Positions 1 to 64,000 of a DNA stretch of 64,000 bases are shown piece after piece. Position numbers and translations under genes: made by a program. Location of the stretch: positions 236,312-300,311 of the forward strand of contig QBZY01000001.1 of the NCBI GenBank assembly GCA_003282155.1, written 5' to 3'. The notes beneath the pieces were generated by a model. It did no database searches. It had not been told where the DNA came from and saw only the letters and a program-made list of their open reading frames with translations. Source of the DNA: Pelagibacteraceae bacterium AG-337-I02 (GTDB lineage Bacteria > Pseudomonadota > Alphaproteobacteria > HIMB59 > GCA-002718135). Numbering within the stretch: the first letter of the stretch is position 1; every line of letters starts with the position of its first letter.

Positions 1-431
1 TTGTTCTAAACTGGGATCCTTATAAAACTTCAAAAATTTTAATTGCTGGGGCAAATTTTGGTTGTGGATCAAGTAGAGAGCATGCACCATGGTCACTTTT
101 AGATTTTGGTTTTAAGTCAATAATTGCGCCAAGCTTCGCAGATATTTTCTATAATAATTGTTTTAAAAATGGAATTCTGCCAATTAAGTTAGATCAACAA
201 AATGTAGATATATTAATTTACGAAGCAGAAAATAAAAATGATGTTTCAGTTGATTTAGAAAATCAAAAAATCACTTATCAAAATGATAAAACAATAGAAT
301 TTGAAATTGATGCATTTCGAAAAAAATGTTTACTAGAAGGTTTGGATGATATTGGTTTGACACTCCAAAAAAATAAAAAAATTGATGTTCACGAAGAAAA
401 AATACACAGTATCCAACCTTGGATAGTGTAG
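1..431 (+). CDS. leuD: 3-isopropylmalate dehydratase small subunit, 3' part
   Basis: The window opens inside this gene; reading frame 3 is open from base 3 to a TAG at 429-431. The visible protein contains GANFGCGSSREHAPW, the LeuD/aconitase small-subunit (swivel) signature, followed by an IIAPSFADIFYNNCFKNGILPI stretch typical of LeuD. Together with LeuC it isomerises 2-isopropylmalate to 3-isopropylmalate in leucine synthesis. Only about 140 C-terminal codons are seen; the start lies outside. leuB follows after 6 bases, so the two form a leucine operon. The family call is clear; only the N-terminus is missing. Confidence 0.93.
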   Translation, partial: VLNWDPYKTSKILIAGANFGCGSSREHAPWSLLDFGFKSIIAPSFADIFYNNCFKNGILPIKLDQQNVDILIYEAENKNDVSVDLENQKITYQNDKTIEFEIDAFRKKCLLEGLDDIGLTLQKNKKIDVHEEKIHSIQPWIV

Positions 432-437
432 TCAAAA

Positions 438-1550
438 ATGAGTAATAAAAAAATTTTAATTTTACCTGGTGACGGAATTGGCAATGAAGTTATGGCTGAG
501 GTATTAAAAATAATAGATTGGATGGAAAAAAATAAATCTTTATCTTTTGATATTTCTGAAAGATTAGTTGGGGGTACGGCATACGATAAAGAAGGTAATT
601 CTATAAGTGATGAAACAATGCAAGTAGCTATGGATTGTGATGCAGTATTATTTGGTGCGGTAGGAGGCGCTAAATGGGATAACGTTGAAAGAGATAAAAG
701 ACCTGAAGCAGCCTTATTAAGATTAAGAAAAGACCTTGATCTCTTTGCAAATCTAAGACCAGCTGTTGTTTTAGATGCTCTTTCAGATTCATCATCTTTA
801 AAATCTGATCTTGTTAAAGGATTAGATATTTTGATAATAAGAGAGTTAACAAGTGGTGTATACTTTGGACAACCAAGAGGTATATCAAAAATTAGTGAGA
901 CTGAAAGTAAAGCAGTTGACACTCAACTGTATACCACATCTGAAGTTAATAGAGTTTCACGAGTGGCATTTGATTTAGCAAAGTTACGTAATAATAAAAT
1001 TACATCAGTAGAAAAATCAAATGTAATGGAAACAGGTTTATTTTGGAAACAAACCGTAACAGATTTACATAAAAAGGAATATTCTGATGTTAATTTAGAA
1101 CACATGCTTGCAGATAATTGTGCAATGCAATTAGTTCGTTATCCAAAACAATTTGATGTTATACTTACAGATAACTTATTTGGTGATCTTTTAAGTGATA
1201 CTGCAGCTATGCTAACAGGATCTTTAGGAATGCTTCCTTCAGCAGCTCTTGGACCGGTTAAAGAAAATGGAACTAGAGCAGCAATGTACGAGCCTGTTCA
1301 TGGTAGCGCACCAGATATAGCTGGGCAATCTAAAGCAAATCCTTTAGCAATGATCATGAGTTTTGCTATGATGTTGAAATATAGTTTTGATATGCAAGAA
1401 GATAGCCAAATGATTGAGAAAGCTGTACAGAACGTATTACTAAAAGGTTTAAGAACAGCTGATATAAAAGATGGAGCAGAAAAAATTATCTCAACTCCAG
1501 AAATGGGCAATGCTGTTATTGAAGAATTAAAAATTCTATCTGGAAATTAA
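438..1550 (+). CDS. leuB: 3-isopropylmalate dehydrogenase
   Basis: 370 residues, the usual LeuB length. It oxidises and decarboxylates 3-isopropylmalate to 2-oxoisocaproate with NAD in leucine synthesis. Visible marks are the N-terminal [11 protein letters not shown] nucleotide-fold start, [11 protein letters not shown] near residue 72, the substrate-contact [16 protein letters not shown] region, the metal-binding [15 protein letters not shown] segment and the C-terminal [16 protein letters not shown]-specificity motif. The ATG lies 6 bases after leuD. asd begins at the base after the stop codon, so leuD-leuB-asd are probably cotranscribed. Confidence 0.96.
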
Positions 1551-2594
1551 ATGACTCAAAAATACAATATAGCAGTAGCAGGAGCAACAGGTGCGGTAGG
1601 AACAGAAATAGTTCAAATATTAGAGCAAAGGGATTTTCCAATAGACAATTTATATTTACTCGCATCGTCAAAATCAAAAGGCAAAAAAGTAGAATTTAAA
1701 GATAAAGAAATTGTTGTAGAAGACTTATCAGAATTTGATTTTTCAAAAGCTCACATTGGCTTATTCTCCCCAGGAGGTAAAATTTCTGCAGTATATGCAC
1801 CAAAAGCAGCTAAAGCGGGATGTCTTGTTATAGATAATACATCTCATTTTCGAATGCAAAAAAATATTCCTTTAATCGTACCTGAAGTTAACGCTAATGC
1901 ACTTGATGAATTTTTTGATGATGAAAACAGAACTAATATTATCTCAAATCCTAATTGTTCAACAATACAAATGGTTGTTGCATTAAAACCACTTCATGAG
2001 AAAGCAATTATAAATAGAATTGTTGTATCAACATACCAAGCTGTATCTGGAGCAGGTAAAACTGGTATGGATGAATTATTTAATCAGACTCAAAATGTTT
2101 ATGCAAACCAAGAATTAAAAAAAGAAAAGTTTACAAAACAAATTGCTTTTAATGCTATTCCACACATTGGAGCTTTTTTAGAAAATGGTAATACAGAAGA
2201 AGAGCAAAAAATGATTGATGAAACAAAAAAAATTCTAGACGAAGGTATTAATGTTTCAGCAACTTGTGTTAGAACAGCTGTATTTATTGGACATTCAGAA
2301 ACTGTAAACATAGAGTTTGATTCGCCATTAGATGAAAAAGAAGCTAACGAAATATTATCTAACTCTCAAGGTATTTCAGTAATTGATCATCGAAAAGATG
2401 AAGGTTATGTAACTCCAGTTGAAATTGCAGGAGAGGATAAAGTTTATATAAGCAGAATTAGAAAAGATCAATCAATAGATAGTGGTTTGAATTTATGGGT
2501 GGTCTCAGATAATTTGCGCAAAGGAGCAGCACTTAATGCTGTTCAAATAGCAGAGTTAGTAATTTCAAAGTACGCAGAAAAAATAACTATTTAA
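1551..2594 (+). CDS. asd: Aspartate-semialdehyde dehydrogenase
   Basis: 347 residues. It reduces aspartyl-4-phosphate to aspartate semialdehyde with NADPH, the branch point to lysine, threonine and methionine, all of which have later genes in this window (lysA, metX). The N-terminus carries the Rossmann motif AVAGATGAVGTEI; the catalytic cysteine sits in SNPNCSTIQ (about residue 136), and the later HIGAF and FIGHSETVNIEF segments are typical of the family. The ATG immediately follows the leuB stop (no spacer). A minus-strand tRNA begins 1 base past the stop codon. Confidence 0.96.
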   Translation: MTQKYNIAVAGATGAVGTEIVQILEQRDFPIDNLYLLASSKSKGKKVEFKDKEIVVEDLSEFDFSKAHIGLFSPGGKISAVYAPKAAKAGCLVIDNTSHFRMQKNIPLIVPEVNANALDEFFDDENRTNIISNPNCSTIQMVVALKPLHEKAIINRIVVSTYQAVSGAGKTGMDELFNQTQNVYANQELKKEKFTKQIAFNAIPHIGAFLENGNTEEEQKMIDETKKILDEGINVSATCVRTAVFIGHSETVNIEFDSPLDEKEANEILSNSQGISVIDHRKDEGYVTPVEIAGEDKVYISRIRKDQSIDSGLNLWVVSDNLRKGAALNAVQIAELVISKYAEKITI

Positions 2595-2595
2595 T

Positions 2596-2670
2596 TGGCG
2601 GTCTCGTAGGGACTCGAACCCCAAATCCATGTTCCGAAGACACGTGTGATATCCATTTCACCACGAGACC
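2596..2670 (-). tRNA. tRNA-Arg (anticodon TCG)
   Basis: On the minus strand the sequence folds as a full cloverleaf: acceptor GGTCTCG/CGAGACC, D arm GTGA...TCAC, anticodon arm CGTGT-CTTCGGA-ACATG with anticodon TCG at positions 34-36, T arm TGGGG-TTCGAGT-CCCTA, discriminator G and an encoded CCA. The loop CTTCGGA matches the arrangement of Arg tRNAs reading CGN codons. It faces asd tail to tail with one base between them. Confidence 0.93.
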
Positions 2671-2681
2671 ATTTATTATAA

Positions 2682-3608
2682 TTATTTATTATTGAAATTT
2701 TCTAATTTTTGAATGAAATCTTTAAGAATAGGATCTCTTTTTATTTCATAGACTATTTTAATTGGGTGGCGATTTTTATCTAAAGCCCATTTCATATCAT
2801 CTAAAAGAATTGGAGATGGAATTGTGTTAGTTGGTGCCCAGTCCTCGTTTAAGACATAACCAACAGCTGCCATATCCCAAATTTCTTTTGACCAACCTTT
2901 ATGGATACTACTGTATTCTTTAAATCGCATTGCGAGAAATCTACCAATTTCACCATGAGGTTCGATGTATTTTTCTATTTCTGGAACTGTTGAAATAAGA
3001 TGAGAAGTTACTCCCTTACAAGGAACCATAACAAGAGAAACGCCACTATCAAATAAAACTTGAGTACCTCCAATATCTTGCTTTAGATTAAATTCCAAAT
3101 TTTGCGGCCAATAAAGTGCATTACCTCCCAACCAAACTACAACAATTTTTTTTATTATTTCTGGTTCTTTTAATAAGGCAGAGGCAACATTTGAAATAGC
3201 GCCTATAGCTAATACGTATAGAGGATCTTCTTCAGAACATTTTAAAGCACTTTCTATAATATTATCTACTGCAGGTGAATTAATTGGTTTTTTTTCAAAA
3301 CCTACATATTTTGTTGAGCCTTTAAAAACAAAATTATTTTTTTTAAAATTTAATTTTTCTAATAATCGAAAGATTTCATCATAACTCAACTCCATTCCCT
3401 TCTTTGGATTATCTGAACGATTATTCATTGAAAAAGGAGCAGCATTTATACTTCGCACTTCTATTTTTTCTTTTGAAAACAACATTTGTACTAAAGCAAA
3501 TTGATCATCAATTTCATTGTAGGTGTCTGTATCAAGAATTGCTTTAATTTTTCCTTTTTTAAACTTAAGTTGTTTTAAAATATCTGAAAAATCTCTTTTT
3601 AAAAGCAT
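2682..3608 (-). CDS. Nucleoside hydrolase (inosine/uridine-preferring family)
   Basis: 308 residues. The N-terminal AILDTDTYNEIDDQFALVQ is a version of the DxDxxxDD calcium-binding signature of IUNH nucleoside hydrolases, which split ribonucleosides to base and ribose; VYVLAIGAISNVASAL-type and LGGNALYWPQNLEFN segments further match the fold. The motif has NEIDD rather than the usual xxxDD spacing variant with two leading acids, so substrate choice is uncertain. It lies 9 bases downstream of the DUF924 gene on the same strand, so the two may be cotranscribed. Probably nucleoside salvage. Confidence 0.8.
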   Translation of the reverse strand: MLLKRDFSDILKQLKFKKGKIKAILDTDTYNEIDDQFALVQMLFSKEKIEVRSINAAPFSMNNRSDNPKKGMELSYDEIFRLLEKLNFKKNNFVFKGSTKYVGFEKKPINSPAVDNIIESALKCSEEDPLYVLAIGAISNVASALLKEPEIIKKIVVVWLGGNALYWPQNLEFNLKQDIGGTQVLFDSGVSLVMVPCKGVTSHLISTVPEIEKYIEPHGEIGRFLAMRFKEYSSIHKGWSKEIWDMAAVGYVLNEDWAPTNTIPSPILLDDMKWALDKNRHPIKIVYEIKRDPILKDFIQKLENFNNK

Positions 3609-3617
3609 ATCTTTGTT

Positions 3618-4211
3618 TTACCACGAACTATTTGGTTGTTTTAAAAACAACTCTTCTTCTTTTGTTGAATTTCTATTTAGTATTTTATTCCTATGCGGAT
3701 ACCTTCCAAATTTTTTAATAGCCACACTATGATCATCCCAAGCTTTTTTAATATTAGTATATTCTGGATGATTATTTAAATATTGATCGACTAATTTATG
3801 ACCAAGATTATGATCTAAAATATCTTCACTATGAATTAATGGTAGTAATAAAAAATGTATTTTATCAATATCTAGGCTATCTAAATATTTTTTACTTATT
3901 GCTTCTTTGACAATTAAAACACACTTAATATCCTGGTGATAAGCTTTTGAATTACTTCTGAAAAAATTTCTTGATAGTTGATCAAGTAATATAATCAAGG
4001 CTACACATTCTTCAGCATTATTTTTCCAATTATCGTACTTATTATTAATAGCATTAATGTAATCATCCATAAAATTACTTTTCAAAATATTATCAAATTC
4101 ATCATCTTTTTTAAACCATTGTTCAAGTGGAGTTTTGATAAAACAAAATTCTAGAATAGCTTTAGCTCTTTCATTAATCATAGGACTGTAATATAAATAT
4201 ATATTTTCCAA
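3618..4211 (-). CDS. DUF924 family protein
   Basis: 197 residues. The blocks VALIILLDQLSRNFFR (near residue 70), LPLIHSEDILDHNLG and KFGRYPHRNKILNR followed by STKEEELFL are the conserved features of DUF924, a widespread all-helical family of unknown function distantly like TPR proteins. The start codon is at 4211 and abuts the divergent UDG gene at 4212 with no spacer, so promoters of each gene must lie inside the other. The family is clear, the function unknown. Confidence 0.85.
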   Translation of the reverse strand: MENIYLYYSPMINERAKAILEFCFIKTPLEQWFKKDDEFDNILKSNFMDDYINAINNKYDNWKNNAEECVALIILLDQLSRNFFRSNSKAYHQDIKCVLIVKEAISKKYLDSLDIDKIHFLLLPLIHSEDILDHNLGHKLVDQYLNNHPEYTNIKKAWDDHSVAIKKFGRYPHRNKILNRNSTKEEELFLKQPNSSW

Positions 4212-4883
4212 ATGACATTAAGTAATTTAAACAAATCCATTATTGATTGCCGAAAGTGTGAACGCTTAGTTAACTTCCGTGAAAAAATTGCTAAAGAAAA
4301 AAGAAAACAATATATTGATCAAAGTTATTGGGGTAAGCCAATTACTGGCTATGGAGATGAAAAAGCAAAATTATTAATGGTAGGTCTTGCGCCAGCAGCG
4401 CATGGAGGAAATAGGACAGGTCGAGTTTTTACAGGTGATAAATCAGCAGATTTTTTATTTTCTTGTTTATATAAAACTGGATTTGCAAATCAACCAGATT
4501 CAATAAAAAGAGGTGACGGTTTGGAACTTCAAAATATGTACTTAACTACTGCTCTTAAATGTGTACCCCCGGAAGATAAACCTACTTCACAAGAATTGAA
4601 AACATGTTTTAATTTTTTCAATCAAGAAATTGCTTTCTTAAAGAAAATAAAAGTCATTGTCGCCCTTGGTAAAATTGGTCATGACGCCTGTGTAAATTAT
4701 TATAAACAACAATATGAAATACAAAACAAAGATTTTATTTTTTCTCACGGATCTATAAATATTTTACCTGATAAGAAAATTTTAGTTGGTAGTTATCATC
4801 CAAGCCCACGAAATGTTAACACTGGAAGAATTGATAAAAGTAAAATGGTAAAACTTTTAAATAGTATTAAAAAATTGCTTTAA
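4212..4883 (+). CDS. Uracil-DNA glycosylase family 5 (UDGb)
   Basis: 223 residues. It removes uracil and related deaminated bases from DNA. The motif GLAPAAHGGNRTGRVFTGD near residue 57 is the family-5 (UDGb) active-site motif, which lacks the usual catalytic Asp/Asn of family 1. HPSPRNVNTGR near the C-terminus is the second motif. Cysteines in CRKCERL (residues 13-16), CVPP and LKTCF are placed as in the family's 4Fe-4S cluster. Divergent from the DUF924 gene with zero spacing; the MFS gene follows after 6 bases. Confidence 0.9.
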   Translation: MTLSNLNKSIIDCRKCERLVNFREKIAKEKRKQYIDQSYWGKPITGYGDEKAKLLMVGLAPAAHGGNRTGRVFTGDKSADFLFSCLYKTGFANQPDSIKRGDGLELQNMYLTTALKCVPPEDKPTSQELKTCFNFFNQEIAFLKKIKVIVALGKIGHDACVNYYKQQYEIQNKDFIFSHGSINILPDKKILVGSYHPSPRNVNTGRIDKSKMVKLLNSIKKLL

Positions 4884-4889
4884 GCCATT

Positions 4890-6080
4890 ATGAAAAAATT
4901 TTTTTTACACGATCCTAATCTCTTAGTATACGGATTTGCCATGGTCTTCTTTGCAAGTTTTGGACAGACTTTCTATATTGCATTATTTAATGATGATATT
5001 CGAAATCTTTATAAAATAACAGATGGAGAGTTTGGATTAGTTTACGCCATAGCCACACTTGTAAGTTCATTTTTATTTATAAATTTTGCTAAATTGATAG
5101 ATAAAATTGATTTAAGATTATACTCCATGGGTATTATTCTTGGTTTAGCTTTTGCCTGCATTGGCTTTTATTTTATTTTCGATAATATCTTTCATCTTTT
5201 TCTTATTTTATTTTTATTACGTTTTTTTGGACAGGGAGCTATGACACATGCAGGCTCAACTTCTATGGCAAGATATTTTTTAATTGATAGAGGTAAAGCA
5301 ATATCAGTTGCAACTCTAGGAGGAATGATAGGCATAATGTTTTTACCAAAGATTGTGGTTAATTTAGACTCATACTTTACTTTTAAAACCCTTTGGTTCT
5401 TTACAACTTTGATTCTTTTGATCTTTATTCCGATAATATTCTTTACTCTTTATAATCAAAAAAGTAGAGATGCTACTCTTCAAAAAAATATTGATAATGA
5501 GAAAATACATAAAAGTTGGACCATTAAAGAAATATTAAAAGACCGAGTTTTTTTTATCTATTTACCATTAGCTGTATCCTTTCCATTTATTGGTACTGGG
5601 TTAATGTTTCATCAGATTTATATTTTTGATACTAAAGGATGGACAATGGAAATGCTTGGGAACGGTTATATATATTTTGGATTATTTTCTATTTTAGGAT
5701 TATTAATAGGAGGGCCCTTAATAGATAAGATAAACACAAAGAAAGCCATACCTTTTGTGCTATTACCGTTGTTAGTCTGTATCACTATTCTTTTAATTTT
5801 TAATAATTATTGGTCATTTGTAGTTTACATGTCTTTATTTGGATTTAACCTTGGTTTATCAGCACCTTTCATGGGATCACTCTGGGCAGAAATCTACGGA
5901 GTGAAAAGTATTGGAACTGCTAAAGCCTTACTGCACGCAATCGGGGTTTTCGCGAGCGCCTTATCGCCTGTTGTTTTTGGTTATATTATTGATTGGGGCT
6001 ATGGAATATCAGCTATATTTTTAATCAGTTCCATTATGATTGTTGTATCATCAATTTTACCAATAATTTATAAAACATGA
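4890..6080 (+). CDS. MFS transporter
   Basis: 396 residues with about twelve hydrophobic segments in two sixes, split by a charged central loop around residues 190-215. The layout is that of the major facilitator superfamily (possibly an oxalate/formate-antiporter-like branch, from the LGGMIGIMFLP and GPLIDKINTKKAIP stretches). Substrate cannot be told from sequence. It shares a 4-base ATGA overlap with the 46-codon ORF that follows, so these genes look translationally coupled. It is not obviously close to the tandem MFS pair at 56990-59414. Confidence 0.82.
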   Translation: MKKFFLHDPNLLVYGFAMVFFASFGQTFYIALFNDDIRNLYKITDGEFGLVYAIATLVSSFLFINFAKLIDKIDLRLYSMGIILGLAFACIGFYFIFDNIFHLFLILFLLRFFGQGAMTHAGSTSMARYFLIDRGKAISVATLGGMIGIMFLPKIVVNLDSYFTFKTLWFFTTLILLIFIPIIFFTLYNQKSRDATLQKNIDNEKIHKSWTIKEILKDRVFFIYLPLAVSFPFIGTGLMFHQIYIFDTKGWTMEMLGNGYIYFGLFSILGLLIGGPLIDKINTKKAIPFVLLPLLVCITILLIFNNYWSFVVYMSLFGFNLGLSAPFMGSLWAEIYGVKSIGTAKALLHAIGVFASALSPVVFGYIIDWGYGISAIFLISSIMIVVSSILPIIYKT

Positions 6081-6217
6081 ATAAACAAATAATAGAAAGT
6101 CTTAATTTTTTAATCACTGAATATAAACGATTAAAAAAGAAAAAAGAAGATAAAAGCATCAGCAGGGGTGAACTTGAAACTTTAAAAAAACTAGAACAGT
6201 ACTTAGGTAAAAAATAA
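6077..6217 (+). CDS. 46-residue hypothetical protein between MFS and zapE genes
   Basis: Not in the ORF track. The ATG at 6077 overlaps the MFS stop (ATGA) and the TAA at 6215-6217 shares its last base with the zapE ATG (TAATG). The product, starting MNKQIIESLNFLITEYKRLK and ending LEQYLGKK, is a lysine- and glutamate-rich, probably helical soluble peptide without a recognised domain. Overlap with both neighbours is strong evidence that it is translated. Function unknown. Confidence 0.65.
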   Translation: MNKQIIESLNFLITEYKRLKKKKEDKSISRGELETLKKLEQYLGKK

Positions 6218-7251
6218 TGTTTAATGTTATTGATCAGTACAATAGTTTTGTTGAAAACAATTTTATTAAAAAAAATAAAGATCAAATTAAATTCTTAAGA
6301 CAAGCTGACAATGTATGGTCATCTTTTAGTAAAACAAAGTTATTTTTTAAGGATAAAATTTTTGAAGGAATTTATCTTTATGGCCAAGTTGGAACAGGAA
6401 AAACATTTTTATTAAATTTATTTTATCAAAATACTAAGAGTGGAAAAAAAATTCATTTTAATAACTTAATGAATGAAATCCATGAACAAGTTAAAAAATC
6501 AGAAAATAAAGAGCTTGCAATTGAAAACTATGTGAAGAATTTAAGTAGAGATTTTAAGATAATATTTATTGATGAATTGCATATTTTTAATATTGTCGAT
6601 GCATTAATAATAAGAAAAATATTTAATTATTTTTCAAAGTATAAAATTTTTATATTACTCTCATCAAATTTTCATCCAGATAATTTATATAAAGATGGTT
6701 TGCAGAGAAATGACTTTTTGCCATTTATTGATTTAATTAAAAAAAATTTTTTTCTCTATGATATTAGTATTAAAACTGATTTTCGTCGGCAAACATTAAA
6801 TCAATCAAAGACATATTTCACACCTATAACAACTGATACAATAAGTGAATTTGAAAAACTGTTTAATCGCTTTGTTGATCCCTCACATTTAACAACTGTA
6901 AAAATTAAATCTAAAAGTCGTGAACTAGAGTTTGATAAATGCACATCAAATCTCATGATGATAGATTTTGAAAATCTTTGTGAAGTAAATTTCGGTAACG
7001 AAGATTATAAAAATATTGCAGATAAATTTAAGTTGGTATTTTTAAAAAATGTTCCTGAATTTGATAATCAGAAAAAAGATTCGTGCAGAAGATTTATTGG
7101 ATTAATTGATATGTTATATGAAAATAATTGTTCAATTGTAATTTTAGCTTCAAAACCTATAAATTCATTAAATAATATAAATACTCTGGCTGAAGAATTT
7201 AAAAGAACCGCTAGCAGATTGTATGAAATGACTATAGTAAAACCAGATTGA
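6217..7251 (+). CDS. zapE: ZapE/AFG1-like ATPase
   Basis: 344 residues. AFG1-type P-loop ATPase; in E. coli ZapE binds FtsZ late in division, and in mitochondria AFG1 helps degrade respiratory-complex subunits. Walker A is YLYGQVGTGKTFLL (about residues 53-66) and Walker B is IIFIDELHIFN, followed by the sensor-1 LLSSNF and the family's DFRRQ segment. In alphaproteobacteria this gene commonly sits beside mdh-suc genes; here it lies upstream of the whole sdh-mdh-suc block. It overlaps both neighbours by one base. Confidence 0.88.
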   Translation: MFNVIDQYNSFVENNFIKKNKDQIKFLRQADNVWSSFSKTKLFFKDKIFEGIYLYGQVGTGKTFLLNLFYQNTKSGKKIHFNNLMNEIHEQVKKSENKELAIENYVKNLSRDFKIIFIDELHIFNIVDALIIRKIFNYFSKYKIFILLSSNFHPDNLYKDGLQRNDFLPFIDLIKKNFFLYDISIKTDFRRQTLNQSKTYFTPITTDTISEFEKLFNRFVDPSHLTTVKIKSKSRELEFDKCTSNLMMIDFENLCEVNFGNEDYKNIADKFKLVFLKNVPEFDNQKKDSCRRFIGLIDMLYENNCSIVILASKPINSLNNINTLAEEFKRTASRLYEMTIVKPD

Positions 7252-8237
7252 TGAAATACATAATAAGATTTTTAGTAAGTACAGTAGTTTTATTTATAGT
7301 ACTTTACTTTACTGCAGGTTTTTATGTTGCGCATCAAATTTTAAAAATAGATCCAACTTGTGGTTTGCACGAAGGATCTCTTCCTAATTCATGGAGTACT
7401 ACAGTTGATTCTCATGAATACACAATTTTTGAACGACAAAAAGTAAGAGAAAATTTTAACTTTAAGGACTATCATTTAGATGAATGGCAAGATGTATATT
7501 TTCAATCTCGTGACTCTGACATTAAGATTAATGGATGGTTGTTTAATTATTTTCCAAATAGACCAATTATAATTGTTACTCATGGTATAAGTCCTAACGG
7601 TAAATGTAAGTCTGAACCCAATCTTATTGCAAGTTTTTTAGTTAATAAAAAGTTTAATGTTCTTACGATAGATTTAAGAAACTACGGTCAAAGTGATACT
7701 GTAAGTAGTTACGATGATTTAGGATTAAAGTCCTATAATGATATTCTGGGTGCTTTCGACTTTTTAAAAGGGATTGGTTTTAAGTCTAATAGTATAGGTT
7801 TACATGGTATCTCTCTTGGAGCAAGCACATCTATTTTTGCAGCAAATGCAGAACCAGAAATACTTGCTGTATGGGCTGATAGTTCATTTGCTGAATTTAA
7901 TATGGCATTAAAAGATGAAATAGCAAGATACGGTCTTGAAATAGAATTTGGACCAGTAGTCAGTTTAGCAAGCAGAATTTTAACCGGAATAGATCCTAGG
8001 GAATTATCTCCATCCAAAAAATTATCAGATAAACAATTCTATTTCTTTATTCACGGTGACTCTGATACAAGAATCTTAACAAGACATTTTAATTATTTTA
8101 AAGAATACACGAAAAAAAATAAAATTAATGCTGATTTTTGGCTAGTAGAAAATGCCTATCATGTAGATGCTATGTTTAAATATCCAGAGATATATTCTAA
8201 AAAAATGGAAGATTTTTTTAATAAAAATTTGAAGTAG
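7251..8237 (+). CDS. Membrane-anchored alpha/beta hydrolase
   Basis: 328 residues from the ATG at 7251, which shares one base with the zapE TGA; the ORF track's 7248 start is a TTG and less likely. One N-terminal hydrophobic segment (about residues 4-24) suggests a membrane anchor with the enzyme outside the cytoplasm. The alpha/beta hydrolase core shows THGISPNG (oxyanion region), the nucleophile elbow GLHGISLGAST, an acid in IHGDSDTR and a histidine in NAYHVDAM. It resembles uncharacterised YqkD/BAAT-like hydrolases; the substrate is unknown. Confidence 0.78.
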   Translation: MKYIIRFLVSTVVLFIVLYFTAGFYVAHQILKIDPTCGLHEGSLPNSWSTTVDSHEYTIFERQKVRENFNFKDYHLDEWQDVYFQSRDSDIKINGWLFNYFPNRPIIIVTHGISPNGKCKSEPNLIASFLVNKKFNVLTIDLRNYGQSDTVSSYDDLGLKSYNDILGAFDFLKGIGFKSNSIGLHGISLGASTSIFAANAEPEILAVWADSSFAEFNMALKDEIARYGLEIEFGPVVSLASRILTGIDPRELSPSKKLSDKQFYFFIHGDSDTRILTRHFNYFKEYTKKNKINADFWLVENAYHVDAMFKYPEIYSKKMEDFFNKNLK

Positions 8238-8372
8238 GCCGGACTCTAAAACTAGTTTGTACCTTGGCAGACACTTCTCTAGAATAAGAAACTCAACTAA
8301 TTATCAAACGGCGGGTAAGATAATTAAAATTCTTGGCGTTCCTCCGAAGCTAAGAAACGAGTATTATCCGGC
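8238..8372 (+). ncRNA. Candidate structured RNA upstream of sdhC, class not assigned
   Basis: This segment starts right after the hydrolase stop. GCCGGA (8238-8243) can pair with TCCGGC (8367-8372), extended by CTC/GAG, to close a long stem. Inside it TAATTATC (8298-8305) pairs perfectly with GATAATTA (8319-8326) around the 13-base loop AAACGGCGGGTAA, and AGAAT/ATTCT can extend this hairpin across an internal loop. A long rod with a terminal hairpin and a central bubble is reminiscent of 6S RNA, but I cannot match the primary sequence. No clear terminator follows. It could also be part of the sdh leader. Confidence 0.4.
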
Positions 8373-8568
8373 TAATCAAAATTAATATCTATCTTTTAAA
8401 AATTCAAGATATTTAGTAAAATTAATCGTTAAATTTTATGGTTTTTAAGGAAATTTGACACTTTTTATCAACATTTTAGTGAACATACGTGGTAGTAGGT
8501 AAAAAGCTCTCAAATTTTGAAATTTACTACAAAAAATATAAATATAATAAAAATAAATATTAATAAAA
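8373..8568 (+). other. Non-coding sdhC upstream region
   Basis: About 196 AT-rich bases with no ORF. A TTGACA hexamer at 8455-8460 is a perfect -35 box, but nothing close to TATAAT lies 16-18 bases downstream (the best is TAGTGA), so a promoter for the sdh-mdh-suc block here is only suggested. No SD-like sequence is evident just before the sdhC ATG. Confidence 0.3.
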
Positions 8569-8940
8569 ATGATTGATAACAGGCCATTATCCCCACACTT
8601 GTCTATCCACAAAAAGGTTCTAACTGCAGTTTTTTCAATAACTCACAGAATGACTGGGATTGGACTTAGCATTGGATCTATACTTATTTCTGTCTGGTTT
8701 TTATTAATTAGTTTAGGACCAGAATATTTTTATTATTTTGAAATGATATCTCAAAATATACTTTTTAAACTTGTTCTTCTAATTTGGACAATAGGTATTT
8801 TTTATCATCTATTTAATGGTTGTAGAAAATTGTATTGGTCATTTGGAATAGGAATGGATCTTAAAACTGTTTACACCTCAGGCTATATTGTAATTGTTTT
8901 AACTGTATTATCTACTTTAGTAGTTTGGTTGATATTATGA
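8569..8940 (+). CDS. sdhC: Succinate dehydrogenase cytochrome b556 subunit
   Basis: 123 residues, three membrane helices. The N-terminus RPLSPHLSIHK and SITHRMTGIGL is the SdhC signature (ubiquinone and haem region); a later histidine in YHLFNGCRKLYW lies where the haem-ligand histidine is expected. It anchors the SdhAB enzyme to the inner membrane and passes electrons to ubiquinone. First gene of the block sdhCDAB-mdh-sucCDAB-lpd; its TGA overlaps the sdhD ATG (ATGA). Confidence 0.92.
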   Translation: MIDNRPLSPHLSIHKKVLTAVFSITHRMTGIGLSIGSILISVWFLLISLGPEYFYYFEMISQNILFKLVLLIWTIGIFYHLFNGCRKLYWSFGIGMDLKTVYTSGYIVIVLTVLSTLVVWLIL

Positions 8941-9266
8941 AAAACTATGCGTTAAAATGGGTTTTGCAAAGAATCACAGCTACAATAATGATACCTTTAA
9001 CTTTTTGGTTCATTTATTCTGCAATTTCACTATCCAAAATGGGTTATGACGAAATTAATATATTCTTCAACTCATATATTAATTCTCTACTTTTCTATGT
9101 AATGATGATTTCTATGCTTCTTCATTCCAAATTAGGCCTACAAACAATAGTAGATGATTATGTCACATCGAAAAAAATTTCAAAAAATATTAAACGCGTT
9201 TTGAATATAAACGCTTATATGTTGATGATCTTAATAACTATATTTATAATAAGAAATATACTCTAA
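8937..9266 (+). CDS. sdhD: Succinate dehydrogenase membrane anchor subunit
   Basis: The start is taken as the ATG at 8937 ([15 protein letters not shown]), overlapping sdhC by 4 bases; the ORF track's 8925 start is a TTG inside sdhC. The 109-residue product has three membrane helices and [14 protein letters not shown], the haem-histidine segment of SdhD. It forms the quinone site with SdhC. Its stop shares a base with the ATG of sdhA. Confidence 0.9.
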
Positions 9267-11062
9267 TGTCCAAAAATTCTTACAATATAATTGATCACCA
9301 CTACGATGTTATAGTAGTAGGTGCAGGAGGTTCAGGTCTAAGAGCTACGCTTGGATGCGCTGAATCTGGACTGAAAACAGCTTGTATTTCAAAAGTATTT
9401 CCTACAAGAAGTCACACCGTAGCCGCCCAAGGCGGTATTGGAGCTGCATTAGGAAATATGGGAGAAGATAATTGGAAGTGGCACATGTATGATACTGTAA
9501 AAGGCTCCGATTGGTTAGGAGATCAAGATGCTATAGAGTATCTCTGCTCAAAAGCTCCCGAAGCAGTTATAGAGTTAGAAGAATATGGAATGCCATTTAG
9601 TAGAACCGATGATGGCAAAATTTATCAGAGACCTTTTGGAGGACATTTAACAAATAATGGTGAAGGCGCTCCAGCAATGAGAGCATGTGCAGCAGCAGAT
9701 AGAACAGGTCACGCTCTTTTACACACGTTGTATCAACAATCACTAAAGAACAACGTTGAATTTTTTATCGAATACTTTGTTTTAGATTTGATTACAGATG
9801 ATAATGGTAATTGTATTGGAGCAGTAGCATGGTGTCTGGAAGATGGTTCGATACACCGTTTTTTATCCCACCAAACTATTCTAGCCACTGGAGGATATGG
9901 AAGAGCATATTTTTCTTCAACTAGTGCTCATATTTGTACAGGTGATGGAAGTGCTATGGCATTGAGACAAGATCTGCCACTTTCAGACATGGAATTTATC
10001 CAGTTTCATCCAACAGGAGTTTATGGGGCTGGAGTTTTAATTACCGAAGGTGCAAGAGGTGAGGGCGGTTACTTAACTAATAGTGATGGAGATAGATTTA
10101 TGGAAAGATATGCTCCTAATGCAAAAGATCTTGCTTCCAGAGATGTTGTTAGTAGAGCTATGACAATAGAAATTAATGAAAAAAGAGGTTGTGGTGAAAA
10201 TGCAGATCACGTTTTACTCCATCTTGAGCATATAGATGCAGACACTATACACAAAAGGCTACCTGGTATTTCTGAGACTGCTAAAATTTTTGCAGGTGTA
10301 GATTTAACAAAAAAACCAATACCGGTTCTACCAACAGTACATTATAATATGGGTGGTATTCCCACAAACTATAGAACAGAGGTTCTTAGACCAACAAATG
10401 ACAATCCTGACAATGTATGTGAAGGTCTTTTGGCAGTCGGAGAAGCAGCATGCGTTTCTGTTCATGGCGCTAATAGGCTAGGAACAAATTCACTAATTGA
10501 TCTTGTTGTTTTCGGAAAAGCATCAAGTGAAACATGTAAAGAAAAAGTACAACCTAATTCAAAAAAAATTGAAATTAGCAAGTCTATAACCGAAGGAATT
10601 ATTGATAGATTTGACAAGATTAGGCATAGCAAAGGAGATTCAACAACTGGAGAATTAAGAACTTCAATGCAACATATTATGCAAAAAAATTGTGCTGTAT
10701 TTAGAACTCATGAATTAATTTCTGATGGTATAAATGAATTCCAAAAAGTTGAAAACTCAATGGACTCAATAGATATAAAAGACAGATCAATTATATTTAA
10801 TACAGATCTTGTAGAGTCTTTAGAACTACATAACTTAATGGCTCAATCAAAAGTTACACTTCATTCTGCTTTAAACAGAACTGAGAGTAGAGGAGCACAT
10901 GCTCGTGAGGACTATCAAAAGAGAGATGATAAAAATTGGCTTGTTCACTCATTAGCTTGGCTTAAAGATAATGGGGAAGTTAATATGGGCAAAAGAGCAG
11001 TGCATACTAATACATTAACGAATCATGTACAACCTATTCCACCGAAAAAACGAGTATATTGA
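9266..11062 (+). CDS. sdhA: Succinate dehydrogenase flavoprotein subunit
   Basis: 598 residues, full length. It oxidises succinate to fumarate with covalently bound FAD. Visible are the dinucleotide fold [13 protein letters not shown] near residue 18, the covalent-FAD histidine in [15 protein letters not shown], the active-site [22 protein letters not shown] region and the C-terminal [15 protein letters not shown] segment. It is cotranslated with sdhD and sdhB through one-base overlaps, as expected for a stoichiometric complex. Confidence 0.97.
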
Positions 11063-11856
11063 TGGTACAATTTACTTTACCCTCTAATTCTAAAATTACA
11101 GAGGGAATAAATCATAAAATTAAAGAGCCTAATGAGTCACCAAGAAAATTAGTAATTTATAGATGGGATCCAGAAGATAATAAAAATCCTAGGCTTGACA
11201 CTTATGAAATTGATCAATCAAAATGTGGCCCAATGGTCTTAGATGCATTAATGAAAATTAAAAACGAAATTGATCCATCATTAACATTTAGAAGATCTTG
11301 TCGTGAGGGTGTCTGCGGCTCGTGTGCAATGAACATTGATGGTGTAAATACTCTTGCATGTTTGAAAAGTATGTCGGATGTAAAAAAAGATATACGTATA
11401 TATCCATTACCGCATATGAAAGTTGTCAAAGATTTAGTCCCTGATTTGAGTAAAGCATATGAGCAGTTGGCTTCAATTAAACCATGGCTTGAAAGAAAAA
11501 ATACAACAAATGATTTTGCTAAGAGTAATGGTGAAGAAAAAAAACAATCACCAAAAGATAGAGAAAAACTAGATGGTAAATGGGAGTGCGTATTATGTTT
11601 TTGCTGCACTACTTCTTGCCCAAGTTATTGGTGGAATGGAGATGAATATTTAGGACCTGCAGTCCTTTTACAAGCAGCAAGATGGGTAAGCGATTCTAGA
11701 GACTCAGAAAGAAAAGAGAGATTAAAAGCTATAAATGATTCTTTAAAACTTTATAGATGTCATTCAATAATGAATTGCACCAGATCTTGTCCTAAAGGTT
11801 TAAATCCAGCTAAAGAAATTGCTGGACTTAAAAAGGCTATTGTTACAGAATTGTAA
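11062..11856 (+). CDS. sdhB: Succinate dehydrogenase iron-sulfur subunit
   Basis: 264 residues from the ATG at 11062, which overlaps the sdhA TGA by one base (TGATG); the listed 11059 start is a TTG. It carries electrons from FAD to quinone. The 2Fe-2S ligands are in [16 protein letters not shown] with a fourth cysteine in TLACLK; the 4Fe-4S and 3Fe-4S ligands are in [16 protein letters not shown] and [17 protein letters not shown]. There is a lysine/glutamate-rich insertion around residues 145-170 between the two cluster domains. Confidence 0.95.
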
Positions 11857-11874
11857 TTAAAGTATAAAACTTAA

Positions 11875-12837
<963 letters not shown>

Positions 12838-12878
12838 TTGTATTTTGCATCCATTCTAACTATTACCCTTTTATCATA

Positions 12879-14063
12879 ATGAATTTGCATGAATATCAAG
12901 CTAAAGATCTACTAAGAAAGTACAACCTACCTATACTTGAAGGTCAAACTTATGTAGAAAATGTTGACAATTTAGAAAAAGATTTACAAAACATAAAAGG
13001 ACCACCATGGGTTATCAAATCACAGATACATGCTGGGGGAAGAGGAGCAGGTAAATTTTTAAAACCATTTAATACAAAAGGTGGAGTACAAATAATAGAA
13101 TCAATCGATGAAGCACAAAAAATTGCAAAAGGAATGATGGGTAACATATTGATTACAAAACAAACAGGCAATGAAGGAAAGTTAGTAAACAGAATCTACT
13201 TAGAAGCTGGATGTGAAATTGATAGGGAATATTATTTAAGTATTCTTCTTGATAGGAATCAATCAAAATTAATGATGATGGTATCTGATGCTGGTGGTGT
13301 AGACATAGAAGATGTAGCTGAAAAAACACCAGAAAGAATTCAATATGTTTATTTTGATAACCTAGGAGATTTTACAATTAGTGACAGTCTTCAAAATAAA
13401 TTAAATTTTTCTATTAATGAGTTTTACCAATTTAAAGAAATTATTTCAAATTTATGTAAGGCCTATGTCGAAATAGATGCTTCTTTAATTGAAATTAATC
13501 CTCTTGTTGTAACAAAAGATGAAAAACTAATTCTTTTAGATGCGAAAATCAATATTGATGATAATGCTCTTTATAGACAGGTTGAAATTGAAAAATTAAA
13601 AGATACTTCAGAAGAAAATGCTTTAGAACTTGAAGCTTCTGTTAACGATATGGTTTACATTAAACTAGATGGAAAAATAGGGTGTATGGTTAATGGAGCG
13701 GGGTTAGCTATGGCAACTATGGATATTATTAAACAATTTGGAATGGAACCAGCCAATTTTTTAGATTTAGGCGGTACAGCAAATAAAGAAAGAGCCATTA
13801 AAGCTTTCAAGATTATTCAATCAGATAAAAACGTGAAATCAGTCTTTATAAATATTTTTGGAGGAATTATCCATTGTGATATGATTGCTAATGGTATCAT
13901 TGATGCAATTAAAGAATTAGAATTTAAACTTCCCGTTGTTGTACGGTTTCAAGGAACAAATTCTAAAGAAGGAAGAGATATTATAAATAGTTCATCTTTA
14001 GGATTAATTTCAATTGATGATTTTTCAAATGCAGCTCAGAAAGCTGTGGAGTTATCAGAATAG
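12879..14063 (+). CDS. sucC: Succinyl-CoA synthetase beta subunit (ADP-forming type)
   Basis: 394 residues. With SucD it converts succinyl-CoA to succinate with substrate-level phosphorylation. The N-terminus [15 protein letters not shown], the ATP-grasp segment [19 protein letters not shown] and the C-terminal [15 protein letters not shown] and [10 protein letters not shown] motifs are diagnostic. The TAG stop shares its last base with the sucD GTG start. Confidence 0.96.
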
Positions 14064-14947
14064 TGTCAATTTTAGTTAATAAAAATACAAGACTAATTTG
14101 CCAAGGCTTTACTGGTTCACAAGGAACATATCATTCCGAACAAGCTATAGCATATGGCACGACCCTTGTCGGTGGTGTCACGCCCGGTAAAGGAGGAAAA
14201 ACTCATTTAAATTTACCAGTGTTTGATACTGTCGCCGAAGCAGTAAAACAAACTGAAGCTAATGCAACAGTTATATATGTGCCTGCTAAGTTTGCTGCTA
14301 AAGCAATCCATGAGGCTTTAGATGCAAATATTGAATTAATTGTTTGTATTACAGAAGGTATTCCCGTCTTAGATATGATTGATATAAAAAAAAGAATTAT
14401 TAACAATAAAACATATTTAATTGGACCAAACTGTCCAGGATTAATTACGCCTTCCGAATGCAAGATTGGAATCATGCCTGGCTTCATCCATAAAAAAGGT
14501 AAAATAGGAATAGTCAGTAGATCAGGAACATTAACTTATGAAGCGGTTGCTCAGACAACAGAGGTAGGATTAGGCCAATCAACATGTGTTGGTATTGGTG
14601 GTGATCCAATACACGGGATGAATTTTGTAGATTGTATTAAACTGTTTTTAGAAGATAATGAGACCGAAGGAATTTTAATGATTGGTGAAATTGGTGGCGA
14701 GGAAGAAGAAAATGCGGCGGAATTTATTTCAAACTCAAAAAGGAAAAAACCAGTTTCAGCATTTATAGCTGGACAATCTGCCCCTAAAGGAAAACGTATG
14801 GGTCATGCAGGTGCTATTGTTTCAGGCTCAAAAGGTACAGCACATTCCAAAATAAAATCCTTAGAAAATGCTGGAGTTTTGGTATCTAAATCACCAGCAT
14901 CATTGGGAAAAACAATGAAATTAGCAATGCAAAATAGGAATAATTAG
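14063..14947 (+). CDS. sucD: Succinyl-CoA synthetase alpha subunit
   Basis: 294 residues from a GTG start that overlaps the sucC TAG by one base (TAGTG). It binds CoA and carries the phosphohistidine. Marks: [15 protein letters not shown] CoA-binding N-terminus, [10 protein letters not shown], and the phosphorylated histidine in [10 protein letters not shown]. The coupled GTG start fits equal production with SucC. Confidence 0.96.
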
Positions 14948-14998
14948 CTTCCATTAGTATGATTGTTATGCGAAATGATTTTAGTTTAATAAAAATCT

Positions 14999-17902
14999 AT
15001 GAATGATACTTTCTTAAATAGTGCTAATGCGCCATATATAGCTGAACTTTATTCAAAATATATAAATGATCCTGAAAGTGTGGATACAACTTGGAAAGAT
15101 TTTTTTAATAATTTAAATGAAGATGACTACTCTGTTCTTAAAGATTTTGGAGGACCAGAATGGAAAGAACGTCCATCAAGTATAATAGACAAAAATTACA
15201 TAACTAAGGTTATAAAATCAAATACGAATTACAATTCTGAGGAATTTAGAATATCAACTTTAGATTCAATTAGAGCATTAAGATTAATTAGGGCCTTTAG
15301 AATAAACGGACATTTAATTGCAGATCTTGACCCCTTAGGAATATCTGAAAGAGAGTATCCTCAAGAATTAGATTATAAAAGCTATGGTTTTAATGAATCA
15401 GATTTAGAAAAAGAAATATTCATTGATGGAAGTTTGGGTTTAGAAAAAGGTAAATTAAAAAATATTATTAAAATATTAAAAGAAACTTATTCCGCTTCAA
15501 TTGGTGTTGAATTTTTACACATACAACAAGCCGATCAAAAACAATGGGTTCAAGAAAGAATTGAAGAAGTAAGAAATAAAACAAATTTTACAAATGAAGG
15601 AAAAAAAGCAATCTATAAAAGATTAGTTGAATCAGAACTGTTTGAACAGTTTTTAGATAAAAAGTTTTTAGGCACAAAGAGATACGGTATCGAGGGTGGT
15701 GAAGCGATGATACCTGGTATAGAGCAAATTGTTAAACAAGCATGTTTGTCTGGAATTGAAGATATTATTATTGGAACAGCTCATCGAGGTAGACTAACAC
15801 TTCTATCAAGTGTTTTAGAGATGCCTTACAAAAAAATATTATCAAAATTCCAAGGATCTTTAAATGATCCAAATGAAGTACTAGGTTCGGGTGATGTAAA
15901 ATATCATTTAGGTGTTTCTGCTGATCGTGAATTTGAAAAAAAAAAAATTCATTTATCGCTTACTTCTAACCCCTCCCATTTAGAAGCAGTTAACCCAGTT
16001 GTGGCAGGAAAAGTAAGAGCTAAACAAACTTTAGCTAAAGATAAAACAACAGATAAAGTTATAGGTTTATTAATTCATGGAGATGCAGCAATAGCTGGAC
16101 AAGGAGTGGTAGCGGAAACATTTGCTATGTCACAATTAAGAGGCTTTAAAACTGGTGGCACCATTCACTTTGTAATTAACAATCAGATTGGTTTTACAAC
16201 TATGCCCCAATATGGACGATCAGCACCTTATTGTACTGAAATTGCAAAAATGGTTCAGGCTCCGATATTTCATGTTAATGGTGATGATCCAGAGGCAGTA
16301 GTTCATGTTTGTAGACTTGCAACAGCATTTAGAAATAAATTTAAAGTCGATGTTGTTGTAGATATGTTTTGTTATAGGAGATCAGGACATAACGAAGCTG
16401 ACGAACCTTCTTTTACTCAACCACTTATGTATAAGGCTATCAAAAAACAAATCACAACGAGAAAAAAATATGAAAAAAAATTAATTGAGAATAATACTCT
16501 TTCAGAAGAAGAATCTAAAGACATTGTAGATTCTTTTAAAAATTTTTTGGATAAAGAATTTGAATCAACTAAAAATTATAAGCCAAATAAAGTAGATTGG
16601 TTAGAGGGAACTTGGACAGGTTTATCTACTGCTACATTTGATGCGAGAAAGGGAAAAACTTCCGTAAAAGAAAAAACATTAGTTAATGTAGCTAAAAAAA
16701 TTCATGAGATACCTCCAGATTTCAATGTCCATAGAAGAATAAAAAAAATTTATGGAGATAGATTAACAAGTGTAACTAAAGGAAAAGGTATCGATTGGGC
16801 CACCTCTGAAAGCTTAGCTTTGGCAACACTTTTAGATGAGGGATACGGTGTTCGTATATCTGGTCAAGATGTTGGAAGGGGCACATTTAGTCATAGACAC
16901 GGTGTTCTATATGATCAAGAGAACGAAAATCGCTTTGTTCCATTAAGACATTTTCAAATTAAGCAAGGTTACTTTGAAATTGTAGATAGTTTTTTATCTG
17001 AATTTGGTGTTCTAGGTTTTGAATACGGATACTCACAAGTTGATCCTAAAACACTTGTTATTTGGGAAGCCCAGTTTGGTGATTTTGCAAATGGTGCGCA
17101 AATTATGATTGATCAATTTATCAGTTCTGGAGAAAGAAAATGGTTGAGAATGTCTGGTTTAACTTTGCTTCTTCCCCACGGTCATGAGGGCCAAGGTCCT
17201 GAGCATACAAGTGGAAGATTAGAAAGATTTTTACAAATGTGTGCAGAAGATAATATGCAAATTGTCAATTGCACTAGTCCTGCAAATTATTTTCACGTTT
17301 TAAGAAGGCAACTACATAGAAACTTTAGGAAACCTCTAATTATATTTACACCAAAATCTACACTTAGACATAAATCTAATGTTTCTAGTATTGAGGATTA
17401 TATTAATGGATCAACTTTCCATAGAATTCTCACCGACAAATTATCAGTTAAAGAAAAAAGAAAAAATAAAAGATTAATAATTTGTTCCGGAAAAATATAT
17501 TTTGAATTAGCAGATTATATTGCAAAAAATAAAATTAAAAATCTCTCCATAATAAGATTGGAGCAGATTTACCCATTTCCTTATGAAAACTTTAGAGATG
17601 AATTAAAATATTATACGGATGCTGAAATTATTTGGGTACAAGAGGAGCCAAAAAATATGGGTGCCTGGGGTTTTGTGAAAGGTAGATTGGAAAGTGTTAT
17701 GCAGGAAGCCAAAGTTAAACAAGAAAAAATATTCTATGTTGGCAGAAGTCCAGCTGCCTCTCCTGCGGCTGGCTCTTTAGAAAGACACTTAAGTAACCAA
17801 GAAACTATTATAAAAATAGCAACTGAAGTTTCGATTAGCAAAATTATCAAATCTTGGGCAGGTATTTCAACAAAATTAAAGACTAATCTGCCAATTGAAT
17901 AA
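14999..17902 (+). CDS. sucA: 2-oxoglutarate dehydrogenase E1 component
   Basis: 967 residues, within the usual 930-990. Thiamine-diphosphate enzyme that decarboxylates 2-oxoglutarate and transfers the succinyl group to the SucB lipoyl arm. The N-terminal LNSANAPYIAELYSKY is the E1o binding peptide for E2. Other marks are GTAHRGRLTLL, HGDAAIAGQGVVAET (ThDP pyrophosphate site region), GQDVGRGTFSHRHGVL and GHEGQGPEHTSGRLERF. It begins 51 bases after sucD; sucB starts 30 bases downstream. Confidence 0.96.
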   Translation: MNDTFLNSANAPYIAELYSKYINDPESVDTTWKDFFNNLNEDDYSVLKDFGGPEWKERPSSIIDKNYITKVIKSNTNYNSEEFRISTLDSIRALRLIRAFRINGHLIADLDPLGISEREYPQELDYKSYGFNESDLEKEIFIDGSLGLEKGKLKNIIKILKETYSASIGVEFLHIQQADQKQWVQERIEEVRNKTNFTNEGKKAIYKRLVESELFEQFLDKKFLGTKRYGIEGGEAMIPGIEQIVKQACLSGIEDIIIGTAHRGRLTLLSSVLEMPYKKILSKFQGSLNDPNEVLGSGDVKYHLGVSADREFEKKKIHLSLTSNPSHLEAVNPVVAGKVRAKQTLAKDKTTDKVIGLLIHGDAAIAGQGVVAETFAMSQLRGFKTGGTIHFVINNQIGFTTMPQYGRSAPYCTEIAKMVQAPIFHVNGDDPEAVVHVCRLATAFRNKFKVDVVVDMFCYRRSGHNEADEPSFTQPLMYKAIKKQITTRKKYEKKLIENNTLSEEESKDIVDSFKNFLDKEFESTKNYKPNKVDWLEGTWTGLSTATFDARKGKTSVKEKTLVNVAKKIHEIPPDFNVHRRIKKIYGDRLTSVTKGKGIDWATSESLALATLLDEGYGVRISGQDVGRGTFSHRHGVLYDQENENRFVPLRHFQIKQGYFEIVDSFLSEFGVLGFEYGYSQVDPKTLVIWEAQFGDFANGAQIMIDQFISSGERKWLRMSGLTLLLPHGHEGQGPEHTSGRLERFLQMCAEDNMQIVNCTSPANYFHVLRRQLHRNFRKPLIIFTPKSTLRHKSNVSSIEDYINGSTFHRILTDKLSVKEKRKNKRLIICSGKIYFELADYIAKNKIKNLSIIRLEQIYPFPYENFRDELKYYTDAEIIWVQEEPKNMGAWGFVKGRLESVMQEAKVKQEKIFYVGRSPAASPAAGSLERHLSNQETIIKIATEVSISKIIKSWAGISTKLKTNLPIE

Positions 17903-17932
17903 ATTGATGTAAATGTTATTAAGCATTTATTA

Positions 17933-19114
17933 ATGAGCACTGAATTAATAGTTCCAACACTTGGAGAGTCAATTACGGAAGCAACTGTTTCAAAATGGCT
18001 TAAGAATATAGGCGATAATTTTGAAGCAGATGAACCTTTAGTTGAAATTGAAACTGACAAAATTACAGTTGAAGTACCAGCGCCTCATGCAGGATCTCTA
18101 AAAGAAATAAAAGTTTCTGAAGGAACTGATGTTGAAATTGGTGGTATTTTAGGAATCTTAGATGAATCAAAAGGTAAAAAACCAACTTCTAAAAAAACTG
18201 AAACTAAAGAAGAAAAAGTAAAAGAAGAAGTAAAAGCAGTTAAGGTTGAAACAAAGTCTTCACCCGCAAAATCTTCACCATCTGCAAGAAAAATAGCTGA
18301 GGAAAATAATATTAAACTTGAAGATGTCACTTCTTCACGTTTTGATGGAAGAATTAACAAAGAAGATGTAGTTTCTCATCTTTCTTCTTCAAATAAAACA
18401 CGCACTAACAAAGCCGAAAGAGAAGAAGTAATTAAAATGTCTAAAATTAGACAGACAATATCTAAACGTTTAAAAGAAGCTCAAAATACAGCAGCAATAC
18501 TTACAACTTTCAATGAAATTGATATGTCCAAAGTTGTGGAAATTAGAAAATCAAAAAACCAAGAATTTCAAAGTCGGTATGAGGTCAAATTAGGTTTCAT
18601 GTCATTTTTTGTAAAAGCTGTAGTAAAAAGTTTGCAAGAATATCCGGCTGTGAATGCTGAAATTAAAGATGAAAATATAATTTATAAAAACCATTTTGAT
18701 ATAGGTATAGCTGTTGGAACTGAAAAAGGATTAGTTGTACCAATACTTAAAGACGCTGATCAATTGAGTTTTGGAGAAATAGAAACTAAAATTATTGATC
18801 TTAGTACAAAAGCCAAAGATGGAACGTTGACCATGGACGATTTGACAGGTGGAACTTTTACAATTTCAAATGGTGGAGTTTATGGATCAATGCTCAGCAC
18901 CCCTATAATCAATAGACCTCAATCTGGAATTTTAGGAATACATAATATTCAAAAAAGAGCAGTAGTTGTAAATGATGAAATAGTAATTAGGCCAATGATG
19001 TACGTTGCATTAAGTTATGATCACAGAATTATTGATGGAAAAGAAAGTGTTGGATTTTTAGTGAAGGTGAAAAAACTACTAGAAGATCCATCAGAATTAG
19101 TATTAGGAATATAA
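17933..19114 (+). CDS. sucB: 2-oxoglutarate dehydrogenase E2 (dihydrolipoyl succinyltransferase)
   Basis: 393 residues with one lipoyl domain (residues 1-75; modified lysine in [11 protein letters not shown]), a flexible linker rich in Lys, Glu and Ser (about 80-108), a peripheral subunit-binding domain ([13 protein letters not shown]) and the catalytic acyltransferase domain ending in the active-site [12 protein letters not shown] single lipoyl domain and the EVPAPHAG context favour the succinyl- over the acetyltransferase, and it lies directly behind sucA. lpd follows after one base. Confidence 0.95.
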
Positions 19115-19115
19115 A

Positions 19116-20513
19116 ATGGAAGATTTTGATTTAATAGTAATTGGTGCAGGACCTGGTGGATATGTAGCTGCAATCAGAGCAGCTCAACTTGGAATGAAGG
19201 TTGCTTGTATAGAAAAAGAGCCATCACTTGGTGGAACTTGTTTGAACATTGGATGCATACCTTCTAAAGCATTATTAAATTCATCTGAAAAATTTGTTGA
19301 AATTTCAAATCATGCTGCAGAGCATGGCATAAAAACATCAAAGATAGATTTAGATTTAAATGTTTTGATGGATCGAAAAACAAAGATTGTAAAAAAGCTC
19401 ACAACAGGGATTGGTTTTTTATTTAAGAAAAATAAAATCACGCATATTCCTGGTATGGCTTCATTTTTAGATAAAAATACTATTTCTATTACAAATGGAA
19501 AAAATGAAATTACTGCTAGTGCTAAAAATTTTATTATTGCAACAGGATCATCTTCGATTGAGATACCAAATATTCCTGTCGATGAAAAACAAATAGTATC
19601 TTCAACAGGCGCTCTTTCTCTATCTAAAATACCAAAATCACTCTTAGTTATTGGTGGTGGATATATTGGATTAGAGATGGGTTCAGTATGGAGTAGATTA
19701 GGTTCAAAGGTAACAGTTGTTGAAGCTCTTGACAGAATTGTTCCAACTATGGATGGTGAAATTGCGAAAGAGTTTATGAAAATGTTAACTAAACAAGGAT
19801 TAGAATTTAAATTATCTCGTAAAGTGAGTTCTGCAAAATCTGGTAAATCTGGTGTAGATGTTGAAATGGAAACATCAGATAAAAAGAAAATAAAAGAAAA
19901 CTACGAAATAGTTTTAATGTCAGTAGGAAGAAAACCAAACACAGATGGACTTGGTCTAGAAAAAATTGGTATTAAATTAACCGAAAAAAAATCCATTGAA
20001 ATTAAAGATAACTTTCAAACTTCTGTTGAGGGAATCTACGCAATTGGCGATGTAGCACCGGGACCAATGCTAGCACACAAAGCTGAAGAAGAAGGAGTTG
20101 CTTGTGTTGAATTTATAAATGGTCAAAAACCTCATATAAATTATGACGCTATACCAGCCATTGTTTATACCAATCCAGAGATTGCATCTGTAGGTAAAAC
20201 AGAAGAACAACTCCAGCAAGAAAAGAAAGACTTCAAGGTTGGAAAATTTCCTTTTATGGCAAATGGTCGTGCCTTAACCACTTCTGCATCAGAAGGGTTT
20301 GTTAAGATTTTAGTTGATAAAAAAACAGATGAAATTTTAGGTGCTCATATAATCGGTCATGATGCGGGACAACTGATTGCAGAAATTGTTACAACAATTG
20401 AATTTGGTGGTAGCGCAGAAGATATTGCTAGAGTATGTCATGCTCATCCGACAACTAGTGAAGCAGTAAAAGAAGCAGCGTTAAGTGTAGATGGTAGAGC
20501 AATTCATATTTAA
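19116..20513 (+). CDS. lpd: Dihydrolipoyl dehydrogenase (E3)
   Basis: 465 residues. FAD enzyme that reoxidises lipoamide with NAD. Marks: FAD fold VIGAGPGGYVAAIRAAQ, redox disulfide GGTCLNIGCIPSKALL, NAD fold VIGGGYIGLEMGSVW, EGIYAIGDVAPGPML and the catalytic His-Glu pair in CHAHPTTSEAVKEAAL. As the last gene of the TCA block it serves SucAB and may serve other 2-oxoacid dehydrogenases. It ends tail-to-tail with a DUF1737 gene, overlapping by four bases. Confidence 0.96.
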   Translation: MEDFDLIVIGAGPGGYVAAIRAAQLGMKVACIEKEPSLGGTCLNIGCIPSKALLNSSEKFVEISNHAAEHGIKTSKIDLDLNVLMDRKTKIVKKLTTGIGFLFKKNKITHIPGMASFLDKNTISITNGKNEITASAKNFIIATGSSSIEIPNIPVDEKQIVSSTGALSLSKIPKSLLVIGGGYIGLEMGSVWSRLGSKVTVVEALDRIVPTMDGEIAKEFMKMLTKQGLEFKLSRKVSSAKSGKSGVDVEMETSDKKKIKENYEIVLMSVGRKPNTDGLGLEKIGIKLTEKKSIEIKDNFQTSVEGIYAIGDVAPGPMLAHKAEEEGVACVEFINGQKPHINYDAIPAIVYTNPEIASVGKTEEQLQQEKKDFKVGKFPFMANGRALTTSASEGFVKILVDKKTDEILGAHIIGHDAGQLIAEIVTTIEFGGSAEDIARVCHAHPTTSEAVKEAALSVDGRAIHI

Positions 20514-20713
20514 ATTTTAGCGAGATCCATTCCTTTTTTGTATTTTTTTGATGACTCTTTTATAACTGCTTGACCACATCTCATAACTTTTCTTTTATGA
20601 TCAAAAGTTATTTTTGGTTCTCCATGTAATTTCCATCCATTAGATAATGCCTCTGTTACTCTTTGACAAAAATCAACAGTATCATCATCAGTAATAAATC
20701 TATAACCTTTCAT
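20510..20713 (-). CDS. DUF1737 domain protein
   Basis: 67 residues. The sequence KGYRFITDDDTVDFCQRVTE with NGWKLHGEPKITFD matches the short DUF1737 fold, seen as small proteins of unknown role; the central tryptophan-glycine stretch (NGWKLHG) is characteristic. It overlaps lpd by four bases at their 3' ends. An SD-like AAGGAGC lies upstream of its ATG (seen as GCTCCTTTT on the plus strand). Function unknown. Confidence 0.75.
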   Translation of the reverse strand: MKGYRFITDDDTVDFCQRVTEALSNGWKLHGEPKITFDHKRKVMRCGQAVIKESSKKYKKGMDLAKI

Positions 20714-20730
20714 CTATGCTCCTTTTTGTA

Positions 20731-22053
20731 TTAATTTATTTGATCTAGAATTTTTAATTGTTCCTTTGATTTTAAACCAATAAATGTTTCAAACTTTATG
20801 AGAAAATCATCATAACTCATATTAAAATTTTTCCTAAAAGACTCTCTCCATCCTTGGTGGATTTCTCCTTCTTTCCTTTTTTCTAATTCAAGTTCAGCAA
20901 TATCTTCATAAAAATCATAGAACACTTTTTGATTAGATCCACTTAAAGAAGCAAGGTACGCTGTAGCCCACATACCACCATCATACTCAAAGCCCTGATC
21001 ACATTTACTGCGCAGTTTCATGGCATCCTCTTCTCTTTCTACATCTTTGAGTTTAATTCCTTTTTTTGCACATTTGCGAAAGGACTTTAGTGTTTGTTTC
21101 ATAATTTTTTTATAATCAGCTAAATTATTTTTTCCAATAATATAATAACCAAAATATTCTGCCCCACCTTCTTCAATCCACATTGGCATACCATCATTAA
21201 ACTTATATTGGGCAACACCAAAACGTTTTTCATCTTCAAAAAAAATTTTTTTCATATTTTGATGAATGTGAAAATATTCATGTGCTACTATTTTTGCAAC
21301 ACTCCACGCTTCATTTTTATATCCCCTCCACCAACATTTATTACCCTCAATACTTCCTTTTAATGTTTCAGGTGAAAAATAGGCAGACGCCACACATCCT
21401 TTGAACCATTTTTTGTTATCACCACCACCTACATTTAAACATTCTTCATTAAAATTTTCCCCACGATTTACTTCACACCAATTTTGAGCAACTTTTTTTA
21501 GATTAGATTTTTTTTCATTCCAGATAATAACATGAGTTTCAGCAATAGGTTTTTCACCAAGTTCAAGGTAGGAATATTCAAGGGTTTCCATGAATAAATT
21601 GTGAAGATCATCAGGGACTCCTTTATATTTTGGAAATATGATTGTTTCCTGCCCAAACCAGTCAGGTATCCTATATTCATATTCAACCATATTGGTTGAG
21701 TCGTCATACTCTCTTTCTCCCTTTTCATTTGTGACAAAGGCAACATTTTCCCAAATAATTTTGTCGTTAACAGCAAAAGGTTCACACTTACCTGAAATAT
21801 TATTTTTTTTTCTATGTTTCTCACAATCTTTAAAAGCTACTTTTTTTGCTTTCTCTTCTGACTTTTTACCAATAATCATTCCGTATTCACATTCACCATC
21901 GCTGACTACAACATAAAATGCAGAATGTTCATCTCTTGCTTCTTCTTGATATTCTTTAAATGGTTCGTCCATTATCCAACCACATATTTGAGGATTGGCA
22001 AATAAATTCTGGGAATTAACTAATAAAAAAAAAATTATTAGCAAGATTTTCAT
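20731..22053 (-). CDS. Secreted gluzincin-like metalloprotease candidate
   Basis: 440 residues, family not recognised by name. A clear signal peptide (MKILLIIFFLLVNSQNLFA) indicates export. Residues 258-262 are HEYFH inside VAHEYFHIHQ, an HExxH zinc motif, and WIEEGGAEYFGYY (about 292-303) supplies a glutamate 36-42 residues later, as in gluzincin proteases. The N-terminal 20-120 part has paired cysteines (CEYG, DCEKH, GKCEP) suggesting disulfides. It overlaps the DUF484 gene stop by four bases on the same strand. A periplasmic or secreted zinc protease is plausible; no substrate can be inferred. Confidence 0.6.
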   Translation of the reverse strand: MKILLIIFFLLVNSQNLFANPQICGWIMDEPFKEYQEEARDEHSAFYVVVSDGECEYGMIIGKKSEEKAKKVAFKDCEKHRKKNNISGKCEPFAVNDKIIWENVAFVTNEKGEREYDDSTNMVEYEYRIPDWFGQETIIFPKYKGVPDDLHNLFMETLEYSYLELGEKPIAETHVIIWNEKKSNLKKVAQNWCEVNRGENFNEECLNVGGGDNKKWFKGCVASAYFSPETLKGSIEGNKCWWRGYKNEAWSVAKIVAHEYFHIHQNMKKIFFEDEKRFGVAQYKFNDGMPMWIEEGGAEYFGYYIIGKNNLADYKKIMKQTLKSFRKCAKKGIKLKDVEREEDAMKLRSKCDQGFEYDGGMWATAYLASLSGSNQKVFYDFYEDIAELELEKRKEGEIHQGWRESFRKNFNMSYDDFLIKFETFIGLKSKEQLKILDQIN

Positions 22054-22712
22054 TTTATATTTAATAAATTAATTTCAATGATTTTTATTAAGTACTCCAT
22101 AAGATCAGTTTGCATATCAACTGTGAATTTATTTTTATCTTTTGATCCCATAGCTAATATTATACTATCATCACGAAATTTAACTTTTAATAAAATATAT
22201 GATTTTATCGTTGCTGATTTATTAGGAAAAAATAAAAGTAAACCTTTAGGATTTTGATTTAAATTTGTAACGATGTTGTTTTTAAAATAACTATTTGCAA
22301 TTTTAATATCTAGTTGTGATAAGTTTTCTGCTCTAATATCTTCATTTGTAATAAAACAATTCATTTCATCACAACCTAAAATTGTCTTAAGATCATTTTT
22401 AATTAAGTTAATTAATTTTGGTAAACTTTTTATATTTAAAATTCTAATTGTAGACTTAAGAATTCTTTTTTGTGCAGTTAAATGACTTTTTCCCGCAAGC
22501 AACACTTTTGTCATTTGATTTTGTAGATCTATATTTTGTTGAGATATTTTCTTATATCTGTAGGCCTCTAAATCAATTACTTTATCTGAACTATTGTCTA
22601 GAGTGGGAAAATTTAGATCATTAACTAATTCTGAATTTTTAATAAAAAAATTTTTATTTTTTTTTAAAAAGTTTATTATTTGTTTTTCATTAATTTCATC
22701 TTCATGCGCCAT
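22050..22712 (-). CDS. DUF484 family protein
   Basis: Start taken as the internal ATG (MAHEDEINEKQIINFLKK), residue 15 of the listed ORF, because the longer form runs into the transaldolase gene. The 220-residue product has the DUF484 layout: N-terminal helical part with INFLKKNKNFFIKNSELVNDL and a DLEAYRYKKISQQN segment replacing the usual VSLVERQ stretch, followed by a GAF-like domain. In many proteobacteria DUF484 precedes xerC; here xerC is absent and the neighbours are transaldolase and priA. Function unknown. Confidence 0.72.
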   Translation of the reverse strand: MAHEDEINEKQIINFLKKNKNFFIKNSELVNDLNFPTLDNSSDKVIDLEAYRYKKISQQNIDLQNQMTKVLLAGKSHLTAQKRILKSTIRILNIKSLPKLINLIKNDLKTILGCDEMNCFITNEDIRAENLSQLDIKIANSYFKNNIVTNLNQNPKGLLLFFPNKSATIKSYILLKVKFRDDSIILAMGSKDKNKFTVDMQTDLMEYLIKIIEINLLNIK

Positions 22713-22717
22713 GATAA

Positions 22718-23377
22718 TTATTCTGGCAAGATTTGCTGTCCTGTTTTTGCCCAATCATCGAGAAATGCTTTCAGTCCTTTATCTGTGAGAGGATGTTTAT
22801 ATAATTCGTGAATAACTTTAGGTGGTAGAGTTGAAACATGGGCACCAATCACAGCTGCATCAATCAAATGTTGAGTGTTTCTTACCGAAGCAACTAATAC
22901 TTCAGTATCAAATCCATAATTTTCATACATTATTACTATATCTGAAATTAGATCCATACCTTTTTCACCAATATCATCGAGCCTTCCCACAAATGGAGAA
23001 ATAAATGTTGCACCAACCTTAGCGGCTAGTAACGCTTGAGCAGCACTAAAACATAATGTTACATTTACCATGATGTTCTTTTCTCTAAGAGCTTTGCATG
23101 TCTGAAGACCAGCAGGTGTGAGAGGAACTTTTACAGTAACATTTTTAGCTAATGATGCTAAGTACTCACCTTCTTCGAGCATTTTATCATGTTCAGTTGC
23201 TGTCACTTCTGCACTTACTGGACCGGATACTATAGAACAAATTGTTTTAATTGTTTCTCCCATATCTTTACCGTTTTTTGCAATTAGAGATGGGTTTGTC
23301 GTAACACCGTCTATTAATCCACTAGGCATTAACTCTTCAATCTGAGGTATATCGGCAGTGTCTATAAAAAATTTCAT
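22718..23377 (-). CDS. tal: Transaldolase (TalC/FSA small type)
   Basis: 219 residues, typical of the short transaldolase/fructose-6-phosphate aldolase family. [16 protein letters not shown] and [11 protein letters not shown] form the N-terminus; the Schiff-base lysine is in [13 protein letters not shown] (about residue 86), and [31 protein letters not shown] is the conserved core. It exchanges dihydroxyacetone units in the non-oxidative pentose phosphate pathway. Divergent from priA, with about 63 bases between the two start codons. Confidence 0.92.
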
Positions 23378-23440
23378 TGTTTGTTGTATACCATATACAA
23401 GTTATTTAGAAAGTTAACATATAAAAAATACATAAATATA

Positions 23441-25396
23441 ATGTTGTACGACGTAGTAGTAACAAGACCTTTCGACAAAGTTTTTACTTATTGTTCAACA
23501 AATGAGCAACTTGAAATTGGTCAAGTAGTCTTAGTTCCATTTGGAAAAAAAATAGAAGCTGGAATTATTTGGAAGAAGAATGTTAAAAATCCTGGATACG
23601 AAATTAAAGAGGTTACAAAAATTTGTGATGATCTTATCCTTTATAATTCTTCAATCGATTTCATAAATTGGATCGCTAGTTATACCCTAGCTCCACTAGG
23701 AGCAGTTTTAAAATTATTTCTAATTAACAATGATATAGTTGAATTTGATAAAGAAAGATTAGATAATTTCAATAACACCGAACCTTCTTTAGTGACCTTG
23801 AGTGAAGAGCAAGCAAATTCATTTAAAGAAATCACCCAATCATTTAATAAATCAAACAAACCTGTTTTATTAGAAGGTGTAACAGGCTCTGGTAAAACTG
23901 AAGTGTATTTTGAAATAATAGATAAATTTTTAAAAGAAAAAAAACAAATATTAATAATGGTTCCAGAAATTAGCTTAACACCGCAATTAGAGACAAGAGT
24001 AAAGAAGCGTTTTGGAATGGAAGTGTGTTTATGGCATTCTAAAATTACAAAAAAAAATAGGCAAAAAATTTGGCATAAATGTTTTGCAGGAGATCCAGTC
24101 ATTGTTATTGGTGCTCGATCAAGTTTGTTTCTTCCTTTTACAAACTTAGGATTAATTGTTGTCGATGAAGAACATGATTCTAGTTATAAACAAGAGGATA
24201 ATATTCGTTATCAAGCAAGAGATCTTGCAGTTGTAAGAGCAAAAATTGAAAAAAATTTTATATTATTAGCCTCGGCAACGCCGTCTTTAGAAACAATAAA
24301 TAATGTTAAAATTAAAAAATATCATCAAGTCTATTTATCCAAACAATTTTCTGGAACTCCATTACCTGAAATTTCTATAATTGATTTAAATAAAGATAAA
24401 CTCGATAAAGATAAATGGATATCACAATCAATTATAGATTCTATTTCTCAGTGCTTAGAAAATAAGGAACAAACTCTTATTTTTTTAAATCGTAGAGGAT
24501 ACTCACCATTAACCTTGTGTAATAGTTGTGGATACAGATATGAATGTGATCAATGTTCATCATGGATGGTTATGCATCAACACAAAAAAGTTTTCTTATG
24601 CCATCAATGTGGAACTATAAAAAAATTTAATTTAGATTGTCCTCAATGTAATGAAAAAGATAGTATAAAATTTGTTGGTCCTGGTGTTGAGAGAGTTGCA
24701 GAGGAGCTAAAAGAGTTCTTTCCTGGGAAAAATATTTCCATCATGTCTAGCGACAACGTTAACACACCAAACAAAATTAAAAAATTTATTACTGAAATAA
24801 ACAATAAAGATATAGATATAATTGTAGCCACACAAATTATGGCAAAAGGATATGATTTTCCAAATTTGTCATTAGTAGGTATAGTTGATGCGGACGCAGG
24901 TTTATTTGGCGGTGATCCTAGAGCTATAGAAAAAACTTTTAATCTACTTCAGCAAGTTGGAGGAAGAGCTGGTAGAGGAAAAAAAATTGGTAAAGTTTTT
25001 CTTCAAACATATTTTCCAGATCAAGAAATAATTAAGTCGATTAAACTTCGTGAAAGAGAAGCTTTTATTGAAAGAGCTTTAGAAGAGAGAAAGAATTTTA
25101 ATATTCCTCCATTTGGTTTTATGACTTCAATTATTATTTCTAGTCACACAAAAGCTTTAGTTCTTAAACATGCTTCAAGACTGGTTCAACAAGATCAAAA
25201 TAGCGATAATATTAAAATTCTAGGTCCAGTTGAAGCTCCAATTTCTTTGCTTAGAGGACAATATCGATACAGAATATTATTGAAGAGCAATAGTAGAAAA
25301 AATCTGAATAAATTCACAAAAAAAATTGTTGAAAAGACTAAATTACCTTCCTCTATAAAGGTAATTATTGATGTCGATCCCTATTCATTTATGTAA
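23441..25396 (+). CDS. priA: Primosomal protein N' (replication restart helicase)
   Basis: 651 residues from the internal ATG at 23441 (MLYDVVVTRPFDKVFTY), the conserved PriA beginning; the listed upstream 20 residues are unlikely. PriA rebuilds replication forks. Walker A is GVTGSGKTEVYFEI, the DEAH box is VDEEHDSSYKQED, the zinc-binding cysteines are in CNSCGYRYECDQC, CHQCG and CPQCNEK, and GRAGRGK belongs to helicase motif VI. Followed, after a 118-base gap, by the ATP synthase operon. Confidence 0.93.
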   Translation: MLYDVVVTRPFDKVFTYCSTNEQLEIGQVVLVPFGKKIEAGIIWKKNVKNPGYEIKEVTKICDDLILYNSSIDFINWIASYTLAPLGAVLKLFLINNDIVEFDKERLDNFNNTEPSLVTLSEEQANSFKEITQSFNKSNKPVLLEGVTGSGKTEVYFEIIDKFLKEKKQILIMVPEISLTPQLETRVKKRFGMEVCLWHSKITKKNRQKIWHKCFAGDPVIVIGARSSLFLPFTNLGLIVVDEEHDSSYKQEDNIRYQARDLAVVRAKIEKNFILLASATPSLETINNVKIKKYHQVYLSKQFSGTPLPEISIIDLNKDKLDKDKWISQSIIDSISQCLENKEQTLIFLNRRGYSPLTLCNSCGYRYECDQCSSWMVMHQHKKVFLCHQCGTIKKFNLDCPQCNEKDSIKFVGPGVERVAEELKEFFPGKNISIMSSDNVNTPNKIKKFITEINNKDIDIIVATQIMAKGYDFPNLSLVGIVDADAGLFGGDPRAIEKTFNLLQQVGGRAGRGKKIGKVFLQTYFPDQEIIKSIKLREREAFIERALEERKNFNIPPFGFMTSIIISSHTKALVLKHASRLVQQDQNSDNIKILGPVEAPISLLRGQYRYRILLKSNSRKNLNKFTKKIVEKTKLPSSIKVIIDVDPYSFM

Positions 25397-25514
25397 ATTA
25401 CCCACAATTTTAAAAATATTTTTAATTTAACTCATTTGACGCACAAACTGACAGTTTACCTACTTTTTCTGATGTGTTAATAGCCTACATCTAATCTTCT
25501 TATGAATTATATTT

Positions 25515-26072
25515 ATGGCATCTAATACTTTATCTGGAGACCTTATATCTGAAAGGTACGGAGCAGCTCTCTATGATCTTGCTTCCGAAAAAAAATGTAT
25601 TGATGATATTCTAAATGACTTTGAATTAGTGCAAAAAGCTTTGAAAGAAAGTTCTGAATTGAGACAAGTTATTAAAAGTCCATTAGTAAATTCAGATGAG
25701 AAACTTAATATTTTGCTAAAATTATTTTCTAAAGCAAATTTACATAATCTTACAACAACTTTTTTAAAAGTTCTTGATAACAATAAAAGAATTTCAAATA
25801 TCGCTTCTATTATTTTACAATTTAAAAAAATAAACTCTGAAAAAAGAGGTGATATTACTGCTGACATAACATCAGCAAACATATTATCCGATGATGAAAA
25901 AAATAATATTACAAATCAACTTAAAAAATCTTTAGGTGAAAAATTATCTTTAAATTTTGATGTTGATGAAGATATTATTGGTGGTTTAATTGTTAAGGTT
26001 GGTTCCAAAATGATTGATACATCTATAGCGAATAAAATTAATAAACTTAAAATTGCAATGAAGGGGGTATAA
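25515..26072 (+). CDS. atpH: ATP synthase F1 delta subunit
   Basis: 185 residues. Stator subunit that joins the F1 head to the peripheral stalk. The N-terminal [14 protein letters not shown] and C-terminal [22 protein letters not shown] are the family signatures. First gene of atpHAGDC; the F0 genes are not in this window, as usual in alphaproteobacteria. The 118-base upstream gap must hold the promoter, but no confident boxes were seen. The stop shares a base with the atpA ATG (TAATG). Confidence 0.93.
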
Positions 26073-27607
26073 TGGAAATTAAAGCTGCAGAAATATCGTC
26101 TGTAATAAAAAACCAAATAGCTAATTTTGAAACCAAAGCGGATGTTGCTGAGGTTGGAACAGTACTCAGTGTTGGAGATGGAATTGCACGTGTGTATGGT
26201 CTTGATCAAGTACAAGCTGGAGAGATGGTAGAATTCCCAGGCGGCATTAAAGGTATGGCCCTCAACCTTGAAATGGATAACGTTGGTGTTTCAATCTTTG
26301 GTGATGATACTGGAATTAAAGAAGGTGATACAGTTAAACGTACAGGAGAAATTGTTGACGTTTCTGTTGGAAAAGAATTGTTAGGACGTGTTGTTGATGG
26401 TTTAGGAAATCCTATTGATGGTAAAGGTCCTATTCAATCTTCTGAAAAGAGAAGAATTGAATTAAAAGCCCCAGGTATTATTCCTCGTCAAAGTGTATCT
26501 GAACCTATGCAGACAGGTATTAAAGCACTTGATGCTCTTGTTCCAGTTGGAAGGGGACAACGTGAATTAATAATTGGTGACAGACAAACAGGTAAAACTG
26601 CTGTTGCTATTGATACGATTTTAAATCAAAAATCTGTTAATCAATCAAACAATGAAAAAGAAAAATTGTATTGTATCTATGTTGCGATTGGTCAAAAAAG
26701 ATCAACAGTTGCCCAAATTGTAAAAACACTAGAAGATAATGGTGCAATGGAATATACAATTGTTGTATCTGCAACTGCATCAGAGCCTGCTCCATTACAA
26801 TTTTTATCAGCTTATACTGGTTGTACAATGGGTGAATATTTTAGAGATAACGGTATGCATGCATTGATTGTTTATGATGATTTATCAAAGCAAGCTGTTG
26901 CTTACAGACAGATGTCCCTTTTATTAAGAAGACCTCCTGGACGTGAAGCATATCCTGGAGATGTATTTTATATACACAGTCGTCTTTTAGAAAGAGCTGC
27001 CAAAATGAGTGATGAACACGGTGGCGGAAGTTTAACCGCTCTTCCAATTATTGAGACTCAAGCTGGAGACTTATCTGCTTACATTCCAACAAATGTTATT
27101 TCCATTACTGATGGACAAATATTTTTAGAAACAAATTTATTTTTTGCTGGTATTCGTCCTGCGATTAACGTTGGTCTTTCAGTAAGTCGTGTTGGTTCTG
27201 CAGCTCAAACAAAAGCAATGAAAAAAATTGCTGGTCCTGTAAAACTAGAATTAGCTCAATATCGTGAGATGGCTGCTTTTGCACAGTTTGCATCAGACTT
27301 AGACGCTTCAACGAAACAATTACTTGATCGTGGAGCAAGATTAGTTGAAATCCTGAAACAAGGACAATATTCTCCGTTAACAGTTTCTGAGCAAGTTGTG
27401 TCTATATATGCAGGCGTTCGTGGTTACTTAGACAAAGTAGCCGTCAATGATGTTGTTCGTTTTGAAACAGAAGTTTTAAATGAAATGAGGTCTAGTCATT
27501 CTGATTTATTAGATGCTATCGCAAATGAAAAAGAATTATCTAAAGAAAATGATGATAAATTAAAATCTATCTTAGATAATGTTGTTGAAAAATTTACAAG
27601 TAGCTAA
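26072..27607 (+). CDS. atpA: ATP synthase F1 alpha subunit
   Basis: 511 residues. Non-catalytic nucleotide-binding subunit of the F1 hexamer. Walker A is [15 protein letters not shown], and the regions [31 protein letters not shown] and [17 protein letters not shown] are diagnostic. N-terminal residues 1-20 are the typical delta-binding helix ([13 protein letters not shown]). Overlaps atpH by one base. Confidence 0.97.
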
Positions 27608-27610
27608 TCA

Positions 27611-29935
<2,325 letters not shown>

Positions 29936-29936
<1 letters not shown>

Positions 29937-30334
29937 TGGCGACAATTTCTTTTGATTTAGTTTCCCCAGAAAACCTCATTTTTAATGATGAGGTTGGAAC
30001 TATAATTGTTCCAGGTAAAGATGGTGATCTTGGTGTGTTGCCCGGACATACTCAAGTAATGTCCTCATTGAGGCCTGGGAGAGTGATGGTTTATAGCGAG
30101 GATAAAAACTTAGTTAAATCATTTTTTGTATCAGGTGGTTTTGCTGAAATTAACCCAGAAAAATGTATAGTCCTAGCAGAAAGCGTAGTTGAGTTAAATT
30201 CTTTAGATAAGTCTTCGATTGAAAAAGAAATAGAAGAACTAGGCAGCAAGGAAGATAAAGAATCATTGGAACAATTGTCTATAGCAAAAGCTAAACTAGA
30301 GGCTGTAACTGTAAGTTTTTATGATAAGATTTAA
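29936..30334 (+). CDS. atpC: ATP synthase F1 epsilon subunit
   Basis: 132 residues. Rotor subunit and inhibitor of ATP hydrolysis. The N-terminal beta sandwich (FDLVSPENLIFNDEV, VPGKDGDLGVLPGHTQ) is well conserved; the C-terminal helical hairpin is present (about residues 88-130). Ends tail to tail with the amidohydrolase gene, overlapping it by four bases. Confidence 0.93.
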
Positions 30335-31365
30335 TTTATAGATTGAACAGAATCTATTAAATTTTTTGCATTATTATAAAAAAGATCCTGCTTTTCACTT
30401 TCTGTTATAATACTATTTCGAATTCCTCTTTTCATTGCTCTTAATTGTTCATATCTAATAAATGTCATTCGATCATCACAATGGCTTAGAGCTAAATTAT
30501 GATTTTCAGAATCTATTGCAGACCAAGCTTTTCCAAAAGTAATATATTTCCCTCTCATTCTCCCTATCATATCATCAGATCCATACATTATTTTTTCAAG
30601 ACCCACTCCTTGATACAGAGCGTCAATTGAATCAGATTCACATACTGTAGAACAATCATACCAAATATTTTTTAAATCTCTAATTTTCTTAATTCCTTTT
30701 TCTAACGCCCAAGCAGAATAACTTCTAGCACAGTGAGCAAGTATCCATTTAACGTTAGGATATTTATTACTCAAATAAATTAGGTCATTAATATTATCAT
30801 TATCGGCAATTGCATCCTTTTTTGCTAAATGCATCATAATAATAAGTCCAAATTTATCTGCAATTTCTATTTGCTCTTCAGTTATAAAATCTAAAATTTT
30901 GCAATTAATTGTATCGTTTGTTTTTGAATAAAACCTATATGGTTTAAAACCTTTAATGTTATTTTTTAATAAAAGCTCTTCAATATAATTTTTATCCATA
31001 TTTGGGTTAATTAAAATTAAGCACTTATTTTCAGTAAGTGTTTTAGTTTGTTCTAAAATATATTTATTAGAACCTTCAAAGTTACATGGATATTTGAATG
31101 GAAAAGGAAAACTTAACCTATTAACAATTCTATTAGGCATAAGTAATTGATCTACTTGATCCGCAAATCTCATAGATACTTCACTAAAATATTTTCCTTG
31201 AAAATTTCTTTCACCAATATCTTTTTTAGGATCCTTATTAAAACTCCATTTATAAATATGGGTATGAACATCAAAAATATTTTTAGGAACAAAGTTTTCT
31301 AACTCCTCATCCCATATTTGTTTATCTAAGCTTGTGATTTTTAATTCAGGATTTTCATTAAACAT
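30331..31365 (-). CDS. Amidohydrolase-family (TIM-barrel) metal-dependent hydrolase
   Basis: 344 residues. The N-terminal IFDVHTHIYKW is the DxHxH metal-binding motif; ILAHCARSYSAW gives a third histidine and YGSDDMIGRMRG a C-terminal aspartate, as in amidohydrolase-2 (uronate-isomerase/ACMSD-like) enzymes. Substrate cannot be told; it could be a hydrolase or decarboxylase. It overlaps rppH by 8 bases, suggesting cotranscription with the ctpA-rppH run. Confidence 0.72.
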   Translation of the reverse strand: MFNENPELKITSLDKQIWDEELENFVPKNIFDVHTHIYKWSFNKDPKKDIGERNFQGKYFSEVSMRFADQVDQLLMPNRIVNRLSFPFPFKYPCNFEGSNKYILEQTKTLTENKCLILINPNMDKNYIEELLLKNNIKGFKPYRFYSKTNDTINCKILDFITEEQIEIADKFGLIIMMHLAKKDAIADNDNINDLIYLSNKYPNVKWILAHCARSYSAWALEKGIKKIRDLKNIWYDCSTVCESDSIDALYQGVGLEKIMYGSDDMIGRMRGKYITFGKAWSAIDSENHNLALSHCDDRMTFIRYEQLRAMKRGIRNSIITESEKQDLFYNNAKNLIDSVQSIN

Positions 31366-31828
31366 CTTTTAGAATATTTTTAAATTCACTTTGAATTTTC
31401 TGATAAACGTTTTTTTTAAATGGCACCGCATTATGAGTAATTTCATTGTAATTCATCCATTTCCAGTTACTAAATTCAGGATTTTCTGTTCCTACGTTTA
31501 TATCGCTATCATCACCTTTAAAGTTAAAAAGAAACCATTTTTGAATTTGACCCATATACTCATTTCCCCATGGTAATGTGCTTAAAATTTCACTTGGTAT
31601 GTCATAAGATACCCATTCTTTAGATGAAGCAATTAGTGACGCTTTATTAGTTCCAATTTCTTCCATCATTTCTCTCCAAACTGCTTCTTCAGGATTTTCA
31701 TTTTCATCAATACCACCTTGTGGCATTTGCCAATATCCGCTAGGATTATCTAGTCTTTTGCCAACTAAAATCTGATTTTTTGTGTTGAGAATCATCATTC
31801 CCACACATTTTCTATATTTTTTTTGCAT
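31358..31828 (-). CDS. rppH: RNA pyrophosphohydrolase (Nudix)
   Basis: 156 residues. RppH removes pyrophosphate from 5'-triphosphate RNA ends, starting decay; alphaproteobacterial members are also called dinucleoside polyphosphate hydrolases. The Nudix box is GGIDENENPEEAVWREMMEE (near residues 38-57). YRKCVGMMILN at the start and WQMPQGGID are typical of RppH. Two bases separate it from ctpA; this ctpA-rppH order is common in alphaproteobacteria. Confidence 0.9.
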   Translation of the reverse strand: MQKKYRKCVGMMILNTKNQILVGKRLDNPSGYWQMPQGGIDENENPEEAVWREMMEEIGTNKASLIASSKEWVSYDIPSEILSTLPWGNEYMGQIQKWFLFNFKGDDSDINVGTENPEFSNWKWMNYNEITHNAVPFKKNVYQKIQSEFKNILKDV

Positions 31829-31830
31829 TA

Positions 31831-33135
31831 TTATTCTTGAATTTCATTAAAGAGACTCACACCCTGTACAAGATCAAAGGCTCTACGAAGTTGATAATCA
31901 AGCTCAAATCGTTTTTCAAATTCACTTAATTCATTATCTTCACTATCTTCATTATCTTCCAAATCTTCTTCATTGTTCTTATCAAGAGAATCTTTTAAAT
32001 CTGACTCAGAAAATCTTCTATAATTAAATGATTCGAATTCTCCTTGTTCTATGATTATATCTGGCACAATACCCTTACCCTGTATTGATTCACCTGAGGG
32101 AGTATAATATCTAGCTGTAGTTAATCTTATACCAGTGAGATTGTCACTATTTGAAACTTGAAAGGGAATTATCGTTTGTACTGATCCTTTACCAAAAGAT
32201 TGTGTGCCAATAATTATTGCTCTTTTATGATCCTGCAGTGCGCCTGCAACAATTTCAGATGCAGATGCAGAACCACCGTCAATAATTACAACAAGTGGTT
32301 TACCATTAGTTCTGTCAGAATTTTTTGCACGATATCTTCTAATATCTTTTTTATCTCTACCTCTTGTTGAAACAATTTCTCCTCTTTCCAAGAATATGTC
32401 TGTTACCTTAACTGCTTGAGTAAGAAGACCCCCTGGGTTAGACCGTACATCTAAAACATAACCTTTTATTTGGTTTTCTTTTTCAATTTTTTTTATTGCA
32501 TCAAGAAGGCCACTTTCTGTTTGTTCGTTAAAAGATGTTATTCTCAAATATCCAATATTATTAAGTACTTCACTTTTTACTGATCTAATTTTTATATAAT
32601 CTCTAATAATTTCAATCTCAAAGGGTTCAGTATTTGCTCTCGAAATAGTAATTACTATTGGTTCACCTTTTTTGCCTCTCATTAATTCAACAGCTTCGTT
32701 TAGAGTTAGACCAAAAACAGGTGTTTCGTCTATTTGAATAATGTAATCACCTGCAAGAATTCCAGCTTCATATGCTGGCGAATCTTCTATCGGAGCAATG
32801 ACTTTCACAAAACCTTCTTCCATGGTAATTTCAATTCCTAATCCGCCAAATTTACCCTCTGTATCCATTTGCATTTCTTGAAATACTTCTTCATTCATAA
32901 AACCAGAATGAGGATCTAAACCTGACAACATTCCATCAATCGCTTTTTCAATTAATTCTTGATCCGTAACCTCTTCCACATAGGAAGATCTTACCCTGTC
33001 AAATACCTGTCCAAATAGATCTAAATATTTATATTTTTCTTCATCTGAAGAAGATCCATATGTTTTAGTTGCAAGAAGTGTAATTAGGGTGAACAGTAGT
33101 ATTACTTTTAAAAATACATTTTTTGAAATTATCAT
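31831..33135 (-). CDS. ctpA: Carboxy-terminal processing protease (S41)
   Basis: 434 residues. Periplasmic serine protease with an N-terminal signal sequence (LKVILLFTLITLLATKTYG), PDZ domain (about 95-175, GLGIEITMEEGFVKVIAPIEDSPA) and catalytic Ser-Lys dyad: serine in GGSASASEIVAGAL, lysine in GTQSFGKGSVQT. The tail is markedly acidic (NNEEDLEDNEDSEDNE) before a conserved YQLRRAFDL end. Follows rsfS by 5 bases; the EnvC and RlmH genes usually found here in other alphaproteobacteria are absent. Confidence 0.93.
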   Translation of the reverse strand: MIISKNVFLKVILLFTLITLLATKTYGSSSDEEKYKYLDLFGQVFDRVRSSYVEEVTDQELIEKAIDGMLSGLDPHSGFMNEEVFQEMQMDTEGKFGGLGIEITMEEGFVKVIAPIEDSPAYEAGILAGDYIIQIDETPVFGLTLNEAVELMRGKKGEPIVITISRANTEPFEIEIIRDYIKIRSVKSEVLNNIGYLRITSFNEQTESGLLDAIKKIEKENQIKGYVLDVRSNPGGLLTQAVKVTDIFLERGEIVSTRGRDKKDIRRYRAKNSDRTNGKPLVVIIDGGSASASEIVAGALQDHKRAIIIGTQSFGKGSVQTIIPFQVSNSDNLTGIRLTTARYYTPSGESIQGKGIVPDIIIEQGEFESFNYRRFSESDLKDSLDKNNEEDLEDNEDSEDNELSEFEKRFELDYQLRRAFDLVQGVSLFNEIQE

Positions 33136-33140
33136 ATATT

Positions 33141-33494
33141 TTAAGCTAGTTTAGTTTGTGAAGAATCAAAGCTTACTTCCCATAATTTTTCTAATGCATA
33201 TAATTCTCTAATTTCTTGTCGAAACAGATGAACAATGATCTCACCTGCATCAACAATTATCCAGTCACATTGAGGTCTTCCTTCAGGATTTGGACATTTT
33301 ATTCCTGCTCTTTTTAATTTTTTTACCATTTCATCTGCTGTGGCATCTGAATGTCTAGTTGATCTGCAGGTGGCAATTACAAAGGCATCAGCAACAGATG
33401 ATTTGTTAGATAAATCAATAACTTTTATATCTTCAGCTTTTGCATCACTTAGTATTGATACAATATTTTCTGTTAATGAAGTAATTTTATTAAT
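33141..33494 (-). CDS. rsfS: Ribosome silencing factor, probable ATT start
   Basis: The ORF track lists only the C-terminal 62 codons. The same frame stays open upstream and encodes the whole N-terminal part of the family (SLTENIVSILSDAKAEDIKV, then SSVADAFVIATCRSTRH), so the ATG at 33329 is internal. Between the upstream stop and that ATG there is no ATG, GTG or TTG. The ATT at 33494-33492 is preceded five bases upstream by AAGAGG and gives a 117-residue protein of normal RsfS length (C-terminus CDWIIVDAGEIIVHLF). RsfS binds uL14 and blocks subunit joining. It overlaps the nadD stop. Confidence 0.8.
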   Translation of the reverse strand: MNKITSLTENIVSILSDAKAEDIKVIDLSNKSSVADAFVIATCRSTRHSDATADEMVKKLKRAGIKCPNPEGRPQCDWIIVDAGEIIVHLFRQEIRELYALEKLWEVSFDSSQTKLA

Positions 33495-34068
33495 ATTTGC
33501 CTCTTAATTTATTTCTTTGATTTCTAATTTCAGATGATGAAATTTTAATTTCTTTATTTTGTATTAAAGTCCAAGCAGGAATTTTTTTTGAATTATGTTC
33601 TATGTTTTGAGCTAAATATTTATTATGAATAAATTTTTTTGCTGCAACACTTTTCAAAGCATTTGTATTATATCCATGTCTTCTAAAAATAACAATAGAG
33701 ATAATATGAAAAATTGATTGCCATTTTTCCCATTCGTGAAAATTAACTAAATTGTCTGCACCCATTAACCAAAAAAATTTAATATTTTTATAATATTGAA
33801 TAAGAAATTTAATTGTTTGATAAGAATATTGAGATTTAATTTTTTTTTCTACTTCTAATATTTTTATAGGAAAATTTTTTGTAATTTGTTTACAATTTTG
33901 TAATCTTTCCTCATATGTTGCAGGTTTTGATATCTTCAATGGGTTCTGAGGTGTAACTATCCACCAAATTTCATCTAGCTGTAATACTTTTTTAGCTTCA
34001 TTTGAAATAAATAGATGCCCCCGATGTGGTGGATCAAAAGACCCTCCAAGAAGTCCGATCTTTTTCAA
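33490..34068 (-). CDS. nadD: Nicotinate-nucleotide adenylyltransferase
   Basis: 192 residues. It makes deamido-NAD from nicotinate mononucleotide and ATP. The N-terminal GLLGGSFDPPHRGHL contains the GxFxPxHxGH nucleotidyl-transferase motif; the C-terminal ISSSEIRNQ is the ISxTxxR-like motif. Sits between proA (adjacent, no spacer) and rsfS (overlapping), the standard alphaproteobacterial order. Confidence 0.93.
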   Translation of the reverse strand: MKKIGLLGGSFDPPHRGHLFISNEAKKVLQLDEIWWIVTPQNPLKISKPATYEERLQNCKQITKNFPIKILEVEKKIKSQYSYQTIKFLIQYYKNIKFFWLMGADNLVNFHEWEKWQSIFHIISIVIFRRHGYNTNALKSVAAKKFIHNKYLAQNIEHNSKKIPAWTLIQNKEIKISSSEIRNQRNKLRGKY

Positions 34069-35318
34069 TTAAGGTCTTTCCTGGCCATTACCATTAACTA
34101 CATATTTAAATGTAGTTAAATGTTTTGTTCCCACTGGTCCTCTTACATGTATTTTATCAGTTGAGATTCCTATCTCAGCACCAAAACCAAATTCACCTCC
34201 ATCGGCAAACTGTGTAGATGCATTTTTTAATATTATTGCACTGTCAATTTTATTATAAAATTTTTCAAAGGTTTTTTCACTTTCTGTAATTATACTTTCC
34301 GTATGTCCAGAAGAATAATCATTTATATGTTTCACAGCTTCATCAACACCTGAAACAATTTTTACCGATAAAATTTTATCTAAATATTCTAATGACCAAT
34401 CTTCTTCACTTGCAATTTTAAAATCACTATCTAAAGACTGAATATATTTATCGCCTCGAATTTCACAATTTACTTCTTTAAGAGGTTTTAATATTTTCAT
34501 TGCTTCGTCTTTAATTTTTTCATCAATTAAAAGTGTTTCTGCAGCACCACATATTTCAGGACGCCTCATTTTACTGTTAAAAACAACTTTTTCTGCAATG
34601 TTTAAATCAGCATCTTTATCTACATACACATGACATATACCATCTAAATGTTTGATAACGGGTATCTTGCTTGCTGAATTAATTTTTTCAATCAAACCTT
34701 TGCCACCTCTAGGAATAATTACATCAACATAATTTCTCATACCAAGTAAATGATCAACCGCTTCTCTTGCAGGTGTATTGATCATTTGGACACAATGTTC
34801 AGGTAGGCCAGCTTCCGTGAAAGCATTTGTAATATTATTTACCAATTCCTTAGAGGAGTGAAAACTATCACTACCACCTCTTAAAATTATACAATTGCCA
34901 GATTTAATAGAAAGACATGAAGCATCAACAGTTACGTTTGGCCTTGATTCATAAATCACGCCTAATACACCAAGTGGTGTAGAAATTTTACGAAACTGTA
35001 AACCATTAGGTCTTTCCCATTCTTCTAATGTAATGCCAATTGGATCTGGTATTTCGATTATATCTTCAATTGATGTAATCAATCCATCAATAGATTTTTC
35101 AGTTAATGTAAGTCTATTTATTAAAGGCTTAGCTAAAGATTTTTTTTCACCATTTTCTAAATCTATTTTATTAGCTTCAAGAATTTTATTTCTATTTTTA
35201 TCTAAATTTTTAGTGAGTTTTGTTAAAGCAAGATTTTTTTGATCACTGCTACAGACTTTCATATTTAGAGAGGCAGATTTTGCTCTTTTGCCTAATTCAA
35301 TAATATTATTTTCAATAC

Positions 35319-35322
<4 letters not shown>
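34069..35322 (-). CDS. proA: Gamma-glutamyl phosphate reductase
   Basis: 417 residues. Reduces glutamyl-5-phosphate to the semialdehyde in proline synthesis. ITTPLGVLGVIYESRPNVT-type region, CIILRGGSDSFHSS, and the catalytic cysteine in RRPEICGAAETLLID are visible. It overlaps proB by 4 bases, fitting co-translation of the two enzymes, which pass a labile intermediate. Confidence 0.95.
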
Positions 35323-37416
<2,094 letters not shown>

Positions 37417-37430
37417 TTAATTAATTGGAA

Positions 37431-37688
37431 TTATTGTTCTGTGGGAACAACTGATACAAAAGTTCTTACTCTTGTTTTTTTAAAAGCTACTTTTCCATTT
37501 ATTGTAGCAAATATTGTGTGATCTTTACCTATGCCAACATTATCACCTGGATGAAACTTTGTGCCTCGTTGTCTAATAATAATGTTTCCTGCTATTACGT
37601 TTTCACCGCCAAATTTCTTAACTCCAAGTCTTCGACCCGCCGAGTCTCTTCCATTCCTAGAACTACCACCTGCTTTTTTCGTTGCCAT
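37431..37688 (-). CDS. rpmA: 50S ribosomal protein L27
   Basis: 85 residues. [28 protein letters not shown] is the highly conserved N-terminus, reaching the peptidyl-transferase centre. [23 protein letters not shown] follows. One base is shared between its start and the rplU stop region, so L21 and L27 are translationally linked. Confidence 0.97.
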
Positions 37689-38209
37689 TATTTATCTTCT
37701 TTTTTAGTTTTAACAGTTTTTTTAACAGTTTTCTTTACTGATTTTTTCTTAGTAGGTGAAGCTTTATTTACTGCTTTTTTTGTAACTGTCTTCTTTTTTG
37801 CAACTTTTACCTCATTAGACTCAATTTTTTCTTTAGTAACTTTAGTTTCAGTTTTTTTAACTTTTTTTGTTTCAGGTTCAGCAGTGGATTTTTTTCCACC
37901 ATAAGAAATTGATTCTATTCTTAATACAGTTAGATATTGTCTATGACCCTGAGTTAGTCTGTAATTTTGTCTTTTTCTTTTTTTAAAAACTATTATTTTT
38001 TTATCTCTGATTTGATCAACAATTTTTGCTTCAATTGAAGCATCTTTAAGTAATGGTTCGCCTAAGCTATTTGTGCTTTGATCACTGATAGCTAATACAT
38101 CAGTAATAGACACTTTATCACCTTTGGATCCCTCAAGTTTTTCTACTTTAAGTATCTGACCAGCTCTTGCTGAGTATTGCTTTCCACCAGTTTTGAATAT
38201 TGCTAACAT
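37688..38209 (-). CDS. rplU: 50S ribosomal protein L21 with lysine-rich tail
   Basis: 173 residues; the first about 103 are L21 ([43 protein letters not shown]). The remaining 70 residues are a low-complexity Lys/Thr/Val/Glu tail ([19 protein letters not shown] at the end). Such C-terminal extensions are known in alphaproteobacterial L21 and are probably disordered and RNA-contacting. First gene of the rplU-rpmA-obgE-proBA run. Confidence 0.94.
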
Positions 38210-38226
38210 TTCTTTTGATGGCGGGG

Positions 38227-38253
38227 TTTATAGTGAACTATGCTAATAGTCAA
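38227..38253 (-). promoter_or_regulatory. Possible rplU promoter
   Basis: On the minus strand TTGACT (38253-38248) and TATAAA (38232-38227) stand 15 bases apart, about 18 bases before the rplU start codon. Both hexamers are good sigma-70 matches, but the spacer is short and the 5' leader would be very small. Offered as a weak call. Confidence 0.33.
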
Positions 38254-38289
38254 ATTAAAAATATGGCATAAATACTGGAAATAAAGACC

Positions 38290-39042
38290 TTAAAAGCTAT
38301 CCTTTGCTTTTCGCAAATAAGCAAATAATTCAAAGTCTGTAAAACCTAGCTCTTTCTTAATTATAGTACCTAATTTTGAATTTTGATTCAGGAATAAATT
38401 ATATTGTTTTTCATCTTCTAATAAAAATGGTACGGATTTTCCTTTATTATTTAAATCATCATTAATTTTGTTTCTAACTGTTAAATAAGCACTTTGTTTT
38501 TTGAGTGTTTTCTCAAGAAAATTTAAATTACTTATTGTATATTCATGACCACAATAAATAATTGTATTTTTATCTAATTCATTAATTTTTTGTAAACTGT
38601 TAAACATTTCATTTAATGTTCCTTCAAACACACGACCACAACCAAGTCTGAACAGTGTATCACCACAAAATAAAACACCATTGTTTTTATCATAGTAAAT
38701 TATATGATCTAATGTATGTCCGGGTGTTTTTATTATTCTAAATGTATTTAAGCAGGAGTTGACTTCATCTCCATCACGTAAAATAAATCTTGTATTTTCA
38801 ATCTGAGCACTTGGAGAGTGTATATTAACTTCTGGAAAAGCTTTAAGTATTCCTTTTACACCTGATGTGTGATCTTTATGATGATGTGTAATAAATATAT
38901 CTTCTATGGTTAAATTGTTTTCAAGAGCAAAATTTAATATAGTATTACTATCAGCAGGATCTATAACACAGCTTTTAAGCGTGTCATTATATAAAACAAA
39001 AGAGTAGTTATCTTTTAATTGATTTATTATTTCAACTTTCAT
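38290..39042 (-). CDS. gloB: Hydroxyacylglutathione hydrolase (glyoxalase II)
   Basis: 250 residues. Metallo-beta-lactamase fold enzyme that hydrolyses S-lactoylglutathione. The metal motif is THHHKDHTSG (about residues 52-61), with further ligands in TPGHTLDHIIY, FCGDTLFRLGCGRVFEGT and YCGHEYT. The C-terminal glutathione-binding helical part is present. Located 8 bases downstream of metW. Confidence 0.88.
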   Translation of the reverse strand: MKVEIINQLKDNYSFVLYNDTLKSCVIDPADSNTILNFALENNLTIEDIFITHHHKDHTSGVKGILKAFPEVNIHSPSAQIENTRFILRDGDEVNSCLNTFRIIKTPGHTLDHIIYYDKNNGVLFCGDTLFRLGCGRVFEGTLNEMFNSLQKINELDKNTIIYCGHEYTISNLNFLEKTLKKQSAYLTVRNKINDDLNNKGKSVPFLLEDEKQYNLFLNQNSKLGTIIKKELGFTDFELFAYLRKAKDSF

Positions 39043-39049
39043 CTAATAA

Positions 39050-39733
39050 CTAATTTGCAATAACAGAATTTTTTGCAAAAACTTTTTTTGACGATTTAAT
39101 TTTTATTGGTTCAAAATTTTTATAACTTAATAAAAAGATAGCTTCGTGAGTGAAAAAATTAACTCCAGTAATTGATTCACTTATATCAAATTGCCTACCT
39201 TTTGATGTTAATCCAATACTTTTTTCAATCACAATATTCATTTCATTACACAAATTCAAAAAATCCTTAATTGTAAAAAAATGAATGTTAGGTGTGTCAT
39301 ACCATGTATAAGGTAAACTTTCTGTTACTGGCATTTTTCCAGATATTAAAAGCTGTAATCTTATTTTCCAATGTCCAAAGTTAGGAAAAGAAACTATTGC
39401 TTTTGATCCTATTCTTAATAATTCAGACAGAATATCTTTGGGTTTCATCATTGCTTGTAAAGTTTGACTTAAAATTACATAATCAAAACTATTATTTGAA
39501 TATTGGGACAAATCTAGTTCTGCATTTCCATGTACAACATTGAAACCTCTTGCGATAGCATTTGCAGCTAGATCTCTATTTAATTCAATGCCATGAGTTA
39601 TCGCATTACGATTATTTTCTAATTGTTCCATAAGACCGCCATCACCACATCCAATATCAAGGATTTTTCTGTCTTGTGCGATAAGTGTTTCAATAAGAGA
39701 CCAATCTTTTCTTATGCTATTAATTTTATTCAT
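39050..39733 (-). CDS. metW: MetW methyltransferase-like protein
   Basis: 227 residues. SAM-dependent methyltransferase fold: ILDIGCGDGGLMEQL near residue 22 and a FDYVILSQTLQAM motif. MetW is commonly paired with MetX, is needed for full MetX activity in some bacteria, and keeps a preserved SAM-binding loop here. The start overlaps the metX stop by 8 bases, which supports joint function in methionine synthesis under the same SAM-II leader. Confidence 0.9.
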   Translation of the reverse strand: MNKINSIRKDWSLIETLIAQDRKILDIGCGDGGLMEQLENNRNAITHGIELNRDLAANAIARGFNVVHGNAELDLSQYSNNSFDYVILSQTLQAMMKPKDILSELLRIGSKAIVSFPNFGHWKIRLQLLISGKMPVTESLPYTWYDTPNIHFFTIKDFLNLCNEMNIVIEKSIGLTSKGRQFDISESITGVNFFTHEAIFLLSYKNFEPIKIKSSKKVFAKNSVIAN

Positions 39734-40874
39734 CTATCTTCGCAAAGTTGTTTGTTAGGAAACCTTTTATTACATCATCTAACTGTGGTTCCTCTAATAA
39801 AAAACTATCATGTCCTTTATTAGTATCTATTTCTAGAAAGCTTACTTCTCTTGATAGAGAATTTAATTGATTTACAATCATTTTACTTTCTATTGTAGGG
39901 AATAACCAATCTGAGGTAAATGAGACAATTAAATATTTTAAATGGTCATTTGGATTATGACTAAACTCAATATTTTTTCTAAATGTTTCATCATGATCAA
40001 AATAATCCATAGCTCTGGTTAAATAAAGATATGAATTTGCATCAAATCTTTCAACAAATGATTTACCTTGATATCTCAGATAACTCTCAACTTGAAAATC
40101 AGCATCAAATCCAAAAGAAATAATATCTCTTGATTGAAGTTTTCTTCCAAATTTTTTATGCATCGCATTTTCGGATAAATATGTGATATGTGCAATCATT
40201 CTTGCTACTGAAAGACCTCTTTCTGGTACTTCATCATTTTCAAAATACTTTCCATTTCTCCAAATAGGATCACTCATTATTGCCTGTCGTCCAACTTCAT
40301 GAAATGCAATGTTTTGAGCCGAATGTTTTAAAGCGCCAGCAATATGTATTATATTTAAAATTTTATCTGGAAAATCGATTACCCATTGAAGTGCTTGCAT
40401 TGCTCCCATCGAACCACCAATTACAGAAAATAACTTCTCTATATTTAAACTTTCAATCAATAAAGATTGAGCCTTAACCATATCTTTTATTGTTACGGAA
40501 GGAAAATTACCACCATATGCAACATCACTTCCATTTAGTAACTCTTTAGGACCAGTTGAGCCAGCACAACCGCCGAGTACATTTGAGCAAATTACAAAAA
40601 ATTTGTTTGTATCAATTGGTTTATTGGGCCCAACCATTCTAGACCACCAACCTTCTCTCCCAGTAATGGGATTATTTCCAGCAACATATTGATCTCCAGT
40701 TAAAGCATGGCAAATAAGAATAGCATTAGTTTTATCAGTATTTAATTTGCCATATGTTTTGAATGCTAGTTTAAAACTATCTATTAAATCCCCTGATTCT
40801 AGTTTTAAATTAATATTCTCGAAATAAGCTATTTCGCTTTCAAGTTTTGTGTCAGTAGTAAATTTTGTATTCAT
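39726..40874 (-). CDS. metX: Homoserine O-acetyltransferase (or succinyltransferase)
   Basis: 382 residues. Alpha/beta hydrolase-fold acyltransferase that activates homoserine for methionine synthesis. Marks: ILICHALTGDQYVAG, GGCAGSTGPKE, nucleophile elbow VIGGSMGAMQALQW, acid in SFTSDWLFP and histidine in NKGHDSFLLEEP. MetX-type sequences can use acetyl- or succinyl-CoA; a sulfhydrylase of the acetylhomoserine type at 51357 favours acetyl. A SAM-II-type riboswitch lies 47-96 bases upstream, so SAM should repress it. Confidence 0.92.
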   Translation of the reverse strand: MNTKFTTDTKLESEIAYFENINLKLESGDLIDSFKLAFKTYGKLNTDKTNAILICHALTGDQYVAGNNPITGREGWWSRMVGPNKPIDTNKFFVICSNVLGGCAGSTGPKELLNGSDVAYGGNFPSVTIKDMVKAQSLLIESLNIEKLFSVIGGSMGAMQALQWVIDFPDKILNIIHIAGALKHSAQNIAFHEVGRQAIMSDPIWRNGKYFENDEVPERGLSVARMIAHITYLSENAMHKKFGRKLQSRDIISFGFDADFQVESYLRYQGKSFVERFDANSYLYLTRAMDYFDHDETFRKNIEFSHNPNDHLKYLIVSFTSDWLFPTIESKMIVNQLNSLSREVSFLEIDTNKGHDSFLLEEPQLDDVIKGFLTNNFAKIDE

Positions 40875-40920
40875 ATTTTTTTAGTCTAACACTATTTGAA
40901 AGAATTAAGGAGGAGTGTAA

Positions 40921-40972
40921 ACGCTTTAGCTGATTATTGCTCCACCCGCAAGCTGTCTCAAATCGGTGATAA
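40921..40972 (-). promoter_or_regulatory. SAM-II-type riboswitch upstream of metX
   Basis: The minus strand reads ATCACCGATTTGAGACAGCT, TGCGGGTGGAGCAATAATCA, GCTAAAGCG. This matches the SAM-II layout: P1 formed by CACC and GGTG, the conserved GATTTGA loop and GCTTGC, and the 3' AGCTAAAG that closes the pseudoknot (GCTT with AAGC). SAM-II elements are known before metX in alphaproteobacteria and marine metagenomes, exactly the position here. The ATG is about 46 bases downstream without an obvious SD inside the pseudoknot, so the output mechanism is unclear. Confidence 0.82.
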
Positions 40973-40977
40973 TCGGT

Positions 40978-41005
40978 CTTATATTTATATATCTTTCTAA
41001 GTCAA
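40978..41005 (-). promoter_or_regulatory. Probable metX promoter
   Basis: On the minus strand TTGACT (41005-41000), a 16-base spacer and TATAAG (40983-40978) form a sigma-70-like promoter. A start about 7 bases downstream would begin the transcript right at the 5' edge of the riboswitch, which supports both calls. Confidence 0.6.
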
Positions 41006-41071
41006 TAAATCGTCATTTTTTAAATTAAATACTACTTTATTTTGATTTATCGTAAGATAGTTTGTAAAGAA

Positions 41072-42433
41072 ATGTCCGATATTATGAAAAATAAAGAATT
41101 AGACAAATTAAGAAGCAAAATTAATAACATTGATGATGAAATTTTATCTTTATTATCTAATCGATCTAAAATTGTTTTAGAAATAGGAAAACACAAAAAA
41201 GATAATTCAGTTGTTGACCCAGATAGAGAACAAAAAATTCTAGATAGATTAAGTTCTAAATTTACAGGATCTTATCCGAAAGATACTATTGTTAGACTTT
41301 GGAGAGAAATCTTCCAATCTTCTGAAAAACTTCAAAAATTAACCAAGGAAAATATTCAATCAAAAAGATCTATAGAAAACATTAATGTTTATAAAGGTGG
41401 TAAGGCGAAGTTAAATAACAATAAAAGAGTTATCAAACTTTCTTCAAATGAAAATCCCTATGGCGCTTCACCGAAAGCAATTGAATTGTTAGAAACAAAA
41501 AATATTAATAATGATTTACACAGATACCCAGAAATTGATGGATCATCATTAAGAGAAGCAATAGCTAAAAATTTTTCTATTGATAGTAATAGAATCATTC
41601 TTGGCTCTGGTTCAGATGAAGTTTTATTATTTGCAGCTTTAGCATTTTGTCAAGATGGTGATGAAATTCTCCACGCTAACCATGGTTTTGAGATGTATTC
41701 AATTGTGAGTAAAGTAGTTGGTGCAGTTCCAAAAAAAATTGAGGAAGATGTACATTTTAATTTAAATATTGAAAATCTCATCAGTCAAACAAATGACATT
41801 ACTAAAGTAATTTATATTGCATCACCTAATAACCCAACGGGAACTTATTTGACTAGAGATCAACTTGTTAAATTAATGAATAGTATTTCTAAAAATATTA
41901 TAGTTGTTATAGATGGAGCATATGTCGAATATGTGCAAAAAGAGGATTATGATAAAGGATTTAGCTTAACGGATGAATATGAGAATATAATTTTAACAAG
42001 AACATTTTCAAAAACATATGGACTCGCAGCTTTAAGAGTAGGCTGGTGTTATACCAGTCAAAAAATAGCTGACATAATGAATAAAATAAAACCTCCTTTT
42101 AATACGACAACTATATCACAGTCCTTAGCTATTAAAGCTTTGGAGGATAAAGAACATATTGAAAAATCTGTTAAATTAAATTCTGAAATCAAAAATTGGT
42201 TTGAAAAAGAGCTCAAACTTCTAAATATTAAAACCAGACAAACCGAAGGAAATTTTACTTTGATTGAAACTTCAGAAGAAGAAGCTGAGAAAATTAGTAA
42301 TCACCTTATGAATGAAGGCATTATTATAAGGCGTTTAAATAGTTATAATCTGCCTAATTTTCTAAGAATTAGTATTGGTACGAAAGAAGAAATGGATTTA
42401 ACAGTTGAAAGTTTGAAGAAACTCAATGTCTAA
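41072..42433 (+). CDS. Fused chorismate mutase - HisC-like aminotransferase
   Basis: 453 residues from the ATG at 41072 (MSDIMKNKELDKLRSK; the listed 41042 start is a TTG, and ATG 41084 is possible). Residues about 5-90 are an AroQ-type chorismate mutase (LDKLRSKINNIDDEILSLLS, RSKIVLEIGKHK, DPDREQKILDRL). Residues about 100-453 are a class-I PLP aminotransferase of the HisC type (SSNENPYGASPKAIE, SPNNPTGTYL, PLP lysine in TRTFSKTYGLAALRVGW). It may serve histidinol-phosphate and prephenate or aromatic-oxoacid transamination. It overlaps tyrA by 8 bases. Confidence 0.85.
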   Translation: MSDIMKNKELDKLRSKINNIDDEILSLLSNRSKIVLEIGKHKKDNSVVDPDREQKILDRLSSKFTGSYPKDTIVRLWREIFQSSEKLQKLTKENIQSKRSIENINVYKGGKAKLNNNKRVIKLSSNENPYGASPKAIELLETKNINNDLHRYPEIDGSSLREAIAKNFSIDSNRIILGSGSDEVLLFAALAFCQDGDEILHANHGFEMYSIVSKVVGAVPKKIEEDVHFNLNIENLISQTNDITKVIYIASPNNPTGTYLTRDQLVKLMNSISKNIIVVIDGAYVEYVQKEDYDKGFSLTDEYENIILTRTFSKTYGLAALRVGWCYTSQKIADIMNKIKPPFNTTTISQSLAIKALEDKEHIEKSVKLNSEIKNWFEKELKLLNIKTRQTEGNFTLIETSEEEAEKISNHLMNEGIIIRRLNSYNLPNFLRISIGTKEEMDLTVESLKKLNV

Positions 42434-43337
42434 AATAACTTATGAATCGGCCCTGGTCATTGGTATGGGATTAATTGGATCATCCATAGCGAGGACGCTT
42501 AAGGAAAAACAATTATCAAAAAAAATTTTTGCTATTGACAGAGATAGTGAGGTAATAAGTATTTCAAAAAATTTAAATCTTGTGGATGCAATAGAGAGTG
42601 ATTTAAATAAATATAATCAACAATTTGATATTATTTTTATTTGTACGCCTTTGAGTGCATATAGGGATATATTTAATCAATTGAATAGCTATGTTAATAA
42701 AACAACACTATTAACAGATGTTGGTTCAACAAAAGTAAGTGTTATAGAAGATTTTAAAGAATCAATTAATAATAAAAAAATTTTATTTGTTCCTGCCCAC
42801 CCTATTGCTGGATTAGAGAAAAGTGGACCAGAATTTGGTTTCGCAAAGCTGTTTGAGAATAGGTATTGTATTTTGACCCCAATAGAAACTCAGAGTGAGA
42901 TAACAAGATCAATTTCAGATATTTGGAAGTCATTTGGAATGAATATAGAAACCATGGAACCTAAACATCATGACAGAGTACTAGCTATGACATCTCATAT
43001 TCCACAACTCATTGCATATTCTGTCGTAGGCACTGCAACAGAGCTTGAATCTCAAATGAAAGATGAAGTGATTAAGTATTCAGCTGCAGGTTTTAGAGAT
43101 TTCACAAGATTAGCAGGTAGTGATCCAGTAATGTGGCGTGATGTTTATGAAAAAAATAAAGAAGCCGTTTTAGAAATGCTTGGTCGTTTCAGTGAAGATC
43201 TACTTACTTATCAAAAAGCAATAAGAAATAATGATTTAAAATATTTGGAAGAAAAATTTATAAAATCAAAAGAAATTAGAAAAATTATTGAAGAGATTGG
43301 TCAAGCAGGAACTTTTGATCCCACAGAAAAGAATTAG
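42426..43337 (+). CDS. tyrA: Prephenate/cyclohexadienyl dehydrogenase
   Basis: 303 residues. NAD(P) Rossmann start VIGMGLIGSSIARTL, LLTDVGSTKVSVIED, PAHPIAGLEKSGPEFG with the catalytic histidine, and SAAGFRDFTRLAGSDPVMWRD are TyrA marks. It oxidises prephenate (to hydroxyphenylpyruvate) or arogenate (to tyrosine). Placed right behind the chorismate mutase-HisC fusion, so three successive tyrosine-branch activities are in two coupled genes. No ACT domain is present. Confidence 0.93.
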   Translation: MSKITYESALVIGMGLIGSSIARTLKEKQLSKKIFAIDRDSEVISISKNLNLVDAIESDLNKYNQQFDIIFICTPLSAYRDIFNQLNSYVNKTTLLTDVGSTKVSVIEDFKESINNKKILFVPAHPIAGLEKSGPEFGFAKLFENRYCILTPIETQSEITRSISDIWKSFGMNIETMEPKHHDRVLAMTSHIPQLIAYSVVGTATELESQMKDEVIKYSAAGFRDFTRLAGSDPVMWRDVYEKNKEAVLEMLGRFSEDLLTYQKAIRNNDLKYLEEKFIKSKEIRKIIEEIGQAGTFDPTEKN

Positions 43338-44041
43338 TTATCCAATAATAAATTTGAAGCAGTTTCTATTCTATTTTGAACTTCTTTTAATAAAATTTTT
43401 TTATCTAAACCTTCGTCAATTATTGGTAAAAATTTTATAGTAATTAATCCTTTCTCTAATACCCATGATTGTTTTGGCCAACATAAACCTGAATTTAAAG
43501 CCACAGGAAGGATTTTTCTTTTTGTATGGTTATAAACTCCAATAAAACCTGTCTTATAATCAGGTTTACTACCAGGCAGCTTTCTTGTTCCTTCGGGGAA
43601 AATAATAATTGATGATCCAAAAGATAATTTTGATTGAACTTTTTGTAACATATCTCTCATAGCTTTTGTTCCCCCATCTCTATTAATCGCAACCATATTA
43701 GACTTGAATAAATATTGACCAAAAATTGGTATAAAGAAAAGCTCTCTTTTATGGACAAAGAAACAATCTTTTAAATAATAATAGAGTGCGAGTGTCTCAA
43801 ATGTGGACTGATGTTTAGACGCAATTAAGACACTTTCATTTGGAATATTTTCTAAACCCTCAATTTTATGTTTAATGTTGCATATAAGATTAAGAAAAAC
43901 AAAAATAACACGTATCCAAAGTTTGGTTGGATATTTAAGTAAATAACTTGGTAATAAGAGGAAAGGTAAACACACAATACCCATCAACACAGTCCAAATA
44001 ACTAAGGAAATATAAAATATTATACTTTTTAAAATTAACAT
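43334..44041 (-). CDS. plsC: 1-acyl-sn-glycerol-3-phosphate acyltransferase
   Basis: 235 residues. N-terminal membrane segments (residues 5-35), then the acyltransferase motifs SKHQSTFETLAL (HxxxxE/D block) and IIFPEGTRKLPGS. Makes phosphatidic acid at the inner membrane. It faces tyrA tail to tail with a 4-base overlap; hisC-tyrA-plsC clustering is common in alphaproteobacteria. Confidence 0.88.
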   Translation of the reverse strand: MLILKSIIFYISLVIWTVLMGIVCLPFLLLPSYLLKYPTKLWIRVIFVFLNLICNIKHKIEGLENIPNESVLIASKHQSTFETLALYYYLKDCFFVHKRELFFIPIFGQYLFKSNMVAINRDGGTKAMRDMLQKVQSKLSFGSSIIIFPEGTRKLPGSKPDYKTGFIGVYNHTKRKILPVALNSGLCWPKQSWVLEKGLITIKFLPIIDEGLDKKILLKEVQNRIETASNLLLDN

Positions 44042-44091
44042 ACTTTATGATTTTGTTTTATATACTAGCCTGACTGATCTATATATAATTT

Positions 44092-44535
44092 ATGTTCATT
44101 GTTTGCTCTAATTGTGATTTCAAGTATTTAGTAAATTCTGCAGATCTTAAACCAAATGGTAGAATGGTTGAATGCGCAAATTGTAATCATCAATGGTTTC
44201 AAGAATTAGATGATACGGACATTACATCATCAGTTCCATCTACAAAAAAAGAAGAATTCGATCAAAATTTAAAAGATAATAAACAAAAAGAAAAATTAGA
44301 AAAAGGTCCAGTTAGAAATTTACCAAGTACAGTTGTAAAACACGAAAGACCAAGTGTTATTAATTCAACTATAGTAATCGCACTAGCTATAGTTGTAATT
44401 TTAGCAATATGGATTTATCGATCCTATGGTGTAAACACGTTTGTCATTATTGATTTCTATATTAGGGAATTTTTCTTTAATTTAAATTTGATAATTTCAG
44501 ACTTAGCTAAAATTATACACAATACTTTAAATTAG
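44092..44535 (+). CDS. Zinc-ribbon (MJ0042-type) membrane protein
   Basis: 147 residues. MFIVCSNCDFKYLVN and MVECANCNHQWFQ form a CxxC...CxxC zinc ribbon of the MJ0042 type (residues 5-38). A charged linker of Lys/Glu/Asn follows, then a single membrane helix (TIVIALAIVVILAIWIY, about 93-110) and a hydrophobic tail. Such proteins are common in alphaproteobacteria; their function is unknown. Tail to tail with lysA with no gap. Confidence 0.75.
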   Translation: MFIVCSNCDFKYLVNSADLKPNGRMVECANCNHQWFQELDDTDITSSVPSTKKEEFDQNLKDNKQKEKLEKGPVRNLPSTVVKHERPSVINSTIVIALAIVVILAIWIYRSYGVNTFVIIDFYIREFFFNLNLIISDLAKIIHNTLN

Positions 44536-45777
44536 TTACAACCAACTCGGAATAATATCAGCTTCAATTATTTTCTCAATTTTCTCTGGAGAAAAAACAA
44601 TTGCATAATTATCTTTGTTAACTAAAATTTCAGAAGGTAATGGTCTAGAATTATAATTGGAAGACATCACCTTTCCATAAGCTCCTGTATTTTTTATAAC
44701 TAATAGATCACCGATTTTTTGTTTAGTTAACTTTATATCTCGTGAAAAAATATCTGAACTTTCACAAATTGGACCCGCAATAGTATAATCTATAAACTCC
44801 TTAGAGTTTGAATTTATTGCCAATATTTCATGATGTGCGCCATACATTGCTGGACGTATTAATGTATTCATACCAGCATCAACAATTAAATAGTTAATAC
44901 CTCCATTATTTTTCTTTGTAATAATTGAAGTAACAGTAATTCCTGCTTCAGCAATTAAATACCGACCGGGTTCAAAAGATAGTTCATATTCTGTTTGTGT
45001 AAAGCAATTATCAAGTTCTTTTTTTACCATCTCAATATTAAAATCTGGATCAGAAACCTTATATTTAACATGGAATCCTCCACCCAAATCAACATGTTTT
45101 ATATTAATACCTGATTCAATAAACTTATTTGCAGCCATTTTCATTTGATTAAAAGTATTTTTAAAAGCCTCAATTTTACTTATTTGACTTCCAATATGAC
45201 AACTAATACCAACTAAATTTAGACTTTTACAAGTTTTAACTAATTCAACAATTTTGTCTATTTTATCAATTTCGATACCAAACTTATCCGTTTTTTTGCC
45301 TGTAGAAATTTTACTTAAAGTTTCACCATCAATATCTGGATTAAGCCTAACACCAATATCAACAACTTTATTTTTTTCAGTCGCTAAACTATCAAGTAAT
45401 TTTATCTCCTCTAAAGATTCAGTATTAATTAAACGTATATTTTTATGCATAGCATAGAGTAAATCTTGTTCAGATTTTCCTACACCTTCAAAAATAATTT
45501 TATTTGGATTAAAGCCAGCCTCCAAAGCTCTCTTAAGCTCTCCAACTGAAACTACATCTGCTCCAAGATCTAATGAGTTCATTAATTTCAAAATAGCTTG
45601 ATTTGAATTAGACTTAATTGAATAAAAAATATTGTTGCCCAATATTTCTTTAGTTTTATTCACTTGATTAATAATTTTTTCTTGTGAATATACATAAAAA
45701 GGGGTTGCACAAACTTTAACTAAGTCATGCAATGAAGTACCCTCAATATATGGGTCATTATTTTTATAATTAAGCAT
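44536..45777 (-). CDS. lysA: Diaminopimelate decarboxylase
   Basis: 413 residues. PLP enzyme for the last step of lysine synthesis. The PLP lysine is in IFYSIKSNSNQAI (about residue 52), with GVRLNPDI, GISCHIGSQI, VDLGGGFHVKY, EPGRYLIAEAG and GPICESSDIF as conserved blocks. It starts on the base after the lptM stop; argH-lptM-lysA is a classical alphaproteobacterial order. Confidence 0.95.
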   Translation of the reverse strand: MLNYKNNDPYIEGTSLHDLVKVCATPFYVYSQEKIINQVNKTKEILGNNIFYSIKSNSNQAILKLMNSLDLGADVVSVGELKRALEAGFNPNKIIFEGVGKSEQDLLYAMHKNIRLINTESLEEIKLLDSLATEKNKVVDIGVRLNPDIDGETLSKISTGKKTDKFGIEIDKIDKIVELVKTCKSLNLVGISCHIGSQISKIEAFKNTFNQMKMAANKFIESGINIKHVDLGGGFHVKYKVSDPDFNIEMVKKELDNCFTQTEYELSFEPGRYLIAEAGITVTSIITKKNNGGINYLIVDAGMNTLIRPAMYGAHHEILAINSNSKEFIDYTIAGPICESSDIFSRDIKLTKQKIGDLLVIKNTGAYGKVMSSNYNSRPLPSEILVNKDNYAIVFSPEKIEKIIEADIIPSWL

Positions 45778-45966
45778 TTAATCAGTATTTATAACAATAG
45801 ACTGTTGACGTTTTTTTTCTTCTTCTAATTTCTCTAAACATGCTTCATCACATGGGTATGTAATTACTGATTTGTCTACCTGATCCTCTGGTAAGCTTAA
45901 TGGGCCAACTTTCCCACAACTAAAAGTAAACAATAAAAATGATAATAATATTAGTCTGATCATCAT
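45778..45966 (-). CDS. lptM: LptM-like small lipoprotein
   Basis: 62 residues. Signal sequence with a lipobox (LLFTFSCGKVGPLSLPED): the cysteine followed by GKxGPLxLP is the LptM/YifL signature. LptM helps mature the LPS translocon LptDE in E. coli. The later paired cysteines (YPCDEACLEK) are unusual for such a short protein. Overlaps argH by 4 bases and abuts lysA. Confidence 0.82.
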   Translation of the reverse strand: MMIRLILLSFLLFTFSCGKVGPLSLPEDQVDKSVITYPCDEACLEKLEEEKKRQQSIVINTD

Positions 45967-47345
45967 AGGTATTTTTTTATAGCAAATTTTATCATTTTTT
46001 TAGTAAATTTGGGAGCTGTTCCACCAAAACTAGTTTTTGAATTTACACTATTAATAGCTGATAGCACTTTTTTTGCACCTTCTGTTATATTTTTGTCAAA
46101 CTTTCTTAATTCATCAAGAGATAATGAATCTATATTTATTGTTTTTCTTGAACAATAAGAAACAACCTTTCCTGTAACATTATAAGCATCTCTAAAAGAA
46201 TAATTAAGATTTTGGACTAACCAATTAGCTAAATCTGTAGCAGTGGCATTTGAATTGTCTATTAACTCTTTCATTTTAGTTTTATTGAATGTTGATTTTG
46301 ATAAAATTTCATTAATAACTTTTACGCACAAGAAAACATTGTCGTATGAGATAAAAGTTAATTGTTTATCATCTTGTAAGTCTTTACTATATGAAAGTGG
46401 CAATCCTTTAACAATATTAAGCATTGAACTTAAATTGCTAATGATAATACTTGTTTTTCCTCTGACAAGTTCTGCTCCATCAGGGTTTTTTTTCTGTGGC
46501 ATAATTGAACTGCCAGTTGAAAGATCGTCTGGTAAATTTATAAAATTAAATTGTTGGTTTGACCAAAGTACAATTTCCTCAGCTATTTTTGAAAAATGAA
46601 CAGCGATCAAAGATAAAACAAATAAAAATTCTATTACAAAGTCTCTATCTGAGACTGAATCCATTGCATTTTTTGTTGGCTCTCTAAAGCCTAATTTTTT
46701 AGATGTATATTTTCTATCAATAGGAAATGATGTGCCAGCAAGCGCAGCTGCACCTAATGGACTTTCATTTAGACGATATAAACAATCTTTAAGTCTTGTT
46801 CTATCTCTACCAATCATTTCAACATAAGCTAAAAGATGATGAGCTAATGATATTGGTTGAGCAATTTGTAAATGTGTGTAACCAGGCATAATTGTTTCAG
46901 TATTTTTTGTTGCAATATTAATCAAGGTTTTCTGAAATTTTTTTAGCTCACTATCTAAGAATTTTGACTCTTTTTTAATCCATAATTTTAAATCAGTTAC
47001 TACCTGATCATTTCTAGATCTTGCCGTGTGAAGTTTCCCTGCAACTTTTCCAATTTTTTTAAACAGTAAACTTTCAATATTCATGTGAATATCTTCAAGT
47101 TTTTTTGAAAATACTACCTTGTTTTTTTCAATATCTCTTTCAATTGCTTTAAGTCCAGAGACTATTGCACTTTGTTCTTTTTTATTTATTATTTTTTGTT
47201 TACCAAGCATTTCAGCATGCGCTATTGATCCAGCTATATCTTCTTTATAAAGACGCTGATCAATATCTATAGACGAATTAATCGCATCTAAAATCTCACT
47301 AGGTCCTTTTGAAAAATGGACATTTCTTGAAGGGTTTTTTTTCAT
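45963..47345 (-). CDS. argH: Argininosuccinate lyase
   Basis: 460 residues. Releases arginine and fumarate. The fumarase-superfamily signature GSSIMPQKKNPDGAE is present, with HTARSRNDQVVTDLKLW, YTHLQIAQPISLAHH and SPLGAAALAGTSFPIDR. Begins the argH-lptM-lysA run. Divergent from the FadN-like gene; the 104-base spacer is AT-rich and probably holds promoters of both, but no unambiguous boxes were picked. Confidence 0.95.
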   Translation of the reverse strand: MKKNPSRNVHFSKGPSEILDAINSSIDIDQRLYKEDIAGSIAHAEMLGKQKIINKKEQSAIVSGLKAIERDIEKNKVVFSKKLEDIHMNIESLLFKKIGKVAGKLHTARSRNDQVVTDLKLWIKKESKFLDSELKKFQKTLINIATKNTETIMPGYTHLQIAQPISLAHHLLAYVEMIGRDRTRLKDCLYRLNESPLGAAALAGTSFPIDRKYTSKKLGFREPTKNAMDSVSDRDFVIEFLFVLSLIAVHFSKIAEEIVLWSNQQFNFINLPDDLSTGSSIMPQKKNPDGAELVRGKTSIIISNLSSMLNIVKGLPLSYSKDLQDDKQLTFISYDNVFLCVKVINEILSKSTFNKTKMKELIDNSNATATDLANWLVQNLNYSFRDAYNVTGKVVSYCSRKTINIDSLSLDELRKFDKNITEGAKKVLSAINSVNSKTSFGGTAPKFTKKMIKFAIKKYL

Positions 47346-47449
47346 TTTCCGGCCCTATAAGAGATATTTATATTAATTTCCACCCTTATGCTTAAATTAT
47401 TTTCATACGGCAATTTTTTCTTATATAAGCTCAACTTTATAGAACTCAT

Positions 47450-49684
47450 ATGAATATTAAAAAAGTAGTTGTAATAGGATCAGGCACTATGGGAAGTGGA
47501 ATTGCTGCTCAAGTTGCTAATGCAGGTATCTCAGTAACTCTCCTTGATTTGCCTTCAAATGAGGGATCACGAAATCAAATAACAGAAAAAGCTAAAGAAA
47601 GAATTATAAAATCAAGACCTCCATTACTTCTAGAAATAACTAAGGCAGAATTTATTGAAACTGGAAATATAGAAGATGATTTTTCTGTTGTCTCACAAGC
47701 TGATTGGGTTGTTGAAGCTGTAGTAGAAAGAATTGATATCAAACATTCAATATATTCTAAAATACAAGACGCACGTAAAGCTTCTTCAATAATTTCATCT
47801 AATACCTCAACTATTCCATTGAAAGTTCTATCTGCAAATATGTCTGATGATATGAAGAAAAATTTCTGTATCACTCATTTTTTTAATCCGGTTCGTTATA
47901 TGGCTCTTTTAGAAATTGTTACTGAACCAATTAATGATACTAAAAAAATCAAATTCTTAAAATCTTTTTGTGATCAACAACTTGGAAAGGGTGTAATTAT
48001 TTGTAATGATACCCCAGGATTTATTGGAAATAGAATTGGTGTTTATGCAATGCAAGTTGCTATGACTGAAGCATTTAAAATGAATATTTCAATTGAAGAA
48101 GCAGATGCAGTATTTGGAAGACCAATGGGTATACCTAAAACAGGTATTTTTGGTTTGTATGATTTGATTGGTATCGATTTAATGGCAGATGTCTTAAAAA
48201 GTTTTATAAAAGAGTTACCAATTGAAGATCCCTTTCACGAAGTTGCTCAAGAAATTCCGTTAGTAAAAAAACTAATCGATACAGGTTATACTGGAAGAAA
48301 AGGCAAGGGTGGTTTTTATAGAATGAATAAGTCAGATGGTAAAAAAATTCTTGAAGCAATCGACCTAAAAACTGGAGAATACTCTACTAGTAAAAAAATA
48401 AATTTAGGATTGGGTGATAAAATAGATATAAAAAAATTAATCGAAAGAGATGATAAATATGGCAAGTATGCAAAATCGATACTAACAAAAGTAATTAGAT
48501 ATGCTGCTTTTCTTATTCCTGATGTTTCATCTAAATATATAGATATTGATGATGCTCTAAGATTAGGCTTTAATTGGACTATTGGTCCATTTGAAATGTT
48601 ATCAAATATAGAAACAAATTCTTTTATTCTAGAAAATACTGATATCAATTATTTTGCGTCAGTTCAAAATAATTTCAAATTTGAAAAAAGACCAGACTAT
48701 CTTGATCCTAATATTGATAATCTTAGGTCTCTTAAATTAAAGAAAACATTTCATAACACCTCTGCAAACGTTCAAGAATCTTCATCTTTTCAAATTGTAG
48801 AATTTACCACTAAAGCCAATGCCCTTAGTACAGACTCTATGCTTGCTTTAAATGAAGCTGCACAAAATAATAAAAGTACAATTATAATAAATGAAGCAAT
48901 GCAATTCTCAGCAGGTGTAAATTTAAATTACGTAATGGATTTTGCTACAAATAACGAGTGGTCAAAAATTGAAAAATTTATTGTTGATTTCCAACGAACA
49001 TGCAAAGCTATCAAATATGCAGATAAACCTTTTATTGCAGCACCTTCTGGTTTAGCGATTGGAGGAGGATTTGAAGTAGTTCTTCACTGTGATTACTCTG
49101 TTTCACATATAAATGTTGTTCTAGGCCTTGTTGAGTCTCTAGTTGGTCTAATTCCTGCAGGTGGAGGATGTAAGGAAATGTTGTGGCGTTGGCTACAAAC
49201 ACCCGAAGGAAAAGAAAATTCAGAATATGCTTCAATGAAAGTCTTTGATCTTATTGGATATGCTATTACTGCAAGTTCACCAAATGAAGCAAAACCTAAT
49301 CAATTTTTTCTTAGTAAAGACAAGGTTGTAATAAACAGGGATAGACAACTTACAACTGCAATTGAATTACTTAATAATATCGAAAGCAATTACTTAAAAC
49401 CTAGTGAACCTGTATTCAGACTTGGAGGCAGTTCTGTAAAAGATAAAATGTTTGAAAAGTTAGAAAAACTTCACAGTGAAAAGAAAATAATGGATCATAG
49501 CTTAGAAGTTGGAAAGCAAATTGCTTTTGTTTTAAGTGGTGGTGATACAAATATAAATTCTGATCTTACGGAAGATGATCTATATAATTTAGAGCTTGAA
49601 GCTTTCATGCGACTTATCCAGATGCCTAAAACCCAGGAAAGAATAAAACACACATTAGAAACAGGAAAACCATTAGTAAATTAA
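47450..49684 (+). CDS. FadN-like 3-hydroxyacyl-CoA dehydrogenase / enoyl-CoA hydratase
   Basis: 744 residues. Dehydrogenase first: Rossmann motif VVIGSGTMGSGIAAQVANAG at residue 5, SSNTSTIPLKVL, FCITHFFNPVRYMALLEIV, and DTPGFIGNRIG. A second 3HCDH helical part spans about 340-400. The crotonase-like domain is C-terminal (about 450-690; GLAIGGGFEVVLHCD, ESLVGLIPAGGGCKEML). This order, dehydrogenase before hydratase, is that of Bacillus FadN and the reverse of E. coli FadB. It should act in fatty-acid or short acyl-CoA beta-oxidation. An acyl-CoA ligase follows 40 bases downstream. Confidence 0.85.
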   Translation: MNIKKVVVIGSGTMGSGIAAQVANAGISVTLLDLPSNEGSRNQITEKAKERIIKSRPPLLLEITKAEFIETGNIEDDFSVVSQADWVVEAVVERIDIKHSIYSKIQDARKASSIISSNTSTIPLKVLSANMSDDMKKNFCITHFFNPVRYMALLEIVTEPINDTKKIKFLKSFCDQQLGKGVIICNDTPGFIGNRIGVYAMQVAMTEAFKMNISIEEADAVFGRPMGIPKTGIFGLYDLIGIDLMADVLKSFIKELPIEDPFHEVAQEIPLVKKLIDTGYTGRKGKGGFYRMNKSDGKKILEAIDLKTGEYSTSKKINLGLGDKIDIKKLIERDDKYGKYAKSILTKVIRYAAFLIPDVSSKYIDIDDALRLGFNWTIGPFEMLSNIETNSFILENTDINYFASVQNNFKFEKRPDYLDPNIDNLRSLKLKKTFHNTSANVQESSSFQIVEFTTKANALSTDSMLALNEAAQNNKSTIIINEAMQFSAGVNLNYVMDFATNNEWSKIEKFIVDFQRTCKAIKYADKPFIAAPSGLAIGGGFEVVLHCDYSVSHINVVLGLVESLVGLIPAGGGCKEMLWRWLQTPEGKENSEYASMKVFDLIGYAITASSPNEAKPNQFFLSKDKVVINRDRQLTTAIELLNNIESNYLKPSEPVFRLGGSSVKDKMFEKLEKLHSEKKIMDHSLEVGKQIAFVLSGGDTNINSDLTEDDLYNLELEAFMRLIQMPKTQERIKHTLETGKPLVN

Positions 49685-49724
49685 TTTGATTTCTTGTAGT
49701 ATCGATTAAAGTTTGGAGGAATGG

Positions 49725-51356
49725 ATGAATAATTTCGATACAAATCTTGATAAAAATACTGCTAATTTTGTCCCTTTATCTCCCTTAAGTTTTATTTCCC
49801 GTGCTAAAGATATTTATCCAAATTATGAGTCACTGATTTATGGTAATAGAAATTATACCTGGATAGAAACTTATAAACGTTGTACGAAATTTGCTAGCGC
49901 TTTAGAAAAACAAGGTATTGGTAAAGGAGATACAGTTTCTATAATTGCAGCTAATACACCTGAAATATTCGAAGCCCATTATTCTATTCCAATGATTGGT
50001 GCAGTAATTAATACAATTAATACAAGATTGGATGCAGAAACAATTGCATATATTCTGGATCATAGTGATGCAAAATTATTAATTACAGATACACAATTTT
50101 CACCTACCATGAAAAAAGCCTTAAGCCTTTATGGAAAAAATATTCCTATTATTGATATTCATGATGAACAAGCAATATTCAAAATAGGTGAAGGTGAAAG
50201 AATAGGTAAATGGACTTATGAAGATTTTCTTTTAACTGGAGATGATAACTTTGAATGGTCTTTACCTGATAATGAGTGGCAAGCTATCTCTTTAAGTTAT
50301 ACCTCAGGAACAACAGGAAAACCCAAAGGTGTTGTCTATCATCATAGAGGTTCTTATCTAATGTCAACAGGCAGTGTAACGGCATGGAATATGCCTAACA
50401 AATTAACTTTTTTATATACAGTGCCAATGTTCCATTGCAATGGATGGGGTTATCCGTGGACTGCTGCATTAATTCACGCCAAGGTTGTTTGTTGTCGATA
50501 TATTATTGCTAAAGATATTTATAATTTGATTGATCAACATAAGGTTACTCATTTTGGAGGTGCACCAATAGTATTAAGTTTAATCGCAAATGCAGATGAA
50601 AAAGATAAAAAAGTAATCAACCATAAGGTATTTGTTCTAACTGCTGGTGCGCCACCTACAAGTGCTATCCTTGAGAAAATGGATAACCTAGGTTTTGAGG
50701 TAATGCATGTATACGGATTAACAGAAACATATGGGCACATATTACAATGTGCATGGAATGAAGAATGGAATGAACTTCCTAAAACAGAAAAAGCAGATAT
50801 TAATTCTAGGCAAGGTGTTCGTTATCCTAATACAGAAGAAGTTATTGTTGCTGATCCAGAGAGTCATAAACGCGTTCCAAGGGATGGTAAGACAATGGGA
50901 GAAATACTTATAAGAGGTAATGTTGTAATGAAAGGATATTATAAAAATAAAGAAGCAACTGAAACATCTATGAAGAATGGCTGGTTTCACTCTGGAGATT
51001 TAGCAGTTGTTTATCCTGATGGTTATATTCAAATAAAGGATCGCTCTAAAGATATTATAATTTCAGGCGGAGAAAATATTTCATCAGTAGAGGTAGAAAA
51101 TATTGTAGCAAAACATGATTCTGTTTCTCTTGTTGCCGTTGTAGCAAAGCCAGATGAAAAGTGGGGTGAAACTCCTTGTGCATTTGTTGAATTAGCACCT
51201 GGAAAAAATGCCACAGAGGAGGAAATTATACAGTTTTGTAAAGAAAATATGGCTGGATTTAAGAGACCAAAGCATGTAATCTTTGGTGAATTACCAAAAA
51301 CTTCCACAGGGAAGATACAAAAATTCGAATTAAGAACAAAAGCAAAGGAGTTATAA
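49725..51356 (+). CDS. Acyl-CoA synthetase (medium/short chain; DmdB-like possible)
   Basis: 543 residues from the ATG at 49725 (MNNFDTNLDKN), preceded by GGAGGA with a five-base gap; the listed 49713 start is a TTG. AMP-forming ligase: SLSYTSGTTGKPKGV P-loop, YGLTETYG, GWFHSGDLAV and the catalytic lysine in LPKTSTGKIQKFEL. The N-terminal PLSPLSFISRAKDIYPN is shared by the group holding medium-chain ligases and the methylmercaptopropionate ligase DmdB. The substrate is not decidable here. metY starts on the base after its stop. Confidence 0.85.
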   Translation: MNNFDTNLDKNTANFVPLSPLSFISRAKDIYPNYESLIYGNRNYTWIETYKRCTKFASALEKQGIGKGDTVSIIAANTPEIFEAHYSIPMIGAVINTINTRLDAETIAYILDHSDAKLLITDTQFSPTMKKALSLYGKNIPIIDIHDEQAIFKIGEGERIGKWTYEDFLLTGDDNFEWSLPDNEWQAISLSYTSGTTGKPKGVVYHHRGSYLMSTGSVTAWNMPNKLTFLYTVPMFHCNGWGYPWTAALIHAKVVCCRYIIAKDIYNLIDQHKVTHFGGAPIVLSLIANADEKDKKVINHKVFVLTAGAPPTSAILEKMDNLGFEVMHVYGLTETYGHILQCAWNEEWNELPKTEKADINSRQGVRYPNTEEVIVADPESHKRVPRDGKTMGEILIRGNVVMKGYYKNKEATETSMKNGWFHSGDLAVVYPDGYIQIKDRSKDIIISGGENISSVEVENIVAKHDSVSLVAVVAKPDEKWGETPCAFVELAPGKNATEEEIIQFCKENMAGFKRPKHVIFGELPKTSTGKIQKFELRTKAKEL

Positions 51357-52667
51357 ATGGACCCAAAAACTTATAAATTTGACACACTAAGTCTTCACGC
51401 AGGTTATCAGCCAAGCAAAAACGCTGGCTCAAGACAAGTACCAATCTATCAAACAACTTCATATATGTTTGATGATGTTGATCATGCGGCAGCACTTTTT
51501 AATCTAGAGAGAGGTGGTCATATTTATAGTCGTATGTCCAACCCAACAGTACAAGTCTTAGAAGAAAGAGTTTGTGCATTGGAAGGTGGAACAGCTGCTC
51601 TTGCAACTGCATCTGGAATGAGTGCAATATTTTTAACGATCATGACTCTTTGCAATGCTGGTGATCACATGGTTGTTTCTTCTCAACTTTACGGAGGAAC
51701 AGTAAACTTATTTAGATTAACACTTCCTAAGTTTGGTATTAAAACAACTTTTGTAAAACCAAGAGATACAGAAGGTTTTAAAAAAGCTATTCAACCAAAT
51801 ACTAAAGGTATATTTGGTGAGCTTGTCGGTAATCCAGGTAATGAATTAATGAATATGCCGGAAGTATCAAACATTGCTAAAGAAGCAGGTATACCACTTA
51901 TTATTGATAGTACCTACCAAACTCCTTATCTATGCCGACCTTTCGAACACGGTGCAGATCTTGTAGTTCACTCACTAACTAAATGGATGAGTGGTAATGG
52001 TTCATCTATGGCAGGTATTTTAGTTGAAGGCGGAACATTTGATTGGATGCAAAATGATAAGTTTCCATCTATGACTGAGCCGTACGAAGGTTATCATGGA
52101 TTATCATTCGCAGAAGAATTTGGTCCAACAGCATTTACAATGATGGCAAGAGCTGAAGGAATGAGAGATATGGGACCTTGCTTAGCACCTCAAAATGCTT
52201 GGAACATTCTACATGGACTTGAAACTCTTTCACTGCGTATGGAAAAACATTGTTCTAATGCTTTGAAGATGGTTGAGTATTTATCAAACCATGAAAGTGT
52301 CGCATGGGTATCTCATGCAAGTGCACCAGGACATCCTGATAAGGAACTAGCAGAAAAAATTCTACCTAAGGGGACTGGATCTATGATTGCCTTTGGAATT
52401 AAAGGTGGGAAAGAAGCAGGTGCTGCGTTTATTAATAATGTTAAGCTTGCATCACATTTAGCAAATGTAGGTGATGCAAGAACATTAGTTATTCATCCGG
52501 CATCAGCAACTCACTCACAAATGGATGAGGCAACTTTAAAATTTGCTGGATTATCTCATGATATGATTAGATTATCTGTTGGTTTAGAAGATTTTGAAGA
52601 TATCGTAAACGATTTTGAAGACGGATTTAGAGCTGCAAAAAAACCTCGTTTAGTTGCAAACAAATAA
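51357..52667 (+). CDS. metY: O-acetylhomoserine sulfhydrylase
   Basis: 436 residues. PLP enzyme of the Cys/Met-metabolism family that joins O-acetylhomoserine with sulfide (homocysteine) or methanethiol (methionine). Marks: FDTLSLHAGYQP, SRMSNPTVQVLEERVCALEGG, the PLP lysine in VVHSLTKWMSGNGSSMAG and HPASATHSQMDE. Length and the ARTLVIHPAS region fit the large O-acetylhomoserine type rather than MetB or MetC. It is coupled to the acyl-CoA ligase with no spacer and followed by a hydrolase with no spacer; no riboswitch can fit directly upstream. Confidence 0.92.
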   Translation: MDPKTYKFDTLSLHAGYQPSKNAGSRQVPIYQTTSYMFDDVDHAAALFNLERGGHIYSRMSNPTVQVLEERVCALEGGTAALATASGMSAIFLTIMTLCNAGDHMVVSSQLYGGTVNLFRLTLPKFGIKTTFVKPRDTEGFKKAIQPNTKGIFGELVGNPGNELMNMPEVSNIAKEAGIPLIIDSTYQTPYLCRPFEHGADLVVHSLTKWMSGNGSSMAGILVEGGTFDWMQNDKFPSMTEPYEGYHGLSFAEEFGPTAFTMMARAEGMRDMGPCLAPQNAWNILHGLETLSLRMEKHCSNALKMVEYLSNHESVAWVSHASAPGHPDKELAEKILPKGTGSMIAFGIKGGKEAGAAFINNVKLASHLANVGDARTLVIHPASATHSQMDEATLKFAGLSHDMIRLSVGLEDFEDIVNDFEDGFRAAKKPRLVANK

Positions 52668-53483
52668 ATGAAGTTTAAAGTTCGTGGTATCGATACGTTT
52701 GCCTCCACTGGAGGCAGACCTTTTGATAAAAATAAACCTCTTATTATTTTTGTTCACGGCAGTGGACTAAGTCATATGGTCTGGGTCTTACAAACACGTT
52801 ACTTTGCATTTCGTGGATACAGTGTTTTAGCAGTTGATTTACCAGGTCACGGATTATCTTCTGGCGAAAGTTTAAAAACTATTGAAGAAATGGGAAACTG
52901 GGTTGGTGATGTAATTGGAGCAGCTGGATGCAAAGAAGCTTCGCTAGTTGGACATTCTCAAGGATGTCTTGTAACAATGGAATGTGTTGCACAACACCGA
53001 GAAAAAATTAAAACCTTAACTCTTATGGGCGGTGCGTCTGCTATTCCGATGAACCCAGAATTATTAAAGCTAGCTGAAGAGAGTAATCCTAAGGCTGTTG
53101 ATCTTATGATGGATTTTGCGCATGGCCCGGCAGGACATTTTGGAGGTCATCCTGTTCCAGGTTTATACCACTTGAATGTTGGTTCAATGATTGTTCAAAA
53201 TAAAGAAATCAAAGATACCCTAGGTGTGGATTTTAGAGCATGTGATAATTATAAAAACGGACCTGAGATTGCAAAAAAATTAGATTTACCAACTCTTTCT
53301 ATATTAGGTGCACAAGATAGAATGTGCCGTTTAAAAGATGGAAAAATTCTTGCTGATTATATTAAAGGATCAGAAGTAAAGATTATTGAAGATTGTGGTC
53401 ATATGATGCTCTTAGAAGAAGCAGATCAAACATTAGAAATTTTAAAGAAGTTCATAGCTGAACATTACCCTTTACCTAATTAG
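52668..53483 (+). CDS. Alpha/beta hydrolase
   Basis: 271 residues. FVHGSGLSHMVWVLQ oxyanion loop, nucleophile elbow LVGHSQGCLVTMEC, acid in ILGAQDRMCRL, and histidine in EDCGHMMLLEEAD complete the triad of a cytoplasmic alpha/beta hydrolase (lipase, esterase or thioesterase-like). It begins on the base following metY's stop and probably shares its mRNA with the acyl-CoA genes upstream, so a thioesterase or ester hydrolase role is conceivable but unproven. Confidence 0.8.
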   Translation: MKFKVRGIDTFASTGGRPFDKNKPLIIFVHGSGLSHMVWVLQTRYFAFRGYSVLAVDLPGHGLSSGESLKTIEEMGNWVGDVIGAAGCKEASLVGHSQGCLVTMECVAQHREKIKTLTLMGGASAIPMNPELLKLAEESNPKAVDLMMDFAHGPAGHFGGHPVPGLYHLNVGSMIVQNKEIKDTLGVDFRACDNYKNGPEIAKKLDLPTLSILGAQDRMCRLKDGKILADYIKGSEVKIIEDCGHMMLLEEADQTLEILKKFIAEHYPLPN

Positions 53484-53508
53484 ATAATTTTAAAAATTAA
53501 ATCAAAGA

Positions 53509-53691
53509 CTACTTAATTTCTTCATTATCAGGTCTTGTAAGTTCTTCGAGTTTACGCATTTCCTCTTCCATTTTAAGTTTTTCTTGCTCTTCACGTTTCT
53601 TTTTACGTTCTTCAGCTTTCTGTTTAAGCTTAAGCTCTTTTTGCATTTTACGGTCTCCCGCTTTTGATTTATGATTAAAATGAATGCCCAT
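53509..53691 (-). CDS. Small charged coiled-coil protein
   Basis: 60 residues, not recognised by name. Begins MGIHFNHKSKAGDRKMQKEL and is then almost entirely Lys/Glu/Arg with regular heptad-like spacing (QKAEERKKKREEQEKLKMEEEMRKLEEL), predicting a single long helix. It lies between the hydrolase and a HIG1 gene on the minus strand. The intact frame suggests a real gene, but a charged low-complexity ORF could also be chance. Confidence 0.5.
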   Translation of the reverse strand: MGIHFNHKSKAGDRKMQKELKLKQKAEERKKKREEQEKLKMEEEMRKLEELTRPDNEEIK

Positions 53692-53745
53692 ATAAACCCT
53701 GCGTCTATATACTAAAATTTATAAAATTTTTCTAGAGCCTAAATA

Positions 53746-53940
53746 CTAATTTCTTGCTAACCAGACAATCAATACGAAAACAAATATAGCAATTGCTTGG
53801 AAAAGCACCCTTAAACGCATTAGTTTATTGCTGTGATTTTTATTAAGTTTTCCATTAACAGCCATTGCTATTACTCCAATCACAACTACTGCAAGCGTTG
53901 CTGCCATAAATAATACTAGGACTATTTGCATTGTACTCAT
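53746..53940 (-). CDS. HIG1-domain twin-transmembrane protein
   Basis: 64 residues. Two membrane helices (about 5-28 and 43-62) separated by the loop NGKLNKNHSNKLMRLRV, which matches the (Q/N)xxNxKxSNKLMRxRV-like loop of the HIG_1_N family. Relatives in mitochondria support cytochrome oxidase supercomplexes; bacterial members are common in alphaproteobacteria and probably act near respiratory complexes. Small proteins of this type are often unannotated. Confidence 0.8.
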   Translation of the reverse strand: MSTMQIVLVLFMAATLAVVVIGVIAMAVNGKLNKNHSNKLMRLRVLFQAIAIFVFVLIVWLARN

Positions 53941-54004
53941 ATACTATTTCTATATAAAACTTTTCTTGTTTGAAACAAGAAACTATAAGTAAAGCCTGTA
54001 ATTG

Positions 54005-54676
54005 ATGAGTAAAATACTAGAAACCTCTTCTTATAGTAACCACTCAAAACCAAGGAAATTAATGATACTTCTTCACGGTTATGGTGATACTGCTTCAAAT
54101 TTAATTCCTCTTGCACAAGTATTAGATCAAGAAAATTGGGGTATGTATTATGCCGCTCTTAACGCACCAAACTCAATCCCTGGTTATCCCATAGGTTTTC
54201 AATGGTTTGATTTGAATATCAGTGGTGTTCATATTTCAAATGCTGGTCCAAAAGAATATGAAGTTATAAGAAAAGTAATTAATATTAATATCGATAAAAT
54301 TGTAACATCCATTTCTGAGATATTAAAAAAATTAAATTTAGAAATGAAAGATTGTTTTGTTATGGGTTTTTCACAAGGTGGAACAATGACTTTTGAATTA
54401 GGTAGGTCACTAAAGAATACCTTGGCTGGTTTAGGAATTATTTCTTCAAGAATTATAACTAAAGATTATACAAATGAATTATTCGAAAAAACACCAGTAT
54501 TTATCTCCCACGGTGGAAAGGATAGTGTTATTCCACTTAACAATTATGAAAGATCATTAGAAATTTTAAAAGAGAGTAAATTTAATTTTGAACATCATCT
54601 TATTGAAAATGACGAGCACACTATGTCGCAAGAAACAATAACTTTATTTCAAAATTTTATTAAAAAAAATATTTAA
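54005..54676 (+). CDS. Phospholipase/carboxylesterase
   Basis: 223 residues from the ATG at 54005 (the 54002 start is a TTG). LMILLHGYGDTASNLIPLAQ at the start, the nucleophile elbow VMGFSQGGTMTFELG, acid in SHGGKDSVIPL and histidine in ENDEHTMSQE give the triad of the acyl-protein thioesterase/carboxylesterase family. Cytoplasmic, no signal peptide. Substrate unknown. Confidence 0.85.
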   Translation: MSKILETSSYSNHSKPRKLMILLHGYGDTASNLIPLAQVLDQENWGMYYAALNAPNSIPGYPIGFQWFDLNISGVHISNAGPKEYEVIRKVININIDKIVTSISEILKKLNLEMKDCFVMGFSQGGTMTFELGRSLKNTLAGLGIISSRIITKDYTNELFEKTPVFISHGGKDSVIPLNNYERSLEILKESKFNFEHHLIENDEHTMSQETITLFQNFIKKNI

Positions 54677-54740
54677 AGTAATCGAAACTTTATATTATAT
54701 TACTATTTTAATATTATGACATGGGTAAGTAGAAACTAAA

Positions 54741-55295
54741 ATGAGCACAACAGAAAATCCAGCTTTGGTCCTTAATGCTGATTTTCGGCCGCTATCTTAT
54801 TACCCACTTTCCCTGTGCTCATGGCAAGATGCTATCAAAGCTGTTTTTCTTGAAAGAGTTTCAGTGATAGAAAATTACGAGCATGAAGTTCATTCTCCAA
54901 ATCTTACTTTTAAGTTACCAAGTGTAATTGCCTTAAAAGATTATGTAACTCCACAACGAAGGCCTGCTTTTACACGTTTTAATGTTTTTTTGAGAGATAA
55001 CTTTACTTGCCAATACTGCACCAATCGTTTTCCAGCTAATGAATTAACATTTGATCATTTAGTACCAAAATGTCTGCATGGAAAAACTACTTGGGAAAAT
55101 GTTGTCTCAGCATGCACTTCATGTAATTTAAAAAAGGGAAGAAAACTTATTCAGAACACTGATATGAAACTTTTCAAAAAACCTCTACGACCGTCTTCAA
55201 TTCAACTTCAAAATAATGGAAGAAATTTCCCTCCTAATTTTTTACATGAAACTTGGAGAGACTATTTATACTGGGATACTGAATTAGAAAATTAA
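54741..55295 (+). CDS. HNH endonuclease
   Basis: 184 residues. CQYCTNRF and ACTSCNLKKG hold the two zinc-binding CxxC pairs; between them LTFDHLVPKCLHGKTTWENVV is the HNH core with D-H and the N. The N-terminal ALVLNADFRPLSYYPLSL is shared by a family conserved across alphaproteobacteria as a chromosomal, non-mobile gene. A DNA-repair role is often suspected but not shown. Ends tail to tail with coq7, overlapping by four bases. Confidence 0.87.
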   Translation: MSTTENPALVLNADFRPLSYYPLSLCSWQDAIKAVFLERVSVIENYEHEVHSPNLTFKLPSVIALKDYVTPQRRPAFTRFNVFLRDNFTCQYCTNRFPANELTFDHLVPKCLHGKTTWENVVSACTSCNLKKGRKLIQNTDMKLFKKPLRPSSIQLQNNGRNFPPNFLHETWRDYLYWDTELEN

Positions 55296-55861
55296 ATTTT
55301 TTTCGAAATTGCAATTGCTGTTTTACAACCTAGTTCTATTACTTTTGACATAATTTTAAATCCTGGTGCACTTTCAGCATCATGTTCTATACCAATATCG
55401 TGATGTTCAAGTTCATCATCTCTAAATTTTGAAATTGTTTTTTTTAAATCTTTATGATCATCTCCTAAGAGATCCAGTTGTTCTTGGTAGTGTTCACCTA
55501 TTACTTTTTCAACAGCAACAGTGCACGCCATGGCAGCCTTTTCTCCCATTAATGCTGTGGACGCACCAAGCGCATAACCCGCAACATTCCACAAAGGAAG
55601 GAGAGCAGTTGGTCTAACTCTATGTTCCACGATAAGTTCATTGAATTTATCAATATGTTCTTGTTCTTGATCTGCCATATGTTGAATTGTTTTACCAAGC
55701 TTTGAACTTTTGCCAAATATTGCTATTTGACCATCATATATTTTGGTTGCACCATATTCACCAGCATGATCGACTCTTATAATTTCTTCTAAAACTTCCC
55801 TATGAGTAGTTCTACCTGATGAAGAATTTTTTTTAGACGTTTTTTTCTTTTTTAGTGCCAT
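55292..55861 (-). CDS. coq7: Demethoxyubiquinone hydroxylase
   Basis: About 189 residues from the ATG at 55861 (MALKKKKTSKK); the listed start adds eight residues inside dsbB. Di-iron monooxygenase for the penultimate hydroxylation of ubiquinone. Ligands lie in RVDHAGEYGATKIYDGQ, ADQEQEHIDKF, VEKVIGEHYQEQ and DDELEHHDIG. The start overlaps the dsbB end, so the genes are linked. A lysine/serine-rich head of 20 residues precedes the domain. Confidence 0.93.
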   Translation of the reverse strand: MALKKKKTSKKNSSSGRTTHREVLEEIIRVDHAGEYGATKIYDGQIAIFGKSSKLGKTIQHMADQEQEHIDKFNELIVEHRVRPTALLPLWNVAGYALGASTALMGEKAAMACTVAVEKVIGEHYQEQLDLLGDDHKDLKKTISKFRDDELEHHDIGIEHDAESAPGFKIMSKVIELGCKTAIAISKKI

Positions 55862-56327
55862 AGTTCTTAAATAAATAAATAGCATTTAAAATAAAAATAA
55901 CTAGTAAAACAAGCGTATTAATTGAAGCAGCTGAAATACCAAAAAAACTCCAAATAACTTCATCACAACTGATAACTTGCTTTGATAATATTTGCGCTTT
56001 AAGGTCGGAAGCGCTCTCACTATTCGTTAACATTACTGAACAGCCTGAAGGACCTTTAAGAATTTTATTTTCAACTCCAACATGCCATATAGAATAAAAT
56101 AGACCGTAAACTGCAGCTAATTGAATCAACAAATAAAACACAACTTTATTAAAATTTTTAATAATAAAAATAAAAACTAAACTTACTAAAATTAAATAAT
56201 ATGGATGTCTTTGTTTTAAACACAACTCACATGGTTGCAGATTAAAGAAGTGCTCTGCAATTAATGCGGATGATATTGAAATAAGCGCAATAATAAATAA
56301 AAGTAAAGTCCAATTACGAATGATCAT
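55833..56327 (-). CDS. dsbB: Disulfide bond formation protein B
   Basis: 164 residues, four membrane helices. The quinone-linked cysteine pair is in LQPCELCLKQRHPYY (near residue 33) and the periplasmic pair is formed by GPSGCSVML and VISCDEVIW. DsbB reoxidises DsbA with ubiquinone, which fits the coq7 neighbour. Overlaps the YqaA-like gene upstream by 4 bases. Confidence 0.88.
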   Translation of the reverse strand: MIIRNWTLLLFIIALISISSALIAEHFFNLQPCELCLKQRHPYYLILVSLVFIFIIKNFNKVVFYLLIQLAAVYGLFYSIWHVGVENKILKGPSGCSVMLTNSESASDLKAQILSKQVISCDEVIWSFFGISAASINTLVLLVIFILNAIYLFKNYGTKKEKNV

Positions 56328-56908
56328 AAAAATCTAATTATAAACACACTGCCAACAAGTAAAATAAAAAATGTAATAGATAAGATATTAAAATATTTAT
56401 CAATAAATAGTTTTATTTTTTCACCAAAAAAATACAACAGAATTGCAATTAAATAAAATCTAAGGCCTCTACCAATTATAGAAACTATAACAAATAAGTA
56501 AATATTTAATCCAAATACACCACTTGCAATTGTAATAAACTTATATGGAAATGGAGTTATACCAGCACCCAAAACAATCAAAATACCCAATTCTTTGTAA
56601 TAATTTTCAAAAATACTAAACGAATTTTCTAAATGATAAAATTCAACTATATACAAACCAATTGAATTGAAAAAAAAATATCCAATTGCATATCCAAATA
56701 TCCCTCCTAGAACTGAAGACAAAGTACAGATAAAAGCATAAAATAAAGCTTTTGTTTTTGAAGCCAATGCCATTGGTATCAAAAGTATATCTGGTGGAAT
56801 TGGAAAAAACGAACTCTCAGCAAATGATATAAAGCTTAAATACCATTTTGCATTTTTATGTTCTGCTTTTTTTAAAGTCCAAATGTAAATATTTCTAAGA
56901 AAATTCAT
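56324..56908 (-). CDS. YqaA/DedA-related membrane protein
   Basis: 194 residues. Amphipathic N-terminus IYIWTLKKAEHKNAKWYLSF, then FAESSFFPIPPDILLIPMALA and LGAGITPFPYKFITIASGVFG, the two half-site motifs of the SNARE-associated/VTT (DedA) fold in its YqaA branch. About five membrane segments. Relatives act in lipid scrambling; the exact role here is unknown. Coupled to dsbB by a 4-base overlap. Confidence 0.78.
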   Translation of the reverse strand: MNFLRNIYIWTLKKAEHKNAKWYLSFISFAESSFFPIPPDILLIPMALASKTKALFYAFICTLSSVLGGIFGYAIGYFFFNSIGLYIVEFYHLENSFSIFENYYKELGILIVLGAGITPFPYKFITIASGVFGLNIYLFVIVSIIGRGLRFYLIAILLYFFGEKIKLFIDKYFNILSITFFILLVGSVFIIRFL

Positions 56909-56989
56909 TAATTATTACAATATAAATAATTTTGACTTATACTAATAACGATTTTAAATCTAAAAAATTTATCTTCTCAATATTTTTAA

Positions 56990-58183
56990 ATGGAAACGAC
57001 AGAAACTAAAGAATTAAAAACAGCTTTTATTGCAACTTTTTCTCAAGGATTATTTGCAACACTCATTTTTAGTACATTTATGGTTAACACTCCAATTCTT
57101 TTTGAGTTAATAGAAATGACAAAAACTGAATTCTCAATACCTTTAGTATTATTTGGTATCTTTAATGTAATTACTAATCAATTGACAACACGCTTTTTAT
57201 TACCAAAAATTGGAAGTACAAATTGCTTAATAATAGCAAGAGTAATGTATTCCTTTATTCCATTTTATATTTTTTATTTTTCAAACTATAATATTTTTAT
57301 TTTAGTTTCTATATTCTGGGGAATTTCTATTGGAATACAAGCGCCAAATATTTTCACACAAGTTGCCATTATAGAAGAAAGAACTAAAAAAATTCTTAAT
57401 CCAATTTTTAAATCTTCTTTTAATTTTGGTTTTTTAAGTGGTGCAGCAATATCAAGTATTTGTCTGGGTTTTGACATTGATCCTATTTACACAACTTTTT
57501 TCATTGGGTTATTTGTATTTATTTCATCACTATCAATGTATTTTTTTGGTTTAGAAAAAAAATATGATGTAGTGAATGAGAATCCAAGATTTGCAGTTCC
57601 AAACTTCAACATCATTTTATTTGCATCTATTAATATGTTTATTATTGCTTTCATGGGAATAATTGTTCAATGGTCGCCTCTGTGGCTTGTTACCGATTTG
57701 TCAGCCCCAATATATCTAGTTGGATCAATTGTAATTTTTTTTAATGCCGGTGAGATCATTGGTAATATTTTTGCTTCTAAATTAATTAAAAAATTTAATG
57801 AACTAATTGTAGGCCCTTGTTTTGCAATGGTAGGATCAATAATATTATTATTGAGTATAATTACTCAAAATATTACTACTATATTTTTATCAATAACAAT
57901 ATTTGGTTTCTTAATTTCGAATGTTATGCCTATCGTATTTAGGCAGGCTGTAAGGCACTCAGATAATCCAATACCTATAACAATTTCTCATATATCAAGC
58001 ATAGCTTTCGTAGGAGCTATATTTGGGCCTGCAGTTGTTGGTATTTCTGCTGAAACATTTGGCTTAACTTTTAATATGTATGCTTTAGGCGCAATAATGT
58101 TTCTGATTTCTCTATTAATGTATTTAATCATGTTCAAAAGTAAAAAAAAAATAGATAATAAAATACGAACATCGCAAAATTAA
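56990..58183 (+). CDS. MFS transporter, first of a tandem pair
   Basis: 397 residues, about twelve membrane helices. Conserved stretches such as NVITNQLTTRFLLPKIGS and IFWGISIGIQAPNIFTQVAIIEE are repeated in the next gene, showing a tandem duplication. MFS fold; substrate unknown. Its natural C-terminus (MFKSKKKIDNKIRTSQN) is charged, unlike its partner's. Divergent from the YqaA-dsbB-coq7 run. Confidence 0.8.
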   Translation: METTETKELKTAFIATFSQGLFATLIFSTFMVNTPILFELIEMTKTEFSIPLVLFGIFNVITNQLTTRFLLPKIGSTNCLIIARVMYSFIPFYIFYFSNYNIFILVSIFWGISIGIQAPNIFTQVAIIEERTKKILNPIFKSSFNFGFLSGAAISSICLGFDIDPIYTTFFIGLFVFISSLSMYFFGLEKKYDVVNENPRFAVPNFNIILFASINMFIIAFMGIIVQWSPLWLVTDLSAPIYLVGSIVIFFNAGEIIGNIFASKLIKKFNELIVGPCFAMVGSIILLLSIITQNITTIFLSITIFGFLISNVMPIVFRQAVRHSDNPIPITISHISSIAFVGAIFGPAVVGISAETFGLTFNMYALGAIMFLISLLMYLIMFKSKKKIDNKIRTSQN

Positions 58184-58223
58184 GAGTAGTCTTAAAACTA
58201 ATATTTTAGAGAGATTAAATATT

Positions 58224-59414
58224 GTGACTGAATATAAAGTATTAAAAAGATCTTTTTATATCGCTTACTCAGTAGGCGCACTAAATATTTTTCTATTAAC
58301 CGTTTATATGGTTCATGTTCCACTTTTACTAGATATACTAAAAATTACAAAAGTAGAATTCTCATTTGGATTAACATTATTTGGTTTATGCAGTATAATT
58401 TCTAATCAAGCAACTACACTTTTTTTGACTCCAAAGATTGGAACAAAAAACTGTATTGTCATTTCAAGAACTATTATATCTTTTTTACCTCTAATAGTTT
58501 TTTTTTCAGAAAGTTATTTTGTTTTCTTAATTGTATCATCTATTTGGGGTTTAGCCATGGGTATACAGGTACCAAATGTTTTGTTGCAAGTTAGTATTAT
58601 TGAAAAAGAAACTTCTGAAATTTTAAACCCTATATTTAAATCAGCATTTTCAATAGGTGTAATATGCGGTTCAATAACTGCCAGTATTGCACTTGGGTAT
58701 AATATTAATCCCATTAATATATTTATTTTTTTTGGCTTTATTTTTATCCTTTCAGCGATAACAATTTATTTTTTGGGATTACCAAGGAAATATGACATTG
58801 TAAACAAAGGTTCAAAATTTACTCTACCAAGTAAAGGTGTTTTTATATTTGGACTCATAAATATGCTTATCTTTGCTTCCATGGGAATAATTGCACAATG
58901 GTCATCATTGTGGCTGCTTAATGATCTTAACGCAGCTATTTTTATGGCCGGCTCAATAGTACTTTTTTTTAATATTGGAGGAATAATTAGCAATTTTTTG
59001 GCATCAAATCTTATCAATCTGTTTAATGAAAAAGTTGTAGGCCCTTACTTTTCCATAATAGGATCAATAATTCTGATAGTCAGTATTACAACAATGAACT
59101 TATATATAATTCTTTTAGCTATGATAATTTTTGGATTTTTTACATCAAATTTATTACCTATAGTAATTAGATTAGCTGTTAAAATCTCTAAAGAGCCTAT
59201 GCCTAAGACTATCTCTCATATAACTAGCATAGGTCAAGCAGGAGCTTTATTTGGTCCAGCAATTGTTGGTTTTTCTGCATCAATCTTTGGATTAACTTTT
59301 AATATGTATGCACTAGGTTTTATTTTTTTAGGTATTTCGTTTTTATTATTAACGGCTATAAAAAATAATACAGTGGTAGGAGTAGAGGGAATCGAACCCA
59401 CACCACCGAAGTGA
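58224..59414 (+). CDS. MFS transporter, second of a tandem pair, reading into a tRNA fragment
   Basis: 396 residues from a GTG at 58224. Closely parallels the preceding transporter (SIISNQATTLFLTPKIGT; FNPIFKSAF-like segments; FGLTFNMYALGF near the end). Its last 14 codons (VVGVEGIEPTPPK) are the antisense of a tRNA-Leu 3' end, so the original C-terminus was probably lost or the gene simply overlaps the tRNA. The transport domain is otherwise complete, so it may still work. It marks the last core gene before the accessory region. Confidence 0.75.
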   Translation: MTEYKVLKRSFYIAYSVGALNIFLLTVYMVHVPLLLDILKITKVEFSFGLTLFGLCSIISNQATTLFLTPKIGTKNCIVISRTIISFLPLIVFFSESYFVFLIVSSIWGLAMGIQVPNVLLQVSIIEKETSEILNPIFKSAFSIGVICGSITASIALGYNINPINIFIFFGFIFILSAITIYFLGLPRKYDIVNKGSKFTLPSKGVFIFGLINMLIFASMGIIAQWSSLWLLNDLNAAIFMAGSIVLFFNIGGIISNFLASNLINLFNEKVVGPYFSIIGSIILIVSITTMNLYIILLAMIIFGFFTSNLLPIVIRLAVKISKEPMPKTISHITSIGQAGALFGPAIVGFSASIFGLTFNMYALGFIFLGISFLLLTAIKNNTVVGVEGIEPTPPK

Positions 59415-59427
59415 CCGGATTTTGAAT
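59374..59427 (-). other. tRNA-Leu 3' half, putative attachment site
   Basis: The minus strand reads ATTCAAAATCCGG from an anticodon loop with CAA, then a long class-II variable arm (TCACTTCGGTGG), T arm GTGTGGGTTCGATTCCC, acceptor strand TACTCCT, A and CCA. The 5' half is missing: bases before ATTCAAAA cannot form the anticodon stem, and no AGGAGTA partner is seen nearby. A tRNA cut exactly at the anticodon loop is the usual footprint of tyrosine-recombinase integration. It shares 12 exact bases (ATTCAAAATCCG) with the complete tRNA-Leu at 62684-62770 but differs elsewhere. Confidence 0.75.
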
Positions 59428-59507
59428 ACAACGAGTACAGATTTTGAGTACCCTCAGTCTGCAAAACCCCTAGAGTTTCCCTTGTTTCTACTGCTCTCTT
59501 TTACCTC

Positions 59508-59783
59508 TCATTTTAGTGTACGACTTGTATACGACTTCTGTTCATTGATTAATAGTGATTTCTGCAAATCATCAATCTGAAATCTTATGAACGAGAAAAT
59601 ACTACCTAACACTTCGTTTTTCAATACTTCATCAGTATCAACATTTTGACCATGTAAACCAGTCTGAATGAAATGCCCCAGAACTGCACCATAATAGTCA
59701 TTAGATTTCAGACCATTTGCGTGAGTTAGAGAACAAACCCAAATAGACAATCCAAAGACTAAGAATAAGAATACCTTAATCAT
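59508..59783 (-). CDS. Small exported protein of the island
   Basis: 91 residues, not recognised. A signal peptide is likely (MIKVFLFLVFGLSIWVCSLTHA), leaving a mature 69-residue soluble protein containing a NDYYGAVLGHFIQTGLHG stretch. Its start overlaps the recombinase stop by 4 bases, so it is expressed with it. Its last codons are made of the tandem 11-base repeats GTGTACGACTT/GTATACGACTT described below. Confidence 0.55.
   Translation of the reverse strand: MIKVFLFLVFGLSIWVCSLTHANGLKSNDYYGAVLGHFIQTGLHGQNVDTDEVLKNEVLGSIFSFIRFQIDDLQKSLLINEQKSYTSRTLK
59516..59537 (+). repeat. Tandem 11-base repeat GTGTACGACTT GTATACGACTT
   Basis: Two copies of GTRTACGACTT lie head to tail at 59516-59526 and 59527-59537, inside the 3' end of the small exported-protein gene. 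Related GTRTACGA sites (one as GTATACGACTA, two in inverted orientation) occur in the iteron region at 60531-60613, suggesting a shared binding protein. Confidence 0.6.
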
Positions 59784-60478
59784 GCAACCCTAACGAAGTT
59801 GTCCTTTTCTCTATTGTAGATTTTATTGATATGTGAGAAGTGCAGTTTTCTGCCATACTCAGTTTCTATTAATTTAGAGATATCTCTAAACCCTGTCTTA
59901 CTATCCTTAAGTTCAAATATCCTATTAAGAATAGATTGTTCCTTTTCGTCATCTACATAAGTTTTCCCGTCTGCTGATAATTTCTTACCAAACAGAATGT
60001 TTTTACCCCCAAGATAACGACCAGACTTTCTCATTCTAGTCTTTGTTGATTTAACTCTTTCAGAAACCATTAGTCTTTCTGTTTCTGCAAAGACTGACAT
60101 TATTAGAAATACTATTCTGCCAATACCCTCGCCATTGATATGACCTAAGTCTGTTGTATGAACTTCAATACCCTTTGATTTACATATCTCTAAGAAATCT
60201 AGAGTATCTTTGATAGACCTAGACATTCTATCCAAACGAGAGAATAGAATTACACTACCCCTAGAACATTGAGAAAATAGTTGTTTAAATATCTTCCTTT
60301 TTAAAAGAGATACTCCACCAGACACATGCTCTTTGTAAATATCCTTGATATCTAAGTCATGTAATTCTGCATATGAATAACATTTGTCAATCTGCGTATC
60401 TGATGAACTTTCTTTATTAAATGAGTCCAAATCAGAATTACGAGTATAGATAAATGTTTTTCTCTTTATTTCTGTCAT
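59780..60478 (-). CDS. Serine recombinase (resolvase/invertase type)
   Basis: 232 residues from the ATG at 60478, preceded by AAGGAG with an 8-base gap; the longer listed start is unlikely. FIYTRNSDLDSF places the nucleophile serine at residue 15 after the usual Y-x-R; VILFSRLDRMSRSIKDTLDFLE, ETERLMVSERVKSTKTRMRKSGRYLGG give the catalytic core and E-helix. The C-terminal part (RNFRDISKLIETEY-like GFRDISKLI) could be a helix-turn-helix. Likely a resolvase or invertase of the element, possibly the integrase for another site. Divergent from the rep operon across the iteron region. Confidence 0.82.
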   Translation of the reverse strand: MTEIKRKTFIYTRNSDLDSFNKESSSDTQIDKCYSYAELHDLDIKDIYKEHVSGGVSLLKRKIFKQLFSQCSRGSVILFSRLDRMSRSIKDTLDFLEICKSKGIEVHTTDLGHINGEGIGRIVFLIMSVFAETERLMVSERVKSTKTRMRKSGRYLGGKNILFGKKLSADGKTYVDDEKEQSILNRIFELKDSKTGFRDISKLIETEYGRKLHFSHINKIYNREKDNFVRVA

Positions 60479-60530
60479 TATTAAACTCCTTGTTTCATTA
60501 ATGTTCATAGATGATACAACATTTTCCAAT

Positions 60531-60646
60531 ATTCGTACACTAAAACCACCCTAAGTATGCGTAGTTTTCCGCTAGTATACGACTAAATCCCCCAGATTGC
60601 GTAAATCGTACACAAGAATTACCCTCAGTTTGCGTAAAATTACGCA
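60531..60646 (+). repeat. Iteron-like repeat array, candidate replication origin
   Basis: Three imperfect copies of a roughly 38-base unit start at 60531, 60571 and 60604. Each has GTAxAC near its start and, at a fixed 27 bases, TGCGTA after a CCCxxAGxx stretch (CCCTAAGTATGCGTAG, CCCCCAGATTGCGTAAAT, CCCTCAGTTTGCGTAAAAT). The third ends in the perfect 16-base palindrome TGCGTAAAATTACGCA (60631-60646). A DnaA-box-like TTATCCCCA (60657-60665) and an AT-rich stretch follow. Repeats plus palindrome plus DnaA box next to a rep gene are the layout of plasmid origins. Confidence 0.62.
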
Positions 60647-60799
60647 GTTTTAGACTTATCCCCAGAAATATTGATAAAATTGTGATGTAGAGAGTACATC
60701 TCTTATAAATAATTATGACACAGAACGCATGACTTAAAAATAGTCAAATAAACCATATGTCGTGCTGTTCTTAGTCTGCAATATATCGACAGAAAAAAT

Positions 60800-60916
60800 A
60801 TGACAGAGAAACAACAAATAGAGAATTTGCTTAAACAGATTGAAAGACAACCTTCTGCTGAACTCAAATTCAAAACACTTATTCAGATTGTGAGAATGAT
60901 TATCAAACTCCTATGA
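60800..60916 (+). CDS. 38-residue ORF coupled to rep
   Basis: Too short for the ORF track. ATG at 60800 gives MTEKQQIENLLKQIERQPSA and 18 more residues ending RMIIKLL, and the TGA (60914-60916) overlaps the ATG of the next gene (ATGA). It is a helical, mixed-charge peptide with no recognised domain. Its overlap suggests translational coupling that sets Rep level, a control type known for plasmid rep genes; a protein function is equally possible. Confidence 0.5.
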   Translation: MTEKQQIENLLKQIERQPSAELKFKTLIQIVRMIIKLL

Positions 60917-61521
60917 CCAGAAACTTCAAACATTTCCTTGATAAGAAATCCCACAATCTGATGAAGTTGATGAAACAATATTCAGAGAGAAGTGAGTTAG
61001 TCGATTTCTTAGATGATGCTGACTTTAATTATCAGATTACCATTCCATGTCATCACATGAATTATACTTCTGACACTTATGAGAAAAAGATTAAAGACTT
61101 CGTATCTCTCCTAGAAAAATTAATCTTCACTAGAAAAGAATTGAAACGAATTGATAAGAAATCTAAGAAACGAATTTATCAAATCCAAAGATATGCAACC
61201 TATGAAAATAATTCTCATGTTCACATTTTAATTGATAGACCAGATTGCAAGAAGATAAGAGAACTTGATAATGATGAAGTTGATGATTTCATCAAGACCA
61301 AAGTAATTAAAGTTTTACAAAAGTTGAGAATGTTTAATCTCAAACAGATTGACCCAACATTATCCAAGTTCTTCAAAACGATTAAGAATACGACAGAGAA
61401 ATTTATTTGTTTGAATTACAATACCAAAGAATACTCAAACAATATTAGACGATATAAGAATAACGATAAGTTATTCAGTACAATTGATTTCAGTAATTTA
61501 TATGTAAGACCTGCTCTTTGA
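60913..61521 (+). CDS. Probable HUH-type replication initiator (Rep)
   Basis: 202 residues. The block RYATYENNSHVHILIDRP (about residues 93-110) has His-x-His flanked by hydrophobics, the metal-binding HUH motif of rolling-circle Rep/relaxases; ICLNYNTKEYS (about 166-175) offers a YxxK catalytic tyrosine (Y169). FNYQITIPCH could be motif I. The protein is otherwise Lys-rich and helical. It lies downstream of the iteron array. The spacing between motifs suits single-tyrosine Reps, but overall similarity to known families was not tested, so this is a motif-level call. Confidence 0.55.
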   Translation: MTRNFKHFLDKKSHNLMKLMKQYSERSELVDFLDDADFNYQITIPCHHMNYTSDTYEKKIKDFVSLLEKLIFTRKELKRIDKKSKKRIYQIQRYATYENNSHVHILIDRPDCKKIRELDNDEVDDFIKTKVIKVLQKLRMFNLKQIDPTLSKFFKTIKNTTEKFICLNYNTKEYSNNIRRYKNNDKLFSTIDFSNLYVRPAL

Positions 61522-61645
61522 AGTGATGCTCTCGAAGTATCTGTAAGTGCATTATTAAATTAAGTAATCATAAATATTTAAACCAAGACAATGTTAGATA
61601 GTTCTAACCTTGATTAGAACTCTATTGTCCAAAGAAAGTAAAAGA

Positions 61646-62134
61646 ATGTTTAGACAACAATTAGATACATTATCTCAGAGTAAGAAAAGACAAGAACAAC
61701 GAGTAAGATTGAATGAGAGAATAAACCAAATCCATAATAACCAGACCTACAACCAATTACCTACTAAAGAAGTAGTTGATGTAGTGAACAAAGTTTCTTC
61801 TGAGTTTGATACTTTGAAATCTCAGAATTTGACTGAAATTAGACGATTTCTGAACATCTCAACACAGATTGCTCAGTTAAATAAATCCAAACAATCCTTA
61901 TCCAATGTGAATACAAAATATAACCAATTAAAATCCTCAATATCCAGTATCGACCAGAATGATAGTGCTCAACAAATACTCAAAAAGATGTCTAACGCCA
62001 TTTTATTATTATCAGATATGTTGATGTCCTCTACTGCACTAAGTAGAAGTAATACCATATCATCTGTTTCCAATAGTATTTTGACTAGAGATGTTGCAAA
62101 GAAATTTGACCAATTAACCAAGAAAAGAAGATAA
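61646..62134 (+). CDS. Helical protein of unknown function in the island
   Basis: Start taken at the ATG 61646 (MFRQQLDTLSQSKKRQEQRV); the listed 61610 is a TTG. About 162 residues, rich in Gln, Ser, Asn and Lys, with alternating hydrophobics typical of long helices or coiled coils and no known motif. LLLSDMLMSSTALSRS is a more hydrophobic helix near residues 125-140. Lies between rep and a ribbon-helix-helix gene on the same strand. Function not known. Confidence 0.55.
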   Translation: MFRQQLDTLSQSKKRQEQRVRLNERINQIHNNQTYNQLPTKEVVDVVNKVSSEFDTLKSQNLTEIRRFLNISTQIAQLNKSKQSLSNVNTKYNQLKSSISSIDQNDSAQQILKKMSNAILLLSDMLMSSTALSRSNTISSVSNSILTRDVAKKFDQLTKKRR

Positions 62135-62143
62135 GAGAAACCA

Positions 62144-62332
62144 ATGACAAAATATCCATCAATTAGAACTAATATAATTTTAAACGAAGTGACCCAAAAA
62201 CAATTAGATGATTTATCTAAAAGTGAATTTACATCTAAATCACAATATCTAAGAAAAGTGATTTCTGAACAACACCAAAAGATGAATTCTCAAATTGAAC
62301 GAGTTAAGAATTTTAACTTACAATCAGCATAG
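62144..62332 (+). CDS. Ribbon-helix-helix DNA-binding protein
   Basis: 62 residues. KYPSIRTNIILNEVTQKQLD gives the beta strand plus helix 1, and EFTSKSQYLRKVISEQHQKM the second helix of an Arc/CopG-type ribbon-helix-helix dimer. Small RHH proteins placed behind rep are often copy-number repressors or partition/antitoxin-like regulators. No toxin gene accompanies it. It could bind the GTRTACGA repeats. Confidence 0.65.
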   Translation: MTKYPSIRTNIILNEVTQKQLDDLSKSEFTSKSQYLRKVISEQHQKMNSQIERVKNFNLQSA

Positions 62333-62343
62333 AACTTTTGCGT

Positions 62344-62390
62344 AAGTGAGTATCATTTTCTAGTCTCCCTAGTTTGATACTCACTTTAGA
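62344..62390 (+). terminator. Terminator hairpin after the rep operon
   Basis: AAGTGAGTATCA (62344-62355) pairs perfectly over 12 bases with TGATACTCACTT (62375-62386) around a 19-base loop that itself can form CTAG-CTAG, followed by a T-rich TTTTATCT tail. It lies 12 bases after the ribbon-helix-helix stop. Confidence 0.65.
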
Positions 62391-62621
62391 CTTTTATCTA
62401 AAATATGTTTCACTTGATATTTTGATTTAAACGAACTCTCAATAATGAAATTCTGAAATTAAGTGTCATACATCAAAACTCAAAAATAAACCTCTCATAA
62501 GTAATCTATTACGATTTAGATACTTCGCCTTACAAAGTACCCCCCGTCAAAACTGAACGACCTTTAAATAAAAAAGAATTATTATTTTTTAAATCTATAA
62601 TCAGTTTCTAAAGTTGTTAGA

Positions 62622-62652
62622 GATATACTAAAAGTGTTTAGTATCTTTTTTT
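62622..62652 (+). terminator. Hairpin with T run, second terminator
   Basis: ATACTAAA and TTTAGTAT pair around the AGTG loop and are followed directly by CTTTTTTTG on the plus strand, a classical intrinsic terminator shape. It reads against the following minus-strand tRNA-Leu, so it may insulate that tRNA or finish a read-through from the rep operon. Confidence 0.6.
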
Positions 62653-62683
62653 GTAAATTTTTTTTTGAGAATTTTTTTACTTC

Positions 62684-62770
62684 TGGTAGCGATGGTGGGA
62701 CTCGAACCCACACGCCATTGCTGACAACGGATTTTGAATCCGTCTTGTCTACCAATTCCAACACATCGCC
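62684..62770 (-). tRNA. tRNA-Leu (anticodon CAA), complete
   Basis: Minus strand: acceptor GGCGATG/CATCGCT (with a G-U first pair), D arm TTG-GAATTGGTAGA-CAA, anticodon arm ACGGA-TTCAAAA-TCCGT with anticodon CAA, long variable arm (GTCAGCAATGGC), T arm GTGGG-TTCGAGT-CCCAC, discriminator A and encoded CCA. All stems pair, so it is probably functional. It shares the 12-base anticodon core with the split tRNA at 59374-59427 but not its acceptor or variable arm. Confidence 0.92.
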
Positions 62771-62798
62771 AGATGATTATCTTTTAACATCAGAGAAA

Positions 62799-64000
62799 TT
62801 ATTTTACCAATCTTAAATTACCTTTTGCAATTTTGCTTTGTCTTTCAATCTTATTAATCTGTTCAATAAGACTATCGACCTTCATGTTTGCTGTGTAATT
62901 CTTATCAATCATTGTTGTAGATGTTCCTAACATCTTTGCGATTATTGTTGAGTTCACACCTTTATCTAAAAGAACTTGAATGAAAGAATGCCTAAAACTC
63001 TTGCTATCTCTAGTTAATTCACGATCCCCAGACTTCTCTATTTTCAGACCACTTTCTTCAAGTAGACTATTCAATCCTTCTCTAAATGATTTCTGACCTA
63101 ACCAAATATTGCCTGTAATCTTGATGTTATTGTCCTTGTAAACTTTCATTAACCTTTGAAGTCCAAAGTATGCACTACCCATACCATATCCTTCTCTTTC
63201 GCCAGTTTTAGAATTAACTACCCTCATTCTTAAATAGTTATTTTCAATATCAGAGTAATAGTCACCTCTTCTCTTTTCTCTATCTCTGCTCTCAAACTTT
63301 ACATCTTCCCAATCCATACCCATACATTCATCAACCCTTAATCCAGTTCCCATCATCACGATACAAAAGTAATGAAGTTTTTGTCTTTCAAATTTTAACC
63401 TTTGATTAGTTGATTGCTTTATTCTGTTAGTGCTTACATTCATCATGTGCTTGTATTCGTCCATAGTGAATTGAGTACGACTTGTTTTTTGATGTTTTAA
63501 TTTTTTAGATAATGTCTTTGTTGTTATTCCTTCAAGTTTGTTAGAACGATAACCTTGTCTATGTGCCCAATTCATTACATTAGAAATAGTATTCAAACTA
63601 CCTAACAATGTTGCACCTCTAACCTTATCTAGACCTCGACCAGATTTCTTTAATTTATTTGTGTACCAAGAAATATGTTTATTGATGTCATCTAAAGAAA
63701 CTTGATTGACATTTAATTTTAAGAAGTCCTTGTTTCCTCTTATTATATCAATTCTTTGTGCCAGAGTTCTTTTAGTAGATTGTGATTTTGAATTATCACC
63801 TGTTAACTGATTTACAAATTCCTTAAAACATTCGTCCATTGTTTTTACATGAACATTCATTTTATGCTTATTCTTGAACTGCAATTCATCATACCAAGTA
63901 TCAAGTATTTTCTTTGCAGTAGATTTTGCTTCAGTTCCTGATGATTTCTCTACTTGCTTATCTTGTATGAAAGTTCGACCATACCAATTATTTGATTTGT
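62799..64000 (-). CDS. Tyrosine recombinase/integrase, N-terminus outside window
   Basis: Open to the window edge; the listed 361-residue ORF is extended upstream in frame (WYGRTFIQDKQVEKSS and more), so the true start is beyond base 64000. SAM-like core-binding domain (about residues 15-110 of the listed ORF), then the catalytic domain: arginine in MGTGLRVDECMGMDWEDV, SFRHSFIQVLLDKGV with the box-II arginine (the first box histidine is replaced by Lys), and the nucleophile tyrosine in MIDKNYTAN. It ends 29 bases from the tRNA-Leu 5' end, as tRNA-targeting integrases do. Probably the enzyme that used the tRNA-Leu site. Confidence 0.88.
   Translation of the reverse strand, partial: KSNNWYGRTFIQDKQVEKSSGTEAKSTAKKILDTWYDELQFKNKHKMNVHVKTMDECFKEFVNQLTGDNSKSQSTKRTLAQRIDIIRGNKDFLKLNVNQVSLDDINKHISWYTNKLKKSGRGLDKVRGATLLGSLNTISNVMNWAHRQGYRSNKLEGITTKTLSKKLKHQKTSRTQFTMDEYKHMMNVSTNRIKQSTNQRLKFERQKLHYFCIVMMGTGLRVDECMGMDWEDVKFESRDREKRRGDYYSDIENNYLRMRVVNSKTGEREGYGMGSAYFGLQRLMKVYKDNNIKITGNIWLGQKSFREGLNSLLEESGLKIEKSGDRELTRDSKSFRHSFIQVLLDKGVNSTIIAKMLGTSTTMIDKNYTANMKVDSLIEQINKIERQSKIAKGNLRLVK

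Follow-up and report, generated by a model that had tools for sequence, protein, structure and literature searches.

A 4.8 kb integrated element splits a host tRNA-Leu(CAA) gene in an alphaproteobacterial genome and carries its own tRNA-Leu(CAA) as a proposed replacement

The tRNA-Leu(CAA) gene of Pelagibacteraceae bacterium AG-337-I02, an uncultured, probably marine alphaproteobacterium of the HIMB59 order, was found to be divided by an integrated element of 4.8 kb, which very probably split the gene via its own integrase and carries a tRNA-Leu(CAA) that would cover the loss. The window analysed here is a stretch of 64,000 nucleotides (C1:236312-300311) of a 1.45 Mb draft genome, on a contig that extends 9.9 kb past the window end; positions beyond that end are given on the window scale. 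The element occupies window 59428-64000 and runs on to 64228, and it is absent between the same flanks in the best comparator, genome G025.

The 3' half of the host tRNA-Leu(CAA) is located on the minus strand at 59374-59427. Its 54 nt, ATTCAAAATCCGGTCACTTCGGTGGTGTGGGTTCGATTCCCTCTACTCCTACCA, agree letter for letter with the last 54 nt (3' end) of the intact gene that other genomes of the genus carry, and this identity excludes a chance match. The preliminary description had placed a tRNA-Leu 3' half here, correct in sequence, strand and coordinates, and the 5' half that it regarded as missing, GGGAGTATGGCGGAACTGGTAGACGCGCCGGATTCAAAATC, was located on the same contig 4.8 kb away at 64259-64219 (C1:300570-300530), 219-259 bases past the window end. 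GGGAGTA of this half pairs with TACTCCT of the other and CCGGA pairs with TCCGG; joined together, the two halves form the intact tRNA-Leu(CAA) of the genus. In the intact genus copies that were read, the T stem holds a T-T mismatch (GTGGG/CCCTC), while the copy carried by the element is fully paired.

The sole sequence common to both junctions is a 10-bp core, ATTCAAAATC, which spans the anticodon loop. One copy is found at 59418-59427 on the minus strand, at the junction with the 3' half, and the second at 64219-64228, outside the window, at the junction with the 5' half, with a core-to-core distance of 4801 bp. Since relatives carry the halves joined intact, one of them with both neighbours, the insertion is site-specific with a 10-bp core. 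Neither junction restores the host tRNA: ARAGORN found no tRNA at either one, its single call being a separate intact tRNA-Leu(CAA) at 62684-62770, and the regeneration of the target at one junction that marks a canonical island is not seen. What was observed instead, a core of about 10 bp within a host tRNA gene which is not reconstructed, is the arrangement described for tRNA-dependent integration (PMC10865867). The earlier reading of the break point as a natural crossover is supported: the anticodon loop was the specific site of an insertion, and a tyrosine integrase gene lies next to it. That reading had missed the far end of the element, the unrestored junctions and the proposed replacement tRNA-Leu(CAA).

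The site was examined in relatives. Of 61 genomes searched, 47 contain the pattern GGATTCAAAATCCGG, as do nine of the ten that are at least 90% complete. In G025 (locus L038) the MFS genes are the same, at 94.8% identity across 1369 bp, with the intact tRNA directly adjoining them, and the far-side flank, with genes named by eye as DUF1330-like and sulfatase-like, is 92.8% identical over 1334 bp. G025 thus has an intact tRNA here and does not carry this element, as the preliminary description had anticipated, although another island, about 4.7 kb long, occupies the space between the flanks. The proposed division of core from accessory DNA at the break point is also supported. The overlap of the last MFS ORF (58224-59414) with the tRNA fragment was confirmed, but it was rejected as a product of the break, as the same overlap is found in L038 with the tRNA intact (ORF 8987-10177, tRNA 10137-10221).

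Another genome, G067, matches the other flank through the 5' half (91.6% over 1.78 kb). Searches by exact pattern in 162 genomes of the order, which are incomplete so that further cases may be missed, identified a 5' half broken directly after the core in three other genomes (G067, G097 and G113) and a 3' half broken directly before the core in one (G031). Each of these four also has an intact host-type tRNA at the locus, and the G113 match is itself an intact gene with a one-base difference. Within this set, only AG-337-I02 has both halves broken and a divergent tRNA instead. We also noticed that tRNA-Leu(CAA) is an island hotspot in the genus, with an intact tRNA and at least one truncated 5' or 3' copy 1-10 kb away in several genomes (L038, L039, L040, L042, L043, L070, L071 and L073). 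L071 holds a ladder of such copies and L041 has two complete tRNA-Leu(CAA) copies. The truncated copies point to insertions that happened several times over and, unlike this one, left the gene restored.

An assembly chimera or binning error would be conceivable in a draft of 40 contigs that is 79% complete. Such an origin is scarcely credible here, as a single tRNA gene is interrupted at an identical core at both junctions, the two flanks occur together in a relative (G025) and repeat pairs are present at both ends. The G+C content of the element (0.314) also matches that of the flanks (0.308 and 0.313), and for the same reason composition gives no clue to when the element arrived or where it came from.

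The complete tRNA-Leu(CAA) carried by the element, with its CCA, is located on the minus strand at 62684-62770 (ARAGORN; Rfam 56.6 bits) and is the proposed replacement. Regeneration is the usual pattern of tRNA islands (PMC4383910), and the other islands at tRNA-Leu(CAA) in the genus follow it; in an ordinary tRNA-targeting island, 62684-62770 would be the host gene regenerated at a junction and the half at 59374 a displaced copy. This is very unlikely, because 62684-62770 shares only 77% identity with the host gene, from which its acceptor stem also differs. Furthermore, since the host 5' half lies past the integrase, the intact tRNA is enclosed within the element. A classic island with a regenerated tRNA is refuted by the 5' half at C1:300530-300570 together with the genus-wide sequence of the gene.

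Relative to the host gene, the spare tRNA shows seven compensatory pair changes (four in the acceptor stem, two in the D stem and one in the anticodon stem), and all 20 of the 20 stem pairs checked are kept. These features suggest that the spare tRNA is functional and argue for selection on its function. RNAfold z-scores of the tRNAs were unremarkable and gave no discrimination, and a promoter scan around the spare tRNA gave nothing above chance. Its nearest candidate donor among 19 records matching a pattern was a Sphingomonadales MAG (85% identical); Thioglobus-like Gammaproteobacteria tRNAs are about 80% identical and phage tRNAs up to about 83%. No close donor was found among the 19 records or the phage tRNAs.

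The spare tRNA and the broken host gene belong to one isoacceptor, and the spare copy presumably works and is presumably needed. The CAA tRNA is perhaps not strictly essential, because the host also has a tRNA-Leu(UAA) which may read UUG. It is conceivable that the split is real but that the spare tRNA mainly serves another role, such as translation of the element genes or evasion of a tRNA-cutting defence. Loss of tRNA-Leu(CAA) may be tolerable given that tRNA-Leu(UAA) is present and UUG forms only 9% of the Leu codons in the long window ORFs, against 19% in the element genes (a small sample). We regard this account as unlikely: it leaves unexplained why the tRNA is of the same isoacceptor as the destroyed gene and why it sits beside the integrase, and the genus keeps tRNA-Leu(CAA), as seen from the pattern in nine of ten relatives at least 90% complete.

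In the reading that we favour, replacement of the split gene, the element would have entered the host tRNA-Leu(CAA) gene through its own tyrosine integrase, by recombination at the 10-bp core within the anticodon loop. Because only about 10 bp are common to element and target, both ends would keep a dead tRNA half. The complete tRNA-Leu(CAA) directly behind the integrase gene would then cover the loss, and its transcription, charging and compensation would permit or stabilise the integrated state.

The integrase (429 aa) is encoded on the minus strand at 62799-64000 and on to 64088 (L037:4799-6088), and it was predicted from matches to Pfam PF00589 (E 4.7e-09) and PHROG 1 (E 5.9e-22); an element-encoded tyrosine integrase is likewise part of tRNA-dependent integration as defined (PMC10865867). 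Read by eye, its HxxR histidine and LGHS-type histidine look replaced, by K and T respectively, a point against the favoured reading. Starting from the 5' half and reading along the minus strand, the integrase gene is followed 28 bp on by the intact tRNA-Leu(CAA). Beyond the tRNA, three ORFs lie on the opposite strand, of 62 aa (62144-62332), 174 aa (61610-62134) and 202 aa (60913-61521), and then, again on the minus strand, a serine recombinase of 249 aa with a resolvase/invertase N-terminal domain (59780-60529; PF00239, E 3.4e-25) and a 91-aa ORF (59508-59783).

The two recombinases gave the only clear Pfam or PHROGs matches in the element. The 91-aa and 174-aa ORFs belong to no known family, and the 62-aa ORF looks ribbon-helix-helix-like by eye, with a weak RelB-like match (E 0.0067) below the cut-off. 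The 202-aa ORF has no HMM or family match; it has two motifs, NSHVHILI and YNTKE, that look like those of rolling-circle Rep proteins when judged by eye alone, and a fold search with its predicted model was set aside as meaningless at pLDDT 38. The structural, lysis and immunity genes expected of a temperate phage were not found with PHROGs, and PADLOC gave only weak, chance-like matches.

Pairs of the repeat TCGTAYAC were observed in both att arms, at 59516-59534 (minus strand) by the 3' half and at 64099-64152, outside the window, in the second arm. Three further copies are located at 60533-60613, upstream of the serine recombinase gene. In L037 there are seven matches against 0.14 expected, and seven were reached in none of 200 shuffles. 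Lambda-type integrases use pairs of arm-type sites around the core, and the TCGTAYAC pairs are probably the arm sites of this integrase, which we infer to have made the insertion. The same upstream region (60533-60645) holds direct repeats spaced 73 bp apart, each about 40 bp long and beginning TCGTACAC, which are possibly an operator, a res site or iterons. The circular junction expected of the excised element is TTGTATTCAAAATCAGTAGTAC; a search of viral contigs found no free attP form.

No close relative of the element was found, and it stands as a single case, which also counts against the favoured reading. Within the order, matches to the integrase were confined to its N-terminus and came from large, unrelated ORFs of G137; within the class, identity reached at most 31% (385 genomes). 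Relatives of the integrase were absent from viral contigs, phages (tBLASTn) and genome contigs, although the scans of contigs would have picked up close relatives only. The two G137 ORFs (L046 and L047) exceed 700 codons and their starts are 40-47% identical to the N-terminal region of the integrase, which is probably arm-binding; their remainder differs from the integrase and is PilM-like by eye. A relative of the serine recombinase, 34% identical, was found in G073 (L098:1-4036 = G073:C16). There it adjoins a two-piece-type tmRNA gene and a weakly similar Rep-like ORF (28%, global alignment), and the start of an integrase-like ORF runs off the contig end. G073:C16 may hold a related element using another target, possibly the tmRNA gene.

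The strategy of tRNA replacement is already known; what sets this case apart is that the carrier is a 4.8 kb element in which no phage structural genes can be recognised. tRNA-dependent lysogeny was demonstrated experimentally in actinobacteriophages, including mycobacteriophages; Gaia targets tRNA-Leu-CAA with an 8-bp core and has its own tRNA-Leu-CAA downstream of Int, Fionnbharth uses tRNA-Lys-TTT, and the Lactobacillus prophage Lj965 was named as a possible case (PMC10865867). The element resembles Gaia and Fionnbharth in its tyrosine integrase, a core (about 8-17 bp in theirs) in an unreconstructed host tRNA and a same-isotype tRNA of its own, and it shares with Gaia the isoacceptor and a tRNA position downstream of Int. 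Gaia and Fionnbharth, however, are complete temperate phages with actinobacterial hosts, and theirs are cases proven by experiment, whereas the present host is a probable marine alphaproteobacterium and the case is known from sequence only.

Sinorhizobium prophages in tRNA-Leu(UAG) are a sequence-only precedent in Alphaproteobacteria, with an inactivated tRNA-Leu and a divergent same-isoacceptor tRNA on the insert, but they are prophages, involve another isoacceptor and show 97.6% identity to a donor-like gene (PMC11476347); no donor-like gene was found here. Classic islands of the Islander model share the tyrosine integrase, the tRNA target and a fragment at one end, but regenerate the target at one junction (PMC4383910), which this element does not. 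Tycheposons, which are similar by description, also occur in marine streamlined bacteria with tRNA borders, a tyrosine recombinase and sizes from 4 kb (PMC10872708); they are described as cargo-carrying, whereas no sign of cargo was seen here.

How far tRNA-dependent lysogeny reaches beyond actinobacteriophages was left open when it was defined in 2024 (PMC10865867). The present element, from a different phylum, displays the anatomy cleanly, with both halves, the core, the intact gene of relatives, the integrase, the att-arm repeats and the spare tRNA all to be seen. The case suggests that the role of some tRNA genes on small elements is to pay for integration damage, and that such an insertion can exchange the native tRNA gene of a genome for a foreign one. 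For annotators, a lone tRNA half does not imply a restored tRNA. A wider proposal, to which we give slightly less than even chances, is that tRNA replacement is portable beyond phages and that tiny plasmid-like integrative elements in streamlined marine bacteria carry an isoacceptor tRNA as an addiction-like module; such an element would be lost only by precise excision re-forming the cell's own tRNA gene. Elsewhere in the window, 32169-32292 on the plus strand matches Rfam RF02800 (Rickettsia sRNA Rp_sR47) with a score of 84.1 bits, where the cut-off is 60; the genome is not one of Rickettsia.
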